DNA of 64,000 nucleotides from a virus, in IMG/VR virus record IMGVR_UViG_3300042317_000235, positions 1 through 64,000 of that record. The stretch is one strand, 5' to 3'. Numbering within the stretch: position 1 is the first letter of the stretch; every line of letters starts with the position of its first letter. Below, one piece after another: positions 1 to 64,000 of the stretch. Below the pieces are notes generated by a model. That model was not told the DNA's origin. It searched no databases and saw only the letters and a list, made by a program, of their open reading frames with translations. The position numbers and the translations under genes are program-made.

Positions 1-218
1 TACCGATTTTTCTTAGTTTCGGCTTCAAATATATCCGCGCATTCTCTATCACACCATCTCCTCTTGTATCCTATAAAGTCACCGCACGTCCAGCAAAGTC
101 CGGTGGGGTTAGTTGTATCTATTTGTGCAGCTTCTCTGCAAATAACTGCGATAAGTTTATCTCGCATCATCTCCTCATGCAGTGACGCGAGGTCTGTGTT
201 TCCTTCTTCTGTTGCCAT
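1..218 (-). CDS. DksA/TraR-like zinc-finger protein (partial, 3' end outside window)
   Basis: The frame opens at ATG 216-218 and stays open to the window edge, giving 72 residues with no stop. A helical N-terminal part (LASLHEEMMRDKLIAVICRE) is followed by a four-cysteine finger of the type NPTGLCWTCGD...RRWCDREC. This PTG-C-x2-C-x(n)-RR-x-C-x3-C pattern is typical of small phage DksA/TraR-like zinc-finger proteins, whose cellular relatives bind in the secondary channel of RNA polymerase. An effect on host transcription is an inference. It lies 1 bp after the stop of the DUF3310 gene and so ends the visible early array. Confidence 0.72.
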   Translation of the reverse strand, partial: MATEEGNTDLASLHEEMMRDKLIAVICREAAQIDTTNPTGLCWTCGDFIGYKRRWCDRECADIFEAETKKNR

Positions 219-219
219 G

Positions 220-522
220 TTATTTTTCGTTATGTATAAATACTAATCTAGACAGGTACCATTGCGCTTTCTGCAAGTCTTCATGTGCTTTACCTTTGTT
301 TCGGTATCGCCACATATACTTAAAGGCGTTGCCTCGCAGATACCCAATAAACTCTTCGGGCGTAAGCATTGCTTCCATCGCAACAATACATTCTATTTTA
401 CCATTTTTGTAGTGTGGAGGCTCGTTAACCATGTCTTCTTTTTTAGCTTCGTGTACTGAGTCACCCATGTATAATTGCCCCTGTGTGTATGCATCGTAAA
501 TTGTTTTAGGTTTGTCGTTCAT
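220..522 (-). CDS. DUF3310 family protein (T7 gp1.7-like nucleotide kinase family)
   Basis: This 100-residue protein has the DUF3310 core: PPHYKNGKIECIVAMEAML, then GNAFKYMWRYRNKG and LQKAQWYLSRL. Phage T7 gp1.7, a dTMP/dGMP kinase, carries the same small domain, so a part in nucleotide metabolism is plausible, and ThyX and dUTPase are nearby. I chose ATG 520-522, which follows a GGGAG ribosome site by 8 bp; an upstream TTG at 537 lies on top of that site and is less likely. Activity as a kinase is inferred from the family only. Confidence 0.75.
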   Translation of the reverse strand: MNDKPKTIYDAYTQGQLYMGDSVHEAKKEDMVNEPPHYKNGKIECIVAMEAMLTPEEFIGYLRGNAFKYMWRYRNKGKAHEDLQKAQWYLSRLVFIHNEK

Positions 523-734
523 AGTGTCATCTCCCAACCTGTCGGCTTTATTAAATGATGTTGTAAAAACTTTCTACACATCTTGTTGTCTAGTGAACTA
601 ACGTCCCTGCGCTTGCGTCTTTGCAAACTGTCTTGCACTCCTGCTACCACTGCACATCTCTTACATATTGTACTATCTGTTTTAAATACTGACTCTTCTT
701 TGATTAAGTTACATACCTCGCATAGCCTATTCAT
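519..734 (-). CDS. small zinc-ribbon protein
   Basis: A 71-residue protein with CEVC near the N-terminus and CKRC about 18 residues later, a classic pair of CxxC knuckles. A basic stretch (LQRRKRRD) follows. The start at ATG 732-734 overlaps the end of thyX and has GGAG 7 bp upstream. Its end overlaps the DUF3310 gene, so the three are translationally coupled. It may bind nucleic acid, but no specific family was recognised. Confidence 0.6.
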   Translation of the reverse strand: MNRLCEVCNLIKEESVFKTDSTICKRCAVVAGVQDSLQRRKRRDVSSLDNKMCRKFLQHHLIKPTGWEMTL

Positions 735-1302
735 GCTCAAGCTCCACAAATACGTTTGGTGCAATCTTATGTAGTTGATGGTTAATCTCATGCGCTACTT
801 CTCGTATCTCCCACTGCACTTCTTTACCACTGCGCAGTTTAATAAAGTCATACCACGCTTGGAAGTTACCGACTACCAGTAATTCTGTTGTCGTGCCTTG
901 TGGTAGGATGAATCGCGCATCTTCTTTTTTAACGCCATTTTTGATTAAGTTTTCATATAATATTTGAGCGTTATAAACAAAATCCTGCACACCATATTTA
1001 CTAATGCTTTCTGGAATAACTACGTTAGTTTCTTCTTCATTACAATAGCGCTGACTACGTTGCAAGAAATCTAAATGCTTACTGCGAACAAACTGATGTG
1101 AACAGATGCGGCTAATATCCTCAATCAAAAACGTAGCATGGGCAAAGCGTAGTGTTGATAAATGCCCTTTGGTTACGCAGTGATAGGCTCTCTTAATGCA
1201 CTGCTCTGGTGATTGTTCACCTGTCTTACCGTAGCATATTCCTGCAAGTAATCCGATATGTTCTTCTGGGTTAGGCGTGTGCTGAACTAGGGTTACTTTC
1301 AT
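727..1302 (-). CDS. thyX: flavin-dependent thymidylate synthase ThyX
   Basis: ThyX makes dTMP from dUMP using methylene-tetrahydrofolate and FAD/NADPH. The 191-residue protein shows the ThyX signature region ICSHQFVRSKHLDFLQRSQR: the usual RHR-x7-S-x-R motif appears here as RSK-x7-S-Q-R, so the spacing and the final S-x-R are kept but the H and second R are changed. ARFILPQGTTTELLVVGNFQ and the C-terminal REVAHEINHQL are also typical. ATG 1300-1302 follows GGAGG and overlaps the upstream stop; a further upstream start is possible but lies on the ribosome site. It shares an operon with dUTPase, which produces dUMP. Confidence 0.9.
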   Translation of the reverse strand: MKVTLVQHTPNPEEHIGLLAGICYGKTGEQSPEQCIKRAYHCVTKGHLSTLRFAHATFLIEDISRICSHQFVRSKHLDFLQRSQRYCNEEETNVVIPESISKYGVQDFVYNAQILYENLIKNGVKKEDARFILPQGTTTELLVVGNFQAWYDFIKLRSGKEVQWEIREVAHEINHQLHKIAPNVFVELEHE

Positions 1303-1607
1303 ATTTTGTCCTCCCACGAGAAGTTGTATCTATCTTTTACTTTATATATCAGTAAACCTCTTTCATCAAACTCATCTTCCTCCACCTCATCACACGTAAA
1401 CTCAGGCATAGTACCAAAAGTATAAGGAGATTTCTCATCAGGTACGCTGTCATATAACAAGCGTAATGCTTCTTGCATATTCCAGAACTTATCCATCACC
1501 TCTGTAAACTCTTTAAAAAACTCTTCAGTGACCTCAACTTCTTTACCAAACCCATCACCTATATCATATATGGGGTAGAGCTCATCCTCACTAACTTTTA
1601 GTTTCAT
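1299..1607 (-). CDS. acidic hypothetical protein
   Basis: 102 residues, strongly acidic (FTCDEVEEDEFDERG) and without cysteine pairs, membrane segments or a recognisable motif. It overlaps thyX by 4 bp (ATGA) and the next upstream gene by 4 bp, so it is translated as part of the thyX-dut operon. Function unknown; its strong acidity would fit a small inhibitor or DNA mimic, but nothing in the sequence proves that. Confidence 0.6.
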   Translation of the reverse strand: MKLKVSEDELYPIYDIGDGFGKEVEVTEEFFKEFTEVMDKFWNMQEALRLLYDSVPDEKSPYTFGTMPEFTCDEVEEDEFDERGLLIYKVKDRYNFSWEDKI

Positions 1608-1903
1608 TTCTTCTCACCTTTAAATGTTAGTTGCTTGCCCTCAGGAGTCATAAAACCAGTAAGACCTAGGTCATTATCAAAACTTCTAAAGCTATGTAGT
1701 CGCTGTCTTATAACCACTAAGGGTTCGTTAGTGCCTTCTCTTGTGCCTATGCGTATTCTAGGTGGTGATGCTTCTGGGTAATCTTCAGCTTGACTTAGGT
1801 ATATACCCTCAATAGTTTGCAGTGCCTCGATAAGTCTCCGTAAATCTAACCCATGACTATAAAAGAGCTTCATCACTACATCCATACATTCTTCTTCATT
1901 CAT
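1604..1903 (-). CDS. hypothetical protein
   Basis: 99 residues with a helical acidic N-terminus (EEECMDVVMKLFYSHGLDLR) and a C-terminal half predicted to be beta-rich (PRIRIGTREG, PLVVIRQRL). No family recognised. It overlaps both neighbours by 4 bp, which supports it being a real, coupled gene. Confidence 0.55.
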   Translation of the reverse strand: MNEEECMDVVMKLFYSHGLDLRRLIEALQTIEGIYLSQAEDYPEASPPRIRIGTREGTNEPLVVIRQRLHSFRSFDNDLGLTGFMTPEGKQLTFKGEKK

Positions 1904-2103
1904 TTCTTCTCTCCAGTAAGCTGATAAGGATGACAGGTTAAATTCCAGCGAGTAAAGTGAGTACCCATAGATTTAAGAACAAAGTCCTGTCTAACTGCCG
2001 CTGATTCGCATGATACCTTGTCTGCAAATGTTGATGTGCTTTGTGTAACTTCGCCAAAAGCCACAATAGTATTAATTAAAATATAAGCTGTTGTTGCAAT
2101 CAT
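1900..2103 (-). CDS. small protein with N-terminal hydrophobic segment
   Basis: 67 residues starting with a hydrophobic stretch (MIATTAYILINTIVAFGEV) that could be a signal or anchor, followed by a polar part with two cysteines about 25 residues apart. The ATGA overlap with dUTPase supports the start. The layout resembles the product at 6880-7128, another small protein with a hydrophobic N-terminus and two cysteines, so both may be exported to the periplasm and hold a disulfide. This is inference. Confidence 0.5.
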   Translation of the reverse strand: MIATTAYILINTIVAFGEVTQSTSTFADKVSCESAAVRQDFVLKSMGTHFTRWNLTCHPYQLTGEKK

Positions 2104-2540
2104 TTCCCTGTACTCCCGAAGCCACCCTCGCCACGTTCAGTGCTACTACTGAACTCCTCTACCTCTATAAACTCTGCTCGAATTACTGGAACAAAAAGCA
2201 TCTGTGCAATCCTGTCTTGTGGGGATATTTTATACAACCCGTTACCTGTGTTCTTAATACTAACTTTAAGCTCACCTTGATAGTCACTGTCGATAAGCCC
2301 TACCGAGTTACCCAACTTGATACCATAGTTATGTCCAAGTCCACTACGAGGCATGATAAGAGCCGCCGCTTCTACGTCATGGATATTTATTGCAATACCT
2401 GTCGGTATCATCGCAACCTCACCTAAATCTAACTTAATAGGCTTTGTGATGTTAGCTCTTAAGTCTACTGCCGCACTGCCCAAAGTTTCATAGGCAGGAA
2501 TAACTACATTCTTTGTTAACTTCTTAATTTCAATTTTCAT
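2100..2540 (-). CDS. dut: dUTP diphosphatase (trimeric dUTPase)
   Basis: Hydrolyses dUTP to dUMP and pyrophosphate, keeping uracil out of phage DNA and feeding ThyX. All five dUTPase motifs are visible in 146 residues: SAAVDLRA (1), PRSGLG (2), GLIDSDYQGEL (3), RIAQMLFVPV (4) and the C-terminal ERGEGGFGSTG (5). Length is typical for the family. It sits in a run of 4-bp overlapping genes with thyX, so substrate channelling through co-expression is likely. Confidence 0.96.
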   Translation of the reverse strand: MKIEIKKLTKNVVIPAYETLGSAAVDLRANITKPIKLDLGEVAMIPTGIAINIHDVEAAALIMPRSGLGHNYGIKLGNSVGLIDSDYQGELKVSIKNTGNGLYKISPQDRIAQMLFVPVIRAEFIEVEEFSSSTERGEGGFGSTGK

Positions 2541-2944
2541 TATCGTTCTCCAATACCGTGTTCTTTTTCTACTGCCCTGACAAACTTAAAATATGGATTA
2601 TTATCAATGTAACCATACTCGTTTAAAAAGCCGTAGACAGAACCAACATCATCTTTAACATGGTCAAGAGTGAATCCTGCATTGTATCCAATGTTGAAAA
2701 TTTCATCATCACTCAAAGGCTCACGTTTTGGTGGTGCTAGGTAGAGTGGCACATAATCTTTGTGGTTAGCATAATAACTATCATCTGTAAGACCGCCTTC
2801 TCCTTTTGTTGACATCCACGCCACAGGCACTTGCTCATCTAGGTCTAGTTCAGCTTGTATATCCCAGTACAAATCATAATGAGTTTCTTTTAGTTCGAGC
2901 AGTGTATCTCGCACTCTTTTTAACAACTCTCTTTCTTTACTCAT
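2540..2944 (-). CDS. conserved phage hypothetical protein
   Basis: 134 residues with an N-terminal amphipathic helix (ERELLKRVRDTLLELKE), then VPVAWMSTKGEGGLTDDS and YVPLYLAPPKREPLSDDEI. The pattern of PVAWM, a loop, then PLY-x-PPxR-x-LSDDEI recurs in many proteobacterial phage proteins of unknown role. The stop shares one base with the start of dut. No catalytic motif was seen. Confidence 0.65.
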   Translation of the reverse strand: MSKERELLKRVRDTLLELKETHYDLYWDIQAELDLDEQVPVAWMSTKGEGGLTDDSYYANHKDYVPLYLAPPKREPLSDDEIFNIGYNAGFTLDHVKDDVGSVYGFLNEYGYIDNNPYFKFVRAVEKEHGIGER

Positions 2945-2970
2945 AAATCACCCACATTTGATATACATCG

Positions 2971-3594
2971 TCAATTACACTTCGAAAAGCCGCAGCTTAC
3001 GCAAGTAACACAGCCATCCATCAATATTAAAGACTTGGTATTACATGACGTGCATAACTCAGCATTCTTTAAACCTTCTTCACCAACTTCTTCTTTCTTA
3101 GCTCCCAAGTACGCTTGTTGATGTTCATCCACTTCGACTTTAATCACGCCCGTTGCAACCAGATGTTGTTCGATAACTGTTCCTATCTCTGCTACGAGCG
3201 ATGGCATATACACACCACCTTTTTTATAGTAACCGCCTTTCGGGTCAAACACATTCTTAAGTTCTTCAACTAAAAACGTAGAGTCACCACCTTTTCTCCA
3301 CACTGCGGACACCAAGCGCGTTAATGCAAGTACCCACTGAAAGTGCTCCATGTTCTTACTGTTAATAAACATCTCGTAGGGATGACGCTCGTCACCGTTA
3401 AGCACCATATCGTTAATCGTAATATACAAAGCGTGCTCAGACTGCGGTGTCTTAATCTTATACGTTGTCCCTTGCAGGTATTCTGGTCGAGGCAGTAGCT
3501 CGTGCATCTTTTCTACATCTGCGGATACCGCAGGGGATTCTTCTTTATCAACTACTTTGTAGCCTGTAATCTTCTTATCTATTGTGTATGTCAT
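2971..3594 (-). CDS. TSCPD-domain protein (ribonucleotide reductase C-terminal-like)
   Basis: 207 residues that look like the C-terminal TSCPD region of class II ribonucleotide reductases as a stand-alone protein: HALYITINDMV, FINSKNMEHFQWVLALTRL, AVWRKGGDSTFLVEELKNVF, GVYMPSLVAEIG. It ends in a zinc-ribbon CTSC...CVTCVSCGFSKC. No catalytic reductase subunit is present in the window. Free-standing TSCPD proteins are common in phages; a regulatory or accessory role in nucleotide metabolism fits the thyX-dut neighbourhood but is not shown. AGAGG precedes the ATG. Confidence 0.78.
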   Translation of the reverse strand: MTYTIDKKITGYKVVDKEESPAVSADVEKMHELLPRPEYLQGTTYKIKTPQSEHALYITINDMVLNGDERHPYEMFINSKNMEHFQWVLALTRLVSAVWRKGGDSTFLVEELKNVFDPKGGYYKKGGVYMPSLVAEIGTVIEQHLVATGVIKVEVDEHQQAYLGAKKEEVGEEGLKNAELCTSCNTKSLILMDGCVTCVSCGFSKCN

Positions 3595-3596
3595 AC

Positions 3597-3755
3597 TTAC
3601 CTCTGATGTCTTATGTCATTAAAGATGGGGCGTTGTTCTTTGCATTTATCGCACTCACGATACCCCCGACTTTGATACACCCGCCAATGGGCGTGCTTAC
3701 AATTCACTGCGCTAGGCACAGGCGTTACTGCTTCTACCTTTTTAACTTTGTCCAT
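3597..3755 (-). CDS. small zinc-ribbon protein
   Basis: 52 residues from ATG 3753-3755, with GAGG just upstream. It holds CKHAHWR and ECDKCKEQRP, a C/H...CxxC arrangement that suggests a small zinc ribbon. It lies directly before the TSCPD protein gene. Function unknown; a nucleic-acid-binding role is possible. Confidence 0.5.
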   Translation of the reverse strand: MDKVKKVEAVTPVPSAVNCKHAHWRVYQSRGYRECDKCKEQRPIFNDIRHQR

Positions 3756-3823
3756 AGTATCCTCATTGATAAGCCAATAAACCCTACATAGGCAACAAGT
3801 GCCACCCAATCATCTAAGGTCAT
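3734..3823 (-). CDS. very small membrane protein
   Basis: 29 residues: MTLDDWVALVAYVGFIGL followed by a short basic tail (KLKR). It is one hydrophobic span with a positively charged C-terminus. AAGGGG lies 6 bp before ATG 3821-3823; another ATG lies two codons upstream. The frame overlaps both neighbouring small genes, as is usual in this array. It is one of two adjacent tiny membrane proteins. Confidence 0.4.
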   Translation of the reverse strand: MTLDDWVALVAYVGFIGLSMRILWTKLKR

Positions 3824-3902
3824 TGTCATCCCCTTTTGTGTACTCAATCATAAAACAGACCATAGTAATTCCAATTACAGTCCAGTACGTTATCTCAGCC
3901 AT
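3810..3902 (-). CDS. very small membrane protein
   Basis: 30 residues with a single hydrophobic stretch (WTVIGITMVCFMI) and a charged C-terminus (EYTKGDDNDLR). Its ATG lies inside the last codons of the upstream coiled-coil gene, in a GTTAGATGG context, and its end overlaps the next small membrane gene. The chain of overlaps supports coding, but at this length the call stays tentative. Confidence 0.38.
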   Translation of the reverse strand: MAEITYWTVIGITMVCFMIEYTKGDDNDLR

Positions 3903-4044
3903 CTAACACCTCTTGTTCTTCCATCGCTCGGAGCATCAGCTTGAGTTGCTGTATCTCTGCGAGGATTTTAAGTTTAACTTTCTTTAATTCTTTCTTGTTT
4001 TTCTGCGCCATCTCAAGGCGTTTAAACATTTCGTCTTTAGTCAT
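3895..4044 (-). CDS. small coiled-coil protein
   Basis: 49 residues, almost entirely a basic-acidic helix (KRLEMAQKNKKELKKVKLKI, then EIQQLKLMLRAMEEQE) with heptad-like spacing of L, I and M. AGGAGA lies 6-9 bp before ATG 4042-4044. It sits between polA and the tiny membrane genes. Probably a small oligomerising protein; partner unknown. Confidence 0.5.
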   Translation of the reverse strand: MTKDEMFKRLEMAQKNKKELKKVKLKILAEIQQLKLMLRAMEEQEVLDG

Positions 4045-4054
4045 CTCTTCTCTC

Positions 4055-5875
4055 CTAACAGTCAGCTATGCTTCTACCCCATCCACCCTCAGCCGCTAGT
4101 GGTATATCGGGCATCCATGTGGGGGGTTTGCACATCTCTTCAATTAAATAATCTAAGGCGTCCTGCGCCTCACCCTCTGGCACAACTATATACAGCGCGT
4201 CATGAATAGACAGCGCGATTTGATACCTCTTAGCTATGCGAACCATAGCCTCTGACATGATGCAACGGGCAGTCGCCTGTATACAATTATTAAATAATTT
4301 TGGTCCGTAAAGTCTATCATACCCATTGCGCAGTTTATACTTGTAACCCTTCTCGCCAGACGATTCGTCTATCACATTCTCAAGCTGTAGGTACTGCATA
4401 TATAGACCAGACGGGAGCTTCACACCGCGCTTACCATCCACTACATACAAACCGTTGCGACCAAATGTAAACGTACCATCGTCAGCGATTGCCTTAATAG
4501 CACTACTACACGTCTTCCAAAACGCTGTCACCCCTGTGTATGTATTGCGGTAGAGGTCAACGATGCGCTTCGCTTCCATCTCACCTAAGTCAGTGCCTGA
4601 CCCCGCTTTAATAGCAGATTGAAGTTTAGAGTGCCCGACACCAAATATTAGTGATAGTTGCGAAACTTTACCAATAAACCGCTGTGCCTTAGTTACCTCC
4701 TCATAAGGTACGTTAAACGCAAGGGATGCAAACTCCTTATACAAATCCCGACCATCACCTAGTGACTTGAGAGCCTCCATCTCATCACACACCCAAAGAC
4801 CCACACGCAGTTCAATGTTAGATAAGTCAGCCCCTACTACGACCATACCATCAGGTGCAACAATAGACTTTTTAAGTGTGCTATCTCTAGGCAAGTTCTG
4901 AAAGTTTACTTTCTGTCCACCACCTGCTGACCACCTGCCTGTTGCCGCACCATAATAGTTTAGCGGTATGGGTAAGTAATTAGTTCGTTTAGCGATTCCA
5001 ATAAAGCGTTCAGTCCGTGTTTCTTCGATTGTACTCTTAACACCAAGTCGCGTTGCGACCAGTACCTGCACATCTGGGTTCTCATGTTCGAGTAAGTCTT
5101 TGAGTCCGTCATCAGTCTTTGCGAAGGCATACGTTAGTTTTCCTGTAGTAGGTGATACTTTCATTGGTACATCAACCCCGTAGCTCTCAAGCAGTGCCGC
5201 AAACTTAGGGTTACTCATCAACTCTTTCTTATCGGCAACCACTCGACTCAGTAAGTCTTCCTTCTTTGTGCGTACTTCATGCAGGTAGGACTCCAGCATG
5301 GGCAGGTCGATAGTTAGCGTAGGGTTTGTTGCCATCTTAATAGTGATATCAATTAGCGATAGCTCTTGTGTGTTGAAGTGCGGCATCAGTGCATGGAATA
5401 GCTTATACGTAACCTCCACATCGTTCACACAGTATTCACCATACCTTGCAAGCTCTTCCTCAGTAAAGTCTTTGAGGTGTTTACCCAGTGCGTTCACAAC
5501 CTCCGTACCCTTCGCCCCTAGTTCATAATACTCTACTAGTTTAGCTAGGCTACCACCTACTGATATGCCGTGTATTGCACGAGCCATAGACAGGGTGTCT
5601 ATGTACCTCTTAGCCGTGATACCAAAATACTCTGATAGAATCGTTGCATCAAAGAAAGTGTTATGACATAGCAGTATCTGATTAGGTATATCGTATAAGT
5701 CTAGGTACGCCTTAAGCTCCTCCTTAGTTCCTGTGTAAAAGATAGTAGGCTTATCGTCTACCTTGATGCCTACACCAATCACCTCAAACTCATCACCGTT
5801 TACATACTCTTCAGTGGTTAGCTTGGATAAGCTGTAGGTCTTGCTGTAATACGTTTCCATATCTAGCGTAATCAT
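4055..5875 (-). CDS. polA: DNA polymerase, family A, with 3'-5' exonuclease domain
   Basis: The replicative polymerase. In 606 residues it has an N-terminal DnaQ-like exonuclease (ITLDMETYY for exo I, LCHNTFFDATIL for exo II, YGEYCVNDVEVTYKL for exo III) and a family A palm and fingers: motif A VVVGADLSNIELRV, motif B RFIGKVSQLSLIFGVG and motif C ALSIHDALYIVVPE. Motif B has F where most family members have Y (LIFG instead of LLYG/INYG). The start ATG overlaps the upstream stop (ATGA). The first 19 bp of the gene are duplicated upstream at 6122-6140. Confidence 0.95.
   Translation of the reverse strand: MITLDMETYYSKTYSLSKLTTEEYVNGDEFEVIGVGIKVDDKPTIFYTGTKEELKAYLDLYDIPNQILLCHNTFFDATILSEYFGITAKRYIDTLSMARAIHGISVGGSLAKLVEYYELGAKGTEVVNALGKHLKDFTEEELARYGEYCVNDVEVTYKLFHALMPHFNTQELSLIDITIKMATNPTLTIDLPMLESYLHEVRTKKEDLLSRVVADKKELMSNPKFAALLESYGVDVPMKVSPTTGKLTYAFAKTDDGLKDLLEHENPDVQVLVATRLGVKSTIEETRTERFIGIAKRTNYLPIPLNYYGAATGRWSAGGGQKVNFQNLPRDSTLKKSIVAPDGMVVVGADLSNIELRVGLWVCDEMEALKSLGDGRDLYKEFASLAFNVPYEEVTKAQRFIGKVSQLSLIFGVGHSKLQSAIKAGSGTDLGEMEAKRIVDLYRNTYTGVTAFWKTCSSAIKAIADDGTFTFGRNGLYVVDGKRGVKLPSGLYMQYLQLENVIDESSGEKGYKYKLRNGYDRLYGPKLFNNCIQATARCIMSEAMVRIAKRYQIALSIHDALYIVVPEGEAQDALDYLIEEMCKPPTWMPDIPLAAEGGWGRSIADC
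5857..5875. repeat. 19-bp direct repeat, copy at the polA start
   Basis: CCATATCTAGCGTAATCAT on the plus strand is the reverse complement of the first codons of polA (MITLDM). An exact copy lies at 6122-6140, 265 bp away, flanking the small gene at 5872-6114. Confidence 0.85.
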
Positions 5876-6114
5876 CTTGCCCTCTCCTTTAAACTTTTCT
5901 CAAGTCTTTTTAAGTCATTCATCATCCGTCTCTTTTCAATGGTAATTATATTTGCCACCATGTATTTATACTCTTTATCTGATAGTTCATGTGAGCATTC
6001 CATCTGTGTTTGACCATCATCTGACCAGCGATATATGTTTTTAATGTGCCCTCCCTCAAGAACTACTTGGACGTAAAAGTCTAATCTAAGACCCATTTCA
6101 TAACAGCCGTTCAT
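5872..6114 (-). CDS. hypothetical protein next to polA
   Basis: 80 residues from ATG 6112-6114: a beta-rich N-terminal half (RLDFYVQVVLEGGHIKNIY) and a C-terminal amphipathic helix (NDLKRLEKSLKERAR). No family recognised. It ends in an ATGA overlap with polA. It lies between two copies of a 19-bp repeat, the outer of which is a copy of the polA start, so it looks like an insertion in front of polA. A TTG start further upstream would add 14 residues. Confidence 0.5.
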   Translation of the reverse strand: MNGCYEMGLRLDFYVQVVLEGGHIKNIYRWSDDGQTQMECSHELSDKEYKYMVANIITIEKRRMMNDLKRLEKSLKERAR

Positions 6115-6121
6115 CTCGCCA

Positions 6122-6140
6122 CCATATCTAGCGTAATCAT
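6122..6140. repeat. 19-bp direct repeat, displaced copy of the polA start
   Basis: Exact copy of the first 19 bp of polA. In this position the ATG frame stops after nine codons, so it is not used as the polymerase start; it overlaps the TGA of the 43-residue gene upstream. It looks like a relic left by an insertion or duplication. Confidence 0.85.
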
Positions 6141-6271
6141 CACTTACCCCCAACAAGATTATATAAAATGATTTTAAATACTAATGACATATACACCACT
6201 CGATTACCTACCCAGTCCACCATTGAATTTTCAGTCCGCATAGCCTCTAATACTTTATCTAAATCACTCAT
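6140..6271 (-). CDS. small hypothetical protein
   Basis: 43 residues from ATG 6269-6271: a charged N-terminus (MSDLDKVLEAMRTENS) and a hydrophobic C-terminal part (VVYMSLVFKIILYNLVGG) that could span or lie on the membrane. The ATG overlaps the stop of the upstream membrane gene (ATGA context), and the 43-codon open frame fills the gap exactly. Function unknown. Confidence 0.45.
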   Translation of the reverse strand: MSDLDKVLEAMRTENSMVDWVGNRVVYMSLVFKIILYNLVGGK

Positions 6272-6471
6272 TTTGTCACCATGTTACCTTGCACATCGCG
6301 GGTTAACTCATATACCCCATACATTTTACCGTCTCGTAGCATGAATTCACCGATGTTTGTCTTAATGATTTCATGGTAGTGTCTGTGCAATGCGCAGACT
6401 GTGAGTGTACCTGCTAGTGTACCTGCTAAAAAGATTGCCACTGCAACCCAAATAAAGTTTTCATCTTTCAT
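6268..6471 (-). CDS. single-span membrane protein
   Basis: 67 residues with one clear transmembrane segment near the N-terminus (IWVAVAIFLAGTLAGTLTVC) and a soluble C-terminal part (FMLRDGKMYGVYELTRDVQG). The start is set at ATG 6469-6471; a GTG at 6483 overlapping the upstream stop would add four residues. The soluble tail should be cytoplasmic or periplasmic depending on topology. Function unknown. Confidence 0.5.
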   Translation of the reverse strand: MKDENFIWVAVAIFLAGTLAGTLTVCALHRHYHEIIKTNIGEFMLRDGKMYGVYELTRDVQGNMVTK

Positions 6472-6476
6472 ATCAA

Positions 6477-6689
6477 TCACCACAATTTTTTAGGACGTCC
6501 ACGAGGGGACAAATAAGTATTTACTAATGAGAACGCTTTTTCTAAATCCTCTACCGCCCATAAGAACGATGTCTTACCTTGATTGCTAATACCGACAGGC
6601 GACACGTTGAGAGCGATTAACTTCCTTCTAAGCGTAGCTTGTGACATCCCTGTCTTCTTCGTAAACTGTTTAATCGTCATGGTTTTCAT
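6477..6689 (-). CDS. helix-turn-helix DNA-binding protein (tandem paralogue B)
   Basis: 70 residues beginning MTIKQFTKKTGMSQATLRRK, a MerR/excisionase-like HTH with the turn at KTGMSQ. The C-terminus is basic (SPRGRPKKLW), like an AT-hook. The neighbour at 6686-6883 aligns along its length (MT-x-K...TL...L..LN..P.G...S..W...L..A), so the two arose by duplication. ATGA overlap couples them. Likely a transcription or replication regulator of the phage. Confidence 0.62.
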   Translation of the reverse strand: MKTMTIKQFTKKTGMSQATLRRKLIALNVSPVGISNQGKTSFLWAVEDLEKAFSLVNTYLSPRGRPKKLW

Positions 6690-6883
6690 AACCCCACCAT
6701 CCGATGTTTGATTCTGTCTTTAGCCATGTTTAAGTTGTCTATACTCCACACATAACTTGGTCTACGCCTGCTCACTTGTACTGACCCACACGGTGGGAAG
6801 TTTAGCTTCTCCAAATGAAACAGCAAGGTAGTCTTCGCTATCTTATGCAACTCACAGTATTCTTTAAGCGTCATCTCTGTCAT
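6686..6883 (-). CDS. helix-turn-helix DNA-binding protein (tandem paralogue A)
   Basis: 65 residues: MTEMTLKEYCELHKIAKTTL is an HTH of the same type as the next gene, with the wing region SRRRPSYVWSIDNL. The pair share the positions MTLKxxxxxxxIAxxTLxxxLxxLNxxPxG. The gene overlaps both neighbours by 4 bp. Binding site unknown; the palindromes at 13041-17956 are possible targets, but nothing links them directly. Confidence 0.6.
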   Translation of the reverse strand: MTEMTLKEYCELHKIAKTTLLFHLEKLNFPPCGSVQVSRRRPSYVWSIDNLNMAKDRIKHRMVGL

Positions 6884-7128
6884 TGCACTGTCCCCATAGC
6901 TGAGTCGTTACAGACAGCAGTAATAATACGAGTCGGTCTTTTGCTCATCTGATATGCACCGATAGCCATACCCCATTCTTCCTTAGCATTGTTGCAAGCC
7001 GTCATGCTGTCATAGGGGATTACACTCGTAGTGTAGGCTATGGTTTCGTGAGATGTTGTGCGTCCTTTCTTGTCAATGTTGGTATCGACAGTTAAAAAAG
7101 ATAATGTAAGTACAAGTGTTGCGCTCAT
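6880..7128 (-). CDS. small protein with hydrophobic N-terminus and two cysteines
   Basis: 82 residues. The N-terminus (MSATLVLTLSFLTVDTN) resembles a signal or anchor sequence. Two cysteines follow (TACNNAKEEWG and AVCNDSAMG), about 26 residues apart. GGAG lies upstream of ATG in the AGGAGAGAACATC leader common in this array. Likely exported, with a disulfide, but no family recognised. Confidence 0.5.
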   Translation of the reverse strand: MSATLVLTLSFLTVDTNIDKKGRTTSHETIAYTTSVIPYDSMTACNNAKEEWGMAIGAYQMSKRPTRIITAVCNDSAMGTVQ

Positions 7129-7140
7129 GATGTTCTCTCC

Positions 7141-7443
7141 TTATTTCTTTAATAGCTGGTTTAATATTGCTTTGTCTATCTCAGGGTTGTTGGATATGTA
7201 TCTATCAAATATCTCTTCTACCTCAAATTGTGGCGCTTCACAACCCACGTTGGATTCAATTTCGTACCCAAGCGCTTTACTTTTTACATACAGAGTAAGT
7301 TCTTCTTCTTCGCAGTAATAGTTATCGCCTTCTTCATCGTCTACTAGTTTTATCGTAGCCCAATACTCAAGTCTTTCATCTCCTATATGCATAGTATATT
7401 CAAAGAACTCCCACCCATTTTCTTCTGTATATTCACTACTCAT
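7141..7443 (-). CDS. acidic hypothetical protein
   Basis: 100 residues starting MSSEYTEENGWEFFEYTMHI; very acidic (VDDEEGDNYYCEEEELTLYV). GGAG followed by AACATC precedes ATG 7441-7443. Secondary structure looks mainly beta with a C-terminal helix (EIDKAILNQLLKK). Function unknown; its strong negative charge would suit a protein that mimics DNA, which is speculation. Confidence 0.55.
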   Translation of the reverse strand: MSSEYTEENGWEFFEYTMHIGDERLEYWATIKLVDDEEGDNYYCEEEELTLYVKSKALGYEIESNVGCEAPQFEVEEIFDRYISNNPEIDKAILNQLLKK

Positions 7444-7458
7444 GATGTTCTCCAGATT

Positions 7459-7478
7459 GCGCGGCTGTGACACCGCGC
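7459..7478 (-). promoter_or_regulatory. intergenic RNA hairpin before a ribosome binding site
   Basis: GCGCGG and CCGCGC pair around an 8-nt loop in the 44-bp gap between two early genes, directly before the GGAG of the 7141-7443 gene. No T-tract follows, so it is not a standard terminator. It could affect mRNA processing or stability. Confidence 0.45.
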
Positions 7479-7487
7479 AGGTTATTG

Positions 7488-7679
7488 TTATTTAGATAGG
7501 AATTCGATTTCGGGTACTTCACGTCTTGCTTTCGCATACTCGACTTCTTTACCTGCTGAGTACACCATCACACGAGCGGCGGCAATAAGTTGCTGGGCAT
7601 CCTGTACTGCAATGGTTTTGTTTTTAATACCTTCATATACTTCTGATAGGTTATGTCTAAGCTCTGTGCAATTTTTCAT
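7488..7679 (-). CDS. conserved small phage protein
   Basis: 63 residues or slightly fewer, from ATG 7677-7679: MKNCTELRHNLSEVYEGIKN, then DAQQLIAAARVMVYSAGKEV and a C-terminal REVPEIEFL. This all-helical pattern (KNCxELRxxLxxVYxGIKxxxI ... AxxLxxAA ... EYAKxRxExPxIxFL) is widespread in phages, with no known function. It overlaps the end of the repeat-protein gene upstream. Confidence 0.65.
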   Translation of the reverse strand: MKNCTELRHNLSEVYEGIKNKTIAVQDAQQLIAAARVMVYSAGKEVEYAKARREVPEIEFLSK

Positions 7680-8082
7680 GGTTCTTAATCTCTCTGTTGA
7701 TACTAATAATAAGTGCTTGTGCTTCAAGCAACTCGGTTGGGATTTCGGCTTTCTTCAAGCCTGTTAATTTGTATATACTGTGTCTTGCAGAGTTTAACGG
7801 GTCGATATAATATACTTTATCCCACGCTTTTCTTTTCTCACGATTAGCTTCACGGTATGCTTTGTTATACGCTTTTATTTTCTCACGATTAGCTTCACGG
7901 TATGCTTTATCCCCCGCATTTATTTTCTCACGATTAGCTTCGTAGTATGCTTTATCCCACGCTTTTCTTTTCTCACGATTAGCTTCATAGTATGCTTTAT
8001 CCCACGCTTTTCTTTTCTCACGATTAGCTTCATAGTATGCTTTGTTATACGCTTTTAATTTCTCTGGGTCTTTGTATGGCAT
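7657..8082 (-). CDS. repeat protein with five 15-residue EANREK repeats
   Basis: 141 residues: MPYKDPEKLKAYNK, then five tandem copies of a 15-residue unit of the type AYYEANREKRKAWDK, then a helical domain (NSARHSIYKLTGLKKAEIPT). Such YxxANREK repeats are found before the HNH domain in phage homing endonucleases, but no HNH motif follows here, so it may be a remnant or a DNA-binding protein of its own. The repeats are basic and helical. AGGAGG lies 5 bp before the ATG. Confidence 0.6.
   Translation of the reverse strand: MPYKDPEKLKAYNKAYYEANREKRKAWDKAYYEANREKRKAWDKAYYEANREKINAGDKAYREANREKIKAYNKAYREANREKRKAWDKVYYIDPLNSARHSIYKLTGLKKAEIPTELLEAQALIISINREIKNHEKLHRA
7820..8068 (-). repeat. 45-bp coding tandem repeats
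   Basis: Approximate limits of five 45-bp units that encode AY(Y/R)EANREK plus six variable residues. The two middle units are nearly identical at DNA level, which points to recent unequal recombination or slippage. Confidence 0.7.
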
Positions 8083-8093
8083 AGCTCCTCCTA

Positions 8094-8336
8094 CTATGCT
8101 TTAAAGACAGCTTGTTTTAGTTCGGGGTGTTTGTTCTTCATCTCTTCCATGTAATCTCTAATCAGAGGGACGACTTCAGACAGTAGCTTTTCTTGATGGT
8201 CATCCTCAATCATTAGAATCAATACAGCAATGCCTTTGTGCAATGTAAATGCTAGGTCTGCCATATCCATAGGTGACCCTGCCGCACCCCTAATAAGTTT
8301 GTTTATGGTTTTGATGTACTCATCTTCTTTGCTCAT
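8094..8336 (-). CDS. small helical hypothetical protein
   Basis: 80 residues, mostly helix (SKEDEYIKTINKLIRGAAGS, DMADLAFTLHKGIAVLILMI). The middle is hydrophobic but has charged residues on both sides, so it is more likely soluble than membrane-bound. ATGA overlap with the upstream membrane gene. No family recognised. Confidence 0.55.
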   Translation of the reverse strand: MSKEDEYIKTINKLIRGAAGSPMDMADLAFTLHKGIAVLILMIEDDHQEKLLSEVVPLIRDYMEEMKNKHPELKQAVFKA

Positions 8337-8500
8337 CGTTTTGACTCCAATACAGCTTTACGTAGCATCTTACGAAGTCTTGTGTTTTCAGTTTGCGTTG
8401 CACTTTGCATAGCCGCTAACACTAAGAATAAAAATAGCATCAGCAGGTATGCCGCATTAGAGGTGTCTAACCATGTTAAGATTTCAATTAGCTTTTCCAT
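8333..8500 (-). CDS. small single-span membrane protein
   Basis: 55 residues from ATG 8498-8500. A transmembrane segment (AAYLLMLFLFLVLAAM) is followed by a basic helix (TRLRKMLRKAVLESKR). The gene overlaps the next one by ATGA and the one upstream by 17 bp. The layout (short outside part, one span, cytoplasmic basic helix) is common among early phage membrane proteins of unknown role. Confidence 0.5.
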   Translation of the reverse strand: MEKLIEILTWLDTSNAAYLLMLFLFLVLAAMQSATQTENTRLRKMLRKAVLESKR

Positions 8501-8645
8501 TTTGTTTCTCCAAATATTTTAGTTGTGATTCTTCTACCAATCTTTGTGTTTGCTCTGGTGTTAACCAGTGATACGGTCTACGTGCTGTTGGGTAATCTTC
8601 TGGGTCATAGTCTGCATCCCAGCTTGCTGAGTCTATATCTCTCAT
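8484..8645 (-). CDS. small acidic hypothetical protein
   Basis: 53 residues from ATG 8643-8645: MRDIDSASWDADYDPEDYPT, then RRPYHWLTPEQTQRLVEESQ. The DxxxWDxDYDPxDY pattern and the C-terminal helix look like a real protein, and GAGAG lies before the start. It overlaps the VRR-NUC gene by 41 bp and the following gene by 17 bp. Function unknown. Confidence 0.42.
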   Translation of the reverse strand: MRDIDSASWDADYDPEDYPTARRPYHWLTPEQTQRLVEESQLKYLEKQNGKAN

Positions 8646-8934
8646 AATACTCTCTCAAATAGTTTTCTAAATGGTCGATGTTGTCGGCGTTAACGAGGAG
8701 ACCTGTTCCTCCTGCCTTTTCAATGTTACCAAGCTCGCGTTGTTGCAGAGCTGTGGGTTGTTTACTTCCTGCCTTACACTCTATACCAATGAAATGCCCA
8801 CCGATACACGCAATCACATCGGGTATACCAGTGCGACCATATCCGTTAGCCGCAGGGAAAAAGTAATACGCACCCACCCCATCAAGCACTTTGCGTACTT
8901 GGTCTTTAATCTCACCTTCAGGCGTCTTTGCCAT
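8605..8934 (-). CDS. VRR-NUC domain nuclease
   Basis: 109 residues forming a complete single-domain VRR-NUC endonuclease of the PD-(D/E)XK superfamily. Catalytic residues are visible in GIPDVIACIGGHFIGIECKA (D...E-x-K), with YYFFPAANGYGRTG before and TALQQRELGNIEKAGG, LLVNADNIDHLENYL after. Such small phage enzymes resemble FAN1-type and Holliday-junction nucleases and likely process branched replication intermediates. GGAG lies 7 bp before ATG 8932-8934; the GTG one codon upstream is a weaker choice. Confidence 0.9.
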   Translation of the reverse strand: MAKTPEGEIKDQVRKVLDGVGAYYFFPAANGYGRTGIPDVIACIGGHFIGIECKAGSKQPTALQQRELGNIEKAGGTGLLVNADNIDHLENYLREYYERYRLSKLGCRL

Positions 8935-9154
8935 CACATAGCTCCTTAATTATTCTGTTAACTACTACCGTTTTAGTCTGCCCATTGAGTGAGCCAAACC
9001 ATATCACATGCACTGGGCATTCGGGGTCACCGTTCCATACCTTAAGTGTTAGCCTATCTACAAACTGCATAGTAAGCCCTGCACTACTTAATCTATTTAT
9101 AGTATCCTCTACAACATTAGATGCATCACTACGAATTTCTACAATCTTAATCAT
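8918..9154 (-). CDS. hypothetical protein
   Basis: 78 residues starting MIKIVEIRSDASNVVEDTIN; the middle has a beta-strand pattern with two cysteine or histidine sites (NGDPECPVHVIWFG). GAGG lies 5 bp before the ATG. It overlaps the VRR-NUC gene by 17 bp. No family recognised. Confidence 0.5.
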   Translation of the reverse strand: MIKIVEIRSDASNVVEDTINRLSSAGLTMQFVDRLTLKVWNGDPECPVHVIWFGSLNGQTKTVVVNRIIKELCDGKDA

Positions 9155-9252
9155 ATCGACCTCTTGCTACTTAAATTATTTATGCTAGAGTATTCACACA
9201 TATCTCTACCTATCCTAGAGTCTTGTGCTTCATGTGTTACTCCTCTCTTAGG

Positions 9253-9286
9253 GGGCATCGTACCTCGTGCGATGCCCTTCTTTTTT
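9253..9286 (+). terminator. plus-strand rho-independent terminator inside the minus-strand array
   Basis: An 11-bp stem with one T-G pair (GGGCATCGTAC paired with GTGCGATGCCC around CTC) is followed on the plus strand by TTCTTTTTT. On the minus strand, where the genes are, no T-tract follows. It would stop antisense transcription, and as a hairpin it could also protect the minus-strand mRNA. It lies in a 130-bp gap without a convincing gene. Confidence 0.6.
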
Positions 9287-9503
9287 ATATCTCACATACT
9301 AAAAATATACCGTCACCCCTATTCAAACCGACACCACCTACAATCTCACCAACAGGCGCAACTTGCAGTAAAGCTATGTTATCGGGTACAGGCGGGGTTA
9401 ATTCGCTAACCTCCTCAAACTGTATTTCTTTCATCTCCCTAGCAGGGAGAGCATCATCTAATGGTACAGCAGTTTTCTTACCTAAGTCTACTAATAACGT
9501 CAA
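9285..9503 (-). CDS. small conserved phage protein
   Basis: 72 residues from a TTG start (9501-9503) placed 5 bp after a strong AGGAGG, which decides the start. Sequence: MTLLVDLGKKTAVPLDDALP, then PDNIALLQVAPVGEIVGG and a beta-rich end GDGIFLVCEI. No domain recognised. It sits directly after the metallopeptidase/VWA gene and may belong to that operon. Confidence 0.55.
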   Translation of the reverse strand: MTLLVDLGKKTAVPLDDALPAREMKEIQFEEVSELTPPVPDNIALLQVAPVGEIVGGVGLNRGDGIFLVCEI

Positions 9504-9522
9504 TTATTCCTCCTCCTCATAT

Positions 9523-10692
9523 TTAATCCAACCTAATCACACTGCCAAACGGTGGCACGACATTACTACCACCAACAATAACCCATATCACAGGGTACGT
9601 AGGATGTTCTTTGGGGAAGTCCGTGTAACCGTCAGTGATAATAATCGTACACTCTGGCTTGAGCTTGTTGTCATCTATATACTGCATCACACAGGCTACG
9701 TCTGTACCACCACCGCCAGCAGGTTTAGTAGAGTTAACTAGACCCGCGTAATTATCCTCGCGATACTGTTCATGAGATGCAACATCTGTATCCCAGTAGA
9801 GAAGGTCAACCTTCTCTGGAGTTGTATTGTCGCATATAGCCACTACCTCACTCAAGGCTTTGGTAATCGCCTCGTCATCAATAGAACCCGATGTATCAAT
9901 CGCAACGCACATAGACCCTACTGTCTCACTTATCTGACTGGGCATATAGATATCTTGAGAGAGCCACCGTCTGCTTGGTTTTGCCCATGTGCTGTCACCT
10001 TTGCCAGCGCAAGTTGATGATACGAACTCACGCAGTTGGTCACGCCAGTCTACTTTGGAAGCCATGATAGTCTCGAAGCTACGGTCTACATCACCGTTTT
10101 GTTTGCCAGCTAAAAGTGCGCCAGTGCGTACTGCGCCATCGATTTCTTTTCGCACCTGTTCCTTCTCTTCGGGCGACAGCGAGGCGGCATCTTGCCACTG
10201 ATGTTCATCTAATTCTTCAGGCAGTTTACCACCCCCCTTACTGGCACGGCTTTGCTTATCACCATACTGCTCCTTGAGTTTAGCGTATACCTCTGCGGTA
10301 TTCATACCACGATACTGCTCATCGATACACCCACACTCGGGCAACTTAATAAAGCTACCGCCCCTATCAATGTCTAGTATCTCGAGGTTAATCACAAAGT
10401 CGCACGCTATACCTGCAAGCTGGGCATCCTCCTCGAATAGTTTCTGCCATATGAATAAGTGCTGATAGAGTTTATGTTTAGCCTCATGTAACACAAGACC
10501 GCGTATCTCTGGATCAGTCAAGCTGTCTACAAACTCACGCCCATAAAATACATCACGCCCATTGGTAGCGGCTGTGTCTATGTCACCTCTGATTTCTGTC
10601 TTACCTACCATGATAATACCTGAGTAGGCTAAGGTGCGGGTGTCTTGCATCAACGCAATGTGCGCCTTGAGTATGCGGTCTTCTGCTTTCAT
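9523..10692 (-). CDS. DUF2201-type metallopeptidase-like plus VWA domain protein
   Basis: 389 residues. The N-terminal half has LVLHEAKHKLYQHL, a canonical HExxH zinc site (DUF2201_N, putative metallopeptidase). The C-terminal half is a von Willebrand A domain with the full metal site: CVAIDTSGSID (DxSxS), GGGGTDVACV (T) and TIIITDGYTDF (D). It follows a MoxR-type AAA+ gene by 9 bp; such AAA+/VWA pairs (compare CobS/CobT, MoxR/CoxE) act together in remodelling or metal insertion. The substrate in a phage is unknown. ATG has GGAG upstream. Confidence 0.88.
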   Translation of the reverse strand: MKAEDRILKAHIALMQDTRTLAYSGIIMVGKTEIRGDIDTAATNGRDVFYGREFVDSLTDPEIRGLVLHEAKHKLYQHLFIWQKLFEEDAQLAGIACDFVINLEILDIDRGGSFIKLPECGCIDEQYRGMNTAEVYAKLKEQYGDKQSRASKGGGKLPEELDEHQWQDAASLSPEEKEQVRKEIDGAVRTGALLAGKQNGDVDRSFETIMASKVDWRDQLREFVSSTCAGKGDSTWAKPSRRWLSQDIYMPSQISETVGSMCVAIDTSGSIDDEAITKALSEVVAICDNTTPEKVDLLYWDTDVASHEQYREDNYAGLVNSTKPAGGGGTDVACVMQYIDDNKLKPECTIIITDGYTDFPKEHPTYPVIWVIVGGSNVVPPFGSVIRLD

Positions 10693-10701
10693 GTTGCTCT
10701 C

Positions 10702-11772
10702 CTAGAATAAGTAGCCGTTAGTTACACACCATGAGGTGAATGATTTGTTGCGTACTGCAACGTCACGCTTGGGCGACTTACCGCTCATAATGGACATAGC
10801 AAACATAGCTTGTGCCTCACGGGTCATACGACCTAAGTACGTCATCCACGCATCGAACGTGTCAACCTCTACGTTATGCAAAGCCTTAGAGACTATAAGA
10901 CAGACTGATGCACCATTGCTGGGTACTTGCGTAGTAGTTGGCTCAGATACAATCTCACGCCATGCGGGCATGGTGTTATCCAGTTTTAATATGTTCATCA
11001 TATCCATAGTCGCACGCTCACCAATCACACCAATAAGCGCATGATATAGCACGTCTTCGGGTAGGTGACGGCAACGCTTGAGGATATTACTTGCCGCTTC
11101 CATACTGCGTGGTGTAACGAACGCCGCTCGTGGTACTCGTGGGTCGTAGATGTACTCGTTCTGAGTTGGTTTCTCGTAGTCTTCAAACGATGCGAACATA
11201 GCAGGGTACTCGTTAGCTGTCGCAATAACCACTGGGTCAACACCTGCACCCATAGCAAAGCCAAGACGCCACTCTTCTGAGGTTGGTTTGCGTACCTTAA
11301 CCACGTCCACACGGTTTCTTGCATGAGGTGGCAGATTATCACCGATACCCTCTGCTGATAGGTTGGTTGTTGCAAACACGATGCTACCCTCTGGCAAACT
11401 ATGTGTGCCGAGCTTACGCTCGAGCATTAACCGCAAGCAAGCATTCATCACAGACTTACTAGCCTTGCCTATCTCGTCAAGCATAATAATCACAGGCTTA
11501 TTGAGGTGAAAGCCAAACTCCTCGTTGGGTATGAATGAGCAGACAGACGTACCGTCTAGCTGACGCACCTGTGGTACAAGGAAGTCACCAACATCCTTAG
11601 TCGTGATGTCTACATAGCACACCACATGGTCGGGGTGCTGTTGCTGTAGTGATTTGAGAATAGACGACTTGCCTATCCCCATCTCGCCCTGTACTAACAC
11701 TGTGGTTGTGTCGCCGATTGCATTGATAAGGTCGATTGCGTTTTGCATGGTGATTGAGCTGTACGGTTTCAT
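10702..11772 (-). CDS. MoxR-family AAA+ ATPase
   Basis: 356 residues. Walker A is GEMGIGKSS, Walker B VIIMLDEIG, sensor 1 IVFATTNLS, and an arginine-rich segment follows (PPHARNRVDVV). This is the MoxR/CobS branch of AAA+ ATPases, chaperone-like machines that work with a VWA partner. That partner is encoded immediately downstream. The ATG overlaps the upstream stop (ATGA), so this gene, its upstream neighbour and the VWA gene are one operon. Role in infection unknown; DNA or protein-complex remodelling are candidates. Confidence 0.9.
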   Translation of the reverse strand: MKPYSSITMQNAIDLINAIGDTTTVLVQGEMGIGKSSILKSLQQQHPDHVVCYVDITTKDVGDFLVPQVRQLDGTSVCSFIPNEEFGFHLNKPVIIMLDEIGKASKSVMNACLRLMLERKLGTHSLPEGSIVFATTNLSAEGIGDNLPPHARNRVDVVKVRKPTSEEWRLGFAMGAGVDPVVIATANEYPAMFASFEDYEKPTQNEYIYDPRVPRAAFVTPRSMEAASNILKRCRHLPEDVLYHALIGVIGERATMDMMNILKLDNTMPAWREIVSEPTTTQVPSNGASVCLIVSKALHNVEVDTFDAWMTYLGRMTREAQAMFAMSIMSGKSPKRDVAVRNKSFTSWCVTNGYLF

Positions 11773-12164
11773 TGTTCTTCTCCAAAGGTTAGTGTGTATG
11801 TGCGTGGTACTACTATTGATGTGAGTGGGAAGAAGTCATCCCGATATGGTTCTGTTGTATCGGACTCTGCATGCTCTTCCTCGATATCTTTACCCTCTTC
11901 ACCTACTCGAATGAAACGATACGCACCTCCAGCCTCGATAGTATCCTTGTACAGCCTAGTGAGAGCTTGCACTACTGGGTAATCGTCATACCACTTAACA
12001 TCCTCTTCGTGATATAACACTGATGCATCATCCCAAGATATACGAGAAAAGTTCTTTCTGCTGTTAATAAGGTTATCATCTAGCAGACGTGGTGCTAGGT
12101 AATTGTCGAGCGACTCTTTATCTTTAAATGAAATAATAAAAGCTACTGTTGAACGGTATCCCAT
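11769..12164 (-). CDS. conserved phage protein of the AAA+/VWA operon
   Basis: 131 residues beginning MGYRSTVAFIISFKDKESLD. The MGYRSxVAF opening followed by WYDDYPVVQALTRLYK and a C-terminal strand is found in many phage proteins of unknown role. It overlaps the AAA+ gene by ATGA and is read from GGAGAACAAC. Co-conservation with the MoxR-VWA pair suggests a cofactor or substrate, which is inference. Confidence 0.6.
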   Translation of the reverse strand: MGYRSTVAFIISFKDKESLDNYLAPRLLDDNLINSRKNFSRISWDDASVLYHEEDVKWYDDYPVVQALTRLYKDTIEAGGAYRFIRVGEEGKDIEEEHAESDTTEPYRDDFFPLTSIVVPRTYTLTFGEEQ

Positions 12165-12173
12165 GTTGTTCTC

Positions 12174-13025
12174 CTAGTCGTTCCACTTGTCGAGCATAGC
12201 ATCGACATCTTTTTTAATTTGTGAGCGCATGAAGTCGCTCTGTTTAATATCTTTTGTATCGATACCCATGATGGTATCCTCAAGACGCTGGCGCATATCC
12301 TCCAGTTGCGTGTCATTGTTTATATTGAGGTGGCGCAGTAACTCGCACAGCTCGGACGCTGATGAATACACGCTGTCGTATATCTTGCCCTTTGTACCAT
12401 CATCGTTAGTGCGCAAACCAAAGCTCAGTTGAGTGAGGCTGTCATATAACCTATCCCACGCATCACGGTTTACTTTCTGTATGTTGTACTCATACATCTC
12501 GTCATACTGACGACGTAACTCAGCTACCTCCTCTGATTGAATGTCTACACGGAAGTCACCTGACTCTGGCACAGGAGAGAACCCTATGCTAAAGCTAAAC
12601 TTACTGCGGACTTTGTCTTCGTCTGGGTACTCGTCACGGTCAAACAGCTTACCTAACTGAAACGCGGCGGCACTAATCTTTAAGGTGTACTGAGGCAAGA
12701 ACATATCGACCTCATCCCAAAAGCGTTTCTCGTAATCACCCATAGCCCGCTTGTACTCTAGGAAGTAAGCCGTAGTCAGCAGACGCTGACCGTTATCATT
12801 CCAAGGGGATGTGTACCTTGCATGGTAAGTGCGAGCCTCACTCGCAATTTTCTGTATCTTGGTTAGGCTGTCGTCGCCTGCCAGCAGGTTCTTGTGATAG
12901 TTACCTGCCTTTGTCATGGTTGAGTTCGCTGTGTCCACATCCTGTGATACTTTCTTGTCTAGTTTTCTAGCTGTCCAGATTGAGATGTTTAAAGTGCAGA
13001 GCATTGCACTGTTTGAGATTGCCAT
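12174..13025 (-). CDS. DUF3150-like hypothetical protein
   Basis: 283 residues: a N-terminal part SIWTARKLDKKVSQDV, a long helical middle (RLLTTAYFLEYKRAMGDYEK) and a helical C-terminus with an acidic end. The architecture and its position two genes upstream of the MoxR ATPase match DUF3150 proteins, which often travel with phage AAA+/VWA pairs. Function unknown. Its leader contains palindrome copy 1, whose right end is about 15 bp from the ATG. Confidence 0.6.
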   Translation of the reverse strand: MAISNSAMLCTLNISIWTARKLDKKVSQDVDTANSTMTKAGNYHKNLLAGDDSLTKIQKIASEARTYHARYTSPWNDNGQRLLTTAYFLEYKRAMGDYEKRFWDEVDMFLPQYTLKISAAAFQLGKLFDRDEYPDEDKVRSKFSFSIGFSPVPESGDFRVDIQSEEVAELRRQYDEMYEYNIQKVNRDAWDRLYDSLTQLSFGLRTNDDGTKGKIYDSVYSSASELCELLRHLNINNDTQLEDMRQRLEDTIMGIDTKDIKQSDFMRSQIKKDVDAMLDKWND

Positions 13026-13040
13026 GATGTTCTCCTGTTT

Positions 13041-13063
13041 GATTCCGTACTTGTGTACGGATT
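13041..13063. repeat. palindromic element copy 1
   Basis: ATTCCGTACTTGTGTACGGATT: arms CCGTAC and GTACGG with a short centre. It starts right at the stop of the gp88-like gene and ends before the GGAG of the next gene, so the mRNA would form a hairpin with an ACAA loop. Confidence 0.85.
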
Positions 13064-13649
13064 ACTTTATAATTTCGTTTATATATGTGGTTGAGTTGTG
13101 TGAGTAGCATAGACGGCAGTCGTTGCACGCCCCATGACAGTTAATGTCAGTGGTATCAGAACCCCTAGCGAATGCCGTGAAGACTTTATCAAAGCCCTTA
13201 GGTAATTTGCTTGGCACACCTACTACAGGGGAGCTATAGATAAGGATTAAATTGTCAGGTTTACCACGTCCTTTCAGCGCACGATGCACAATACCGTAGC
13301 GTTTAGTCCATAGCGTAAATATAGTGTGTGGATTAGCCGCCGCTATGTACATATAGTTAACGAAGTGAATGAGGTTAATCAGCTCACCATACGAGTGGTA
13401 GCGTACTATCTCTTCACTAAATCTAGGTATCTCACCTAATTCTAGGTAACGCTCTGCTAGGAATAGATTGCGTGTTGTTGCATTGACCAGTGAAGGTCGC
13501 ATTTTCTCATACCGTTGTGCATAACATGACTTACAGATAGTGTTTGTTTTCTGCATCGCTTGGCAAAACGTATTGCCTGTTGTGGGTGTGTTGATTGACT
13601 GTATGCCAGTCATCTTGCCTTTGCCCTGTGTGATGTGAACTGCGTTCAT
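13062..13649 (-). CDS. gp88-like cysteine-rich phage protein
   Basis: 195 residues. Cysteines are grouped at both ends: NTFCQAMQKTNTICKSCYAQ near residue 35 and INCHGACNDCRLCYSH near residue 180. The CxxCYAxR motif followed by NxxTRNLFLAERYLEL and the C-terminal CxxCRLCY cluster match the mycobacteriophage gp88 superfamily (unknown function; the cysteine layout recalls metal- or Fe-S-binding proteins). A consensus promoter stands upstream at 13745-13773. Confidence 0.7.
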   Translation of the reverse strand: MNAVHITQGKGKMTGIQSINTPTTGNTFCQAMQKTNTICKSCYAQRYEKMRPSLVNATTRNLFLAERYLELGEIPRFSEEIVRYHSYGELINLIHFVNYMYIAAANPHTIFTLWTKRYGIVHRALKGRGKPDNLILIYSSPVVGVPSKLPKGFDKVFTAFARGSDTTDINCHGACNDCRLCYSHNSTTYINEIIK

Positions 13650-13744
13650 GATAATTCCTCATGTTTCGGTCTGTGTTTAAGGTGCATTGCACCCCGATTC
13701 AATTTGCAATCCCTTGAGGGGATGACTCTTTACTACTGTGAAAT

Positions 13745-13773
13745 ATTATACGCCTATTGGTAGGCTGTGTCAA
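13745..13773 (-). promoter_or_regulatory. sigma70-type promoter, consensus match
   Basis: On the minus strand TTGACA (13768-13773) and TATAAT (13745-13750) are both perfect, with 17 bp between. The -10 is inside GCGTATAATATT, which is shared exactly with the promoter at 14717-14745. Transcription should start near 13738 and read the gp88-like gene and the genes after it. Confidence 0.9.
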
Positions 13774-14009
13774 GTGCTTGATTTATATACACCTATTGCA
13801 ATAGGTTCGTCCAGCTCTACGGAATCCATGTGAGTTACCCCGTCCGGTAACGTAACTTTGTAGTGGGTGATATACCCGTTAAATCTGTAGTATGGGGATT
13901 GCCCGCTACTTAATATTTCTACTGATACCCCGTCATACATAGGCTCATTCATTAGAATGCAGTCACTGATTGAATCTAATGCGTCTTCGTGCGTTGGTAA
14001 TAGTTTCAT
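13770..14009 (-). CDS. hypothetical protein
   Basis: 79 residues: MKLLPTHEDALDSISDCILM, then MYDGVSVEILSSGQSPYYRF and VTLPDGVTHMDSVELDEPI. It reads as a small beta-rich protein without known motif. AGGAGATACAC precedes the ATG, the same leader as the next upstream gene. Its last codon overlaps the -35 box of a promoter. Confidence 0.55.
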   Translation of the reverse strand: MKLLPTHEDALDSISDCILMNEPMYDGVSVEILSSGQSPYYRFNGYITHYKVTLPDGVTHMDSVELDEPIAIGVYKSST

Positions 14010-14027
14010 GTGTATCTCCTGTTTGAT

Positions 14028-14240
14028 TTACCAGTTTTCTATGATGGCACTTACTGTTTTTCTAAATTTGCCGTAATCCTCAAATGTGTGGAGTTTCATA
14101 GCGTCGTAGTAGTCAATCAATACAAACGTATTTTCAAGGTAATAGAACCTAATCTTTTTATCGACATCTGGTTTATTTGCCATTATGTAATCGAACTTGA
14201 CGCCTTGCATCAGTTGTTTTTTGTTTATTCTAATTTTCAT
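14028..14240 (-). CDS. small hypothetical protein
   Basis: 70 residues, basic and rich in K, Y and I (MKIRINKKQLMQGVKFDYIM, then KKIRFYYLENTFVLIDYYDA). AGGAGATACAC lies directly before ATG 14238-14240. Palindrome copy 2 lies 22 bp upstream of the start, so the leader RNA can fold. Function unknown. Confidence 0.5.
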   Translation of the reverse strand: MKIRINKKQLMQGVKFDYIMANKPDVDKKIRFYYLENTFVLIDYYDAMKLHTFEDYGKFRKTVSAIIENW

Positions 14241-14262
14241 GTGTATCTCCTGTTATGTGTTT

Positions 14263-14285
14263 GATTCCGTACTTGTGTACGGATT
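14263..14285. repeat. palindromic element copy 2
   Basis: The 23 bp are identical to copy 1, including the TTGT centre. It lies in a 145-bp gap in front of the 14028-14240 gene. The rest of that gap holds no gene that I can support. Confidence 0.85.
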
Positions 14286-14384
14286 AAGTGGTAGAGCCAG
14301 CAACTAAGGATTACAAACTATATAGGCGTCACTCCTCTACCCTCCAGCGTTTTAGCCCACCTCTGGATGGGGCGTTTAATTGTT

Positions 14385-14663
14385 TTATAAGTCTATCCCT
14401 GTGAATTCTCTGTATAGTGGAGCAGGGGACAAGTACGACCATTGCCCACCGTTGTCGTAGTAACTATATACTTCATCTGGTGTGAGCTGGTAGCAACCAT
14501 ATAGGGTTGCATACACTCCTTCCATGTCTTCCATATCCTCACCTCGAATAGAGATGTAGTTGCCTCTGTCATAGGCTTCCTGCAAGTTGTTTAAAATGTT
14601 GCATTGGTCGTTAATGCTAAGTTCGTTGAATGCTGATGCGCTTCTTAAAAAATATGTGTTCAT
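14385..14663 (-). CDS. hypothetical protein
   Basis: 92 residues: MNTYFLRSASAFNELSINDQ, an acidic middle (GEDMEDMEGVYATLYGCYQL) and an aromatic C-terminus. No family recognised. It is the first gene behind a perfect sigma70 promoter (14717-14745), so it should be well expressed early in infection. Weak ACGGAG ribosome site before the ATG. Confidence 0.55.
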   Translation of the reverse strand: MNTYFLRSASAFNELSINDQCNILNNLQEAYDRGNYISIRGEDMEDMEGVYATLYGCYQLTPDEVYSYYDNGGQWSYLSPAPLYREFTGIDL

Positions 14664-14716
14664 GTTGTTTACTCCGTTATTGTTTTTGTTACTGCATTTC
14701 TCGACTTCTGGGTAAT

Positions 14717-14745
14717 ATTATACGCTAGTTTACTTCGGTTGTCAA
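14717..14745 (-). promoter_or_regulatory. sigma70-type promoter, perfect consensus
   Basis: TTGACA (14740-14745) and TATAAT (14717-14722) on the minus strand with exactly 17 bp between. It drives the gene at 14385-14663 and probably those after it. Confidence 0.93.
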
Positions 14746-14772
14746 CCCCTTTATTTTTAACTGCTCAACGTC

Positions 14773-16020
14773 TTATCTAGGAACAGTTATCATGATGTTA
14801 CCGTTGCGTAGTGTTTGCTTGTGTCCTTTTATTCTCTTTAACTGTATGTTAAATACGGTGACTGCATCCTCCCATGTGTGGCACACGGTGACTTTATTCC
14901 CACGCCCCATGCCATGCACCGTGTAGGTGCTACCTTCTATGCGTATGTTTCGCTCTGTGCTCACCGTCCAGCGTCTTGGTTTTGATTCCGTACTTGTGCA
15001 CGGAATAGGGTTCTTGGTTACCTGTGTTGGTATTCTTGTTAGTGTTGCCGAGTTCACTGGCTCGGGTTTTATATTCTCCCATTTATAGTTGAGTGGGTTT
15101 GCGTCCCTGCAGGGGTATGCACAGACTTTATTTGTCTTTGGGCTTATGTTGCGTATGCCGTAAGGTTCGCACAGGACTTCTTCTTGTATGCGCTGGATGT
15201 TATCTAGTCCGCCCGTGTAATCAAACCGCCCTCCTGCGCCCATGTAGAGGTAGGCAATGGCTTGTGGACTGTATGTCGTACTATTTAGGCTTACACGCGG
15301 GTGCGTCACGCGCTCTCTAATATAATAGGCTTTTCTAATGGTTGCATGGATGGATGTCTTGTCTGGGTTGCGCTCTAAGTAGTAGCGTTTGATGCACTGT
15401 GCTCTTAAATCGTCGTCTAATAGGGCATAGTCGTCCGTTGTGTACGTATGCCACCCTTTGTGTAGAGGGGGGTTGTTCTTGGCTCTTAGCGGCAATCTAT
15501 TGAGGTCTAGGCGTTGTGCTCTAGGTTTTTTAGGTTTTGCATGGGTGTAGATCGCGCTTTTGTCTGCACGAGAGCCTTCATTGTAGGTTATTTCGCCCGT
15601 ATCGGGGTCATAGGCGAGCTTTAGGTGTAGGTATGCCTGTGTTAGTGGTTCTCGCGGCTTGGCGTCTTTTACGGGTGCGTGTGCCTGCATTAAAGCATCT
15701 AGGGTTTTTTTAACAAAGGGTTTTACTATGGTGATAGTCCCTAATGTTTTCTTATGCTCTACCTCGTACTCGTAGTGAGTCATCGCATACAACTCGTCGT
15801 AGACTGCATTGGTTTTATCTCGAAGAGCTACCTGCGCAAGGTGGGTTTTTTCTTTCTCCGCTCGGCGGATTTCTAATTTGTTGGGGGTATTGTTTATTGC
15901 ACGAGAGTATGCTAGGAAGTCTTTGTGGTAGAGGCGGTTGAGTCGGTTGGTTTCGAGTAGGGCAATTCTCATGGTTGCATAGGGTATTTTTGCTTGTTTT
16001 GCTAGGTCTGTTGTTTTCAT
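14773..16020 (-). CDS. HTH and HNH-like DNA-binding protein
   Basis: 415 residues. The N-terminus (TTDLAKQAKIPYATMRIALL) resembles a helix-turn-helix. LAYDPDTGEITY near residue 134 is the start pattern of many phage HNH endonucleases, and DANPLNYKWENIK near residue 310 resembles their NRWENL part, but the catalytic histidines are not evident. A C-terminal strand-helix (GNKVTVCHTWEDAVTVFNIQ) is like an AP2-type DNA-binding element. It may be an endonuclease that has lost activity and become a regulator. Palindrome copy 3 lies in its coding sequence. No good ribosome site was seen. Confidence 0.5.
   Translation of the reverse strand: MKTTDLAKQAKIPYATMRIALLETNRLNRLYHKDFLAYSRAINNTPNKLEIRRAEKEKTHLAQVALRDKTNAVYDELYAMTHYEYEVEHKKTLGTITIVKPFVKKTLDALMQAHAPVKDAKPREPLTQAYLHLKLAYDPDTGEITYNEGSRADKSAIYTHAKPKKPRAQRLDLNRLPLRAKNNPPLHKGWHTYTTDDYALLDDDLRAQCIKRYYLERNPDKTSIHATIRKAYYIRERVTHPRVSLNSTTYSPQAIAYLYMGAGGRFDYTGGLDNIQRIQEEVLCEPYGIRNISPKTNKVCAYPCRDANPLNYKWENIKPEPVNSATLTRIPTQVTKNPIPCTSTESKPRRWTVSTERNIRIEGSTYTVHGMGRGNKVTVCHTWEDAVTVFNIQLKRIKGHKQTLRNGNIMITVPR
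14984..15006. repeat. palindromic element copy 3, inside a coding sequence
   Basis: GATTCCGTACTTGTGCACGG followed by AAT. It encodes IPCTSTES near residue 340 of the 415-residue protein and keeps the frame. Confidence 0.8.
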
Positions 16021-16563
16021 GGGATTTTTGTTGTTTTTTTGGTAAAAAGGGAGGATTTAGGGTCATTTTACACTCCGAATTCCCGAAACGCAAGGGGGTA
16101 AGTAATTTACGGGAGTTGATTAAGTTTTTTTAGCGTATATAGGACGCGGCGTGTAGAAGAAAGTGTTATGTGCAGTTATATTTATTTGAAATTTTGAGAG
16201 AGAGCGAGAGGAGGCGAAAATATTTTTATAATTACAACCATACAACGTATATCACAGGGACAAAAATACACGAAAATATATATATTTTTTTCTTATATAT
16301 ATTATTAAATAAATAGTAGTAGTAGTAGTAGTAAAGACTAGAACCCTTGCATTTTAGGTGCACGAAAAAACTTTTCCTAGAAACGGACTTTGCAAAATTT
16401 CTGCAGAACGGGAATTCGAATCGACGTAAACTAGGTGTAACTTTTAACTTTTTTAAAGTAAGTTTGGTAAACTAAGCGTAATTGTAACACAAATGTCATC
16501 TCGCACAGAAAAGAGCATAATACAGAAGAACCGAAGTTAACGCAGGTAAACCAAAATCAATCG

Positions 16564-16597
16564 CGTAGCTCACCGTCTTATTCGGAAACAGGTATCA
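16564..16597. repeat. 34-bp direct repeat, copy 1
   Basis: Begins CGTAGCTCACCGTCTTA and ends GGAAACAGGTATCA. The only difference from copy 2 is a short stretch in the middle (TTC instead of AAAC). Confidence 0.8.
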
Positions 16598-16630
16598 TTC
16601 TTAGCACCCACGCGCGACCAAAATCGCCCA

Positions 16631-16664
16631 CGTAGCTCACCGTCTTAAACGGAAACAGGTATCA
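16631..16664. repeat. 34-bp direct repeat, copy 2
   Basis: 67 bp (start to start) after copy 1, in the same orientation. The spacing is between six and seven helical turns, so proteins bound to both would lie on similar faces. Confidence 0.8.
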
Positions 16665-16724
16665 AAATGACCGCATTTTGTGCGGCGGGTGTTAAATTAT
16701 TTTATGTATTTACTAAATTTTAGG

Positions 16725-16749
16725 CAAAAAAATACCGTCTTTCGACGGT
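16725..16749 (-). terminator. minus-strand terminator 2, downstream of the 16830 gene
   Basis: On the minus strand ACCGTC-GAAA-GACGGT is followed by a T-tract (seven to eight T). The GAAA tetraloop matches that of terminator 1. It is preceded by the same CTAAATTTTAGGC motif as terminator 1. Confidence 0.85.
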
Positions 16750-16751
16750 TT

Positions 16752-16775
16752 GATTCCGTGCACGTGCACGGAATT
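16752..16775. repeat. palindromic element copy 4
   Basis: ATTCCGTGCACGTGCACGGAAT, a perfect palindrome with the CACGTG centre, between two terminators. Confidence 0.85.
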
Positions 16776-16791
16776 GCTAAATTTTAGGCGC

Positions 16792-16813
16792 AAAAAAGCC
16801 CGCTTTCGCGGGC
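16792..16813 (-). terminator. minus-strand terminator 1, downstream of the 16830 gene
   Basis: On the minus strand GCCCGC-GAAA-GCGGGC followed by TTTTTT: a textbook rho-independent terminator 17 bp after the stop of the coiled-coil gene. Confidence 0.92.
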
Positions 16814-16829
16814 TTCATGTAGCATTGTG

Positions 16830-17783
16830 TTATTTGTTGTACTTATCCAAAATAAGTTTGGCTAGATATAGTAGTTCGGGTGCGCTTGTTGCTTCGCGTT
16901 CTAACTCTTCAAGAATCATCGACGCTGTATCTTTACAGTCTTGTGAAAAGTTTAAAACTTTAAAATCCAACTTAGGTTCTGATTTGTTGTTTTCCGCTTT
17001 AGGTGCTGAAAGTGTAGCGAGTTTAGCTTTAACCTTATCCAAATCTTTTTTGGTTTTATCGGCGGCGGCTTGCGCTTGCACTTGCACTTTATCGGCTTGC
17101 ACTTTATCGGCGGCGGCTTGTGCGGCTTGTGCATCGGCGGCGGCTTGTGCGGCTTGTGCATCGTCAATTACACCTAACAAATCCGATTGAACCGCGCTCG
17201 CGCCTTGTGGGTCATCGTCGATAATAGTGCATATATCTTCTATAACTTGTTCAGATTCGGCGGCGGCTTGTGCGGCTTGTGCATCGGCGGCGGCTTTATC
17301 GGCGGCGGCTTTATCGGCGGCTTGAATAGCCTTGTCCAACTTCGCTTGGTCGGCAACTAATTGCTTTTCAAACTTTGATTGTTGTTCTAAGGCGTCGGCG
17401 ATTAATGTAGTTTTAGCACGGGTTTTCACTTTACCAGTCCGCAGGTAAAAACTGATTAGCTTATGTTGCTCAGTGTAAAACGTTTCATAACTACATTTAA
17501 ATTCGCGGTTTTCTAATACGGCGGCTTTTTTAAGTGAATCATACAATCTTTGAGTTTCAGATTTTACTAGTGCATTAGGTAACTCACATAGTTTAGGTTC
17601 GCCTTTAGCATTACCATGCTGAACGGTTGTAAATTGTATTCTTAGTAATTGTAACCATTGGTCGCTTTTTTCTGTTGCGTTGAAACGTAATTGTTCGAAT
17701 TTATCGGCTTGGGTCATCTCAGATATAAAACCAAATAGCATAGTTGCTGCATTGATTGTGTTGTTTTCTGTTTTAGCGTTCAT
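16830..17783 (-). CDS. alanine/glutamine-rich coiled-coil protein, first gene of the minus array
   Basis: 317 residues. The N-terminal 150 residues are helical with normal composition (KFEQLRFNATEKSDQWLQLL). The middle (residues 150-250) is low complexity: ADKAAADKAAADAQAAQAAA and AQAQAA repeats in two blocks. The C-terminus is an amphipathic helix (ASMILEELEREATSAPELLY). It is transcribed from its own promoter at 17834-17862 and closed by two terminators, so it is a separate unit expressed on its own. It lies beside the candidate origin; a role in replication or control is possible but unproven. Confidence 0.7.
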   Translation of the reverse strand: MNAKTENNTINAATMLFGFISEMTQADKFEQLRFNATEKSDQWLQLLRIQFTTVQHGNAKGEPKLCELPNALVKSETQRLYDSLKKAAVLENREFKCSYETFYTEQHKLISFYLRTGKVKTRAKTTLIADALEQQSKFEKQLVADQAKLDKAIQAADKAAADKAAADAQAAQAAAESEQVIEDICTIIDDDPQGASAVQSDLLGVIDDAQAAQAAADAQAAQAAADKVQADKVQVQAQAAADKTKKDLDKVKAKLATLSAPKAENNKSEPKLDFKVLNFSQDCKDTASMILEELEREATSAPELLYLAKLILDKYNK

Positions 17784-17833
17784 GATGATATTCCTATATA
17801 AAGTAAATTAAAGATAATTGATACTGCAGGCAT

Positions 17834-17862
17834 ATTAGACAACAAAATGAAACCTATGTCAA
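17834..17862 (-). promoter_or_regulatory. sigma70-type promoter of the leftward coiled-coil gene
   Basis: Minus strand: TTGACA (17857-17862), 17 bp, TCTAAT (17834-17839). The -35 is perfect and the -10 has one mismatch. Transcription should start about 45 bp before ATG 17781-17783. Confidence 0.85.
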
Positions 17863-17933
17863 CTATATAAATTTAATAATGTTATAAAACAATAGGATAC
17901 GGTTACCAGTTAACCGCAGTCAATGCGCATTCT

Positions 17934-17956
17934 ATTCCGTACACGTGTACGGAATT
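17934..17956. repeat. palindromic element copy 5
   Basis: TTCCGTACACGTGTACGGAA with an A/T pair at each end: a perfect 22-bp palindrome, about 70 bp upstream of the leftward promoter. Confidence 0.88.
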
Positions 17957-18010
17957 GGATAATAACTTGCTTACCTGATATCACGTATAGTTTATAGGGT
18001 TATTATGTAT

Positions 18011-18093
18011 ATGTATGCTATATGTATGCTATATGTATGCTATATGTATGCTATATGTATGCTATATGTATGCTATATGTATGCTATATGTAT
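18011..18093. repeat. array of 11-bp direct repeats (iteron-like)
   Basis: Seven identical copies of ATGTATGCTAT in a row, followed by ATGTAT. The unit is close to one turn of the helix, so the same face is offered again and again, as in iteron origins and operator arrays. Confidence 0.95.
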
Positions 18094-18131
18094 AAAACAC
18101 GGTAAAAACATCATGCTATATATCAAAACAT

Positions 18132-18140
18132 TGTGTATAA
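18132..18140 (-). promoter_or_regulatory. DnaA-box consensus match
   Basis: TGTGTATAA is the reverse complement of TTATACACA, a full match to TTATNCACA. It also overlaps TATAAT (18136-18141), a possible -10 for the late genes, but no good -35 was found at the right distance. Confidence 0.45.
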
Positions 18141-18398
18141 TCAGGGCATAGCGACCCCCACCCCCCAAAATAATATTTAGGAGTCCCCTATTTTTCTATA
18201 CATACTATTCCACACGTTGTAACCCCACTTCTACCAAATCACCCTAATCCTACATAACCCACTAACAACCTACGTAAACTAATCCTCACACAAAACCCCC
18301 CGTCACTTATATAAACGCCCATCAAAAAAATTTTTCACAAAAAATTTACAAAGTAGGGTAAGCTATGTGCTCATGTATGTTTATAACAAAGAAAGAAT

Positions 18399-19034
18399 AT
18401 GCAGATAGAAGACGAATATGATGATTTCGTGGATTTTGATGAGGTCGAGCCCTTTGATTTTTCCACTGTATGCGGACATACCGCCCCTAGTGAGGCTACA
18501 AAACGAAGACTCAACGCAAAAGAAGCCTTCAAAGACCCCACATTCCTAGATGCACAGGGGATGCCCCCTTTGCCAGAACCGCAATTAACGTATGCAGAAA
18601 AAAATGAAGCCCTAAATATATTTTTAGAACAACCTGATGCACCTCCTGCACCTACCACACCCGGTGCGGCGAAAGCGCTCGACAAACTTTTAAAGCGGTT
18701 TGACTATACATTGGCAAATTCTACAAACAAGATGCGTCAATATGTGCTTTTTAAACTGTTTGAACTTGCCGAAAACGAAGACCCAAAACTTCAAATTAAG
18801 GCGGTTGAAATGCTAGGTAAGGTAACTGAAATTGGGCTCTTTACGACAAAAGTAGAGGTAGCTGCTGCAGATAAACCGACAGGTGACCTAGAGTCTGAGC
18901 TTAATGAGTTGATGTCAACGTACTCTATTGGGGGTGAACTTGGCTCAATTGATGTGCAGTACGAGCAGATTTCCGATGAAGAGCTTAAAGGTGATGCTAA
19001 AGAAGAGGAATTTGAGGAGGTAGAAGATGAGTAA
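18399..19034 (+). CDS. terminase small subunit
   Basis: 211 residues with an acidic N-terminus (EDEYDDFVDFDEVEPFDF) and a helical core (NKMRQYVLFKLFELAENEDP, KLQIKAVEMLGKVTEIGLFT). The small subunit recognises the phage packaging site and activates the large subunit. The pattern KLQIKAVEMLGK followed by TEIGLF and an acidic C-terminus is typical of podovirus small terminases. It overlaps the large subunit by 8 bp. The ribosome site is weak (AAGAAAG). Confidence 0.75.
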   Translation: MQIEDEYDDFVDFDEVEPFDFSTVCGHTAPSEATKRRLNAKEAFKDPTFLDAQGMPPLPEPQLTYAEKNEALNIFLEQPDAPPAPTTPGAAKALDKLLKRFDYTLANSTNKMRQYVLFKLFELAENEDPKLQIKAVEMLGKVTEIGLFTTKVEVAAADKPTGDLESELNELMSTYSIGGELGSIDVQYEQISDEELKGDAKEEEFEEVEDE

Positions 19035-20523
19035 GTTAGCCCATGTGCCTCCATCAGATAAAGAGCGCCTAGCAGAGCTTGTGCGTGAGCTTACCCGCAG
19101 AAAAGAAAGAGAAAATGCACAGACTGACTTCTTAGCGTTTGTGCAGTCGGTGTGGCCTGACTTTATTTATGGTCGGCATCATGCAAGGATAGCCTCAGAG
19201 TTTGAGCGCGTAGCCAGAGGCGAGTGCAGACGACTCATAATTAACTTAGGTCCACGTCATACAAAGAGTGAGTTCGGCTCTTACTTATTACCAGCATGGT
19301 TTCTTGGGCGGTTTCCTAATAAGAAAGTGATTCAGTGCTCGCATACTGCTGACCTTGCAGTAGGGTTTGGCCGTAAGGTGCGAAACTTAGTAGACTCTCC
19401 TGCGTATCAAGAAGTCTTCCCCAATGTAGGCCTGCGGTCTGACTCGAAGGCGGCGGGTAGATGGAACACCAGCGCAGGCGGTGACTATTTTGCTATTGGG
19501 GTAGGCGGTGCAGTAACCGGTAAAGGTGCTGACCTGCTGATAATTGACGACCCGCACAGTGAACAAGAAGCGGCGATAGCGGCGAGTAATCCTGAGATTT
19601 ACGATAAAGTGTACGAGTGGTACACGTCTGGTCCGCGTCAGCGTCTCCAGCCTGGCGGAGCCATAATCATAATTCAGACTCGTTGGTCAAAAAGAGACCT
19701 GACGGGACAAGTGCTTGAAGCGGCGATGCAGAGAGGCAACGAGAATTGGAGAGTGGTAGAGTTCCCTGCCATATTGCCATCGGGTAAACCGCTATGGCCT
19801 GAGTTCTGGAGTCTTGAGGAATTAGAAGCGACACGCGATGCAATTGACGTGTCCAAGTGGCAGGCGCAGTATCAGCAAGACCCGACCTCTGAAGAGGGAG
19901 CGATAGTTAAAAGAGAGTGGTGGCAGAAATGGACTAAAGAAGACCCGCCTCCAACAGACTTTATATTGATGACTTGGGATACGGCGTTTGAGAAATCACA
20001 GCGAGCTGACTATAGTGCGTGTACTGTGTGGGGCGTGTTCTACCAAGACAACGACAACGGCGTGATGCAGGCTAACATTATTATGCTTGATGCGAAACGT
20101 GGGCGGTATGAGTTCCCCGAACTTAAGCAAGTTGTGCTGGATGACTATAACTATTGGCAACCTGATAGTATAATCGTAGAAAAGAAAGCGTCTGGTGCGC
20201 CACTTATATATGAGTTACGTGCAATGGGTATTCCAGTGATGGAATTCACGCCTACAAGAGGTAACGATAAGATATCTAGGCTTAATGCGGTTGCAGACTT
20301 ATTTCACTCTGGTAGAGTATGGGCACCGAACACACGATTTGCGGACGAGGTTATCGAAGAGGTGGCATCATTTCCCGCAGGGCAACACGATGACTATGTG
20401 GATACCGTGTCAATGGCGATGGCGAGGTTTAGAAAAGGCGGGTTTATTTCAACTAATTTAGATGAACCAGAACCAGAGCGAGAGTTTAGAGGGCGGTCAT
20501 CACGGCGCAATGCATATTACTAA
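19027..20523 (+). CDS. terL: terminase large subunit
   Basis: 498 residues. Motor of DNA packaging: ATPase with Walker A LGPRHTKSE (residues 74-82) and Walker B LLIIDDP (about 170), followed by an RNase H-like nuclease with MTWDTAFEKSQRADYSACTV (first aspartate), VEKKASGAPLIYEL and a C-terminal GQHDDYVDTVSMAMARF. The PRHTKS Walker A is a deviant form common in this family. GAGGAGG lies upstream of the ATG, which is inside the end of the small subunit gene. Confidence 0.95.
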   Translation: MSKLAHVPPSDKERLAELVRELTRRKERENAQTDFLAFVQSVWPDFIYGRHHARIASEFERVARGECRRLIINLGPRHTKSEFGSYLLPAWFLGRFPNKKVIQCSHTADLAVGFGRKVRNLVDSPAYQEVFPNVGLRSDSKAAGRWNTSAGGDYFAIGVGGAVTGKGADLLIIDDPHSEQEAAIAASNPEIYDKVYEWYTSGPRQRLQPGGAIIIIQTRWSKRDLTGQVLEAAMQRGNENWRVVEFPAILPSGKPLWPEFWSLEELEATRDAIDVSKWQAQYQQDPTSEEGAIVKREWWQKWTKEDPPPTDFILMTWDTAFEKSQRADYSACTVWGVFYQDNDNGVMQANIIMLDAKRGRYEFPELKQVVLDDYNYWQPDSIIVEKKASGAPLIYELRAMGIPVMEFTPTRGNDKISRLNAVADLFHSGRVWAPNTRFADEVIEEVASFPAGQHDDYVDTVSMAMARFRKGGFISTNLDEPEPEREFRGRSSRRNAYY

Positions 20524-20541
20524 CAACAGCAGAGAAACTAA

Positions 20542-23352
20542 ATGTTTGATAAAAGCCTAAACCAAGCACCACTAGGACTTGAGTCCTTACTCGGCGGCGA
20601 TGAGCCTGACATCGAGATTGAAATTGACGACCCAGAAAGTTTGCATATTGCAATGGGTGGGATGGAGATTGACTTTGACCCAAAAGGTGAAAGCGGAGAA
20701 GATTTTGATGAGAATTTAGCTGAACTCCTAGATGATGGGGAGCTTTCGTCTATTGCAGCAGATTTGTTGTCTGATTTTGATGATGACGTGGCTTCGCGTA
20801 AAGATTGGATTACGACTTATACAGATGGTTTAGAGCTACTCGGTATGAAGATTGAAGAGCGTACTGAGCCTTGGGATGGCGCGTGTGGTGTGCATCACCC
20901 TCTACTTAGCGAAGCATTAGTTAAGTTCCAAGCTGAGACTATGATGGCGACATTCCCGTCAGCAGGTCCTGTCAAAACAAAGATTATCGGCAAAGAGACT
21001 TCTAGTAAGAAGGAAGCAGCGGTACGTGTTCAAGACGACATGAATCACCAGCTTTTAGACGTGATGACTGAGTACAGACCTGAGCATGAGCGTATGCTTT
21101 GGGGTCTTGGGCTATCTGGTAATGCATTTAAGAAAGTGTACTTTGACCCAAAATTAAACCGCCAAACATCTCTATTTGTCCCTGCTGAAGACATGGTTGT
21201 ACCTTATGGTGCATCTAACTTAGAAACAGCAGAGCGTGTAACTCATGTTATGCGTAAGACTGAGAACGATATGCGTAGGCTTCAGGTAGCGGGGTTTTAC
21301 CGCGATATTGACCTAGGTGAGCCTAGTAGTCAGCTTGATGACGTTGAGAAGAAAATTGCTGAGAAGATGGGATTTAGTGCAACGTCTGATGACCGATATA
21401 AAGTCCTTGAAATGCACGTTGACCTCGACCTTCCAGGGTTTGAGCATACTGATGCAGATGGGGATGAAACGGGAATTGCACTACCTTATGTAGTGACTAT
21501 TGAGAAAGGAAGTCAAGAGATTCTATCCATTAGACGTAACTGGGAGCCAGATGATGAAACCTACACCAAGCGACAACATTTTGTTCATTATGGGTATGTC
21601 CCTGGGTTTGGCTTTTATTGCTTTGGCCTTATTCATCTTATTGGCGCATTTGCTAAGTCCGGTACTTCTCTTATTAGACAACTGGTTGATGCAGGCACGC
21701 TAAGTAATCTGCCTGGCGGGTTTAAAGCGCGTGGTATGCGTATTAAGGGTGATGATACGCCTATCTCTCCTGGAGAGTGGCGCGATGTAGATGTACCAAG
21801 CGGTACAATTCGAGATAACCTGCTTCCACTTCCATACAAAGAGCCGTCACAAACATTGATGGCACTGCTTAATCAGATTGTAGAAGAAGGTAGACGCTTT
21901 GCTAACGCGGCGGATTTGCAAGTATCTGATATGTCGGGTAATGCGCCTGTAGGGACGACACTAGCTATTTTAGAGCGTACGCTTAAAGTGATTACTGCTG
22001 TTCAAGCGCGTGTACATTATTCAATGAAGCAAGAGCTCGGTCTCCTAAAAGGTATTATCGCCGCTTACGCACCAGAGGATTATGACTATGACCCTGAAGA
22101 AGGAAGTAGAAAAGCCAAGAAGTCGGACTATACGACTACAGAAGTTATCCCTGTATCTGACCCTAATGCGTCTACGATGGCTCAGAAAATCGTACAGTAC
22201 CAAGCGGTACTTCAACTTGCGCAAGGGGCACCTCAACTTTACAACCTGCCCATTCTTCACCGCCAGATGCTTGATGCTTTGGGGATTAAGGATGCGCAAA
22301 AGCTGGTTCCATTAGAAGAAGATAAGTTCCCTGTAGACCCCGTGTCTGAGAATCAGAATATCCTTAGATTAAAACCTGTCAAAGCGTTCTTAACTCAAGA
22401 CCACAATGCTCACATTGCTGTCCATATGGCGATGATGCAAGACCCCAAGATTATGGGTACGCTGCAAGGAAACCCGCTACTTCCACAGATTCAAGCGACA
22501 GTCATGTCACACGTAGCAGAGCATTTGGGCTTCCAGTATAGAAAAGATGTTGAAGTACAGCTTGGTATGCAGATGCCTCCACAAGAGGATGATGACGGCG
22601 AAGATATGAAGCAAGACCCCGAAGTAGAAGCGGCATTGTCTCCATTACTTGCACAAGCGGCTACACAACTACTTCAACAAAATCAAGCTGGAGCAGCGCA
22701 GCAAAAAGCGCAGCAGCAAGCTCAAGACCCACTTATTCAAATGCAGATGCAAGAGCTACAACTTAAAGCGCAAGAAATTCAGAATAAAGCGCAGAGAGAT
22801 CAAGCTGAGATTCAAGTTAAGATGCAGCAGATTCAAGTAGACCGTGAACGCATTGCAGCGCAAACAGCAACAGCAGATAAACAGCGTGAGATTGATGTCC
22901 TAAAAAGTGCAGCGCAGTTAGGTGTTAAACAGTCGCTCGATAAAGGTAAACAAACCCATGACGAGAAGAAACTGCAAGTAGAAGCGCTTAAAAATGCAGC
23001 TGATATGACGATGAAGAAGGAAGACCAGCAGCGCAAAACAACTGTTCAAGCTCTAAAAGATGCGGCTCAAATCACTGCTAAGAAGACTGAAACCGAAATG
23101 GGGTTAGCTCACCAAGCGTATCAAGGTATGCTTGAGCGTGAACGCGCACAGACAGAGAAAGCGGAAACTATGGCTCACGAAGCCTACCAAAAAGCTCTTG
23201 AAAGAGACCATCAAAGACATCATAAAATACTCGATGTAGCGCACCAAGGCCACCAAGCTGAAGTAAATCGCGAACATCAAAAAGAGCAAGCTTTTGCTAA
23301 AGGGGGAGAAGTAAAACAATCCGCCAAGAAACCTAAGAAAGGTGAAGAATAA
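20542..23352 (+). CDS. portal protein with long coiled-coil C-terminus
   Basis: 936 residues. The N-terminal two thirds are a portal of the pelagiphage-like type (RKDWITTYTDGLELLGMKIE, PLLSEALVKFQAETMMATFP, MLWGLGLSGNAFKKVYFDP, RRFANAADLQVSDMSGNAPV). From about residue 690 a glutamine-rich coiled coil begins (LLQQNQAGAAQQKAQQQAQD), with many repeats of QxAQ and HQAYQ/HEAYQ. It ends with FAKGGEVKQSAKKPKKGEE, a motif that recurs in other virion proteins here. The portal forms the dodecameric channel through which terminase pumps DNA; the coiled coil may be a barrel or inside-head extension. Confidence 0.92.
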   Translation: MFDKSLNQAPLGLESLLGGDEPDIEIEIDDPESLHIAMGGMEIDFDPKGESGEDFDENLAELLDDGELSSIAADLLSDFDDDVASRKDWITTYTDGLELLGMKIEERTEPWDGACGVHHPLLSEALVKFQAETMMATFPSAGPVKTKIIGKETSSKKEAAVRVQDDMNHQLLDVMTEYRPEHERMLWGLGLSGNAFKKVYFDPKLNRQTSLFVPAEDMVVPYGASNLETAERVTHVMRKTENDMRRLQVAGFYRDIDLGEPSSQLDDVEKKIAEKMGFSATSDDRYKVLEMHVDLDLPGFEHTDADGDETGIALPYVVTIEKGSQEILSIRRNWEPDDETYTKRQHFVHYGYVPGFGFYCFGLIHLIGAFAKSGTSLIRQLVDAGTLSNLPGGFKARGMRIKGDDTPISPGEWRDVDVPSGTIRDNLLPLPYKEPSQTLMALLNQIVEEGRRFANAADLQVSDMSGNAPVGTTLAILERTLKVITAVQARVHYSMKQELGLLKGIIAAYAPEDYDYDPEEGSRKAKKSDYTTTEVIPVSDPNASTMAQKIVQYQAVLQLAQGAPQLYNLPILHRQMLDALGIKDAQKLVPLEEDKFPVDPVSENQNILRLKPVKAFLTQDHNAHIAVHMAMMQDPKIMGTLQGNPLLPQIQATVMSHVAEHLGFQYRKDVEVQLGMQMPPQEDDDGEDMKQDPEVEAALSPLLAQAATQLLQQNQAGAAQQKAQQQAQDPLIQMQMQELQLKAQEIQNKAQRDQAEIQVKMQQIQVDRERIAAQTATADKQREIDVLKSAAQLGVKQSLDKGKQTHDEKKLQVEALKNAADMTMKKEDQQRKTTVQALKDAAQITAKKTETEMGLAHQAYQGMLERERAQTEKAETMAHEAYQKALERDHQRHHKILDVAHQGHQAEVNREHQKEQAFAKGGEVKQSAKKPKKGEE

Positions 23353-23531
23353 TGGACGCGTTTGATGTAGTGCTTAAGCACATTGATGAGAAAGTTATGC
23401 AACTTAAAGATGCTGTATGTTCTGAGCGAATTGACTCAATGGAAACGTATAAACAGATGTGCGGTGAAATACGCGGGCTTCAAACAGCTCGCGGTTATGT
23501 ACTTGATATAAAAGATAAATTAGAAGACTAG
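23352..23531 (+). CDS. small conserved phage protein after portal
   Basis: 59 residues in an all-helical fold: MDAFDVVLKHIDEKVMQLKD, CGEIRGLQTARGYVLDIKD. TAATG overlap with the portal. This kind of small protein (xxCGEIxGLxxARxxVLxLxxKLED) follows the portal in many phages. Role unknown; possibly in head assembly. Confidence 0.7.
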   Translation: MDAFDVVLKHIDEKVMQLKDAVCSERIDSMETYKQMCGEIRGLQTARGYVLDIKDKLED

Positions 23532-23606
23532 CTTGGAAGAGGAGCTTAAAACCTCGATGACAGCACGGAAAGACGGCATATTTTAATCCCACAAACAGGA
23601 AACAAA

Positions 23607-24023
23607 ATGTCAAAGATTTTAATTGGGTCAAACCCCAAAAATCCACAAGTTGTTGGTAGCTACGAAACAGAGGCTACTAACGAAGAAAAAGCAACGCAAC
23701 TCCCAATGCCATCAGGATACAGAATCCTATGTGCTATTCCAGAAGCAGATAAAGAATACGAAAGTGGTATCGCAAAAGCTGACGTAACCCTGCGTAATGA
23801 AGAAGTACTTACCACCGTATTATTCGTTGTTTCATTAGGCCCAGAAGCTTATAAAGACACAAACAAATTCCCTAGTGGTGCATGGTGTAAAGAAGGCGAC
23901 TTTATCTTAGTACGCCCCAACTCAGGCTCACGCCTGCTTATTCACGGTAGAGAATTCCGTCTTATCAATGATGATTCGGTAGAAGCAGTTGTACTCGACC
24001 CACGTGGCATCTCACGCAAATAG
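23607..24023 (+). CDS. GroES-like co-chaperonin
   Basis: 138 residues. From about residue 33 the sequence follows the Cpn10 fold: PMPSGYRILCAIPEADK, then VLFVVSLGPEAYKDTN, FPSGAWCKEGDFILVRP, SGSRLLIHGREFRLINDDSV and EAVV. GroES caps the GroEL folding chamber; phage versions such as T4 gp31 and RB49 CocO are needed for folding the capsid protein. The gene lies between the portal and scaffold/capsid genes, which fits a job in capsid folding. The N-terminal extension is unlike host GroES. AGGAAAC lies before the ATG. Confidence 0.8.
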   Translation: MSKILIGSNPKNPQVVGSYETEATNEEKATQLPMPSGYRILCAIPEADKEYESGIAKADVTLRNEEVLTTVLFVVSLGPEAYKDTNKFPSGAWCKEGDFILVRPNSGSRLLIHGREFRLINDDSVEAVVLDPRGISRK

Positions 24024-24032
24024 GACAAGACT

Positions 24033-24980
24033 ATGGCAGATTTTGAAAGAACAGAATATAAATTCCCCGATGAAATAGACGATAATGACGATAACATCGA
24101 GATTGAAATAGAAGACGATACTCCCGAAGAAGACCGTGGTCGGGAACCAATGCCTAAACACATTGTAGATGAGTTAGAAGAAGACGAATTAGACTCCTAC
24201 GATGCAAAAGCACAACAACGCATTAAACAAATGCGTAAGGTATATCATGACGAGCGCAGGGAGAAAGAAGCGGCTCAACGTGAGCACAGAGAGGCTGTTG
24301 CATTAGCGCAACGACTGCTCCAAGAAAACCAACGCGTTAACCAAGTTTTGGGTAATGGTGAAAAAGAGTATATTAATAATATACAGAGTTTAGCTCAGAA
24401 AGAGATGCAAGAAGCCAAGCGTGCTTACAAAGACGCATATGAAATTGGTGATGCCGATGGTGTAGTAGAAGCTCAAGAGCAGATGCAGTTGGCCACCTTA
24501 AAATTGGCTCAAGCACATAATATGCGTACAGGGGCTTTACAAACACCTGATTATGAGGTACAACAGGCGCAAGAAAGGCTACAACGCCCTGCGGAACCGC
24601 AAGTTCCACGGCCTGACGAGAAGGCTTTGGATTGGCAAGAAAGAAATGAGTGGTTTGGTAAAGACAAAGAAATGACCAGCGCAGCTCTTGGACTTCATGC
24701 AAAACTTGTAGACGAAGGCGTACCAGTAGGCTCTAAAGAATATTACAACGTATTGGACAAAACAATGCGTAGACGTTTTAACGAGTATTTTGGTGAAACC
24801 GAAGATAGAAAGTCGAGTAGGGGCAGACCGTCAAACGTAGTCGCACCCGCTTCGAGAAGTACATCAGCAACAAAGATAAAGTTAACTCAGAGCCAGGTCA
24901 ACTTAGCAAAGAAATTTGGCTTAACCCCTGAACAATATGCGAAAGCAGCTTTAGCCTTGGAGAACCAAAATGGCAGATAA
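24033..24980 (+). CDS. scaffold protein
   Basis: 315 residues, acidic at the N-terminus (DEIDDNDDNIEIEIEDDTPE) and then almost all coiled coil (QRIKQMRKVYHDERREKEAA, AREHREAVALAQRLLQENQR pattern). The C-terminus is a basic helix-turn-helix (KIKLTQSQVNLAKKFGLTPE), as in many scaffold proteins that bind the capsid by a basic end. Position between portal and capsid supports the call. AGGA before ATG. Confidence 0.82.
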   Translation: MADFERTEYKFPDEIDDNDDNIEIEIEDDTPEEDRGREPMPKHIVDELEEDELDSYDAKAQQRIKQMRKVYHDERREKEAAQREHREAVALAQRLLQENQRVNQVLGNGEKEYINNIQSLAQKEMQEAKRAYKDAYEIGDADGVVEAQEQMQLATLKLAQAHNMRTGALQTPDYEVQQAQERLQRPAEPQVPRPDEKALDWQERNEWFGKDKEMTSAALGLHAKLVDEGVPVGSKEYYNVLDKTMRRRFNEYFGETEDRKSSRGRPSNVVAPASRSTSATKIKLTQSQVNLAKKFGLTPEQYAKAALALENQNGR

Positions 24981-25428
24981 TACAAATGCAAGAACAACTC
25001 GTGAACTAGAAACCCGTGCACTTGTGGAGCGTCCTAAGCAGTGGATGCAACCAGAGCTGCTCCCTGAGCCTGACAAAGAGGCTGGGTTTGCATATAGATG
25101 GATTCGCGTAGCAACATTAAATAACAGTGACCCAAGCAACTTAGCGTCAAATCTAAGACAAGGCTGGGAACCCGTTACAATGAGCGAACAACCTAAATTT
25201 AGACTGTTAGCCGACCCGAATAGTCGTTTTAAAGACAATATCGAAGTAGGCGGATTATTACTTTGCAAGATTCCAGCTGAGTTTATGGAGCAACGTGCAC
25301 AACACTTTGCTAACATTACAAGCCAGCAAGCAGAAGCTGTAGATAATAATCTAATGCGCCAAAGTGACTCAAGAATGCCTATCTTTAAAGAGAGAAGCTC
25401 TAAAGTTACCTTTGGTAAAGGTACTTAA
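24970..25428 (+). CDS. structural protein upstream of capsid
   Basis: 152 residues: KQWMQPELLPEPDKEAGFAY, RWIRVATLNNSDPSNLASNL, IEVGGLLLCKIPAEFMEQRA. Proteins of this kind stand before the capsid gene in many podoviruses without known function. It overlaps the scaffold gene by 11 bp. Could act in head assembly or maturation. Confidence 0.65.
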   Translation: MADNTNARTTRELETRALVERPKQWMQPELLPEPDKEAGFAYRWIRVATLNNSDPSNLASNLRQGWEPVTMSEQPKFRLLADPNSRFKDNIEVGGLLLCKIPAEFMEQRAQHFANITSQQAEAVDNNLMRQSDSRMPIFKERSSKVTFGKGT

Positions 25429-25449
25429 TTAATTATTTTAGGAGTTAAA

Positions 25450-26265
25450 ATGGCTTATCCTACAGTACAAGCCCCTTACGGGTTAAAACCTGTAAATCTA
25501 ATCGGGGGTCAAGTTTTTGCGGGTTCTACTCGTAACATCCCTATTCAATACGGGTACAACACTAATATCGGTTATGGTGACCCTGTTGTAATTGCGTCTG
25601 GTACTATTACTAGAGCTACTATTGCTGCAGCAACTACAGGTAAACAAATTACTGGTATTTTCTTGGGTTGTTCATACACTAACCCAACAACTAAACAAAA
25701 GTTATTCTCTCAGTATTGGCCTGCAGGTACACTTGCTGGTGATGCAGAAGCTGTTGTTACTGATGACCCAGATACTGTATTTAAAGTAGTTATGTTGTCT
25801 GCGGCAGGCGGTACAGTTACTTCAGGTTCACAAGCATTAGTTGGCTTAAATGTTGCTGGTGCAGATGCTGCGGCTAACGTAAATACAGGTAATTCTACTG
25901 TGGGTGCTGTTACACCTACTGCAACCCCCTCTACAGGCCTAGCATATCGTATTGTTGACTTAGTACCTGAAACAGCGGTTATTACTTCTGTTCCTAGCAC
26001 TTCAACAACAACAACAACTATTACTGTCCCTGCATTGACTTCACCGTTAGTTGTGGGTTCGGATGTATCTTTCATTGCACCTAACGGTCAATTAGTACAA
26101 ACAGGGTCATTTTTAACAGCTAACTATGCTGTTGGGGCAACATCTCTTGTTATGAACGCGGCTTCAGGCGTGACCATTCCTGCTTCTGCAACCTTAGTTA
26201 TTACTCAGTACCCAGAAGTACTAGTTAAAATTAACTTCGGTATCCATTCATACTACGGCGCTTAA
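25450..26265 (+). CDS. capsid-associated protein (decoration or head-fibre-like)
   Basis: 271 residues starting MAYPTVQAPYGLKPVNLIGG, then an Ala/Thr/Gly/Val-rich beta protein (NTGNSTVGAVTPTATPSTGL). It stands directly before the major capsid gene, and strong ribosome sites (TAGGAG) suggest high expression. Similar proteins accompany gpT-like capsids in many podoviruses and are thought to be a head decoration protein, but experimental data are not known to me. Confidence 0.65.
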   Translation: MAYPTVQAPYGLKPVNLIGGQVFAGSTRNIPIQYGYNTNIGYGDPVVIASGTITRATIAAATTGKQITGIFLGCSYTNPTTKQKLFSQYWPAGTLAGDAEAVVTDDPDTVFKVVMLSAAGGTVTSGSQALVGLNVAGADAAANVNTGNSTVGAVTPTATPSTGLAYRIVDLVPETAVITSVPSTSTTTTTITVPALTSPLVVGSDVSFIAPNGQLVQTGSFLTANYAVGATSLVMNAASGVTIPASATLVITQYPEVLVKINFGIHSYYGA

Positions 26266-26278
26266 GGAGCAATAAAAA

Positions 26279-27190
26279 ATGGCAATTTCTAGAGCACAGC
26301 TATTAAAAGAGTTATTACCGGGCCTTAACGCGTTATTCGGTTTAGAGTACGCACGCTACGGTGAACAACATAAAGAAATTTATGAAATCGAATCTTCTGA
26401 GCGTTCATTCGAAGAAGAAACAAAACTTTCAGGTTTTGCTGCAGCGGCAGTTAAATCAGAGGGTTCTGCAATTCAGTATGAAGCCGGTCAAGAAGCTTGG
26501 ACTGCACGCTATAACCACGAAACAATTGCTCTTGGCTTCTCATTAACTGAAGAAGCTGTAGAAGATAACTTGTATGACTCATTGTCTGCTCGTTATACAA
26601 AAGCGTTGGCTCGTGCTATGGCATACACCAAACAAGTAAAAGCGGCGGCTGTTTTAAACAACGGCTTCAACTCTGCTTATACTGGCGGTGACGGTTCAGC
26701 ATTGTTCTCAGCTTCACACTCATTAGTGTCTGGCGGCACAAACTCAAACATCCCATCAACTCCTGCTGATTTAAACGAAACTTCTTTAGAAGCGGCTGTT
26801 ATTCAAATTGCACAATGGACTGATGAACGTGGTTTGTTGATTGCTGCTAAACCTAAAAAATTGATTGTTCCCCCTGCACTTCAATTCGTTGCAACTCGTT
26901 TGCTCGAAACAGAACAACGTGTAGGCACAACCGATAACGACATCAACGCGTTAAAAAACAACGGCTCTATCCCAGAAGGTTACACTGTTAATAACTTCTT
27001 AACAGACACCAATGCGTGGTTCTTAACTACTGATGTACCAAACGGTTTGAAACATTTCGTGCGTCAATCATTGGTAACTTCATCAGATTCCGATTTTGAT
27101 ACAGGCAACATGAGATATAAGGCGAGAGAACGCTACAGCTTCGGCTGGTCGGATCCGCTCGGAATGTACGGTTCATCTGGTTCAAACTAA
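26279..27190 (+). CDS. major capsid protein, Mu gpT-like
   Basis: 303 residues: MAISRAQLLKELLPGLNALF, AVKSEGSAIQYEAGQEAWTA, LGFSLTEEAVEDNLYDSLSA, TLKYTKALARAMAYTKQV type HK97-fold patterns and FSASHSLVSGG. C-terminal YKARERYSFGWSDPLGMYGS is the end seen in Mu-like major head subunit gpT proteins. AAGGAG precedes the ATG and a strong terminator follows at 27210. No delta-domain protease is evident. Confidence 0.92.
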   Translation: MAISRAQLLKELLPGLNALFGLEYARYGEQHKEIYEIESSERSFEEETKLSGFAAAAVKSEGSAIQYEAGQEAWTARYNHETIALGFSLTEEAVEDNLYDSLSARYTKALARAMAYTKQVKAAAVLNNGFNSAYTGGDGSALFSASHSLVSGGTNSNIPSTPADLNETSLEAAVIQIAQWTDERGLLIAAKPKKLIVPPALQFVATRLLETEQRVGTTDNDINALKNNGSIPEGYTVNNFLTDTNAWFLTTDVPNGLKHFVRQSLVTSSDSDFDTGNMRYKARERYSFGWSDPLGMYGSSGSN

Positions 27191-27209
27191 GTAAAATCAA
27201 GCGTTTAGG

Positions 27210-27234
27210 AAGGGGACTTAGGTCCCCTTTTTTA
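27210..27234 (+). terminator. rho-independent terminator after the capsid gene
   Basis: AAGGGGAC-TTAG-GTCCCCTT followed by TTTT: stem of eight pairs with a four-base loop, 20 bp after the capsid stop. Confidence 0.94.
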
Positions 27235-27241
27235 TTATATG

Positions 27242-27270
27242 TTGAGATATTTGTTCGGATAGTGTATTAT
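27242..27270 (+). promoter_or_regulatory. sigma70-type promoter of the GIY-YIG gene
   Basis: TTGAGA (27242-27247), 17 bp, TATTAT (27265-27270). It lies right after the capsid terminator and before the AGGAGG of the endonuclease, so the endonuclease has its own promoter. Confidence 0.75.
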
Positions 27271-27297
27271 ACATACTTATTAATTTAGGAGGTGTAT

Positions 27298-28008
27298 ATG
27301 GCTAAAGGTATCTATAAAATTATCAATGTAGTAAACAATAAATTTTATGTGGGAAGTGCAGTAGATTTAAAACGTAGGCGAATTAGACACTTTTCAGAAC
27401 TAAGAACGGGTAAACATAACAATAAACATTTACAAGCTGCCTGGGATAAATATGGTGAACCGGCTTTTATATTTGTTGTGTTGGAAGAAGTAGATGACTC
27501 TGTAAATATTTTAGAATTAGAAGATGTGTGGTTAAAAAACCATGTAGGGAAAGATTATTGTTATAACATGGGAAAAACTGCTACAGCACCTATGTTAGGG
27601 ATGACTGGGGAGTTAAGTCCTACGTGGGGATATGTACACACAGTCGAGGCTAAGTTAAAAATAGGTGCGTCTAGTAAGGGTAGAACGCAGTCAGAAGAAG
27701 AGAAGGTTAAACGCAGGCAAACAATGGTTGGGCATACTGTATCAGCAGAAACACGAGCAAAAATTAGCGCGTCTTTAATGGGAGATAAAAACTTTAATTA
27801 TGGTAAGCCTCGAAGTGACGAGTTTAAAGAAAAAGTTAGTAAACGTGTGCAAATGACTAAGGAAAACACTACTACAGAATACGCAAGTATAGTGGAACTT
27901 AGAGAAGCTACAGGACTAAAACCAGCTACTGTAAATAGAGCGTTAAAGTCAGGTAAACCCATTAGTAGAGGACCTTTTACAGGATGTGTGATTCAGTACT
28001 TAAAATAG
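27298..28008 (+). CDS. GIY-YIG homing endonuclease
   Basis: 236 residues. N-terminal GIY-YIG nuclease: KGIYKIINVVNNKFYVGSA (GIY and YVG), then the R of LKRRRIRHF, H of HNNKHLQAAWDKYGE, and E of LELEDVWLKNH. The middle has HTVEAKLKIG and AKISASLMGDKN repeats (NUMOD3-type DNA-binding), and the end is a NUMOD1-like HTH (SIVELREATGLKPATVNRAL). ATG 27298 is 5 bp after AGGAGG; the upstream GTG overlaps that site. It is a freestanding mobile gene between the capsid and the next virion genes, flanked by its own terminator and promoter. Confidence 0.9.
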   Translation: MAKGIYKIINVVNNKFYVGSAVDLKRRRIRHFSELRTGKHNNKHLQAAWDKYGEPAFIFVVLEEVDDSVNILELEDVWLKNHVGKDYCYNMGKTATAPMLGMTGELSPTWGYVHTVEAKLKIGASSKGRTQSEEEKVKRRQTMVGHTVSAETRAKISASLMGDKNFNYGKPRSDEFKEKVSKRVQMTKENTTTEYASIVELREATGLKPATVNRALKSGKPISRGPFTGCVIQYLK

Positions 28009-28036
28009 TTGCATATTCAACCAATTGGTGTACTAT
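28009..28036 (+). promoter_or_regulatory. candidate promoter for the genes after the GIY-YIG insertion
   Basis: TTGCAT (28009-28014), 16 bp, TACTAT (28031-28036), directly after the stop of the endonuclease. It would restart transcription of the downstream virion genes. Medium match only. Confidence 0.45.
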
Positions 28037-28127
28037 CAGCCTATATCTAGGAACTTAATTATTTGCGCAGATTGACCTAGCAAGCTTTACACAAGACTGC
28101 GTATCTTACGTGTATTTGGAGATTAAA

Positions 28128-28607
28128 ATGGGTTTAGCATCACACTTTGGTCCTTGGAGACTTGGAACCGTACCTAACACAACTGGCACAACTGCTGGTA
28201 CTATCCGTAACATGGGCGCAACTATCGTTGCTCAGAAAGCGGCTATCGCTTACGGCACTACCACAGGAACGGCTTTTGTAATCCCTGCAGGTGCAACAAT
28301 CACTGGTATTGCTTTATATTCATCAACGGCGTTTACGGGTACTTCCCCTACACTTACTGTGTCTGTTGCGGGTACTGCTGTTACTACCGCAAATGCGTTG
28401 ACTTCTGGTACTGCATTTAATGGCTCTTTAGCTCTAGCTCAAACTGCTGGTGCAGCATCTCTCTTATCTAACGTAGGAACTACGGATGTGTCAGTAACCT
28501 ATTCAATTGGCGGTTCTGCATTATCAGCCGGTGTAGGAACTATTGTTGTATCGTACATGGTTAACTTATCAGACGGTACTTATAACCCAACATCGCAAAC
28601 TGCGTAA
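28128..28607 (+). CDS. virion-associated protein
   Basis: 159 residues: MGLASHFGPWRLGTVPNTTG, then GTTAGTIRNMGATIVAQKAA and a Thr/Ser/Ala/Gly-rich beta sandwich (FTGTSPTLTVSVAGTAVTTA). It is a common structural-module protein in podoviruses. ATG 28128 follows GGAG by 6 bp; an upstream GTG lies before the ribosome site. Probably a surface or head-decoration component. Confidence 0.65.
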   Translation: MGLASHFGPWRLGTVPNTTGTTAGTIRNMGATIVAQKAAIAYGTTTGTAFVIPAGATITGIALYSSTAFTGTSPTLTVSVAGTAVTTANALTSGTAFNGSLALAQTAGAASLLSNVGTTDVSVTYSIGGSALSAGVGTIVVSYMVNLSDGTYNPTSQTA

Positions 28608-28694
28608 TTAATATTTAGGGGGTCAGAGTTGAGCGACCTTGACCTTAAATGAGAGCGCCATTTCCGCCCTATCTTTTTAAATAGGAGATTAATT

Positions 28695-28988
28695 ATGAGT
28701 ATGCAATATGATGTCAAGAGTGCGCACGCGAGTGTTGCTGGTAGTTTATACGGTAGTCGAGTCCGTCTTAAAGGTTTTGTAGTAACCCCAGCAGCTAGTA
28801 CAGCGGCTACAGTTGCCTTTAGAGATGGTAGCGCAACAGGAACTATTCTATGTGAAATAGACGTACCTTCTAACACAAACCCAATTCCGTTTTATGTATC
28901 TATCCCTCAAGAAGGTATTGTATTTCAGACTGGGATTTATATGGCTCTTAGCGCGGCTGTAACCGGCGTGACTATCTTCTACGGGTGA
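28695..28988 (+). CDS. small virion protein
   Basis: 97 residues: MSMQYDVKSAHASVAGSLYG, beta-rich, with FRDGSATGTILCEIDVPSNT. The GSRVRLKGFVV and IPFYVSIPQEGIVFQTGIYM segments suggest a jelly-roll or Ig-like fold. TAGGAGA precedes the ATG. In similar phages this position holds small head-fibre or decoration proteins. Confidence 0.6.
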   Translation: MSMQYDVKSAHASVAGSLYGSRVRLKGFVVTPAASTAATVAFRDGSATGTILCEIDVPSNTNPIPFYVSIPQEGIVFQTGIYMALSAAVTGVTIFYG

Positions 28989-28991
28989 GCC

Positions 28992-29225
28992 ATGATGGAC
29001 GACCAAATTAAACTTGCTGTTCATGAAAATGAGATTAAACACTTGCAAACTGATATGGATAAGTTGGTTAAAGATATGGAAGAGCTTAAAGCTTCCGTTG
29101 CTGAAATAGGTAAAACCCTTTCAGAGGCTAAAGGCGGATGGCACGTTTTAATGGTTATGGGTGGTGTAGGTGCAGCTTTTGGTGGTTTAGTTGGCTGGGC
29201 GTTTGAACATTTCTCAGGTAAATAA
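28992..29225 (+). CDS. coiled coil plus one transmembrane span (holin-like)
   Basis: 77 residues: N-terminal coiled coil (HENEIKHLQTDMDKLVKDME), then a C-terminal membrane span (WHVLMVMGGVGAAFGGLVGW). This resembles class III-like holins or pinholins found in virion modules, but a holin also stands at 40921 beside the endolysin, so this one could be an internal virion protein instead. It starts ATGATG; both are possible. Confidence 0.55.
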   Translation: MMDDQIKLAVHENEIKHLQTDMDKLVKDMEELKASVAEIGKTLSEAKGGWHVLMVMGGVGAAFGGLVGWAFEHFSGK

Positions 29226-29226
29226 G

Positions 29227-29502
29227 ATGGCAAAGAAAGCTCCAGTATTAGCAGTAGGTAGAGGTGAGAAACTTCCCGTCTCTAAGGGCGCAGGTCTTAC
29301 AGCCAAAGGTCGTGCAAAATATAATGCGGCTACGGGCTCTAACTTAAAAGCACCAGCACCTAACCCTAAAACCAAAAAAGATGCAGGGAGACGTAAATCT
29401 TTCTGCGCTCGTATGAGTGGTATGCCTGGTCCTATGAAAGACGAGAATGGTAAGCCTACACGCAAAGCAGCCTCTTTAAAACGGTGGAACTGCGGTGCCT
29501 AG
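29227..29502 (+). CDS. DUF6321-like basic protein
   Basis: 91 residues, very basic: VGRGEKLPVSKGAGLTAKGR, KYNAATGSNLKAPAPNPKTK, KKDAGRRKSFCARMSGMPGP, and RKAASLKRWNC. The GAGLTxKGRAKYNxATGSNLKxPxP...RRKSFCARMxGMxGPM pattern marks DUF6321, a widespread phage family with no proven function. Good ATG at 29227 after the stop of the upstream gene. Confidence 0.75.
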   Translation: MAKKAPVLAVGRGEKLPVSKGAGLTAKGRAKYNAATGSNLKAPAPNPKTKKDAGRRKSFCARMSGMPGPMKDENGKPTRKAASLKRWNCGA

Positions 29503-29956
29503 TACATCACTCAAACAGAAAAAATTTATGGCAGCTGCCTCTCACAACCCTAGCTTTGCAAAGAAAGCGGGTATACCAGTAAGTGTAGCTAAAGAGTTTA
29601 ATCAAGCCGACAAAGGCAAAAAATTTAAAGAAGGTGGCAACGTGGCTAATCTAAAAAAGTTATTTAAAGGTAAAGAAACCTATAGCGAAGAGCTTAAAGA
29701 AGGCAAAGCTATTAAGTCCGGCAAACTTACTCCTCAGCAATATGCTAAAGGTGAAAAGATGGAAGACTCTAAAAAGATGAAAGATGGCGGTAAGTGCATG
29801 GCTAAAGGCGGTGTTACTCGTGGTGATGGCTGTGTAACTAAAGGTCATACAAAGGGTAAGATGATGGCTATGGGCGGTTCTTGCTATGCTAAAGGCGGTG
29901 TTACTCGTGCAGACGGTGTCGCATCTAAAGGTCACACTAAAGGTACAATGGTCTAG
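29495..29956 (+). CDS. basic virion protein with duplicated AKGGV-RxDG motif
   Basis: 153 residues: SLKQKKFMAAASHNPSFAKK at the start, a lysine-rich middle, and at the end two copies of the pattern (M/Y)AKGGVTR(G/A)DG(C/V)..KGHTKG. The start codon is GTG 29495-29497 overlapping the previous stop. The C-terminal motif also occurs in the proteins at 29966 and 32129. It probably binds DNA or the capsid; no family function known. Confidence 0.65.
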   Translation: MPSTSLKQKKFMAAASHNPSFAKKAGIPVSVAKEFNQADKGKKFKEGGNVANLKKLFKGKETYSEELKEGKAIKSGKLTPQQYAKGEKMEDSKKMKDGGKCMAKGGVTRGDGCVTKGHTKGKMMAMGGSCYAKGGVTRADGVASKGHTKGTMV

Positions 29957-29965
29957 GGGATTGTC

Positions 29966-30904
29966 ATGGCAAAAGTAAAACGCTTCAGAGGCGGCGGTAG
30001 TTCAGTAGCAGCTGCAGCACCAGAAGATAAAGAGCCTAGTAGACAGCTTAAATCTAAACCTAGACAGATTACCCGTACTTTAGAAACAGCGGATTCAGGA
30101 GGTAAATATCCAGTTAAACCCAGTTCAGTTAAAGCTGATACTGCTGGGGGTAATAATATTATCAAACGCCCTGCATCTGAAGTAATGTCGAAAGCATCTA
30201 GAGCAGTAGAAGGTGAATTATCAGGTTCACTACCTAGAGCAGCCTCAGCGGGCGGAGCATCTGGCAATGTATACGAAGGTACAGCATCAAGAATAGCTAA
30301 GTATGTACCAAAAGTAGGTGCAGCATCTCGTATTCTTAGCGGAGCGGGTATGGCTTTATACCCTTCTGAATTAGGCGATTCGTCTTTATCTAAAAGCGCA
30401 TCTGAGCAAGCTGTTAAAAAAGGTGCATTTAAACAAGATTATTCTGATAAAGACTCTTATACTCCTACAAGTGCACGAGATAGAGCTGCTGACTTAATGG
30501 GGCAACCTAAAGCAAAACCAGCAGCACCTGATGTAGAAATTAAAGCAGTTGAATCTAAAGCACCAGCAGCAAGTAAACCTGCTTTGAAGTCAGGTACTAG
30601 TAAACCTAAAGGCCCTACTGAAGGTGACCGTGCTAGAGCAGCCTTAAAAGAGTTTAAAGCTTGGAATGACTCTCGTGCACCGTTAGATTCAGATGCTACT
30701 AAAGCAGAAGATATGAACACGCAAGGTAAGATTGAAGCTACGGAAAATATGAAAAAAGGCGGCATGACTAAACGTCCACCTAAACCTGCTAAGAAAGTAC
30801 CGGCTAGAAAGTTTGCATCGGGCGGTAGTACATCACGGTCATCGGCTTCTAGTCGTGGTGATGGTTGTGCAACTAAAGGTCATACAAAGGGTAAATACCT
30901 ATGA
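29966..30904 (+). CDS. lysine/alanine-rich protein with C-terminal RGDG-KGHTKG motif
   Basis: 312 residues, low complexity (S, A, K, P): AAAAPEDKEPSRQLKSKPRQ, ASRAVEGELSGSLPRAASAG. The end is KKGGMTKRPPKPAKKVPARK, then FASGGS and SRGDGCATKGHTKGKYL, the same C-terminal peptide as in the previous protein. Disordered and basic, it may sit inside the head and bind DNA. ATGA overlap to a 22-residue ORF. Confidence 0.6.
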   Translation: MAKVKRFRGGGSSVAAAAPEDKEPSRQLKSKPRQITRTLETADSGGKYPVKPSSVKADTAGGNNIIKRPASEVMSKASRAVEGELSGSLPRAASAGGASGNVYEGTASRIAKYVPKVGAASRILSGAGMALYPSELGDSSLSKSASEQAVKKGAFKQDYSDKDSYTPTSARDRAADLMGQPKAKPAAPDVEIKAVESKAPAASKPALKSGTSKPKGPTEGDRARAALKEFKAWNDSRAPLDSDATKAEDMNTQGKIEATENMKKGGMTKRPPKPAKKVPARKFASGGSTSRSSASSRGDGCATKGHTKGKYL

Positions 30905-30969
30905 GACCTAGCAGAGGTATGGGGGCAGTTAACCCTAAAAAACTCCCTGGACGAAAAGGTAAAAAATAA
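30901..30969 (+). CDS. very small conserved basic protein
   Basis: 22 residues: MRPSRGMGAVNPKKLPGRKG followed by KK. The MRPSRGMGxxNPxKxP start is repeated in many small phage proteins next to the head adaptor. ATGA overlap upstream and a shared A with the next start make translation very likely. Confidence 0.6.
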   Translation: MRPSRGMGAVNPKKLPGRKGKK

Positions 30970-31709
30970 TGACGACATCGGGTACAGCAAACTTTAACCT
31001 TGATTTAGGTGACCTCGTAGAGGAGGCGTTTGAGCGCTGCGGACAAGAGCTTCGCAGCGGTTACGATATGCGCACAGCTAGACGTTCTCTAAACTTACTC
31101 TTAGTAGAGTTTGCAAACAGGGGTATTAATTTATGGACAATTGAACAGTGTGCTGTACCCATTTCGCTTATACCGGGTCAAATTGCTTATGACCTACCTA
31201 TAGACACTGTTGATTTACTTGACCATGTAGTACGTACAGGCACAGGGCAAAACCAAGTAGATATTAATATTTCTCGTATCTCTGAATCGACTTACTCTAC
31301 AATCCCTAATAAGAATGCACGGGGCAGACCGATTCAAGTATGGATTAACCGCCGCACAGGAGCAACTTACCCTGACGGTGCAACTACAGTTACTAAAGCT
31401 CCACAGATTAATATATGGCCTACACCAGACCAAGGCACAGCCGAAGCACCTTATTATTACTTTGTCTACTGGCGACTACGCAGGATGCAAGATGCTGGAA
31501 ATGCAGTAAACACACAAGATATCCCGTTCCGTTTATTGAATGCGATGGTAGCAGGATTAGCTTTTTATCTTAGTATGAAGCTTGCTGGCGTAGACCCTAA
31601 CCGTATTCAAATGCTTAAAGCAGACTACGAACAGCAGTTAGACTTAGCGCTTTCAGAAGATAGAGAAAAGGCAAGTAATCGCTTTGTTCCACGGATTATG
31701 CACGTTTAG
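30969..31709 (+). CDS. head-tail adaptor protein, P22 gp4-like
   Basis: 246 residues: GDLVEEAFERCGQELRSGYD, MRTARRSLNLLLVEFANRGI, then the adaptor pattern (INLWTIEQCAVPISLIPGQI, PQINIWPTPDQGT, FYVYWRLRRMQDAGNAVN type) and VAGLAFYLSMKLAGVDPNRI. It is the adaptor ring that binds the portal and starts the tail. Stop and start of neighbours overlap closely. Confidence is good for the family, lower for its exact place in the ring. Confidence 0.8.
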   Translation: MTTSGTANFNLDLGDLVEEAFERCGQELRSGYDMRTARRSLNLLLVEFANRGINLWTIEQCAVPISLIPGQIAYDLPIDTVDLLDHVVRTGTGQNQVDINISRISESTYSTIPNKNARGRPIQVWINRRTGATYPDGATTVTKAPQINIWPTPDQGTAEAPYYYFVYWRLRRMQDAGNAVNTQDIPFRLLNAMVAGLAFYLSMKLAGVDPNRIQMLKADYEQQLDLALSEDREKASNRFVPRIMHV

Positions 31710-31711
31710 TC

Positions 31712-32119
31712 ATGTCAGTTAAATACTCATCTGGTAAATGGGCCCACGGATTTTGCGATCGTTGCTCGCAAAGATTTCAGTTGAAAGACCTTAAGAAACT
31801 GACGATTAAAACCAAAGTGACAAACATACTTGTCTGTAAGAGTTGTTGGGATTTTGATCACCCGCAACTGCTGATAGGGATGTTCCCAGTTTATGATCCT
31901 CAGGCTTTGCGTAATCCGCGCCCTGATACAAGCTATTATCAAGCGGGCTTAAATGGGTTACAATTGACCTTAACGGATAACGGTGTACCAACAGACGGAA
32001 GTCGTATTTTCCAATGGGGTTGGGCACCAGTTGGTGGCTCTTCACAGTTTGATGCAGCCCTTACACCTAATTACCTTGTTGCCAAAACTTTTGTTGGCAC
32101 TGTTACCATCACAACATAG
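31712..32119 (+). CDS. zinc-ribbon virion protein
   Basis: 135 residues: KWAHGFCDRCSQRFQLKDLK and LVCKSCWDFDHPQLLIGMF form a CxxC...CxxC zinc ribbon. The rest is a small beta domain (ALRNPRPDTSYYQAGLNG). Zinc ribbons of this type lie between the two adaptor genes in many pelagiphage-like phages. Function unknown. Confidence 0.65.
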   Translation: MSVKYSSGKWAHGFCDRCSQRFQLKDLKKLTIKTKVTNILVCKSCWDFDHPQLLIGMFPVYDPQALRNPRPDTSYYQAGLNGLQLTLTDNGVPTDGSRIFQWGWAPVGGSSQFDAALTPNYLVAKTFVGTVTITT

Positions 32120-32128
32120 AGAACGATT

Positions 32129-32266
32129 ATGTCAGGCAAAATTAAAACAGAACCAACCCCTAAAGTAGCTGGATACCCACAAACAGGCATTAAAACGTCT
32201 GGTGTTAAAACTCGTGGTAATGGCGCTGCTACTAAGGGTAAAACAGCTCGCGGACCGATGGCATAA
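32129..32266 (+). CDS. small basic protein with RGNG-ATKGKT motif
   Basis: 45 residues: MSGKIKTEPTPKVAGYPQTG, IKTSGVKTRGNGAATKGKTA and a final RGPMA. The C-terminal part (TRGNGAATKGKTARGPM) repeats the peptide motif of the 29495 and 29966 proteins. ATG has GAACG upstream, a weak ribosome site, but the position between genes and the motif argue for coding. Confidence 0.6.
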   Translation: MSGKIKTEPTPKVAGYPQTGIKTSGVKTRGNGAATKGKTARGPMA

Positions 32267-32269
32267 GCT

Positions 32270-33100
32270 ATGACTTACGGTGGTGTGATATATAAAATAT
32301 ACAACAACATAACTGGTGAGTGTTATGTTGGTCAAACACGCCAAAAAATAAACAAAAGGTATTCTAACCATGTAGTAAAGTTAAATAACAATAGTCATCA
32401 TTCTAAAAAACTTCAAACGGCATGGAATACTTATGGGAATTCCGCGTTTAGTTTTTCTGAATTAGTGTACGTTTTACACGCTGATTATTTAAATGACTTA
32501 GAAAAGCTAGTTATTAGTGAGTATAATACCACATACAATATGACGGCTGGTGGAGCAGGGGTTAGTAATAGAAATGTTACTCCTGATGAACGTAAGAACA
32601 TATCAGCTAGACTAAAAGCTAAATGGGGTGATTCAGTTTGGAGAGCCAAACATATTGAGATATTAAAAAAATCTCATAAGACTGATGCGTGTATTTTGTA
32701 TATGAAATCTATCCAAGCACTAGGTAATAAAAAAAGGTGGGAGGGTCATATTAAAAAAGTAAGACCTCCATGCGATAAATCAGCATTGATAGCGGCACAA
32801 TGGCAGGACACTGAGATAAGAGCGCGGCGTATAGCAGGGCTTAAAAAAGCAGCAAGTACTCCAGAAGCTATTGCTAAACGTAGAAAAGCATCGACTGGGC
32901 GGGTTATGAGTAAAGAAAGCATAACTAAAACAGCGCAGTCAAAGTGGAAACCCGTATTATGCGATGAGCTACATATATCGTTTTTATGTCAAAAATACGC
33001 CGCTGAGTATTTTAATGTCAAACATAACACAATAGGCGAAGCAATGAAGCATAATCGAAAATTGTTAAAGTCTTATAGTTTATCTAGGATTGCAATATGA
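32270..33100 (+). CDS. second GIY-YIG homing endonuclease
   Basis: 276 residues: GGVIYKIYNNITGECYVGQT (the GIY-YIG positions as VIY and YVG), HHSKKLQTAWNTYGN and LEKLVISEYNT, then SARLKAKWGDSVWRAKHIEI and a C-terminal HTH (SFLCQKYAAEYFNVKHNTIG). It is inserted between the 45-residue gene and the next adaptor gene and ends in ATGA overlap with it. The first codons of this gene and of the adaptor both read ATG-AC-TA (MTY), suggesting a shared insertion site. Confidence 0.85.
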   Translation: MTYGGVIYKIYNNITGECYVGQTRQKINKRYSNHVVKLNNNSHHSKKLQTAWNTYGNSAFSFSELVYVLHADYLNDLEKLVISEYNTTYNMTAGGAGVSNRNVTPDERKNISARLKAKWGDSVWRAKHIEILKKSHKTDACILYMKSIQALGNKKRWEGHIKKVRPPCDKSALIAAQWQDTEIRARRIAGLKKAASTPEAIAKRRKASTGRVMSKESITKTAQSKWKPVLCDELHISFLCQKYAAEYFNVKHNTIGEAMKHNRKLLKSYSLSRIAI

Positions 33101-33759
33101 CATATTTAGAACTTTGTACTGCAATTTCCGATTACGTTGAGAACACGTTCTCAACCGCGCAGCTAAATACTTTTATAGAACAGTCTGAGCAACGTATCTA
33201 CAACAGCATACAGCTTCCAGACCTGCGTAAAAACGTCACGGGTATAGTTACCCTACACAATAAGTACTTACAATGCCCGAATGATTTTTTATCGGCTTAC
33301 TCTATTGCGGTTATTGACCCTACATCTGGTGAGTATACATACCTTTTAAACAAAGACGTTAGCTTCATCCGCGAAGCTTACCCAAGTCCAACAAGTTATG
33401 GGACGCCTAAGTATTATGCTATCTTTGGACCGCAGTCTAATGATATAAACGAATTGACGTTTATCTTAGGGCCTACACCTGATGTGCAGTATGAAACAGA
33501 GCTTCACTACTTCTACTACCCGCCTTCTATTACAAGTGGAGAGTCTGGTGGTAATACATGGTTAGGTGAAAACTTTGACTCTGCGTTGCTGTATGGCTCT
33601 ATATTAGAAGCGTACACGTTCCTTAAAGGGGACGTCGAGATTATGACAACTTATCGTCAACGCTACGAAGAAGCTATGAACTTACTCAATACATTAGCTA
33701 CGGGCAAAGACAGAGGCGATGCGTACCGTAACGGTCAAGCAAGGATACCTGTTAGATGA
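33097..33759 (+). CDS. second adaptor-like tail protein
   Basis: 220 residues: MTYLELCTAISDYVENTFST, LNTFIEQSEQRIYNSIQLPD, then SAYSIAVIDPTSGEYTYLLN, PKYYAIFGPQ and YRQRYEEAMNLLNTLATGKD. The pattern resembles gp11/tail-tubular A type proteins of podoviruses, a second ring below the portal. ATG overlaps the end of the GIY-YIG gene. Confidence 0.72.
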   Translation: MTYLELCTAISDYVENTFSTAQLNTFIEQSEQRIYNSIQLPDLRKNVTGIVTLHNKYLQCPNDFLSAYSIAVIDPTSGEYTYLLNKDVSFIREAYPSPTSYGTPKYYAIFGPQSNDINELTFILGPTPDVQYETELHYFYYPPSITSGESGGNTWLGENFDSALLYGSILEAYTFLKGDVEIMTTYRQRYEEAMNLLNTLATGKDRGDAYRNGQARIPVR

Positions 33760-34172
33760 TAGTACAAGGCCAAACAACTAGCTTTAAAGAAGAGCTTTAT
33801 AAAGGCGTGCATAATTTCACTACGGATACGTTTAAAATTGCTTTGTACACAGCTAACGCTACGCTGAATCAAGATACTATTGCGTATACTGCTACAGGTG
33901 AGATTTCAGGTGCGGGTTATACGGCTACAGGACAAACGCTTTTAAACCCTGTAGTTAGTTCAGCAAGTGGTGTTGCGTATATTAGCTTTGATAATATCTC
34001 GTGGACTTCAGCAAGTTTCACAGTACGTGGCGCGTTGATATATAATAGCTCTAAAGCTAATCGCTCTGTTGCTGTACTGGATTTTGGTAGCGATAAGGTA
34101 ACAAATTCAACTTTTACAATAACTTTTCCAGCGAACACAAGCACTTCAGCTATTATTCGCTCATCCAACTAG
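33756..34172 (+). CDS. tail virion protein
   Basis: 138 residues: SFKEELYKGVHNFTTDTFKI, ALYTANATLNQDTIAYTATG, then a Thr/Ser-rich beta fold (SASFTVRGALIYNSSKANRS). Such proteins stand before the tail-fibre block in many podoviruses. ATGA overlap to the previous gene. Confidence 0.62.
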   Translation: MIVQGQTTSFKEELYKGVHNFTTDTFKIALYTANATLNQDTIAYTATGEISGAGYTATGQTLLNPVVSSASGVAYISFDNISWTSASFTVRGALIYNSSKANRSVAVLDFGSDKVTNSTFTITFPANTSTSAIIRSSN

Positions 34173-34181
34173 GGGCATACA

Positions 34182-34736
34182 ATGCAATCAGAAAAAATTA
34201 ATCCTGTTGACGTTAGCGGCGCTGAGATTGCTCGCGCTGGTGATATGCAGGAACAAATCAAAGTTAAAGGTCACTACGATGTTGTCTGCGTAGGTTCAGA
34301 TGGTGCTACTAAATGGGTAGACGCAATTGAAAACTTAGTGGTAACTGTAGGTAAAAATGACTTATTAACGCAGTATTTTAAAGGTACATCTTGGACTGCT
34401 GCTTGGTATATGGGTCTTGTTGATGGTGCATCAGCACCTACTTATGCAGCGGCAGATACACTAGCTTCTCACGCTGGCTGGACTGAAAGCACAGCTTATT
34501 CTGGTACTAATCGTATTACTGTTGGGTGGGGGACAGCGTCTGCTGGTTCACTTTCATCTACTTCAACAACTTTTAGTATTAATGGTACAGCCACTATTGC
34601 CGGCGCTTTAATGTGTCAAACGCAAACACGCGCTACCACAACAGGTGTACTTTACTCAGCAGGGAGTTTTACTGGCGGTAACCGTAGTGTTGTTTCTGGT
34701 GACTCGTTGCTTGTCACATTCACCGCATCAGTTTAG
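34182..34736 (+). CDS. tail virion protein
   Basis: 184 residues: QEQIKVKGHYDVVCVGSDGA, LVVTVGKNDLLTQYFKGTSW, TAAWYMGLVDGASAPTYAAA and a beta-rich C-terminus. It is distantly like the previous gene in composition and is a common partner of it in phage tail modules. TAGGGG upstream of ATG. Confidence 0.62.
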   Translation: MQSEKINPVDVSGAEIARAGDMQEQIKVKGHYDVVCVGSDGATKWVDAIENLVVTVGKNDLLTQYFKGTSWTAAWYMGLVDGASAPTYAAADTLASHAGWTESTAYSGTNRITVGWGTASAGSLSSTSTTFSINGTATIAGALMCQTQTRATTTGVLYSAGSFTGGNRSVVSGDSLLVTFTASV

Positions 34737-34745
34737 GAGAGTATC

Positions 34746-34925
34746 ATGGCTGCAAGTTTTAAAGTAGGTCAAGAAGTTAAAGTAGTAAGCCCTGTGCCAC
34801 AAGGTGTTGTTAGCGCACTTAGTGTTAACCAAGAAGGTGACATTCAGTATTTAGTAGCTTGGACTGACGTAAATAACGCATCACAAGAACGCTGGTTCTC
34901 AGAAGACGATTTAGTCGAGGTATAG
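34746..34925 (+). CDS. small SH3-like protein
   Basis: 59 residues: MAASFKVGQEVKVVSPVPQG, VVSALSVNQEGDIQYLVAWT, then ERWFSEDDLVEV. The FKVGQEVKV...W-F-DDL-V pattern recalls small SH3-barrel or KOW-like domains in phages. AGGAG before ATG. Function unknown. Confidence 0.6.
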   Translation: MAASFKVGQEVKVVSPVPQGVVSALSVNQEGDIQYLVAWTDVNNASQERWFSEDDLVEV

Positions 34926-34926
34926 T

Positions 34927-35688
34927 ATGGCTTTAGTAATAGCTGATAGAGTTAGAGAGACAACCACCACAACTGGTACAGGAGCTGTTACATTAGCAGG
35001 TGCGGTTACGGGCTGCCAAGCTTTCTCATCAGTTATTGGTAATGGTAATACAACATACTATACAATCGCCGACCAAGGCGGCCCTAACTGGGAAGTAGGG
35101 CTTGGTACTTATACATCAGCGGGAAATACTCTAGCGCGAACAACGGTGTATTCATCTAGTAACTCAGGTAGTTTAGTTTCGTTCACTGCTGGAGCTAAAG
35201 ATGTGTTTGTGACGCTTCCATCACAAGTGACGGTACCGATTGCAAGTCCTACATTTACAGGGACAACCACCATTGCAACAGTTAGTGCAATGACACTAGG
35301 CGGTGATTTAACGGGCGGTGATTATTTACTGACTCGGACAATGTATAAGGATACTGGTTGGGTTTACTACAACAGTAGTACCACAGCGGCTTTAAATTTT
35401 ACTAACGGCTCTCAGCAACGCTGGGCACCAACGGCTTCAAGCAGTCCTACATTAACGATTACAAACTGGCCGCCATCGGGTAACTTAGGTGAGCTTTTAA
35501 TTGAAGGTATTAATCTAGGCGCGGCTGGTACAATCACATGGCCAACTATTAACTGGATTACCTCTACGGGTGCAACGACAACGACATTTTCTTCTAACGG
35601 TGTGACACTGCAAACATCCGGCACAGACTGGTGCTTACTTTGGACTCGCGATGCGGGAACAACCATTTATGGGAAGTTTGTGCGATGA
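34927..35688 (+). CDS. tail fibre or tail-associated protein
   Basis: 253 residues: MALVIADRVRETTTTTGTGA, AVTGCQAFSSVIGNGNTTYY, and LGTYTSAGNTLARTTVYSSS. This N-terminal domain (ADRVxETTTTxGTGAxxLAGAVxGxxxF) occurs at the start of many phage tail proteins. A beta-rich middle and C-terminal domain (WPPSGNLGELLIEGINLGAA) follow. Probably attaches fibres to the tail. Confidence 0.72.
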   Translation: MALVIADRVRETTTTTGTGAVTLAGAVTGCQAFSSVIGNGNTTYYTIADQGGPNWEVGLGTYTSAGNTLARTTVYSSSNSGSLVSFTAGAKDVFVTLPSQVTVPIASPTFTGTTTIATVSAMTLGGDLTGGDYLLTRTMYKDTGWVYYNSSTTAALNFTNGSQQRWAPTASSSPTLTITNWPPSGNLGELLIEGINLGAAGTITWPTINWITSTGATTTTFSSNGVTLQTSGTDWCLLWTRDAGTTIYGKFVR

Positions 35689-36413
35689 GTATGCTATCGA
35701 GGTTTGCAACACTTGGTGGGTTACCTGGCGACCCTTACTGGACTAGCGTGTCTTATTTACTTGTTGGTAATGGCGCAAATGGAACAACTACTAATATTAA
35801 AGATTCGTCTAGTAATAATTATACAACGACAGTATTTGGAAACACCGTTATTAGTACAGCAATCTCCCCTCCAGCCATAACTAATTCTGGTAGCGGGACT
35901 GTTTATTTTGATGGAAATGGGGATTATTTGAGTTTGCCGTCAAGTTCAATTCTTCCATCAGGCACGGGAGATTTTACCATTGAACTATGGCTATACTTTA
36001 CAAATTCTGCGGGAAGGCAGGCAATTATGAGTGGTACAGCAGCGAATAGTATATTCCTAACTAAAGGTTCTGATTATTCTGGAGATGATAATATTTCTGT
36101 TGGATTTACTGCAGTGACCTCAAACGAACGATTTCCTGTAACTTTTTTAAATAATACGTGGTATAACTTAGTTGCTCAACGTGCATCTGGTGTAATTTCT
36201 TTCTATTTAAATGGTGTTAAGCAAACAGTATTTGGGTCTGGAGTAGGTGCAGCAAATTTAGTATCTAGTTCAAGTGTTATAGGTTATTCAGCTTTTGCAG
36301 CAACACCGGCTTTTCTAAACGGTTACGTTTACGACCTTCGCATCACAAAAGGGGTTGCAAGATATTCAGGTTCAACCATGACAGTCCCGACATCTGCATT
36401 TCCGACTTACTAG
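35685..36413 (+). CDS. concanavalin A/LamG-like lectin tail protein
   Basis: 242 residues from ATG 35685, overlapping the previous stop (ATGA). The body is a LamG/concanavalin A-like fold: GTVYFDGNGDYLSLPSSSI, FTIELWLYFTNSAGRQAIMS, WYNLVAQRASGVISFYLNGV, and GYVYDLRITKGVARYSGSTM. Such lectin domains bind glycans; here they likely attach to the host surface or the phage fibre. Confidence 0.8.
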   Translation: MSMLSRFATLGGLPGDPYWTSVSYLLVGNGANGTTTNIKDSSSNNYTTTVFGNTVISTAISPPAITNSGSGTVYFDGNGDYLSLPSSSILPSGTGDFTIELWLYFTNSAGRQAIMSGTAANSIFLTKGSDYSGDDNISVGFTAVTSNERFPVTFLNNTWYNLVAQRASGVISFYLNGVKQTVFGSGVGAANLVSSSSVIGYSAFAATPAFLNGYVYDLRITKGVARYSGSTMTVPTSAFPTY

Positions 36414-36422
36414 GATAAAAAC

Positions 36423-36857
36423 ATGAAAATAGCCATAATTGAAAATAACCAAATCTTATCTCATGGTGAGCATACAGAAGTGTTCCCTAACGTATCGTTT
36501 CCACCAGAAGGTCTTGATTTAATGTGGGCGCAAGAGCGCAATGCTTATCAGGTACAATCTGACAAAGCACATTCACAAACAGAAAAGCTAACCTTTGTTG
36601 AGCCGTATATTGAGAATGGTGTAGTGTTTGACGTGATTGTTGAAGCTAAAACACAAGATGAGTTAGATGCTGAAAAAACACAAAAAGCCAATGAAGTGCG
36701 TGCCAAACGCAATATGCTACTCACACAATCAGATTGGACACAATTAGCTGATGCGCCTGTTGATAATTTAGCGTGGGCGGTGTATAGACAATCACTGCGG
36801 GACATTACCTTGCAAGCAGGGTTTCCTTTTACTGTAGACTTTCCAGTAGCACCGTAA
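36423..36857 (+). CDS. tail fibre assembly-type protein
   Basis: 144 residues: MKIAIIENNQILSHGEHTEV, then RAKRNMLLTQSDWTQLADAP, WAVYRQSLRDITLQAGFPFT, VDFPVAP. The RxxRNxxLxxSDWTQLxDAP...YRQxLRDIxxQxGFPxxVxFPxxP pattern is that of phage tail assembly chaperone-like proteins (Phage_tail_APC). It may aid folding or assembly of the neighbouring fibre proteins. Confidence 0.75.
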   Translation: MKIAIIENNQILSHGEHTEVFPNVSFPPEGLDLMWAQERNAYQVQSDKAHSQTEKLTFVEPYIENGVVFDVIVEAKTQDELDAEKTQKANEVRAKRNMLLTQSDWTQLADAPVDNLAWAVYRQSLRDITLQAGFPFTVDFPVAP

Positions 36858-36861
36858 GCTT

Positions 36862-38406
36862 ATGTTTGGGCTATTAGCTTTTGCAGAGTACCCGTTTGCA
36901 CAGCTACCCAATAGCGGCCCGATTACTATTGTTGCGAGCGTTACAGAAACGCTTAGTGCAACTGACTCCTACATTGGCTTAGATAATCACGGGTATATAA
37001 CAGAGTCACTTACGACTTCAGATAGTTATTCTGGTGGTATTAATTACGTTGTTTCAGTATCTGAAACAGTTACTGCATCTGATGTTTATCAGACTCCATT
37101 TGATGAAGTAGCTACGTTATTTGGCTTCACTGCTTTTGCACAGGCACCAATTGCTGGACTTACTATTGTCCCAAGCACCTTTAAAGTAGTTGACCTTCTT
37201 GAATCGATTACTGCAACTGATAGCTTTGATGTACTAATTGAGTATGGTGCTGTCGTTTCTGAATCAGTAACAGCGGATGATTCTTATGCTGGTTCTACAC
37301 CTATTAACCGAGTGGATGTAGCTGAGACGGTTACCGCATCTTCTACTGTTGACGGTATATCGGGTAATATTGGAAGTATTGAAGAAACAATAACAACAGA
37401 TGATGTCTTTGCTTCTATAGGTACATCACGCGCAGACCAACCAGAAAACTTAACAGCAACCGATAGTAGTGTAGGTGCATTAGCGCAATCAGCCCCAGTT
37501 GTAGAAACAGCAACACCTACAGATGAATTTACTAATACGTTTAATCGAACTGGGCTAATTACAGAATCTGCGCCTGTTACAGTCGTAGTTAGCTCAATTA
37601 GTGGCACTCAGCTAACGCTTACAGAAAGCGTGACAGCAACAGATACGTTCGATAATGGTACGCCCTTTGATGTAAATGTTGTTGAATATGGTACGCTTGA
37701 TGATGTGTATGCGTTCTCGTCTAATACATATTTAGATATTACTGAAACAGCAACAGCTTCTGACGTTTATACAATAGGCACAGTACCTATTATGGGTTAT
37801 GTAGTTGAGTCTCTAACTTCAACCGATGCAAACAGTGCAGCGGGCAGTACCTATAATGTGACGTTCTCTGAGAGTGTTACGTCTACTGATTTATATGCCG
37901 CATCAGGTTCAACATATTATGTGGCGGTGTCAGACACCGTAATTGCAACAGATGGGTATCTGGTAAATCTATCTTATATTGCCGCATACCAAGAAGCGTT
38001 AACAGCAAATGCAGATGTTACTGGAGATGTCACAAAACCTGTAGCGCTTACAGAGACCATTACTTTATCGGATAGCTATGCGGTAGCAGCTTATTTATAT
38101 GCTTACTTAGATGCACCACTAGTAGGTATCGATGGGTATAGTGCAGCGGGTAGTACGTATAATGTATCTTTATTAGCGCAAGGTGTTGCAGAGGACACTT
38201 ATTTCCCAAATGGTACATCTAATGTATTTATTACTGAGACGCTCATAGCAACTGAAGGTACCTTTGTAGGTCGCCTGCTTTGGGAACAAATTGACGATAC
38301 ACAAACCGCAAATTGGGGTAATATATCTACCATACAAACTGCTAACTGGGGCACTATAGATACAACCCAAACCCCTAACTGGGGTTCAATTAACACAACA
38401 GGTTAA
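36862..38406 (+). CDS. repetitive tail protein with about 15 imperfect E-(S/T)-x-TATDSY repeats
   Basis: 514 residues. Most of it is a series of repeats of about 30 residues built on ESVTATDSY-x(5-12)-YxxxVSETVTATD. At the start and at residues 88-104 the pattern FGLLAFAEYPFAQL / FGFTAFAQAPIAGL appears twice. The end holds three copies of TQTANWGxI-T. Repeated beta units suggest an elongated fibre or spacer. ATG at 36862; the previous gene ends 5 bp before. Confidence 0.62.
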   Translation: MFGLLAFAEYPFAQLPNSGPITIVASVTETLSATDSYIGLDNHGYITESLTTSDSYSGGINYVVSVSETVTASDVYQTPFDEVATLFGFTAFAQAPIAGLTIVPSTFKVVDLLESITATDSFDVLIEYGAVVSESVTADDSYAGSTPINRVDVAETVTASSTVDGISGNIGSIEETITTDDVFASIGTSRADQPENLTATDSSVGALAQSAPVVETATPTDEFTNTFNRTGLITESAPVTVVVSSISGTQLTLTESVTATDTFDNGTPFDVNVVEYGTLDDVYAFSSNTYLDITETATASDVYTIGTVPIMGYVVESLTSTDANSAAGSTYNVTFSESVTSTDLYAASGSTYYVAVSDTVIATDGYLVNLSYIAAYQEALTANADVTGDVTKPVALTETITLSDSYAVAAYLYAYLDAPLVGIDGYSAAGSTYNVSLLAQGVAEDTYFPNGTSNVFITETLIATEGTFVGRLLWEQIDDTQTANWGNISTIQTANWGTIDTTQTPNWGSINTTG

Positions 38407-38410
38407 AAAC

Positions 38411-39829
38411 ATGACAACAGCTTATACCACGCTCTTAGGTTTAGCCCTTCCAGTTCAAGGTGAGCTTACTGGTACTTGGGGTACTGAAGTAAATAATAGT
38501 ATTACACAGCTTCTTGACGATGCGATTGCAGGAACAGCAACAGCTAGTGTAACTTCAGGTGATTGGACTTTAACAGATACGGGTTCTGGCGTACCTAATC
38601 AGGCTCGCTGTGCAATTCTCATTGCTACAGGAACACCGGGCGTATCACGTAATATTATCGCTCCAGCTAGAAGTAAAGGCTATTTTGTTGTTAACCAATC
38701 CGATGCAGCGGTAGTGCTTAAAGGTACGTCTACTACGGGTATTAGTGTTCCTACTAATAAAAGTGCATTGGTTGTTTGGAACGGTTCTGACTTCGTAACG
38801 GCTGTATCTCCATCCTCTAACGGGACAGTAACGACAGTATCAGTTGCTAGTGCTAACGGATTTACAGGCTCAGTATCAAACCCCACATCAACACCTGCTA
38901 TAACGCTGGCGACCAGTATTTCTGGTGTTCTTAAAGGGAATGGAACGGCTATTTCAGCGGCGACTTCTGGTACAGATTACAGCGCAGGGACTTCTGCATT
39001 AGCTACGGGTATTTTAAAAAGCACAACATCAACAGGCGCGTTGACTATTGCAGTAGCTGGTGACTTTCCAACACTTAATCAAAGTACGACAGGTAATGCG
39101 TTAACAGCGACAACAGCTACCAACTTAGCAGGGGGCGGAGCAGGGCAACTACCCTATCAAACAGCTTCAGGTACAACAGCAATGCTTGCTGCTGGTACAG
39201 CTACTTACGTGTTAACATCTAACGGTACTTCAGCACCTAGTTGGCAGCCACCATCCACTTCTGGCGGTACAGTCACTTCAGTTGCGGCTTTAACATTAGG
39301 TACTACTGGTACAGACGTTTCATCATCAGTATTAAACCCCTCAACAACCCCTGTTATTACGTTAAATATTCCAACAGCAAGCGCATCAACTAGAGGTGCA
39401 TTATCTTCTAGTGATTGGTCTACGTTTAACGGTAAATACTCAACAGGCGGTGCGCTTGGAACACCTTCTAGCGGTACGCTGTCATCTTGTACGGTTGATG
39501 GAACAAATGGTGTTGGGTATAAAAATATCCCTCAAACAGGCTCAGATAAAACAACTGCATATACTTTAGTTACTGGAGATGTGGGTAAATATGTGGGTGT
39601 TGGAACAAGCGGCTCTATTGTCGTGCCAACTTCTACGTTTGCAAATGGTGATGCCATCTCTGTCTATAACAACACAACAGGTAATATTACTATTACGACT
39701 AGCGCACCTACAGCCTATATTGCAGGGGCAAATACAGTTAAAACGTCTATTACTTTAGCTACTCGCGGTATTGCTACGATTCTATTTGTTAGTGCAACAG
39801 TTTGCGTTGTGTCGGGTAATGTGTCATGA
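38411..39829 (+). CDS. tail fibre protein
   Basis: 472 residues: TTAYTTLLGLALPVQGELTG, TWGTEVNNSITQLLDDAIAG, then Thr/Ser/Gly-rich repeats (STGNALTATTATNLAGGGAG) and a Ser/Thr-rich C-terminus. The LPVQGELTGTWGxxVN start marks a large family of podovirus tail fibres. It stops in an ATGA overlap with the next gene, the C-type-lectin-like protein. Confidence 0.78.
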   Translation: MTTAYTTLLGLALPVQGELTGTWGTEVNNSITQLLDDAIAGTATASVTSGDWTLTDTGSGVPNQARCAILIATGTPGVSRNIIAPARSKGYFVVNQSDAAVVLKGTSTTGISVPTNKSALVVWNGSDFVTAVSPSSNGTVTTVSVASANGFTGSVSNPTSTPAITLATSISGVLKGNGTAISAATSGTDYSAGTSALATGILKSTTSTGALTIAVAGDFPTLNQSTTGNALTATTATNLAGGGAGQLPYQTASGTTAMLAAGTATYVLTSNGTSAPSWQPPSTSGGTVTSVAALTLGTTGTDVSSSVLNPSTTPVITLNIPTASASTRGALSSSDWSTFNGKYSTGGALGTPSSGTLSSCTVDGTNGVGYKNIPQTGSDKTTAYTLVTGDVGKYVGVGTSGSIVVPTSTFANGDAISVYNNTTGNITITTSAPTAYIAGANTVKTSITLATRGIATILFVSATVCVVSGNVS

Positions 39830-40482
39830 CGGGTATTATGCAGGTTATGCTTGGTGGGAGTTTTGGTCCTCCACCTCCCCCGACAACAATAGGTCAATCT
39901 TACGGAGGCGGTTTTTATGCTGGGAAAATTGCGGTAGGTGGCGGAGGTGTTGCTACACATTACTTAATTGTTGCACCTAAAGCATCGGGCGAAAACTCAA
40001 GTATAACATGGGGCGTTTCTGGAACGACAACGGGAATAACGTCTGTCATTAATGGACCAACAAACTCTGCGTCATTAGCTGCGCTCGGCGCATCATATCA
40101 AGCAGCTACATTCTGTGAAGGCTTATCGATTGGTGGTTATAGCGATTGGTATTTACCCGCCAAAAACGAATTAGAAGTGCTGTATTATTTCTTAAAACCG
40201 ACTACTGACGCTAACAATACTTCATCGGGTTCAAACGCAAATGCCGTATCACCAGAGCCTATAAGCACAAATTACACTAGTGGCTCACCCGCTCAAACAA
40301 GCGCGGGTATTGGCTTTAGATCTGGGGAAACAAATGCGTTTGCCTCTGGCATCTATTGGTCTTCGACTGAGCTCGATGCTAGCGGCGCATGGATACAGTC
40401 CTTCTCCAATGGAGATCAGAACAGCTACGGCTTTAAGTTCAGTAGTGACTATGTCAGAGCTGTTCGGAGAATCGCTATATAA
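39826..40482 (+). CDS. C-type-lectin-like (DUF1566) tail protein, possible DGR target
   Basis: 218 residues. N-terminal part with polyproline and glycine (GSFGPPPPPTTIG, YGGGFYAGKIAVGGGGVATH); C-terminal 130 residues are a DUF1566/FGE-like lectin fold: GGYSDWYLPAKNELEVLYYF, IYWSSTELDASGAWIQSF, DYVRAVRRIAI. The final stretch matches the form AWxQxFxxGxQNxxxxKxxxxYVRAVRR of targets of diversity-generating retroelements, and its DNA (40370-40480) differs in base use from its surroundings. No reverse transcriptase or template repeat was seen in this window. Confidence 0.7.
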   Translation: MTGIMQVMLGGSFGPPPPPTTIGQSYGGGFYAGKIAVGGGGVATHYLIVAPKASGENSSITWGVSGTTTGITSVINGPTNSASLAALGASYQAATFCEGLSIGGYSDWYLPAKNELEVLYYFLKPTTDANNTSSGSNANAVSPEPISTNYTSGSPAQTSAGIGFRSGETNAFASGIYWSSTELDASGAWIQSFSNGDQNSYGFKFSSDYVRAVRRIAI

Positions 40483-40513
40483 ACAGCATTAAATAATAAA
40501 ATAGGAAGCCTTT

Positions 40514-40924
40514 ATGTATATTCAAATAACAAACATCGATGCAAACACTGGTATTCTTTGTACGGAAGAGCCGATGCGCACAGGACCAGCAACCCCAAAC
40601 GTAAAAGGTTTTCAGTTTATCTTTCAAAACGAATCTGATTTTCCTATTGCATCAAATCCTGACGGCTCACTCAGCACAGCGCCACTGCTTTACGGGACGT
40701 GCGATGATGATGCAGATACAAGCCTTGTTGGCGTTTTAAAAGTGTTGTCACAAGTAGAGTTTGATGCGGATAAACAGGCAGAGCATCAAGCTAGAAAGCC
40801 ATACCCTTCATGGGTTGGTGATATTGATACTATGTCATGGCAACCGCCTGTAACGTATCCACAAGACGGTAAGTATTATTATTGGGATGAATCAACAATT
40901 AACTGGGTGGAGATAACACAATGA
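40514..40924 (+). CDS. tail-associated protein
   Basis: 136 residues: MYIQITNIDANTGILCTEEP, then a middle of FQFIFQNESDFPIASNPDGS and a C-terminal ARKPYPSWVGD, PPVTYPQDGKYYYWDEST, NWVEI. This aromatic end resembles a carbohydrate-binding or trimerising tail tip and is found in proteins beside phage fibres. ATGA overlap to the holin gene. Confidence 0.6.
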   Translation: MYIQITNIDANTGILCTEEPMRTGPATPNVKGFQFIFQNESDFPIASNPDGSLSTAPLLYGTCDDDADTSLVGVLKVLSQVEFDADKQAEHQARKPYPSWVGDIDTMSWQPPVTYPQDGKYYYWDESTINWVEITQ

Positions 40925-41112
40925 ACAAAATCCTTAAAGCGTGGAACTACTTAATGGCTCGACTAAAAGAGCCTTCTACCTACGCGAGTGTGGCAGCACT
41001 CGCAACGATGGCGGGTGTGAATATTGATGCAACGCCTGTTGTGCATGACAGCTTAACTGCCGCTAGTGTCGTGTTTGGTATGATTGGGTTGTTTGCATCA
41101 GAAGGTAAATAA
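40921..41112 (+). CDS. holin
   Basis: 63 residues: a basic N-terminus (NKILKAWNYLMARLKEPSTY), then hydrophobic stretches (ASVAALATMAGVNIDATP, TAASVVFGMIGLFASEG). Two short membrane segments and a position directly before the M15 endolysin mark it as the holin that lets the endolysin reach the wall. ATGA overlap upstream, the endolysin start follows the stop by 1 bp. Confidence 0.75.
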   Translation: MNKILKAWNYLMARLKEPSTYASVAALATMAGVNIDATPVVHDSLTAASVVFGMIGLFASEGK

Positions 41113-41113
41113 T

Positions 41114-41467
41114 ATGAGCACCTATTTTAAACCGGAAGAATTTGAGTGTCACTGCGGGTGTGGTGAAAAAGACGTTAACCCTAAGCTAGTAGAGCTACTT
41201 AACCGCATCCGTGAGTCGTTTGGTAAACCAATTACCATTATGAGCGGTAGAAGATGTGAAGCACACAACACAAAAGTGGGCGGCGCAAAGCATAGCCAAC
41301 ACGTTCTTGGCAACGCAGCCGATATTAAAGTAAAAGACGTACCGCCAAAAGAAGTGCAAGAATACCTCATGAAGCATTATGACGATGACTGTAAAGGGTT
41401 AGGGCGCTATAAATCATTTACCCATATTGATGTTCGTGATGGTAAAATCGCACGTTGGAACGGATAA
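41114..41467 (+). CDS. endolysin, peptidase M15-type
   Basis: 117 residues: FECHCGCGEKDVNPKLVELL, then MSGRRCEAHNTKVGGAKHSQ and HVLGNAADIKVKDVPPKEVQ, and finally FTHIDVRDG. The SxHxxGxAxD pattern with a late THxD is the zinc site of Peptidase_M15_3 (D-Ala-D-Ala or L-Ala-D-Glu peptidase). It cleaves peptidoglycan crosslinks at lysis. Its cysteine-rich N-terminus (CHCGCG) is usual for this family. Confidence 0.93.
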   Translation: MSTYFKPEEFECHCGCGEKDVNPKLVELLNRIRESFGKPITIMSGRRCEAHNTKVGGAKHSQHVLGNAADIKVKDVPPKEVQEYLMKHYDDDCKGLGRYKSFTHIDVRDGKIARWNG

Positions 41468-41480
41468 ACAGGATTAAATT

Positions 41481-43586
41481 ATGCCATCAATCGGTCTTAA
41501 AAAACTTGTATTTAAGTCGGGAGTTAACCGAGAGAATACCCGCTATTACACAGAAGGCGGATGGTATGATTGCGACAAGGTTCGTTTTCGTCAAGGCTCT
41601 CCACAGAAAATAGGCGGTTGGAATAAGATATCATCCTCTACTTACTTAGGGGTATGCCGTTCGCTATGGGCATGGGAAACACTAGGACAAGTGACGCTTA
41701 TAGGAGTTGGAACTAATTCCAAATTTTATATCTCTCGTGGCGGTAGCTACTACGACATCACGCCTATACGTACAGCAAATACCTTATCTAACCCTTTTAC
41801 TGCCTCTACCGGCTCGGCGATTATTACCGTAACTCATGCAGGGCATGGTTGTGCTAACGGAGATTATGTTACCTATAACGGAGCAACAGGACTTGGCGGG
41901 ACTATTACAGCCTCTCTGCTTAACCGCGAGTATCAAATCACCTACGTGTCTGCTAACTCTTATACAATTAATGTAGGGTACGCGGCGAACAGTTCAGATA
42001 CTGGGCATGGTGGTACAGTCCGTGCTGTTTATCAGATGTCAGTAGGTCCAGCTTATCAAACGCCTACTAGTGGTTGGGGTGCAGGGGCTTGGGGTAGCGG
42101 TTCTTGGGGTAGCGGTCAGTCTTCGTCTGACTCACTTCGTTTATGGTCACAGAGTAACTACGGTCAAGATTTAGTCTTCGGTCCTCGCACGGGTGCGATG
42201 TATTACTACTATGCAGATAGAGGTCTTGTAAGCACTACCGCTACTATTACAATAGCATCGCCCGCTGTAATCACAGCTACTAACCTCTACGCTGAAGGCG
42301 CACCGATAGTCTTTGAAACGTCAGGCGCACTACCTACAGGACTTACTACAGGTACAACTTACTATGTACGCAATTATGTCGCTGGTATATTTAATGTATC
42401 TGCTACACCCTCTGGAGCTTTAATTAATACGTCAGGGTCACAGTCAGGCACACAGTATATTTCCAACCGTGCGGTCAATTTAGCTACTATTAATGGTGCA
42501 TTAGATGTTCCAACTATTCAGAATTACATCACAGTATCAGATACTTTCCGTTTTGTATTTGTTTTTGGCTGTAATGACTACGGTGTATCTACTCAAAACC
42601 CACTGTTAGTACGTTGGTCTGACCAAGAGAACGCCGCTGACTGGACACCATCTACTACTAACCAAGCAGGTTCATTAACACTAACTCGTGGCTCTCAGAT
42701 TATTACTGCGCTTCAAACACGTCAAGAAATTCTAGTTTGGACAGATTCTACGCTATACTCTATGCAGTACTTAGGCTACCCGCTGGTTTGGAATGCCCAG
42801 CTTATGGGTGACAATATCTCTATTGTAGGTCAGAATGCAGCTGCTCTGGCTTCGGGTGTTGTGTACTGGATGGGGCGAGATAAATTTTATAAATACGATG
42901 GTCGTGTGCAAACACAGAACTGTGACCTGCGAGAATATATATTCAATGATTTTAATGCGCAACAATCAGAACAAGTCTTTGCCAGCACTAATGAAGGGTT
43001 TAACGAAGTCTGGTGGTTCTACTGCTCTACTGATAGTACGGTGGTGGACAAATACGCAATCTATAATTACGCTGAAGATATATGGTATTACGGCACAATG
43101 GGTCGCACCGCTTGGCTTGACTCTGGGATTTTAGATTATCCTCTTGCAGCTACTTACTCAAATAACTTAGTTAACCATGAAAATGGTTTAGACGATAATG
43201 AGACTTCAGTATCTACTGCTATTCATGCTTATATTACAAGCTCTGAGTTTGACATTGATGACGGTCACAACTTTGTATTTATTCGCAGGATTTTACCGGA
43301 TTTAACTTTTAGAGGTTCTACTACAGAAAGTCCAGCAGCGACACTGACTATTTACCCTTTAATTAACGCAGGTAGTGGATATACAAATCCAGCTTCTGTT
43401 GGCGGTAGTGATAATGCAGTGATTACAAGAACAGCTGTTGTACCTATTGAAGCGTTTACTGGGCAAGTGTTTATTCGAGTACGTGGTAGACAGTTTGCAT
43501 TTAAGATGGAAAGTAATCAGTTAGGTAATACATGGCAGATGGGTGCCATGAGGCTCGATTTCAAACTGGATGGTCAGAAATCATGA
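41481..43586 (+). CDS. tail nozzle/tubular B-like protein
   Basis: 701 residues: LKKLVFKSGVNRENTRYYTE, GGWYDCDKVRFRQGSPQKIG, GWNKISSS, then beta-propeller-like repeats and YIISRALQ type segments. The GGWxDxDKVRFRxGxPQKIGGW motif belongs to the P22 gp10/T7 gp12-like stabilisation or nozzle proteins. It forms the lower tail through which the DNA leaves. It lies after lysis and before the internal virion genes. Confidence 0.8.
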   Translation: MPSIGLKKLVFKSGVNRENTRYYTEGGWYDCDKVRFRQGSPQKIGGWNKISSSTYLGVCRSLWAWETLGQVTLIGVGTNSKFYISRGGSYYDITPIRTANTLSNPFTASTGSAIITVTHAGHGCANGDYVTYNGATGLGGTITASLLNREYQITYVSANSYTINVGYAANSSDTGHGGTVRAVYQMSVGPAYQTPTSGWGAGAWGSGSWGSGQSSSDSLRLWSQSNYGQDLVFGPRTGAMYYYYADRGLVSTTATITIASPAVITATNLYAEGAPIVFETSGALPTGLTTGTTYYVRNYVAGIFNVSATPSGALINTSGSQSGTQYISNRAVNLATINGALDVPTIQNYITVSDTFRFVFVFGCNDYGVSTQNPLLVRWSDQENAADWTPSTTNQAGSLTLTRGSQIITALQTRQEILVWTDSTLYSMQYLGYPLVWNAQLMGDNISIVGQNAAALASGVVYWMGRDKFYKYDGRVQTQNCDLREYIFNDFNAQQSEQVFASTNEGFNEVWWFYCSTDSTVVDKYAIYNYAEDIWYYGTMGRTAWLDSGILDYPLAATYSNNLVNHENGLDDNETSVSTAIHAYITSSEFDIDDGHNFVFIRRILPDLTFRGSTTESPAATLTIYPLINAGSGYTNPASVGGSDNAVITRTAVVPIEAFTGQVFIRVRGRQFAFKMESNQLGNTWQMGAMRLDFKLDGQKS

Positions 43587-44212
43587 GTAATACAGTCCAA
43601 ACTCCTAAAGCACCAAGTTTACCTTTTGCTGAGGTGCAATATAGCCGTAACTACCTTGACCAATTAAACAACGTACTGCGTCTATACTTCAATCAACTCG
43701 ATAATACGTTCCAATCCCTGCTGAGTATTGCAGGGGGAGCTGCTTTTAAATTTCCTGTTGGTAGTTTTTATTTGACTACGCAGCAGACGATACCTGTTAT
43801 AAATACAGCTTACGCCATACCGTTTAACAATACAGCCGTATCAAACCAAGTTGCTATTGGAACATCGGCATCTCACATAGTAGTAAGCGTGGATGGGTAT
43901 TATAACTTTCAGTTCTCGGCGCAGTTGGCTAAGACGGCTGGTAGTACGATGGCTGCGTGGGTATGGCCTAGAGTAAATGGGGTAGATATTCCTGATTCTA
44001 ATACTAAGCTTCAGCTAACGGGGTCTAGTAGCTCTGAGATGGTAGCTGCATGGAATTTTGTGCTTCCAATGAACGCTGGAGATTATTTTGAGCTTTACTG
44101 GGCATCTGACCATGTGGGCGTTATAATAAAAGCAGAAGCAGCTAATTCATTCTCCCCTGCAATACCTCCTGTCATCCTTACCGCTACGTTTGTTTCAGCA
44201 CTATACTCATGA
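43583..44212 (+). CDS. C1q/TNF-like jelly-roll virion protein
   Basis: 209 residues from ATG 43583 (ATGA overlap). N-terminal coiled helix (YLDQLNNVLRLYFNQLDNTF), then a beta jelly-roll: YAIPFNNTAVSNQVAIG, VSVDGYYNFQFSAQLAKTAG, AAWVWPRVNGVDIPDSNTKL and YFELYWASDHVGVIIKAEAA. This trimeric fold is used in fibres and surface knobs. It may be a further receptor-binding component. Confidence 0.68.
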   Translation: MSNTVQTPKAPSLPFAEVQYSRNYLDQLNNVLRLYFNQLDNTFQSLLSIAGGAAFKFPVGSFYLTTQQTIPVINTAYAIPFNNTAVSNQVAIGTSASHIVVSVDGYYNFQFSAQLAKTAGSTMAAWVWPRVNGVDIPDSNTKLQLTGSSSSEMVAAWNFVLPMNAGDYFELYWASDHVGVIIKAEAANSFSPAIPPVILTATFVSALYS

Positions 44213-44239
44213 TATTATTAGCTAAACTTTGGAGGTATC

Positions 44240-44668
44240 GTGAGCGATTTAGCAACCCTTGGCAATATGCCAAAAATCTTAGAATTAGAAGCCCTTATGA
44301 AGGCTATGCCACAGGTAGAGTCTCCCGCACAGCATTATCATCTGAGCGGTGTTTATTGTCGGGCTCTTTTTATACCTAAAGGTTGTTTACTTACAGGTAA
44401 GATTCACAATCACGAAAGCATTGGTATTCTAGCTCAGGGTACACTTCGCATCACAAACGGTGAAACGTCTACAGTCGTTACCGCACCTTACATCACAGTC
44501 GATAAGCCAGGTATTAAACGCCTAGGCTACGCTGAAACAGATTGCACATTTATTACAGTTCATCGAACTGACCTTGATAGCGTTGAGGCTATCGAAGACG
44601 AACTCGTATCTGATACTTTTGAAGATTACGAGCTAAAAACACAACAGTTAATTGGGGAAGGTTTATGA
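44240..44668 (+). CDS. cupin-like virion protein
   Basis: 142 residues from GTG 44240 after GGAGG. It holds a beta-barrel of the cupin type: YCRALFIPKGCLLTGKIHNH, ESIGILAQGTLRITNGETST, VVTAPYITVDKPGIKR and ETDCTFITVHRTD. The H of KIHNHES and the late TVHRT could bind metal. Similar small cupins are common in the tail/internal virion region of podoviruses; role unknown. Confidence 0.7.
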   Translation: MSDLATLGNMPKILELEALMKAMPQVESPAQHYHLSGVYCRALFIPKGCLLTGKIHNHESIGILAQGTLRITNGETSTVVTAPYITVDKPGIKRLGYAETDCTFITVHRTDLDSVEAIEDELVSDTFEDYELKTQQLIGEGL

Positions 44669-46116
44669 GTTTTATTGCAAGTATGGTTGCCGCTTCAGCA
44701 GCTAGTGCTGGGCTTGTTACTGCTGGTGGTATTGGCGCTGCTGCTTTAGGTGCCGCTGCTACGGGTGCTGCTGGTGCTGGTATTGGTGCGGGTGTTTCTG
44801 CCCTTACTGGCGGAGATGTTGGTGAAGGCGCTTTGATGGGAGGCATCGGTGGGTTAGGTGCTGGAGCGGGCGCAGCTTTAAGTGGTGCAACTATGGGAGC
44901 AAGTGCTATAGGAGCACAAGGAGCGGCAGCAACACCCTTCGCGGCAGCGGCACCAGTAGCTTCAACAACCGCAGCAACGGCAGCTCCAACAGCTTCAGCA
45001 ACGGCAGCACCTGTAGTAGAGAATGCGGGATTACAATCTTCTGGTGTAGTTACTCAAGGTTTAGGTGCTAATACTGCTCCTATTACTGGAGAAGTAACAT
45101 CGGGTTCTTTAACTGCACCAGGTACAATAAATTCAGTAGTAGCTCCAGCAACAAACCCAGCGTTAACTTCAGCCGCAAATCCAGCACCAGTAGTACAAGG
45201 TCCAGTGCAAGCAAGTCAAGGCGCATTAGACCCTACTACCTTCGCTGCAAAAAATGTAGCAGCTAACGAGGCAAATGCATCGTGGGGTTCACAGCTTTTA
45301 AGTAAAGCAGGCATAGCGGATGCAGGGCAAACAGGAAATGCAATAGGTGGTAAAGCTCTTGAGAATGCAGTATATGGTGCAGGTATTAACGGTCTACTTG
45401 CTGGTGCTCAAGGTAAAGACGTTGGTAGAGGTATGTTAACGGGCGCTGTATCTGGTGGTGTAGGTGGCGCAGCTGCTGGTGGTTTAGGTCAGATGGGTGG
45501 TAGTATTGGTCAGTTTGCTGCAAATAACCCAGGCTTAACTTCCGCAGTAATTGGTGGTGCAACTAACATGGCTTTAGATAATGCACTAACCTCTAACCCT
45601 TCACCTCCAGAACAAAAAGGTATTCGTAGCCTCTATAAGTGGGACAACAATGCGTATCAACCTTATAGAACGATGGCTGCTGGGGGTGTAACTGATTTAG
45701 ATAACTACGACCAAGCACCACAGACGCAAAACCCCGGAACACTAGATATCCCTAACCGTAACGAAGTGGCAAACAACCAAGGTTATATGGGCGACTCTGT
45801 GCAACTGATGGCACATGGTGGTGTCTCTGATTTAGGAGGGTATTCTGATGGCGGACGACTGCTCAAAGGTCCTGGTACGGGGGTTAGTGATGATATACCC
45901 GCAACCATTGAAGGAAAACAGCCAGCAAGATTGGCGGCAAATGAATTTGTGGTGCCCGCAAGAATTGTATCTGAAATTGGTAACGGGTCTACTGATGCAG
46001 GTGCTAAAGCCCTATATGCTATGATGGATAGAGTGCAGAAAGATAGAAAAAAATCTATGGGTAAAGGTAAGTTTGCGGTTGATTCAAAAGCGTCTAGACA
46101 TTTGGATGCGTTATGA
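44665..46116 (+). CDS. internal virion protein with glycine-zipper N-terminus
   Basis: 483 residues. The first 90 residues are almost only A, G, S, V, T (SFIASMVAASAASAGLVTAG, GIGAAALGAAATGAAGAGIG): a glycine-zipper that may insert in the host membrane. A long A/T-rich middle follows, then LMAHGGVSDLGGYSDGGRLL and a C-terminal domain (DIPATIEGKQPARLAANEFV, VPARIVSEIGNGSTDAGAKA). This LAANEFVVPARIVSEIGNGS part is conserved in phage internal proteins. It probably leaves the virion with the DNA. Confidence 0.72.
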   Translation: MSFIASMVAASAASAGLVTAGGIGAAALGAAATGAAGAGIGAGVSALTGGDVGEGALMGGIGGLGAGAGAALSGATMGASAIGAQGAAATPFAAAAPVASTTAATAAPTASATAAPVVENAGLQSSGVVTQGLGANTAPITGEVTSGSLTAPGTINSVVAPATNPALTSAANPAPVVQGPVQASQGALDPTTFAAKNVAANEANASWGSQLLSKAGIADAGQTGNAIGGKALENAVYGAGINGLLAGAQGKDVGRGMLTGAVSGGVGGAAAGGLGQMGGSIGQFAANNPGLTSAVIGGATNMALDNALTSNPSPPEQKGIRSLYKWDNNAYQPYRTMAAGGVTDLDNYDQAPQTQNPGTLDIPNRNEVANNQGYMGDSVQLMAHGGVSDLGGYSDGGRLLKGPGTGVSDDIPATIEGKQPARLAANEFVVPARIVSEIGNGSTDAGAKALYAMMDRVQKDRKKSMGKGKFAVDSKASRHLDAL

Positions 46117-46187
46117 AACTATTAAACCTTCAAGTAATCCCAGCCACGGAAAATCTCCGCAAGGCTAACAAACACTTACCAGCATAG
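46113..46187 (+). CDS. tiny translationally coupled ORF
   Basis: 24 residues: MKLLNLQVIPATENLRKANK then HLPA. The ATG overlaps the previous stop (ATGA) and its own TAG overlaps the AGGAG of the next gene. It could be a real small protein or a coupling device. Confidence 0.35.
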   Translation: MKLLNLQVIPATENLRKANKHLPA

Positions 46188-46196
46188 GAGATAGAG

Positions 46197-48212
46197 ATGG
46201 CGACACCAAAAATTACAACAGGGTATACACAACCCGGTACAAAACTGATTGTTAAACCTGATATAGCTAAGTACACAGATAAAAATGGTAAGGTTTCAGC
46301 TAAGTATCAAACAGATTTAACTAACTTCTATGCAAAAAGTACAGACCCTGAAGCGGTAAAGTATCGTACTGATGAGCTAACTAAAAAGTATGGAAGTCTA
46401 AAAGATGCGGACGGTAAAACGATATTCACGCCTACTTACATTAAAGCCCTTGCAGAGGGTATAGAACCTCCTGCGTCACTAGACAAAGCCGTTACTGATT
46501 GGGCTACGGCAAAAATGAAAGAAGCTACTAACTACGACTGGAATAACTTTTCTGGTGGTATAGGTTCAGTTGCTGCACAAAATCTATTAAGGTCCTTTGT
46601 TAAAGACCCTTCTCAAGTAGACACAGCACTTACCTTTAAATCATCTGGAGCGGACGTCACGCCTGAACAAAAGCAAGCTAATGCCGCAAACCTTGAAGCA
46701 AAAGTAGCTAAAGCTGAAAAAGATACGGCCACATTAGAAAACTATGACCCTAATGCAGGGGCATGGAACCCCTCTAAGAATACTCAAGCTACTCCTTATG
46801 GGGATGTGCTAAGTGGACTTATATCGGGGTATAAAAACCCTTATGCGTCAGATTATGTAAATCCTTTAGCCGCAGTAGAAAAACCTAACCTTACAAACAT
46901 ACAAACCCTCTTTAACAAAAACGCTATCCCACAAGACTTAGTGAGTTTGTTTAATTCTGCGGGTACTAACTATGCAGGGGGTACTCGTGCTAACCCTCTA
47001 GTAAGACCTACCTTACCAAATAATGGGCTTGTAAAATTAACTCAGCCTAGTGCAACTGAATCAGCTGAACAATTAGCTAAACCAGGTGCGCCTGATACAA
47101 CGAACACAACACTTCCTGTAGTTACTGATAAACCCCCTGTAGTTACGGATAAACCTCCTGTAGTTACGGATAAACCCCCTGTAGTTACTGATAAACCTCC
47201 TGTAGTTACGGATAAACCCCCTGTAGTTACGGATAAACCTCCTGTAGTTACGGATAAACCCCCTGTAGTTACGGATAAACCTCCTGTAGTTACTGATAAA
47301 CCTCCTGTATTTACGTCAGAACAAGGAACCTCTTTTTTAGAAGGGGCCGCAACTAATATGGGTTATCAAGGTGACTTGACAGATATAGCAGCTATGCAGA
47401 GTTATATAACCCCTGCTAATCAAGCGGCCAGACTAGCAGCAGAAAAGGCAGCTGCTGAGAAAAAAGTACTTGCAGATAAAGCGGCAGCAGAACAGGCAGG
47501 GCTAGTCGCATTAGCCAATCAACAAGCAGCAGATAAAGCAGCAAAAGAGAAAGCATCGGTGGTGCCATCTGTAAGTGCAGATTCTAATTTTACATCTATT
47601 AACCCTAATACGTATGGACCTCAACAAGTAACGCTTGACCCTAATACTGTAGCTTTATCTAACTCCCCATCGGTAATTGCGGCTAATCGAGCAACGGCGG
47701 CAAATCAAGCAACGGTTGTTCCTTATTCAACATCAGTAGTACCGTCTGTAAGCGCCGGAAATAATTTTACAGGGATGTCTAACAATATAGGACCTCAACA
47801 AGTAACGCTTAACCCTAATACTGTTGTGGATTCACCTAGTGGTATAAATGCTTTATCTGCACAAACAGTAGCTCTTCCACCGAGTGGACCTCAGCCTATT
47901 AACCCAAGTAACGGCGGACCTTCATCAGCTACTGTTGGACCTATCACCGCTGCTCAAAGAGACTTAGGGCCTTTAAATATATCTAACTTAGGTGCGGTAA
48001 TTGGCCCTCAAGCTATGAACTCCAATGCAGGGGGCGTTGCGTCTTTAGTTGGCCCACAAGTTACAGTACAGCCTCAAACACAACCAGCCGTAACACAGCA
48101 ACCTGCACCTATACTTACTACTGGGATAGTTAATGGGGTAGGAACAAACCCCGCACTCCGAGCTAAGGTATTAGCGGCACAAGCTGCGCAAGCATCTAAT
48201 ATGAAAGTATAA
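46197..48212 (+). CDS. internal virion protein with VVTDKPP repeats
   Basis: 671 residues. N-terminal half: helical domain (KAKSTDPEAVKYRTDELTKK pattern, then FSGGIGSVAAQNLLRSFVKD). In the middle nine copies of VVTDKPP (47118-47306), then low complexity rich in A, V, N, P with GPQQVTL(D/N)PNTV twice. No enzymatic motif seen. AGGAGAT before the ATG. Confidence 0.62.
   Translation: MATPKITTGYTQPGTKLIVKPDIAKYTDKNGKVSAKYQTDLTNFYAKSTDPEAVKYRTDELTKKYGSLKDADGKTIFTPTYIKALAEGIEPPASLDKAVTDWATAKMKEATNYDWNNFSGGIGSVAAQNLLRSFVKDPSQVDTALTFKSSGADVTPEQKQANAANLEAKVAKAEKDTATLENYDPNAGAWNPSKNTQATPYGDVLSGLISGYKNPYASDYVNPLAAVEKPNLTNIQTLFNKNAIPQDLVSLFNSAGTNYAGGTRANPLVRPTLPNNGLVKLTQPSATESAEQLAKPGAPDTTNTTLPVVTDKPPVVTDKPPVVTDKPPVVTDKPPVVTDKPPVVTDKPPVVTDKPPVVTDKPPVVTDKPPVFTSEQGTSFLEGAATNMGYQGDLTDIAAMQSYITPANQAARLAAEKAAAEKKVLADKAAAEQAGLVALANQQAADKAAKEKASVVPSVSADSNFTSINPNTYGPQQVTLDPNTVALSNSPSVIAANRATAANQATVVPYSTSVVPSVSAGNNFTGMSNNIGPQQVTLNPNTVVDSPSGINALSAQTVALPPSGPQPINPSNGGPSSATVGPITAAQRDLGPLNISNLGAVIGPQAMNSNAGGVASLVGPQVTVQPQTQPAVTQQPAPILTTGIVNGVGTNPALRAKVLAAQAAQASNMKV
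47118..47306 (+). repeat. nine 21-bp coding repeats (VVTDKPP)
   Basis: The unit alternates mostly between two forms that differ in the codon pair for PP (CCC CCT or CCT CCT) and by one base in the Thr codon. The alternation suggests that a 42-bp double unit has been copied. Confidence 0.93.
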
Positions 48213-48215
48213 CTT

Positions 48216-48644
48216 ATGATAACGCTGCACGCAGTACCTCTTGAGTTTATTCAGCAGACGTGGCCTTTAGCGAGGCCGCATATTGTGGCTGGTTTGCAGG
48301 AAGGGAGTGGTGAGAATTCACCTAACATGACGTATAATGACGACCATGTACTAAGCTATCTTGTTAACGGTAATTGGGAGCTTTTTGTGGCAGTAGATGA
48401 GAATAACGTAATGAGAGGCGCTGCAACTATTTCATACATTAACTACCCACTGCATCGAGTTGCGTTTATCACAGCGGTAGGGGGTAGGTTGATTGCTACC
48501 CAAGATAGTTTTAACCAATTAAAAAATTTATTTAAAGCACGCGGGGCTACGATGATTCAAGGTTATGGAAGACCTGCTATCATAAGACTCTGGAGACGCT
48601 TTGACTTTCAACCCCGCAGTACCTTACTGGAAGTATCAATATGA
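48216..48644 (+). CDS. GNAT-fold, T7 gp13-like internal virion protein
   Basis: 142 residues: MITLHAVPLEFIQQTWPLAR, LFVAVDENNVMRGAATISYI, YPLHRVAFITAVGGRLIATQ and MIQGYGRPAIIRLWRRFDFQ. The order of elements fits the GNAT acetyltransferase fold, as in T7 gp13-like proteins. Acetyltransfer activity is uncertain because the acetyl-CoA-binding Q/RxxGxG/A loop is not clear. It sits next to the other internal virion genes. Confidence 0.72.
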   Translation: MITLHAVPLEFIQQTWPLARPHIVAGLQEGSGENSPNMTYNDDHVLSYLVNGNWELFVAVDENNVMRGAATISYINYPLHRVAFITAVGGRLIATQDSFNQLKNLFKARGATMIQGYGRPAIIRLWRRFDFQPRSTLLEVSI

Positions 48645-50251
48645 TTATTAAAAATGTTAAAAAGTATTTCTTTACCTATGTTGTACCTACTTTCTATGGT
48701 GGCGGGAGTGGTGGAGGTCAGAACACGACTGTGCAACAACGTAACATCCCTAAAGAACTCGCACCTTATTATGAAGTGCTACTAAACTCTATGATGAAGC
48801 AAGGGTTCACCTCCAGTAATGAGCCTAAATCTACGCCAGCAAAACTTACAACCTACGAGCCTAAGTACGAAGCGCCTATTCATTACGCTAAGGGTGGAGA
48901 GGTTAAGCATTATGCAGGGACTACAGGAAGTGTTACATCTGTTGCAGATACATTAAAAACATTAGGTAGTCAATCTGGTGTACTTAACCCTACAGGTATT
49001 AGACCCTACGAATTTTATGGGCAGAATACAGACCCCACATCTCCAGATTATAACACCGTAGACTATTCAAGTTATGTAGCACAGCCCACAGCACTACAAG
49101 AACAGTCTTATAAAGCGGCTGGAGATATGGCTCTCCCCCAGCAAAATATTGCGGCGTCTAATTTAGTAGCAGCGGCAGGGCAAGGTGCTTTAAATACAGC
49201 TGGTACGGGGCTGGACTACGGTACTCGTGGGTATGATGCAGGACTTAATGCGGCTACTTTAGGTAATGCAGGGGCGGATACAGCAGCTCAGAATGCAAAT
49301 ATACTCGGTAATAGTGCGCTTAACTATGGTGGCCTTGGCGCTATGATGGGAGCTGCTGGAGCAGCTTCGGGCAATATGTACGAAAATAAAGCCACTAATG
49401 CAGGGACTGTTCAGTCCTATATGAACCCCTACCTCGATGCATCACTAAAACCTCAACTTGCGTTGATGGACCAAGAGAATGCCATCGCTAATCAGAAAGC
49501 GAACTCGCAAGCAGCTCAAGCTGGAGCCTATGGTGGTAGCCGTCAAATGATTGCAAACAACCTCAATGACCAGTCAAATAAACTAGCGCAAGCAAACCTT
49601 ATCGGCCAAGGCTATAAATCAGCTTATGACACAGCGCAAAGTAATATCTTGCAAGGCTCGCAGCTTGGGCTTCAAGGCTATAACGCAGGGATTCAAGGCG
49701 CCCAAACAGGACTTTCTGGTGTTAACGCCGCTACAGGTGCAGGGCAGTATGGGCTATCTGGTGTTGGTGCGGGTATAGAAGGGCAAAAAACCGCTATGCA
49801 AGGCGCTCAAACTGGGCTTTCTGGTGTAGGTGCTGCGCAAGCAGGGTACGGTCTAGCAGGTCAGCAAGGTCAGAACTTATCGAATATCGGTAACACGCAG
49901 TTAGCACAGCAACAGTCGATTGCGGGAATGCAGAATTCCTATGGGGCACAGCAACAATCCCTTGACCAACAAGCTATCAATAACGCAATTAGTATTAAAG
50001 ACTACCAACAAAAATACCCGTGGGAAATCCTAGGTGGTATATCGAATGCACTTAACGGTGTACAAACTGGGAGTATGACGGGGTTTACACCGGCGCCTAG
50101 TGCAATATCACAGTTTGGTGGTTTAGGTGCTACTGCTCTTGGTGCATATGGTGCTAATGGTGGGTTTAAAGCTAAGAAAGGTGGTAAAGTTCCTAGTAGT
50201 GGTGGTATCGGTGACTTAGCGGTGTATAACGCGATGAAAGGAGGAAAATAA
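48641..50251 (+). CDS. internal virion protein
   Basis: 536 residues. N-terminal YYFTYVVPTF type hydrophobic start, HYAKGGEVKHYAGTTGS near residue 82, then a long helical Q/N/A/G-rich part (AYGGSRQMIANNLNDQSNKL) with repeats of LSGVGA/GLSGVNAATG. Ends with KAKKGGKVPSSGGIGDLA. Alternating A/Q/G repeats are typical of ejected internal core proteins. ATGA overlap to the GNAT-like gene. Confidence 0.62.
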   Translation: MIIKNVKKYFFTYVVPTFYGGGSGGGQNTTVQQRNIPKELAPYYEVLLNSMMKQGFTSSNEPKSTPAKLTTYEPKYEAPIHYAKGGEVKHYAGTTGSVTSVADTLKTLGSQSGVLNPTGIRPYEFYGQNTDPTSPDYNTVDYSSYVAQPTALQEQSYKAAGDMALPQQNIAASNLVAAAGQGALNTAGTGLDYGTRGYDAGLNAATLGNAGADTAAQNANILGNSALNYGGLGAMMGAAGAASGNMYENKATNAGTVQSYMNPYLDASLKPQLALMDQENAIANQKANSQAAQAGAYGGSRQMIANNLNDQSNKLAQANLIGQGYKSAYDTAQSNILQGSQLGLQGYNAGIQGAQTGLSGVNAATGAGQYGLSGVGAGIEGQKTAMQGAQTGLSGVGAAQAGYGLAGQQGQNLSNIGNTQLAQQQSIAGMQNSYGAQQQSLDQQAINNAISIKDYQQKYPWEILGGISNALNGVQTGSMTGFTPAPSAISQFGGLGATALGAYGANGGFKAKKGGKVPSSGGIGDLAVYNAMKGGK

Positions 50252-50252
50252 G

Positions 50253-51947
50253 ATGATGAATACCCCTTCTATGTATTCTGTTGACCAGCTACTTAAAGCT
50301 CGCCAAAACGGTGTACCCGACTATGTTGTAGTCCCCATGCTACAAAAAGCAATGGCGCAGAAGCAAGCGATGGCGCAGCAACAAGCGCTTCAACAAGGCG
50401 CACCTAAACCACCCGTAGCACAGCAAATCCTAGACGCCGCTCATAATGATGTCATGCAAGAGCACATGGCTCGCCAAGTGGAAGAAGCTCCAGAACCTCG
50501 TGGGATTGACTCTTTGCCTAGTGGCATTGATGAAAGTGATTATGCAGGGGGTGGGATTATTGCTTTTAATGGTGAGGATGGGTCAGATGTACCTGAAGCT
50601 GAAGAAGACCATAATATATTAGGTATTAGACCTATCGGCGCATCAACAGGGTTTCAAAAATTTAATTCCGAAGCTGATGCACTTAAAGAAGGGGATAGGC
50701 TTTTAGGTGTGTATGGGCGTAAACATAAGATTGATACGTTAGAAGGTGTTGTTAATAGATGGGCTCCTAAAGGAGACGGTGCTAACGACCCTGAAGCTTA
50801 TGCTGCTATCGGACATAAAATGCTCGGTACTAAACCAGGTCAAAAGTTTAACTTAAATGACGCTACAGATAGAAGTAAAATACTGTCAGTAATAAGTAAA
50901 GTCGAGCATGGTAAAAACTATAGTCCTGAGGATATTCAAGGGGCTACTCATAACAGAGATTCCCATTCCACTAAAGGTATTGCGTCTTTACCAGAAGCTA
51001 AGGGTAATATAGCGTTCCCAGCAGCACCAGAAGATTTATCGATGCCGCATAGTAAAGAGGAAGAGTCAGCTGCATATAAAGCGCAAGAAATACAAGACTT
51101 ACTAGGCGAAGACCCTAATGCGGCAAGACGTGAAGCACGCTTATCCAAGCGTGAAGCTGATTTAACTGAAGAAAAAGACCGTTCTCCTTGGTTAGCTCTA
51201 ATGCAGGCTGGTCTAGCTACGATGGCGGGGACATCGCCTAATGCGTTTGCTAACATTGGTGCAGGGGCAACTGAAGGTCTAAAAGCCTATGGGGAAGCTC
51301 GTAAAGATATCAGTAAAAGCTCAGATAAACTTATGGACCTTCGTGACGAAGTTGAAACAGCACAACGCGCAGAGCAAAGAGCTATTAAACTTAAAGGGCT
51401 TGAAAGTGCTGAAGCTGCTAAAGCTGCAAATGTTAAAGCCGCTGCTGAAAACGAACTTCGTAGATATACACACGGTATAAAAGGCGCTGAATATGGACAG
51501 AAAGAAAGAGAGCTTGGAATAAAAGAGCAAAACATTGCTGGGGAAAATGAGTATCGCAGAGGGATGGTTAATGCTGCTCAAGAGAGGGCCGGTAATACTG
51601 GCGTAGATAGACCGTTAAACCTCCGTCAACAGGCTGTAGAACTTAGAGATTTAAAATCTGGGTATATAAACCAACTTAACGGTATTAAAAAAGATGGGGA
51701 ACTGTCTGACGAAGAAAAAGCTCATATGGTAGGGAAACTAACCGAGCGTATTAACCTAATTAGTAAACACCAAGCAGGTATACTTAAAGGGGTATCCCCC
51801 AACGAAGACGACCTCGATGCAATCTCAGAACCTATAGCTGGATATGTAGCGCCTCCTGTAAAGGAGAAAGTGCCTTGGAATAAGACTACACCACAGCCTA
51901 CATCCCAAACATCTAACGGCGGGTTCTCTATTAGACCCAGAGTATAG
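50253..51947 (+). CDS. internal virion protein with P5-like domain
   Basis: 564 residues. Helical N-terminus (QKAMAQKQAMAQQQALQQGA), DYAGGGIIAFNGEDG near residue 95, then a domain of about 90 residues, GFQKFNSEADALKEGDRLLG, GVVNRWAPKGDGANDPEAYA and ISKVEHGK. That domain resembles the structural protein P5/peptidoglycan-associated domain found in phage cell-wall enzymes. The rest is a coiled coil (KRLEDEVETAQRAEQRAIKL-like). May help to open the wall during ejection. Confidence 0.65.
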   Translation: MMNTPSMYSVDQLLKARQNGVPDYVVVPMLQKAMAQKQAMAQQQALQQGAPKPPVAQQILDAAHNDVMQEHMARQVEEAPEPRGIDSLPSGIDESDYAGGGIIAFNGEDGSDVPEAEEDHNILGIRPIGASTGFQKFNSEADALKEGDRLLGVYGRKHKIDTLEGVVNRWAPKGDGANDPEAYAAIGHKMLGTKPGQKFNLNDATDRSKILSVISKVEHGKNYSPEDIQGATHNRDSHSTKGIASLPEAKGNIAFPAAPEDLSMPHSKEEESAAYKAQEIQDLLGEDPNAARREARLSKREADLTEEKDRSPWLALMQAGLATMAGTSPNAFANIGAGATEGLKAYGEARKDISKSSDKLMDLRDEVETAQRAEQRAIKLKGLESAEAAKAANVKAAAENELRRYTHGIKGAEYGQKERELGIKEQNIAGENEYRRGMVNAAQERAGNTGVDRPLNLRQQAVELRDLKSGYINQLNGIKKDGELSDEEKAHMVGKLTERINLISKHQAGILKGVSPNEDDLDAISEPIAGYVAPPVKEKVPWNKTTPQPTSQTSNGGFSIRPRV

Positions 51948-51955
51948 GAGTATTT

Positions 51956-54900
51956 ATGCCTTCATATATAGTAACTGCTCCAGACGGTAAAGAGTATGAC
52001 GTAGACGCGCCGGAAGGCGCTACAGAAGAACAAGCACTAGACTATTTTAAATCTCAATGGAATGCTCAACCAGAAGAACTCCCTTCTCGTACCGGTGCTG
52101 ATATTGCTAAGGATATAGGTGTTACTGCAGGCAGAAGTGGTATCAGTGCACTTCAAGGGGTTGAGGGTTTAGCCGACTTACTTCCAGGGGTTAATGCAAC
52201 TAAGTATCTTAGTGAGCATGGTGTTGACTTAGGAAAGGCTAAGGAGTATTTGCAAGAGAACGCATCTCCTCAACAGCAACAAGCCTATAAAAACCTAACC
52301 GAAGCAAAAGGTGCAGGTAATATTCTAAGTGCAGCTATAGAAAATCCCTCTGCTGTAGCTGAGTTAGTTGGTGAGAATATTATCCCTATGCTTACAGGCG
52401 GGGCAGAGGCTAAACTACTAACTAAAGGTGTTCCTGCACTGGCGAAGTACGCACCGAGTATTGGTGAAGGTTTTGCACAGATGGGACAAGAAGCCCAGAA
52501 ACTTACCGCAGAAGCTCCAGATAAAGAACTCTCAGGCAAAGGAGAGCTTGCCGCTTTAGGGTCAGGTGCACTAGATGCAGTTATTGGACGGTTTGCAGGT
52601 AAGCTTGTATCTAAAGCTGGCGGTACTAACGTAGAAGATACTCTATACGGTACACTTGCTAGAGATATGGGTGAAGAGGCTGCACGCAACCCCAGTGTTG
52701 TTAAACGAGTCCTTGTGTCTACGTTAGGTGAAGGTGCAGAAGAAGCACTTCAATCAGGGCAAGAGCGTATCTGGGATAACTATGCAAAAGGTGCTACTAA
52801 CTTACCTACGCTGCTTGAAGGAGCTGTTGACGATGCAACATTAGGTTCTATCCTAGGTAGCGTTATGGGTGGCGGTGCATCTGCAATAAGCGGTAGAGGT
52901 GAGCAACAAGCACCAGAACAACCCGCAGTAGAACCAGTGCAACCTACGCAACCACAAGGGTTCTCAGAAAGAGATCGTAAAGTAGACATGGAGGACGGTC
53001 TTGAGCTTGCAGGGGTAAATCCAGACGACCACCCAGAACTGTATGCAGAGCTATCAGACCCAAGACACTACGAATCTGAAGAAACTATCAATGCACTCGA
53101 TGAGCGTTTGAAACGCTATAAGTCAGACGAAGCACCTGTAGAAGGTGAAGAAGATATAGATTTTGCCTCTGCTCTACCTAAAGAGTTTGATGACACTGCA
53201 TGGGAAGCTCACTTAGAAAAGCAACGCGAGTATGCGCGGCAGACAGCACCAGCGGCAGAACAGCCGCAGGCTGAGAATGTAGCGCCAGAAGTAACAGAGC
53301 CAGAAACAGAACCTACACTTAATGAAGAAGGCGGCTCATTCACTATCAATGGGCAGACAGCTACTTATACTAAAACAGGAGAACTAGAAGCCGGTGTACC
53401 ACTGTACACAGTAGAGTATCCGATGCCCGATAATACTGTGGGTAAGCAGACTAATGTCACGATGGCTGACATTACTAAGATGTTTAAGCAAGGGTCTCAG
53501 ACTACAGAACAAGTAGCACCCGAAACAGAACAAGAGGTACCCGAACCTATATCGTCAGTAGCTACATCAGATGCTATAACGGAGCATAACGTAGAGTCTT
53601 TGCAACCTCATCTTACACCAGAGATGAAACGCCTTGTTGAGAGCGGTAAGTTAACGCTTCACGATACTAGAGATACTCTACCAGACCAAACGCTCCCAGA
53701 AAATGTACAGGGGTATACATCTCCAGCAGGTGAAGTGCATTTAGTAGCTAATAAGCTTACCCCAGAGACGCTACCTAGAGTGGCGATGCATGAGATGGGT
53801 GTACACGTTGGTATGAGAGGTATGGTAGGTGATAAAGTCTGGGGGGATTTAACCTCTCAAGCTCTGACTACTAAAGGAGATGCGTTTGACCGTGCAAGAC
53901 AGGCTGTTCCTGAGAATACGCCAGAACACTTAAAAGGTGAAGAAACCTTAGCATACCTAGTTGAGAACGCCCCCAAGCTACCTGTGGTAAAACGTGCAAT
54001 ATCAGCGGTTAAAAACTGGGCACGCACTACATTCGGTGCAAAGTTAGATTTAACAGAAGCAGACGCTCATCACTTAGCCGCTAAAGCACTGCGTAGAGAG
54101 TCACAAACAGCTACTCGTGCACCGAGAGAAGAGACTGCATTCTCAGTAACCCCAAACTCAAAACTCCAAGAGCAAGTAGAGAAAGACCGTCAGGGTATGC
54201 GTCCTGCTACGGTTAAAAAGAAGAAAGGGCTTAAAGAGAGATTTAGTAAGTCTGGGGAAAATCTACAACGTGCGGCAGATGTGTATGAAACGCAATTCTT
54301 CAGTCATGATGCAGGCTTTATTAACACTGTGCGTAGAACACTAGAGGGTATGAAGCTTGACCCTAATTTAATAGGTAAACTCTTAGATAGAGTTTCTCAA
54401 GCACAGACTGTTAGTGACTCATCTATATCAGCAGAAGGGGCGTTATGTGGTAGTTTAGAGTACGATACAAATACCGACTTCTTTGTGGCTGTAGATAAAG
54501 CTGATAACTTAGTTACTATGCGCCAGATTATTGATGATGCAGGTACTGAGTACGGCTGGTCTGAAGAGGAGACTCATAAGTTCTTTACATCTTATATGGT
54601 AGCTGGGCGCTTGAAAGAGAAGTACGAGAAAGCGCGTGCTCTAAAAGTAGAAGCTAATAAACAAACTACACCTGCTGCAAAGGCTGAACTCTTTAAACAA
54701 TCTCGTGAGATTACAGATACTCTTAAGCTGGGTATGACCGAGGAAGAGTGCGATGCTGCAAGAGAAGCCTACGAGTCAGTAGAGGGGTTTGTAAAGGCTG
54801 AGAAGATGTGGCATAAAGTCAGAGAAAATACGATTGACGTGCTTGTAAAATCGGGGCTCTACTCGAAAGAAAAAGCGGATGCTTATATGGATGCTGCCTT

Positions 54901-56923
54901 TTATACACCTATGTATCGGGTTATGACGGACAAGACTACGTCAGATGAGCTTGAGGATACGTTTGATGATATGTCTAGCGGAAAGTATAAACCTAATATT
55001 TCGTCATTAATTAAAGGGATGAAGGAGCAGAAGTTCAAAGGCTCTAACCGCGAAGTATTTAATATGATGGATAACATGGAGCATTGGGTTCAGATAAGTT
55101 TCTCTCGTGCAGTACGGGCTAAAAAAGCCACAGATATGATAGACACCGCTAGACGCTATTTACCCGAAGGCGCAGTATCTCGTGTGCAGGGTACTAAGTC
55201 CAATAAAGACGATACTATAACGTGCTACTTTCATGGTAAAAAACAGTATTGGCGATTTGATGACCCGCTTATGGCAGTGGCTTTCAGAGGCGTACCCGCC
55301 GCACCGTTTGCCCTTAAGTCTATCGGTAAAGTCAGTGATATCATGCGTAGTGGTATCGTATTAACTCCTACGTTTACCTTGTCTCAGCTACCTCAAGATA
55401 TCTATGATGCCGCGTTCTCATCAGGGGTTAAGAATCCGTTTAAGTTATTTACCACGATGCTCTCAGAGTTTAAGACAACGGCGTTCTCTAAAGAAGATAC
55501 AGAAGCGCATAAAGCCTTGAAAGCTATTGGGGCTGTTGGGGCCAAAGATTCTCTTGGAGATTCCCGCACTCTGCATTTATACGACACCGTACATCATACA
55601 CACTTAAGTAAAGACAAGACTGCATGGCGTAAATTTAAGTCGTCTTTAGAAAAGTTTGCTATGGCCGGTGATAATGCTATTCGCCAAGCGGTATATGTGC
55701 GTACTATGAAGGAGCTTGAAGGCGACCCTCGTGCTAAGTCTATTGCCTATCAGAGAGCCTTCGATATTATTAACTTCCGTAGACGCGGTGCATCAGCTGT
55801 ATTAGAACAAGTACGTTCAGTTACGCCTTTTATGGGGGCTGCAATCCAAGCGCACCGTGCGGCGTACCAAGTAATAGCTGGGAGAGGTCTAGCATATCAG
55901 TCCAGTGCAGACAGTAAGAGTGCGCATATGCGCCTAGCAACAACATCAACCACTATGGCACTTATGGCGTTTGTCTATAATATGTTGTATGGCGGTTTGC
56001 TTGGAGATGATGAGGATAAAGATAAATTCAACAAAGAAGATACTCGCTTTAAAGATACGCACATCATGTTATTTGGTGGCAATTCGATAATATCTATCCC
56101 AATACGTCCAAGCGTATTCTCCCTACCGTATATTACGGGGAATCATTTATTCCAGTTAGGTATTGCTGAGTCTGAGAACCCACGTCAAACAGCAGATGCT
56201 TATAGAGAGGCTATTATATCGGCATTCGGTATTCCTATGCTTCCTCCTGTAGTTAGAGAAGGGTTTCAACAGGCAACTAACTATGACTTCTTTACGAACC
56301 GTCCTATTGTTCCAGAGCGTCTGCGTAAGAATGACCCGTCCTATCAGTACGATGACCGCACATCTGCTTTAGGTAAACTCGTGGGTGAGGCAACCTCAGG
56401 ACTTCCAAAAGAAGCTCAATTATCACCGATTAAGTTTGACCATTTTATGAAAGGTTGGTTTAGTGGCGTCGGTACGGCTATCCTGCAAACGTCTAATATG
56501 GTGGAGGTTGCAGCTTCTGATAACCCGTCTAAAGAACACACATTTAGAGAGATGGTTAGGATGTTCCCTAGCGTACCAGGTCTTGTTCCAGAGGAGTTTA
56601 AGGAGCAGAGTAAGTCTACTTACTATGATTTGCGTGAGGAGGTTGAAGGAGCGCACAGCACCTATAATCGATTGAAGAAAGAAGGAAAGCTTGAGGATGC
56701 ACGTAAGTACAAGGAAAGCAATAAAAGCCTCCTAAACGAATCTGTGCATCAGAAGATGAACCATTTAAAAACTGAGACTGATAAGATTCATGCAACTACT
56801 CGTAAGATTCTAAGTAACAAGAACTTATCTTCGGAGATAAAAGCGGAGAGAGTACGAGCTCTTGAAGCAAAGGAGCGTAGGCTCCTGTCACACGTCCAGA
56901 CTTTATACGATAAAGTTCACTAA
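51956..56923 (+). CDS. giant internal virion/polyvalent protein (LPD38-type C-terminus)
   Basis: 1655 residues, the largest gene. N-terminal 35 residues MPSYIVTAPDGKEYDVDAPE, GATEEQALDYF are a small module found at the start of many large phage proteins. Then a glycine/alanine-rich segment, an acidic linker, a domain around residue 612 with RVAMHEMGVHVGMRGM, a basic helical segment, and from about residue 1280 an LPD38-like part (INFRRRGASAVLEQVRS, PFMGAAIQAHRAAYQVIAGR), a hydrophobic stretch (TTMALMAFVYNMLYGGLLG) and a final coiled coil. Ejected with the DNA, probably with enzymatic functions; none is certain. Confidence 0.75.
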   Translation: MPSYIVTAPDGKEYDVDAPEGATEEQALDYFKSQWNAQPEELPSRTGADIAKDIGVTAGRSGISALQGVEGLADLLPGVNATKYLSEHGVDLGKAKEYLQENASPQQQQAYKNLTEAKGAGNILSAAIENPSAVAELVGENIIPMLTGGAEAKLLTKGVPALAKYAPSIGEGFAQMGQEAQKLTAEAPDKELSGKGELAALGSGALDAVIGRFAGKLVSKAGGTNVEDTLYGTLARDMGEEAARNPSVVKRVLVSTLGEGAEEALQSGQERIWDNYAKGATNLPTLLEGAVDDATLGSILGSVMGGGASAISGRGEQQAPEQPAVEPVQPTQPQGFSERDRKVDMEDGLELAGVNPDDHPELYAELSDPRHYESEETINALDERLKRYKSDEAPVEGEEDIDFASALPKEFDDTAWEAHLEKQREYARQTAPAAEQPQAENVAPEVTEPETEPTLNEEGGSFTINGQTATYTKTGELEAGVPLYTVEYPMPDNTVGKQTNVTMADITKMFKQGSQTTEQVAPETEQEVPEPISSVATSDAITEHNVESLQPHLTPEMKRLVESGKLTLHDTRDTLPDQTLPENVQGYTSPAGEVHLVANKLTPETLPRVAMHEMGVHVGMRGMVGDKVWGDLTSQALTTKGDAFDRARQAVPENTPEHLKGEETLAYLVENAPKLPVVKRAISAVKNWARTTFGAKLDLTEADAHHLAAKALRRESQTATRAPREETAFSVTPNSKLQEQVEKDRQGMRPATVKKKKGLKERFSKSGENLQRAADVYETQFFSHDAGFINTVRRTLEGMKLDPNLIGKLLDRVSQAQTVSDSSISAEGALCGSLEYDTNTDFFVAVDKADNLVTMRQIIDDAGTEYGWSEEETHKFFTSYMVAGRLKEKYEKARALKVEANKQTTPAAKAELFKQSREITDTLKLGMTEEECDAAREAYESVEGFVKAEKMWHKVRENTIDVLVKSGLYSKEKADAYMDAAFYTPMYRVMTDKTTSDELEDTFDDMSSGKYKPNISSLIKGMKEQKFKGSNREVFNMMDNMEHWVQISFSRAVRAKKATDMIDTARRYLPEGAVSRVQGTKSNKDDTITCYFHGKKQYWRFDDPLMAVAFRGVPAAPFALKSIGKVSDIMRSGIVLTPTFTLSQLPQDIYDAAFSSGVKNPFKLFTTMLSEFKTTAFSKEDTEAHKALKAIGAVGAKDSLGDSRTLHLYDTVHHTHLSKDKTAWRKFKSSLEKFAMAGDNAIRQAVYVRTMKELEGDPRAKSIAYQRAFDIINFRRRGASAVLEQVRSVTPFMGAAIQAHRAAYQVIAGRGLAYQSSADSKSAHMRLATTSTTMALMAFVYNMLYGGLLGDDEDKDKFNKEDTRFKDTHIMLFGGNSIISIPIRPSVFSLPYITGNHLFQLGIAESENPRQTADAYREAIISAFGIPMLPPVVREGFQQATNYDFFTNRPIVPERLRKNDPSYQYDDRTSALGKLVGEATSGLPKEAQLSPIKFDHFMKGWFSGVGTAILQTSNMVEVAASDNPSKEHTFREMVRMFPSVPGLVPEEFKEQSKSTYYDLREEVEGAHSTYNRLKKEGKLEDARKYKESNKSLLNESVHQKMNHLKTETDKIHATTRKILSNKNLSSEIKAERVRALEAKERRLLSHVQTLYDKVH

Positions 56924-56924
56924 A

Positions 56925-56953
56925 AAGAGAGGGGGCGTTAAGCCCCCTTTTTC
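56925..56953. terminator. bidirectional terminator between convergent genes
   Basis: GGGGGC (56931-56936) pairs with GCCCCC (56942-56947). On the plus strand TTTTT follows; on the minus strand TCTCTTTTT follows. It closes the late plus operon and the minus primase-helicase gene. Confidence 0.93.
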
Positions 56954-59741
56954 ACCCCATCTGCGTGGTATCTAAAACCAGTGCAATTACTGCAGGACTA
57001 TCCTGCACCGTACCAGCCGACATCCTAACTTTAGTTGTGTCGAGTAGGATACCAATTTTCTTCAAGTCCTCTACTAAGCATTTATACGACAACTGCTTTC
57101 TCGCACACCACGATTTAAACACTGATGCTATGATATAGGCTCTATGCGTATCGGGCTCCCTGCGTATCACAAGCGCACCGCGAGGAGTTTCAATAGGTAC
57201 ACCAAGTGTCCCTGCAATAGTAGGGGGCTTATTATTTATTACAAGCTGATTCTGCATATGCTCTGACATAAACAACCCTAAGTTAGCTGACGCTTTATCT
57301 TCCTGCACTTTCTCTATCTTTCTTGCGTGCCCTATTTTCTTAGCTAGATAGTCAATCACAGGTTGCATAGGGATATTAATAATACCTAACTCATTTGCGA
57401 GTTTACCTCCGAAGATAGCAGTTGCAACTAGAGCAGAGTAGTAGCGGTCTCTTTGAAGTAAGTTAGCCTTCACATCGAACTGGCGTTGGCACTCAAATAG
57501 TTCATTAACAGATTCATCGTAGTTATCCAAAATAGCCTGTGCAATGATATCCCCTGCATGACCGTAGTTACATATAAGGTCTCTACTAAATAGCTGGTCA
57601 GACTGTTGCTTAGTTAAGGAGTCAGCGCGTACTACTTCAAGCTCTAGGATACGCAGTATCTCACCCTCTGGGTCAGCCTTTAAAGTTTGTAGTACCTCAT
57701 GCAGACTGTTGTTACCAGACGTGATGCAAGGCATAGACCATGTAGTGTTGTTAACTCTTTCGATATTAGCTGAAGAGCTCATACGGTTTCTACCACGACC
57801 ATTTGTAATACCAAACGCTAAGTCACTGATATCATCCGCAGGTAAGTTAGTCAGCTCGTCAATGCAGAGAATAAGGTTTTGAATGATACCCATACGCTGA
57901 TACTTAGCGAGAATCTTATCGTCATTAACCAGCATAGTTTTTGTAGGGTGACCCCATACGCTATTAGCTACATATTGGATAGTTGATTTACCCACACCTG
58001 ATGATGCATTAGTTAAGTGGAGCATCGCGCCACCTAGTGAGAACACCTTAAACATGGGTGCACCAAGACTTAGGAATAATGCAAAGGCTCGTACTTCATT
58101 TCCGGGAAGTCCATAAGTATTGACTACGTTAGACCACGCTTCAAGCGACCCTTCTTTAGTGTATACCTTAGCGGCTTCTTGTGTGGTGGCTGAGGGCGGA
58201 CTGTATTTAGGGAATGCACCTTTAGTCATTTCTCGTGCTCCGACAACAAACGATGTGTTATCTGAGTTCCATCCAAACTGCACTCTTACGTGCTCTGCCT
58301 TCGTTGTGTTTTGCAAGTGCTTAGTCCACGCTACTAGGTAAGCCATAATCAGTTTCATCTGATTAGTATGAGCCGCGATACCTTTATGAGAAAGAAGCTC
58401 ACGGCATTTATCCCCTGCTGTTACCGTTGCAAGAGGAGCAATAAAATCACTCACCCCATCATGCGGACGGATAAGACGCATATGCAGAACCTCACCATCA
58501 TTTGGGTCACTACGTCTACCTACTACATAAAAATCGTTTTCGTACACTAATGCTTTATCAGTTTCTTCTCCATCACCGGAATCAAGTACGCTCTTAACGT
58601 ACACACCGCCATTAGGTCCTCTAGTGTATGGATATGGGTATTTGGGAATCTCTATATCTATTGTGCCAAGCTCTTTACTCTCTGCGGTAACGATGTTATC
58701 CGAAGGCGATGCTTCTAGTATGTCTCTACCTAACATCAAGGGTGTTGTTATATTCCCAGTGTGCTTACACCCTACGCACAGTTCTGGATTGATAGTGTTA
58801 AATGTTTCGCATAAATGTGGACCCTTAATGAGCCACGCCTTTCTTTCAGTCTCAGCAGGACTATATTCATCATGTGCTTGAGATATTTTATGTATCGCTG
58901 TTTCTTTATCTACGCAGAACTGTGCAATAGAAAGCCCTGCTCTCCAGAGAGGTTCAGATATATCGTTTTGATTTAAGTATATATTAGCCATTTGCGCACA
59001 ACCACTACCACTAAGGCTTTTATGCATAACACGAGAGAACTTGTATATGATGTTCCCAAGTAGCGCACGAGTTGTATCGTTGAGCGTTACATTAGAAGCG
59101 GCGAGCTCTGCTTGTGCTAGGGGAGTTAATATATCTTTTGGTGTTAGTACATCTCTGAAATACTGCACGGGGTTTGAAGGAGAGAGTGCTATAAGTTCAA
59201 CATCAACTGCTTCGCCACGCTTAAAATTCTTGGTCTGAGGGATACGCAGAATACGAGCACCGTCAGTTGTTATACCCATATCTTTAACTTGAAACTTCTC
59301 AGCTATCATGCGGTCAACTAATGCAGTAGCTAAAGGTTTCCATTCGTTGTAATCAATCGTAGTATCAAACGCCCAGTAGATGTGTAAGCCGTAGCCTGAT
59401 GATACGATGGTTGGTTTGGGAAGGTTAACTGCTTTGCAAAAATCTTTAAGGGCACCGATACCTGTAACCTGTGTTTCATACGCAGTACCTTTGCCGATAT
59501 CTAAATCCACCCATAGCGATTTAAACAAATTAACATTCTTAGCACTTCTACTTATATTTGAATGGTAGGTAGCTAAAGCGAAGTAGGCATCTACTCCAGC
59601 CGCTGTTTGTTCGTCTGCCCAAACCTCTACTTCCTCGAATGTGTTAAAGAATACTTGGGTAGTTCTTTTATTGATTATCCCTACTGCGCAATACAAACCT
59701 CCTTGCGCTACTACTGTATTAAAAAAATCTATCCTGTTCAT
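56952..59741 (-). CDS. primase-helicase (AEP-type primase plus helicase/ATPase)
   Basis: 929 residues. The N-terminal 180 residues form an archaeo-eukaryotic-type prim-pol: SLWVDLDIGKGT (DxD, about residue 80), SSGYGLHIYWAF (H about 120) and DGARILRIPQTKN. A middle part with ELCVGCKHTGN may bind zinc. The C-terminal part is a DUF927-like helicase with Walker A TNASSGVGKST (about residue 580) and Walker B LILCIDELTNLP. It would open and prime the DNA for the family A polymerase. Only a weak TAGG site precedes the ATG. Confidence 0.85.
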   Translation of the reverse strand: MNRIDFFNTVVAQGGLYCAVGIINKRTTQVFFNTFEEVEVWADEQTAAGVDAYFALATYHSNISRSAKNVNLFKSLWVDLDIGKGTAYETQVTGIGALKDFCKAVNLPKPTIVSSGYGLHIYWAFDTTIDYNEWKPLATALVDRMIAEKFQVKDMGITTDGARILRIPQTKNFKRGEAVDVELIALSPSNPVQYFRDVLTPKDILTPLAQAELAASNVTLNDTTRALLGNIIYKFSRVMHKSLSGSGCAQMANIYLNQNDISEPLWRAGLSIAQFCVDKETAIHKISQAHDEYSPAETERKAWLIKGPHLCETFNTINPELCVGCKHTGNITTPLMLGRDILEASPSDNIVTAESKELGTIDIEIPKYPYPYTRGPNGGVYVKSVLDSGDGEETDKALVYENDFYVVGRRSDPNDGEVLHMRLIRPHDGVSDFIAPLATVTAGDKCRELLSHKGIAAHTNQMKLIMAYLVAWTKHLQNTTKAEHVRVQFGWNSDNTSFVVGAREMTKGAFPKYSPPSATTQEAAKVYTKEGSLEAWSNVVNTYGLPGNEVRAFALFLSLGAPMFKVFSLGGAMLHLTNASSGVGKSTIQYVANSVWGHPTKTMLVNDDKILAKYQRMGIIQNLILCIDELTNLPADDISDLAFGITNGRGRNRMSSSANIERVNNTTWSMPCITSGNNSLHEVLQTLKADPEGEILRILELEVVRADSLTKQQSDQLFSRDLICNYGHAGDIIAQAILDNYDESVNELFECQRQFDVKANLLQRDRYYSALVATAIFGGKLANELGIINIPMQPVIDYLAKKIGHARKIEKVQEDKASANLGLFMSEHMQNQLVINNKPPTIAGTLGVPIETPRGALVIRREPDTHRAYIIASVFKSWCARKQLSYKCLVEDLKKIGILLDTTKVRMSAGTVQDSPAVIALVLDTTQMG

Positions 59742-59763
59742 GGCTATACCTAAAAATGAGGGT

Positions 59764-59790
59764 AAAAAAAGGGGCGGTGCTATCCGCCCC
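59764..59790 (-). terminator. minus-strand terminator between SSB-like and primase genes
   Basis: GGGGCGG-ATAGCA-CCGCCCC on the minus strand followed by TTTTTTT. It would reduce read-through from the 59808 gene into the primase gene; the primase gene may need its own promoter, which I did not find. Confidence 0.9.
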
Positions 59791-59807
59791 TTCTAATGGG
59801 GAAGTGC

Positions 59808-60683
59808 TTAGTCAGCCCATTCAGCCAATGTACTTTCAAGGTCAGTTGGGTTAGCTACTGTAGCTGAGGGCTTCTTCTCTCTTACAACAGGTTCAGCAAC
59901 GGGAGCGTCTTTGAATAAGCCTTGCGGTGCTGGTTTAGGTGCAGGAGCTGGAGCCTCTTCTTTTTTAGCTGCTGAGAAGCTGGTAGTAATTGCTTGGATT
60001 GCTTCAAGTGAAGTAGCTTTATCCAATACAACCTCAATCTCTTTTTCATCTAATGGACGTACTGCACGGAATACCATCTTAGGTGTTGCAGAATCTGTAT
60101 CAAATCTAAGCTCGGTTACAACGTCAGTAACATTTAAGCCGTGTCCTGCTAGTTGCTTGGCATATTGGAAGAGAGGCATCTTACCGTTCTCACCTTTACC
60201 AAATAAAGAGGTTGCTGCAAGTAATAACTCGTATACGTCACCATGCATATCATTCTCAAGTAATACTGCGAGGCGGTGAGTATATCTGCAAGCTCTACCA
60301 GAACCTTGACCAGACCCCGCGATGTTCATAGGGCAGGTAGCACAGTTGTGGTTTTTAGGAGTTTCAATAGTTGGGCTAGGTACTTCACCATCCGTACTCC
60401 AGCAATCTGGAGAAGAGACTACACCTTCTTGGTATGTCCCTGCGTAATACTGACGTGATGTTTTAGGTGCCGCCGCCGCAATGATAATGTTCATTGCACG
60501 GTCTTCGTTCTTAGCAACCTCTTGACCACCAACAGTTAAGCGGAAGATGTTACCTCTTACTGAGATGCGGCGAGCATCAGATGAGCCGCCCATAAGAGCC
60601 TTAGTAGTTTCACTCAACTCCCTTTTTGCAAAGTGTGCTGGGATTGCTGCGCCTGTTGTAAATAAACTCATTTCGTTAGCCAT
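59808..60683 (-). CDS. candidate ssDNA-binding or recombination protein
   Basis: 291 residues from ATG 60681-60683, which follows AGGAG by 9 bp; an upstream start is less likely. A beta-rich core (RISVRGNIFRLTVGGQEVAK) with a cysteine site (NCATCPMNIAGSGQG, then ACRYTHR) is followed by a P/A-rich linker (APAPAPKPAPQG) and an acidic end (LESTLAEWAD). The acidic C-terminal tip is a hallmark of SSB proteins that contact polymerases and helicases. Its place in the replication cluster supports this, but no known SSB family was recognised. Confidence 0.45.
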   Translation of the reverse strand: MANEMSLFTTGAAIPAHFAKRELSETTKALMGGSSDARRISVRGNIFRLTVGGQEVAKNEDRAMNIIIAAAAPKTSRQYYAGTYQEGVVSSPDCWSTDGEVPSPTIETPKNHNCATCPMNIAGSGQGSGRACRYTHRLAVLLENDMHGDVYELLLAATSLFGKGENGKMPLFQYAKQLAGHGLNVTDVVTELRFDTDSATPKMVFRAVRPLDEKEIEVVLDKATSLEAIQAITTSFSAAKKEEAPAPAPKPAPQGLFKDAPVAEPVVREKKPSATVANPTDLESTLAEWAD

Positions 60684-60894
60684 GTGTATTTGCTCCTGAT
60701 AATTTAACAATAGTAGTTTTTCTAGAGATTAGTGCTTTTACTTCGTTAGCACTTAATAGGTATTCATTACCTCTGCGGTAAGAACTTAATTTACCTGTGT
60801 TTCGTAGTTTGGAAATATACTGCCTAGAGCAGTTTAGTATCCCCATTACTTGTTTAGTTGTCAAAAATACTTCTTCATCATCTTGCGGTTCCAT
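60676..60894 (-). CDS. excisionase/MerR-type HTH protein
   Basis: 72 residues: VFLTTKQVMGILNCSRQYIS is a MerR/Xis-like HTH, then KLRNTGKLSSYRRGNEYLLS and ANEVKALIS. Such small winged helix proteins are excisionases or regulators. No integrase is seen in the window, so it is more likely a regulator. Its end overlaps the start of the SSB-like gene. Confidence 0.75.
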   Translation of the reverse strand: MEPQDDEEVFLTTKQVMGILNCSRQYISKLRNTGKLSSYRRGNEYLLSANEVKALISRKTTIVKLSGANTHG

Positions 60895-60895
60895 A

Positions 60896-61288
60896 TCATT
60901 TCCTTCTAACGGTTATGGCATATCTGCTATCAATATTCATGCCTGGAGGCATGAGGTTAGGGTTTTCTTCTAAAAAGGATTTCATGTTTGTCTGATGCAC
61001 TCGTTGCTCCATAAGTTCAAACGCATCATGTTCCTTAATAAAGTTTTTCATACTGTTCCAATCGCTTGTCCAGTATCTTGTTTTAACCGTCCGTGTCACT
61101 GTACCTGCTGAGGTCTTAAGTCCGTCTGTCCCCGTCTCCTTGCAAAGCTCTAGTAGAGCCTGTTGTACTGCATCTTGTTGCTGTTTAATTCTATCGTCTG
61201 CTTCATCAAACTCTCGTTGCAGTTGCTGTCTTGCATCTCTCATTTTTATGTAAGCTTTGACGAGATGTTCTACATTTACTGTACTCAT
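60896..61288 (-). CDS. coiled-coil protein, Gp157/Gam-like layout
   Basis: 130 residues: long N-terminal coiled coil (KMRDARQQLQREFDEADDRI, KQQQDAVQQALLELCKETG), then GLKTSAGTVTRTVKTRYWTS and a C-terminal LMPPGMNIDSRYAITVRR. The arrangement (coiled coil, GxxTxxGTxTRTxxTR, xPPGxxI) is like siphovirus Gp157 and Mu Gam-type proteins, which protect or bind DNA ends. It stands behind a consensus promoter. Confidence 0.55.
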   Translation of the reverse strand: MSTVNVEHLVKAYIKMRDARQQLQREFDEADDRIKQQQDAVQQALLELCKETGTDGLKTSAGTVTRTVKTRYWTSDWNSMKNFIKEHDAFELMEQRVHQTNMKSFLEENPNLMPPGMNIDSRYAITVRRK

Positions 61289-61322
61289 GTGATTCCTCGT
61301 GCCTTTCTTTGAAAGAGATTAT

Positions 61323-61351
61323 ATTGTACACCCTTGTAACCCTTGTGTCAA
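61323..61351 (-). promoter_or_regulatory. sigma70-type promoter of the SSB-like gene cluster
   Basis: Minus strand: TTGACA (61346-61351), 17 bp, TACAAT (61323-61328). Transcription starts about 30 bp before the Gam-like gene. The promoter overlaps the last codons of the SNF2 helicase gene upstream. Confidence 0.85.
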
Positions 61352-62904
61352 CTGATAATATCTTTATACAAATCCAATAACTTAGTCTGAGCCGCACCTT
61401 TATCTTCTAATACGTTTAAGACTTTCTTCTCTACGGGTGAGCCTACAAGATGCACCACGCTACATCTGTTTACTTGCCCTGCACGGTGAATACGCGCATT
61501 GGCTTGCTTATAGGTTTCCAGTGAAAGTGTGACGCCCCACCACACAATCGTATTAGCCGCGTGCAAAGTTACCCCATGCGCCGCCGCTTGCGGCTGGATA
61601 ACCAGAATCTGCGGGTTAGGTGAAGTCTGGAATGCGTTGAATAATTCAGAGCGTTTGTTTGCATTAATGCCACCATAAATAACTCCCACACTGTAGCCTA
61701 CATCTAGTAATACCCTTTCTACTATCTCTATGGTGTGCTTAAACTGCACGAACACAATCGTCTTATGGGATGTTTCAGCTACGATGTCCAGCAGTTCTGC
61801 CGCACGAGATTTCACATCAAACTCAATCACTTCTCCAGTATCCGAATACACCGCTCCAGACGAAAGTTGCAATAGTTTGTTTAAAGCAACCGCCGCATTA
61901 GCCGCAGTAATCTCTTCTCCTGCCGCTTGCATGAGCATCTCTTTCTTGAGCATCTTGTAATACTTCTCTTGTTGCGGAGATAGCGGTACATCTCTTGTCT
62001 GATATGTTAGCTCTGGTAGGTCTAGGCATTCTTCTTTAGTAAACCGTATTGCAGGTTGCATGAACCTATGCACTATCTGCTCTGCATCGGGTCGGTTCTT
62101 AAACGTAAACTGCGAGGTGCGTATCTGCACCATATCTCGAAACGCATTAAACGCTCTGGGTGTTTGCTTGGGGTTAACCAGTTTAATTAGTCCATACGCA
62201 TCTACTGGTGACTGCGCCGCAGGTGTACCCGTTAACATCCAGAGCCATGTGTCTGCAGTGACTAGACGGTTCATTGTTTTCCATCTGCGAGTCGATACGT
62301 TTTTTAAATGCGTAGCTTCATCTACTACAATCAAACCAAACCCGCCTTCAGCAATCTCCTTCTCTACTATCTCAACACCATCAAAGTTTATGATGACTAT
62401 CTCTGCATTACCCTTAATAATCTGAGCACGCTTCTCTCTACTACCATGTGCAATCTCAACTGACCGATGCATAGCTGTCTTAAATAAATCTTTGCGCCAT
62501 GCCGCATCCATAATAGATAGAGGGCAAATCACAAGCATACGGCGTATCACACCGAGTTTCATTAGGTAGTCAGCCGCCCAGATAACAGAGTTAGTTTTTC
62601 CCGTACCCATCTCATTTAAGCAAAAGGCTCTTCGGTTAAGTGTTAGAAACTCTGATGTTACTCGCTGATGGTCAAAGGGTTTATACATCCCTGTCCACGT
62701 ATACTGTGTGCGAATAGGTGAGGGTACATTTTTAATACCTATATTGTTTAGGATATGCGCTTCACCTAGCCCAAAGTTTACCCATACCTCTGCTGTACCA
62801 AAATCAATATCTTTAATTTTACTTTTAGGTATTACCCCTGTAATAGCATCGGGGGCAGTGGTCTTGATAGACAAGACCTTATCTTGGATTACTTGTATTT
62901 CCAT
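61348..62904 (-). CDS. SNF2-type DNA helicase
   Basis: 518 residues. Walker A NEMGTGKTNS, motif II LIVVDEATH, motif III MLTGTPAAQ, then helicase C with VFVQFKHTIEIVERVL, GVIYGGINANKRSELFNAF, and motif VI QANARIHRAGQVNR. The SNF2 branch moves along double-stranded DNA; phage members help replication or repair. I chose ATG 62902-62904, which follows GGAG by 5 bp; a longer start exists but lies before a hairpin (CCCCTTAAGGGG). Confidence 0.92.
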   Translation of the reverse strand: MEIQVIQDKVLSIKTTAPDAITGVIPKSKIKDIDFGTAEVWVNFGLGEAHILNNIGIKNVPSPIRTQYTWTGMYKPFDHQRVTSEFLTLNRRAFCLNEMGTGKTNSVIWAADYLMKLGVIRRMLVICPLSIMDAAWRKDLFKTAMHRSVEIAHGSREKRAQIIKGNAEIVIINFDGVEIVEKEIAEGGFGLIVVDEATHLKNVSTRRWKTMNRLVTADTWLWMLTGTPAAQSPVDAYGLIKLVNPKQTPRAFNAFRDMVQIRTSQFTFKNRPDAEQIVHRFMQPAIRFTKEECLDLPELTYQTRDVPLSPQQEKYYKMLKKEMLMQAAGEEITAANAAVALNKLLQLSSGAVYSDTGEVIEFDVKSRAAELLDIVAETSHKTIVFVQFKHTIEIVERVLLDVGYSVGVIYGGINANKRSELFNAFQTSPNPQILVIQPQAAAHGVTLHAANTIVWWGVTLSLETYKQANARIHRAGQVNRCSVVHLVGSPVEKKVLNVLEDKGAAQTKLLDLYKDIIS

Positions 62905-62917
62905 TGTCGCTCCGTAC

Positions 62918-62934
62918 AGCCCCTTAAGGGGGCG
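62918..62934 (-). promoter_or_regulatory. intergenic RNA hairpin before the SNF2 helicase gene
   Basis: GCCCC and GGGGC pair around CTTAA directly after the stop of the previous gene and before the GGAG site. No T-tract follows. It is like the other hairpins placed between stop and ribosome site in this genome. Confidence 0.4.
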
Positions 62935-62936
62935 AA

Positions 62937-63146
62937 TCATTTATCTTCTAATACTTCAAATAGCTGAGGCTTATTCGTACTTCTATTAAAGTACCATGCT
63001 CTTACTTTGTTTAGGCACATCTTCCGTTCACTAATACGCGTTCTAAGAGTCATGGTACATAGAGCGTCTATGTGACGCTCTACTAAACTCTCAGGTAAAC
63101 CAGACTCCGTTGCAATAATCTGCACTGACTTTACGGATACTTCCAT
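62937..63146 (-). CDS. small hypothetical protein
   Basis: 69 residues: MEVSVKSVQIIATESGLPES, LVERHIDALCTMTLRTRISE and WYFNRSTNKPQL. Helical N-terminal half like a small HTH (IIATESGLPESLVERHI). No family recognised. It stands between the HNH-like gene (1 bp gap) and the helicase. Confidence 0.5.
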   Translation of the reverse strand: MEVSVKSVQIIATESGLPESLVERHIDALCTMTLRTRISERKMCLNKVRAWYFNRSTNKPQLFEVLEDK

Positions 63147-63147
63147 A

Positions 63148-63444
63148 TTATTTCTTCTTAGGTTTAGCTTTCTTTGGTGGTTCGTTCTTCTTCATAGTAT
63201 GGTCACTGTTGCGTTGGAACGAACGATTTACTTCTGGGTCTCTAAGACGTAGGTTGTCTTTACCGTTACCCGCTTTAACGCCTTTGATATGGTCAATGTC
63301 TTTCCCAGTGCGGTCAATACCCGCTTTATCATATGCACGGCGAGCACGTTGTCTCTCCATTCTAGCAGCGTGAGCCCCAGGGCGAGTCTTCTCTAATTCA
63401 TATTCTCGTTTAACATTTCTATCTGCTTTGTTCTTGTAGGGCAT
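63148..63444 (-). CDS. HNH-like small protein
   Basis: 98 residues: PYKNKADRNVKREYELEKTR, ERQRARRAYDKAGIDRTGKD, IDHIKGVKAGNGKDNLRLRD, and FQRNSDHTMKKNEPP. The DHIxGxxxGNGxDNLRL part is the HNH/DHIK pattern of phage HNH endonucleases, in a minimal form. It overlaps the nuclease gene by ATGA. Possibly DNA nicking in packaging or repair; it could also be inactive. Confidence 0.62.
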   Translation of the reverse strand: MPYKNKADRNVKREYELEKTRPGAHAARMERQRARRAYDKAGIDRTGKDIDHIKGVKAGNGKDNLRLRDPEVNRSFQRNSDHTMKKNEPPKKAKPKKK

Positions 63445-64000
63445 CACCCCTCCTTATAGTTACCGTTATGAATGCACCGTGTAGCCTGACACCATCGACG
63501 GCATAGTCCGTTAGGAATAGGATTAAATACTCCCGTCTCGTAGGCTACTGACCGTTGCGCTAATACAGGTGCTAGTTTATCAAAAATACCCAATCTATTC
63601 TCATATGTATATTCTTCTTTTACCATCTCGTTAGCTACTACGAATAGTAACATCCCTTTGATATTCTCAACATACGGGAACTCTAGGAACACCGCCGCCG
63701 CTAGTAGTGCTAGTTGCTTAGTGTCTGCATACTTTGCTGACTTGCCTGTTTTATAATCCACAATATACGCTTTCTTAGCATCTGCGTCTACGATGACAAG
63801 GTCTGCAATGCCACGCCAGTACCTATTAGGTGCTTCATAATCACAGAACTCATATCCAGTATCTGTCTTCGCCACTGCGAGTTTATATTCGCAAAGCTTT
63901 CTGCCTTTGATGTTATTGATAGTATCAAGGAACTTCTTAACAAATATAAACCGCTCTGGTAATGCCTCACCTTTACCTATGTAGTTCTCAGCCGCAAGAT
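63444..64000 (-). CDS. PD-(D/E)XK exonuclease, Cas4/RecB-like (partial, 5' end outside window)
   Basis: About 185 residues seen; the frame is open past the window end, so the start is missing. Catalytic motifs are present: RGIADLVIVD (D) and AYIVDYKTGKSA (DxK), then KQLALLAAAVFL (Q). The end has LCRRWC and TRCIHNG, cysteines like the iron-sulfur site of Cas4. A role in recombination and end processing, beside helicase and primase, is likely; nothing suggests CRISPR. Confidence 0.82.
   Translation of the reverse strand, partial: LAAENYIGKGEALPERFIFVKKFLDTINNIKGRKLCEYKLAVAKTDTGYEFCDYEAPNRYWRGIADLVIVDADAKKAYIVDYKTGKSAKYADTKQLALLAAAVFLEFPYVENIKGMLLFVVANEMVKEEYTYENRLGIFDKLAPVLAQRSVAYETGVFNPIPNGLCRRWCQATRCIHNGNYKEG

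Follow-up and report, generated by a model that had tools for sequence, protein, structure and literature searches.

In ParMRC partition systems the parC site consists of 11-bp repeats that adjoin a promoter. The KfrA operator of RA3 comprises five 9-bp repeats in a three plus two orientation (PMC7783346), whereas BldC sites are AT-rich direct repeats of variable number and either direction, to which a small HTH protein binds head-to-tail (PMC5859096), and iterons are used by phage satellites such as PLE (PMC7145576). The locus described here lies within a window of 64,000 nucleotides, i.e., the whole stretch of DNA that was analysed, which represents bases 1-64000 of a 64,492-bp IMG/VR record. 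As in parC, it has 11-bp repeats adjoining a promoter, but, unlike in ParMRC systems, neither ParM nor ParR genes were found among the proteins scanned. With the KfrA system of RA3 (PMC7783346) it shares several short direct repeats, for which mixed orientation is allowed and which are absent elsewhere in the replicon, as well as their position near a gene whose product resembles KfrA in layout. KfrA has a globular head followed by a long alpha-helical tail; in the phage protein, a head modelled as helical up to residue 150 precedes an alanine-rich middle that may form such a tail. It differs from RA3 in that the RA3 repeats are 9 bp long and overlap the kfrA promoter, whereas the repeats of the phage are 11 bp long and are located ~150 bp upstream of the likely early promoter, without overlap. 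Furthermore, the adjacent leftward gene (left gene) has neither a KfrA_N match nor a recognised HTH, and its assignment as KfrA by domain was rejected, as there was no Pfam match. The BldC sites are resembled by the AT-rich direct repeats, their variable number and their occurrence in either direction, and the phage encodes a 72-aa HTH_17 protein; however, the BldC spacing is 9 bp compared to 11 bp here, and the HTH_17 product is a candidate binder only.

A preliminary description of this DNA had reported seven identical 11-bp repeats in the only large divergent gap of the genome, and both observations proved to be correct. Seven exact copies of ATGTATGCTAT are present at 18011-18087 with partial copies flanking them on both sides, and the gap from 17784 to 18398 is the only divergent one of the genome, with leftward genes reaching to 17783 and rightward genes starting from 18399, whereas the gene directions converge at 56923/56952. 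The TRF call covers 18004-18093 with a period of 11, 8.3 copies, and 98% matches. A pair of the type ATATGTN4-5ATATGT was not found outside the array in three genomes, namely the 64,492-bp record and the related phages G001 and G002. Since the record ends overlap by 272 bp with 98.5% identity and the join is spanned by G001 (64,790 bp), the record corresponds to a circular map of ~64.2 kb. A single-strand structure of the array was rejected, as it was weaker than that of shuffled sequences. The Rfam search yielded no meaningful match, the tRNA search no tRNA, the phage DNA similarity search no match, and a literature search on phage tandem arrays with terminase found nothing. Elsewhere in the window, in-frame coding tandem repeats occur at 7807-8064 (45 bp x 5.7) and 47114-47315 (21 bp x 9.6). 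The features of the locus are compiled in Table 1.

Table 1. Positions of the repeat array, the palindrome copies, and the genes and elements discussed in the text.
Feature	Position	Strand	Remarks
Palindrome-family copy	13042..13063	.	just upstream of the start of 12174-13025
Palindrome-family copy	14264..14285	.	upstream of 14028-14240
415-aa protein	14773..16020	-	weak match to HNH; low-confidence model with an AP2-like topology at the C-terminus
Palindrome-family copy	14985..15006	.	inside coding region 14773-16020
Second perfect palindrome copy	16753..16774	.	between two leftward terminator-like hairpins (16735-16748, 16796-16815) 3' of the left gene
Left gene (type A), 317 aa	16830..17783	-	helical N-domain, alanine-rich middle, conserved C-terminus; always with array
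Likely early leftward sigma-70 promoter, TTGACA-17-TCTAAT	17834..17862	-	read by eye; counterparts in relatives
22-bp perfect palindrome ATTCCGTACACGTGTACGGAAT	17934..17955	.	adjoins the array; one of five family copies
Array	18009..18093	+	eight ATATGT sites, steps exactly 11 bp, spacer ATGCT
DnaA-box-like TTATACACA	18132..18140	-	judged coincidental
C-rich conserved noncoding element, 64 bp	18154..18219	+	ACCCCCACCCCCC ... GGAGTCCC ... TATACATACTA
Putative terminase small subunit (TerS), 211 aa	18399..19034	+	family matches phrog_51 in 7/18 members
Terminase large subunit (TerL)	19027..20523	+	phrog_38, E 6e-112
72-aa HTH_17 protein	60676..60894	-	alternative candidate array binder

TerS, TerL, and the left gene served as queries to gather relatives, and 11 related phage contigs proved to have an array at this position, which thus occurs in 12 phages including this one. 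It lies between the palindrome adjoining the early leftward promoter and a conserved leader that precedes terS. The repeat units of these arrays differ and comprise ATATGTATGCT, ATATGTACGCT, ATATGTTAGGT, ATATGTTAGCT, ATATGTAGGCA, ATATGTTGGCT, ATATGTTGGTT, ATATGTATCGT, and ATATGTTCTAT, as well as one unit of 10 bp, ATATGTTCGT; the unit list is anchored on the core, and the altered core of L113 is reported apart. Adjacent sites are separated by 11 bp in 115 of 122 steps, by 10 bp in six, and by 20 bp in a single one, where the core is changed to GCATAT. When the nine 11-bp unit types are connected by a minimum spanning tree, 13 changes have to be inferred, each of them in the 5-bp spacer and none in ATATGT; the chance that any six adjacent positions are left unchanged by these changes is P ~3e-4. 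The direction of the array differs among the relatives, with both orientations occurring within L114, and the copy number ranges from 6 to 24. Two independent assemblies of the same virus (99.88% identity over 5,955 bp, no gaps) agree in array length and copy number. A scan for three phased ATATGT sites led to at least 100 contigs, mostly with single matches. Judged from these sequence comparisons, the array is real, conserved, and phased and likely consists of protein-binding sites, and the eight sites of the window probably represent a docking array for a DNA-binding protein. This supports the earlier suggestion that a period of about one helical turn would arrange a bound series of molecules on one face, as core and period persist despite changes in spacers, orientation, and copy number.

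The array and a left gene of type A occur together in 12 of 12 phages, a type-A left gene was not found at any locus without an array in the relatives searched, and the five relatives in which the left gene is of type B lack an array. This linkage could reflect mere cassette inheritance. The type-A proteins have an alanine-rich middle of ~130 aa (18-45% Ala), and their head is modelled as four helices (residues 1-150, AlphaFold pLDDT 89). No recognised HTH and no Pfam match were found for the head, a Foldseek comparison with PDB and viral structures (BFVD) gave no match, and prophage relatives of the left gene were not detected in bacterial genomes. Because of these missing matches and a head pI that varies from 5.5 to 9.5, DNA binding is not evident. 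The head sequences diverge down to 32-43% identity while the core ATATGT is unchanged. As the head evolves fast and lacks a consistently basic character, binding may instead be due to another protein, for example the 72-aa HTH_17 product. The likely early promoter is missing from the automatic scan, because the scan accepts only -10 hexamers that have A as their second base.

The array, its conserved core, its phase, its free orientation, its copy-number variation, and the linkage to type A are visible in the sequences; the binding of a protein, the identity of this protein, and an effect on transcription are inferred. Binding sites with the ATATGT core that are one helical turn apart would align several copies of one DNA-binding protein on one face of the DNA, and the aligned proteins would build a nucleoprotein complex in a cooperative manner, with the early leftward promoter on one side and terS on the other. 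The main job of the array would be the control of the early/late divergent region, most likely as auto-control of the left gene, as it is the case for KfrA and its direct-repeat operator. This KfrA-like auto-control model is our best committed guess, to which we assign a probability of about 0.42. It might also be, although we regard this as speculative and rather improbable, that the early genes of this lytic phage include an exchangeable cassette that brings along a phased and orientation-free array, on which the alanine-rich coiled-coil product of the cassette would assemble a filament-like complex as a phage counterpart of KfrA and thereby organise the divergent control and packaging region.

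In the preliminary description the repeats had been interpreted as an iteron-like array with a DnaA box. If the region were such a replication origin, a phage initiator would bind to the iterons and open the adjacent AT-rich DNA. As in the iteron origins of plasmids and phages, tandem direct repeats with a period of about one helical turn are present near AT-rich DNA, here beside a dyad and in the only divergent gap, the GC skew changes its sign in the same broad region, and the iterons of phage satellites provide a precedent. The proposed DnaA box does exist as a sequence, since TGTGTATAA follows 38 bp past the array, where it overlaps a TATAAT. However, TTATNCACA occurs twice in the whole record compared to 3.4 expected from a dinucleotide model, and the box near the array is one base off or missing in all relatives read; due to this chance-level count and the lack of conservation, it was rejected as a DnaA box. 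The cumulative GC-skew minimum is located at 12.76 kb and not at 18 kb, and in G001 it is found at the equivalent place, ~5 kb from the array in both genomes, whereby gene direction acts as a confounder: as the skew tracks gene direction over most of the genome, it says little for or against an origin here. Among the proteins scanned (Pfam, PHROGs), none matched a known Rep initiator family, and an initiator of an unrecognised family may exist. The relative G004, whose 53-kb record has a different left gene and is without some structural genes, lacks both an array in the gap and an ATATGT repeat anywhere in the record, yet its replication proteins are almost the same as those of this phage (DNA polymerase 94%, SNF2 helicase 96%, and primase-helicase 82% identity). 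The VWA/MoxR pair of G004 is 92-99% identical. Since G004 keeps the replication machinery without the array and an origin for this machinery should not vanish easily, the iteron reading is weakened, although another origin could have replaced the array in G004. Overall, we consider an iteron origin unlikely. The MoxR-like AAA ATPase and VWA (DUF2201) pair, which is phage-encoded at 9523-11772, is 91-99% conserved among close relatives.

The array could also be a product of slippage in a gap that tolerates tandem duplication, without any function. In more distant relatives, the arrays at or close to this place are unrelated (periods 7, 8, 14, 18, and 27) or missing, L129 and L130 are close relatives that differ by the presence or absence of an array, and the copy number itself extends over the range given above. 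Thus, arrays are readily gained at this place. The unrelated arrays of the farther relatives are built from ATCTGCT, ATCAGCT, TCACAGGC, CTCTTCTCGTACTG, two 18-bp types, and one 27-bp type. Such arrays are located upstream of terS in L118, L119, L128, L129, L021, L041, and L027, and several contigs end inside of them; a 9-bp array of L042 was left out of the noncoding arrays, because it lies inside the left-gene start. However, a neutral array should not retain a 6-bp core and an 11-bp step amid the turnover of spacer and orientation (P ~3e-4, as above), and the equal copy number in the two independent assemblies also argues against slippage, which we therefore hold to be quite improbable. In these comparisons, evidence of selection on core and phase is confined to this clade.

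As a further alternative, the array could form a terminase recognition or cutting site together with the C-rich element, for which the short repeats beside the T7 ends offer a comparison. Such a function would fit their place directly upstream of terS/terL, the conservation of the C-rich element far beyond the array, and the occurrence of different tandem arrays at a similar place in farther relatives. However, no terminus is visible in the contigs, because they close into a circular map at different points, and the C-rich element occurs without an array in relatives whose TerS is 82-84% identical, so that the array itself is not needed. We consider this reading very improbable. The C-rich element, which is located between array and terS, gave 49 matches in related loci and none in 13-kb regions from five known phages whose TerL is 50-56% identical. 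It would be a better candidate than the array for an essential function at this place, perhaps packaging.

The palindrome that adjoins the array belongs to a family of five copies across the early region (13.0-18.0 kb). A stretch of ~700 bp between leftward genes (16020-16750) is without a convincing gene and is followed by the two terminator-like hairpins that enclose the second perfect copy. The palindrome sequence is lineage-specific and common to the copies within each genome, whereas the positions are conserved: the class of G002 is TACCCGTAACSGTTACGGGTA at matching positions, that of G004 is GGATATACNGTATATCC with seven copies, and that of G008 is TAGTGACNNGTCACTA with four copies. One copy is present in the divergent gap in each genome (window record, G002, G004, and G008), and another is located ~20 bp before the start of the 12174-13025 equivalent in the window record (G000), G001, G002, and G004; a copy of G008 has the same spacing to a gene start, with the equivalence of this gene being unconfirmed. 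Because the same ATATGT core occurs with different palindrome classes, the factor that recognises the array is probably not the one that recognises the palindrome. For the latter, the 415-aa protein is a candidate, since its divergence follows the palindrome class, with 95-97% identity within the CCGTRC class and 71-76% or 60% outside, which is a correlation only. Its structure model was too poor for a structure search. The palindrome copy inside the coding sequence of this protein is of the G002 class in G002. Judged by their sequences, the palindromes resemble a system of operators or RNA hairpins whose sequence is exchanged as a set; as an operator system, it would be one in which the sequence switches and the positions stay.

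If a protein binds the array, these phages would present a natural series of arrays with independent variation of core, spacing, direction, and copy number. The rules of cooperative binding to direct repeats would then be readable from the sequence, and also testable, in a largely uncultured phage family.
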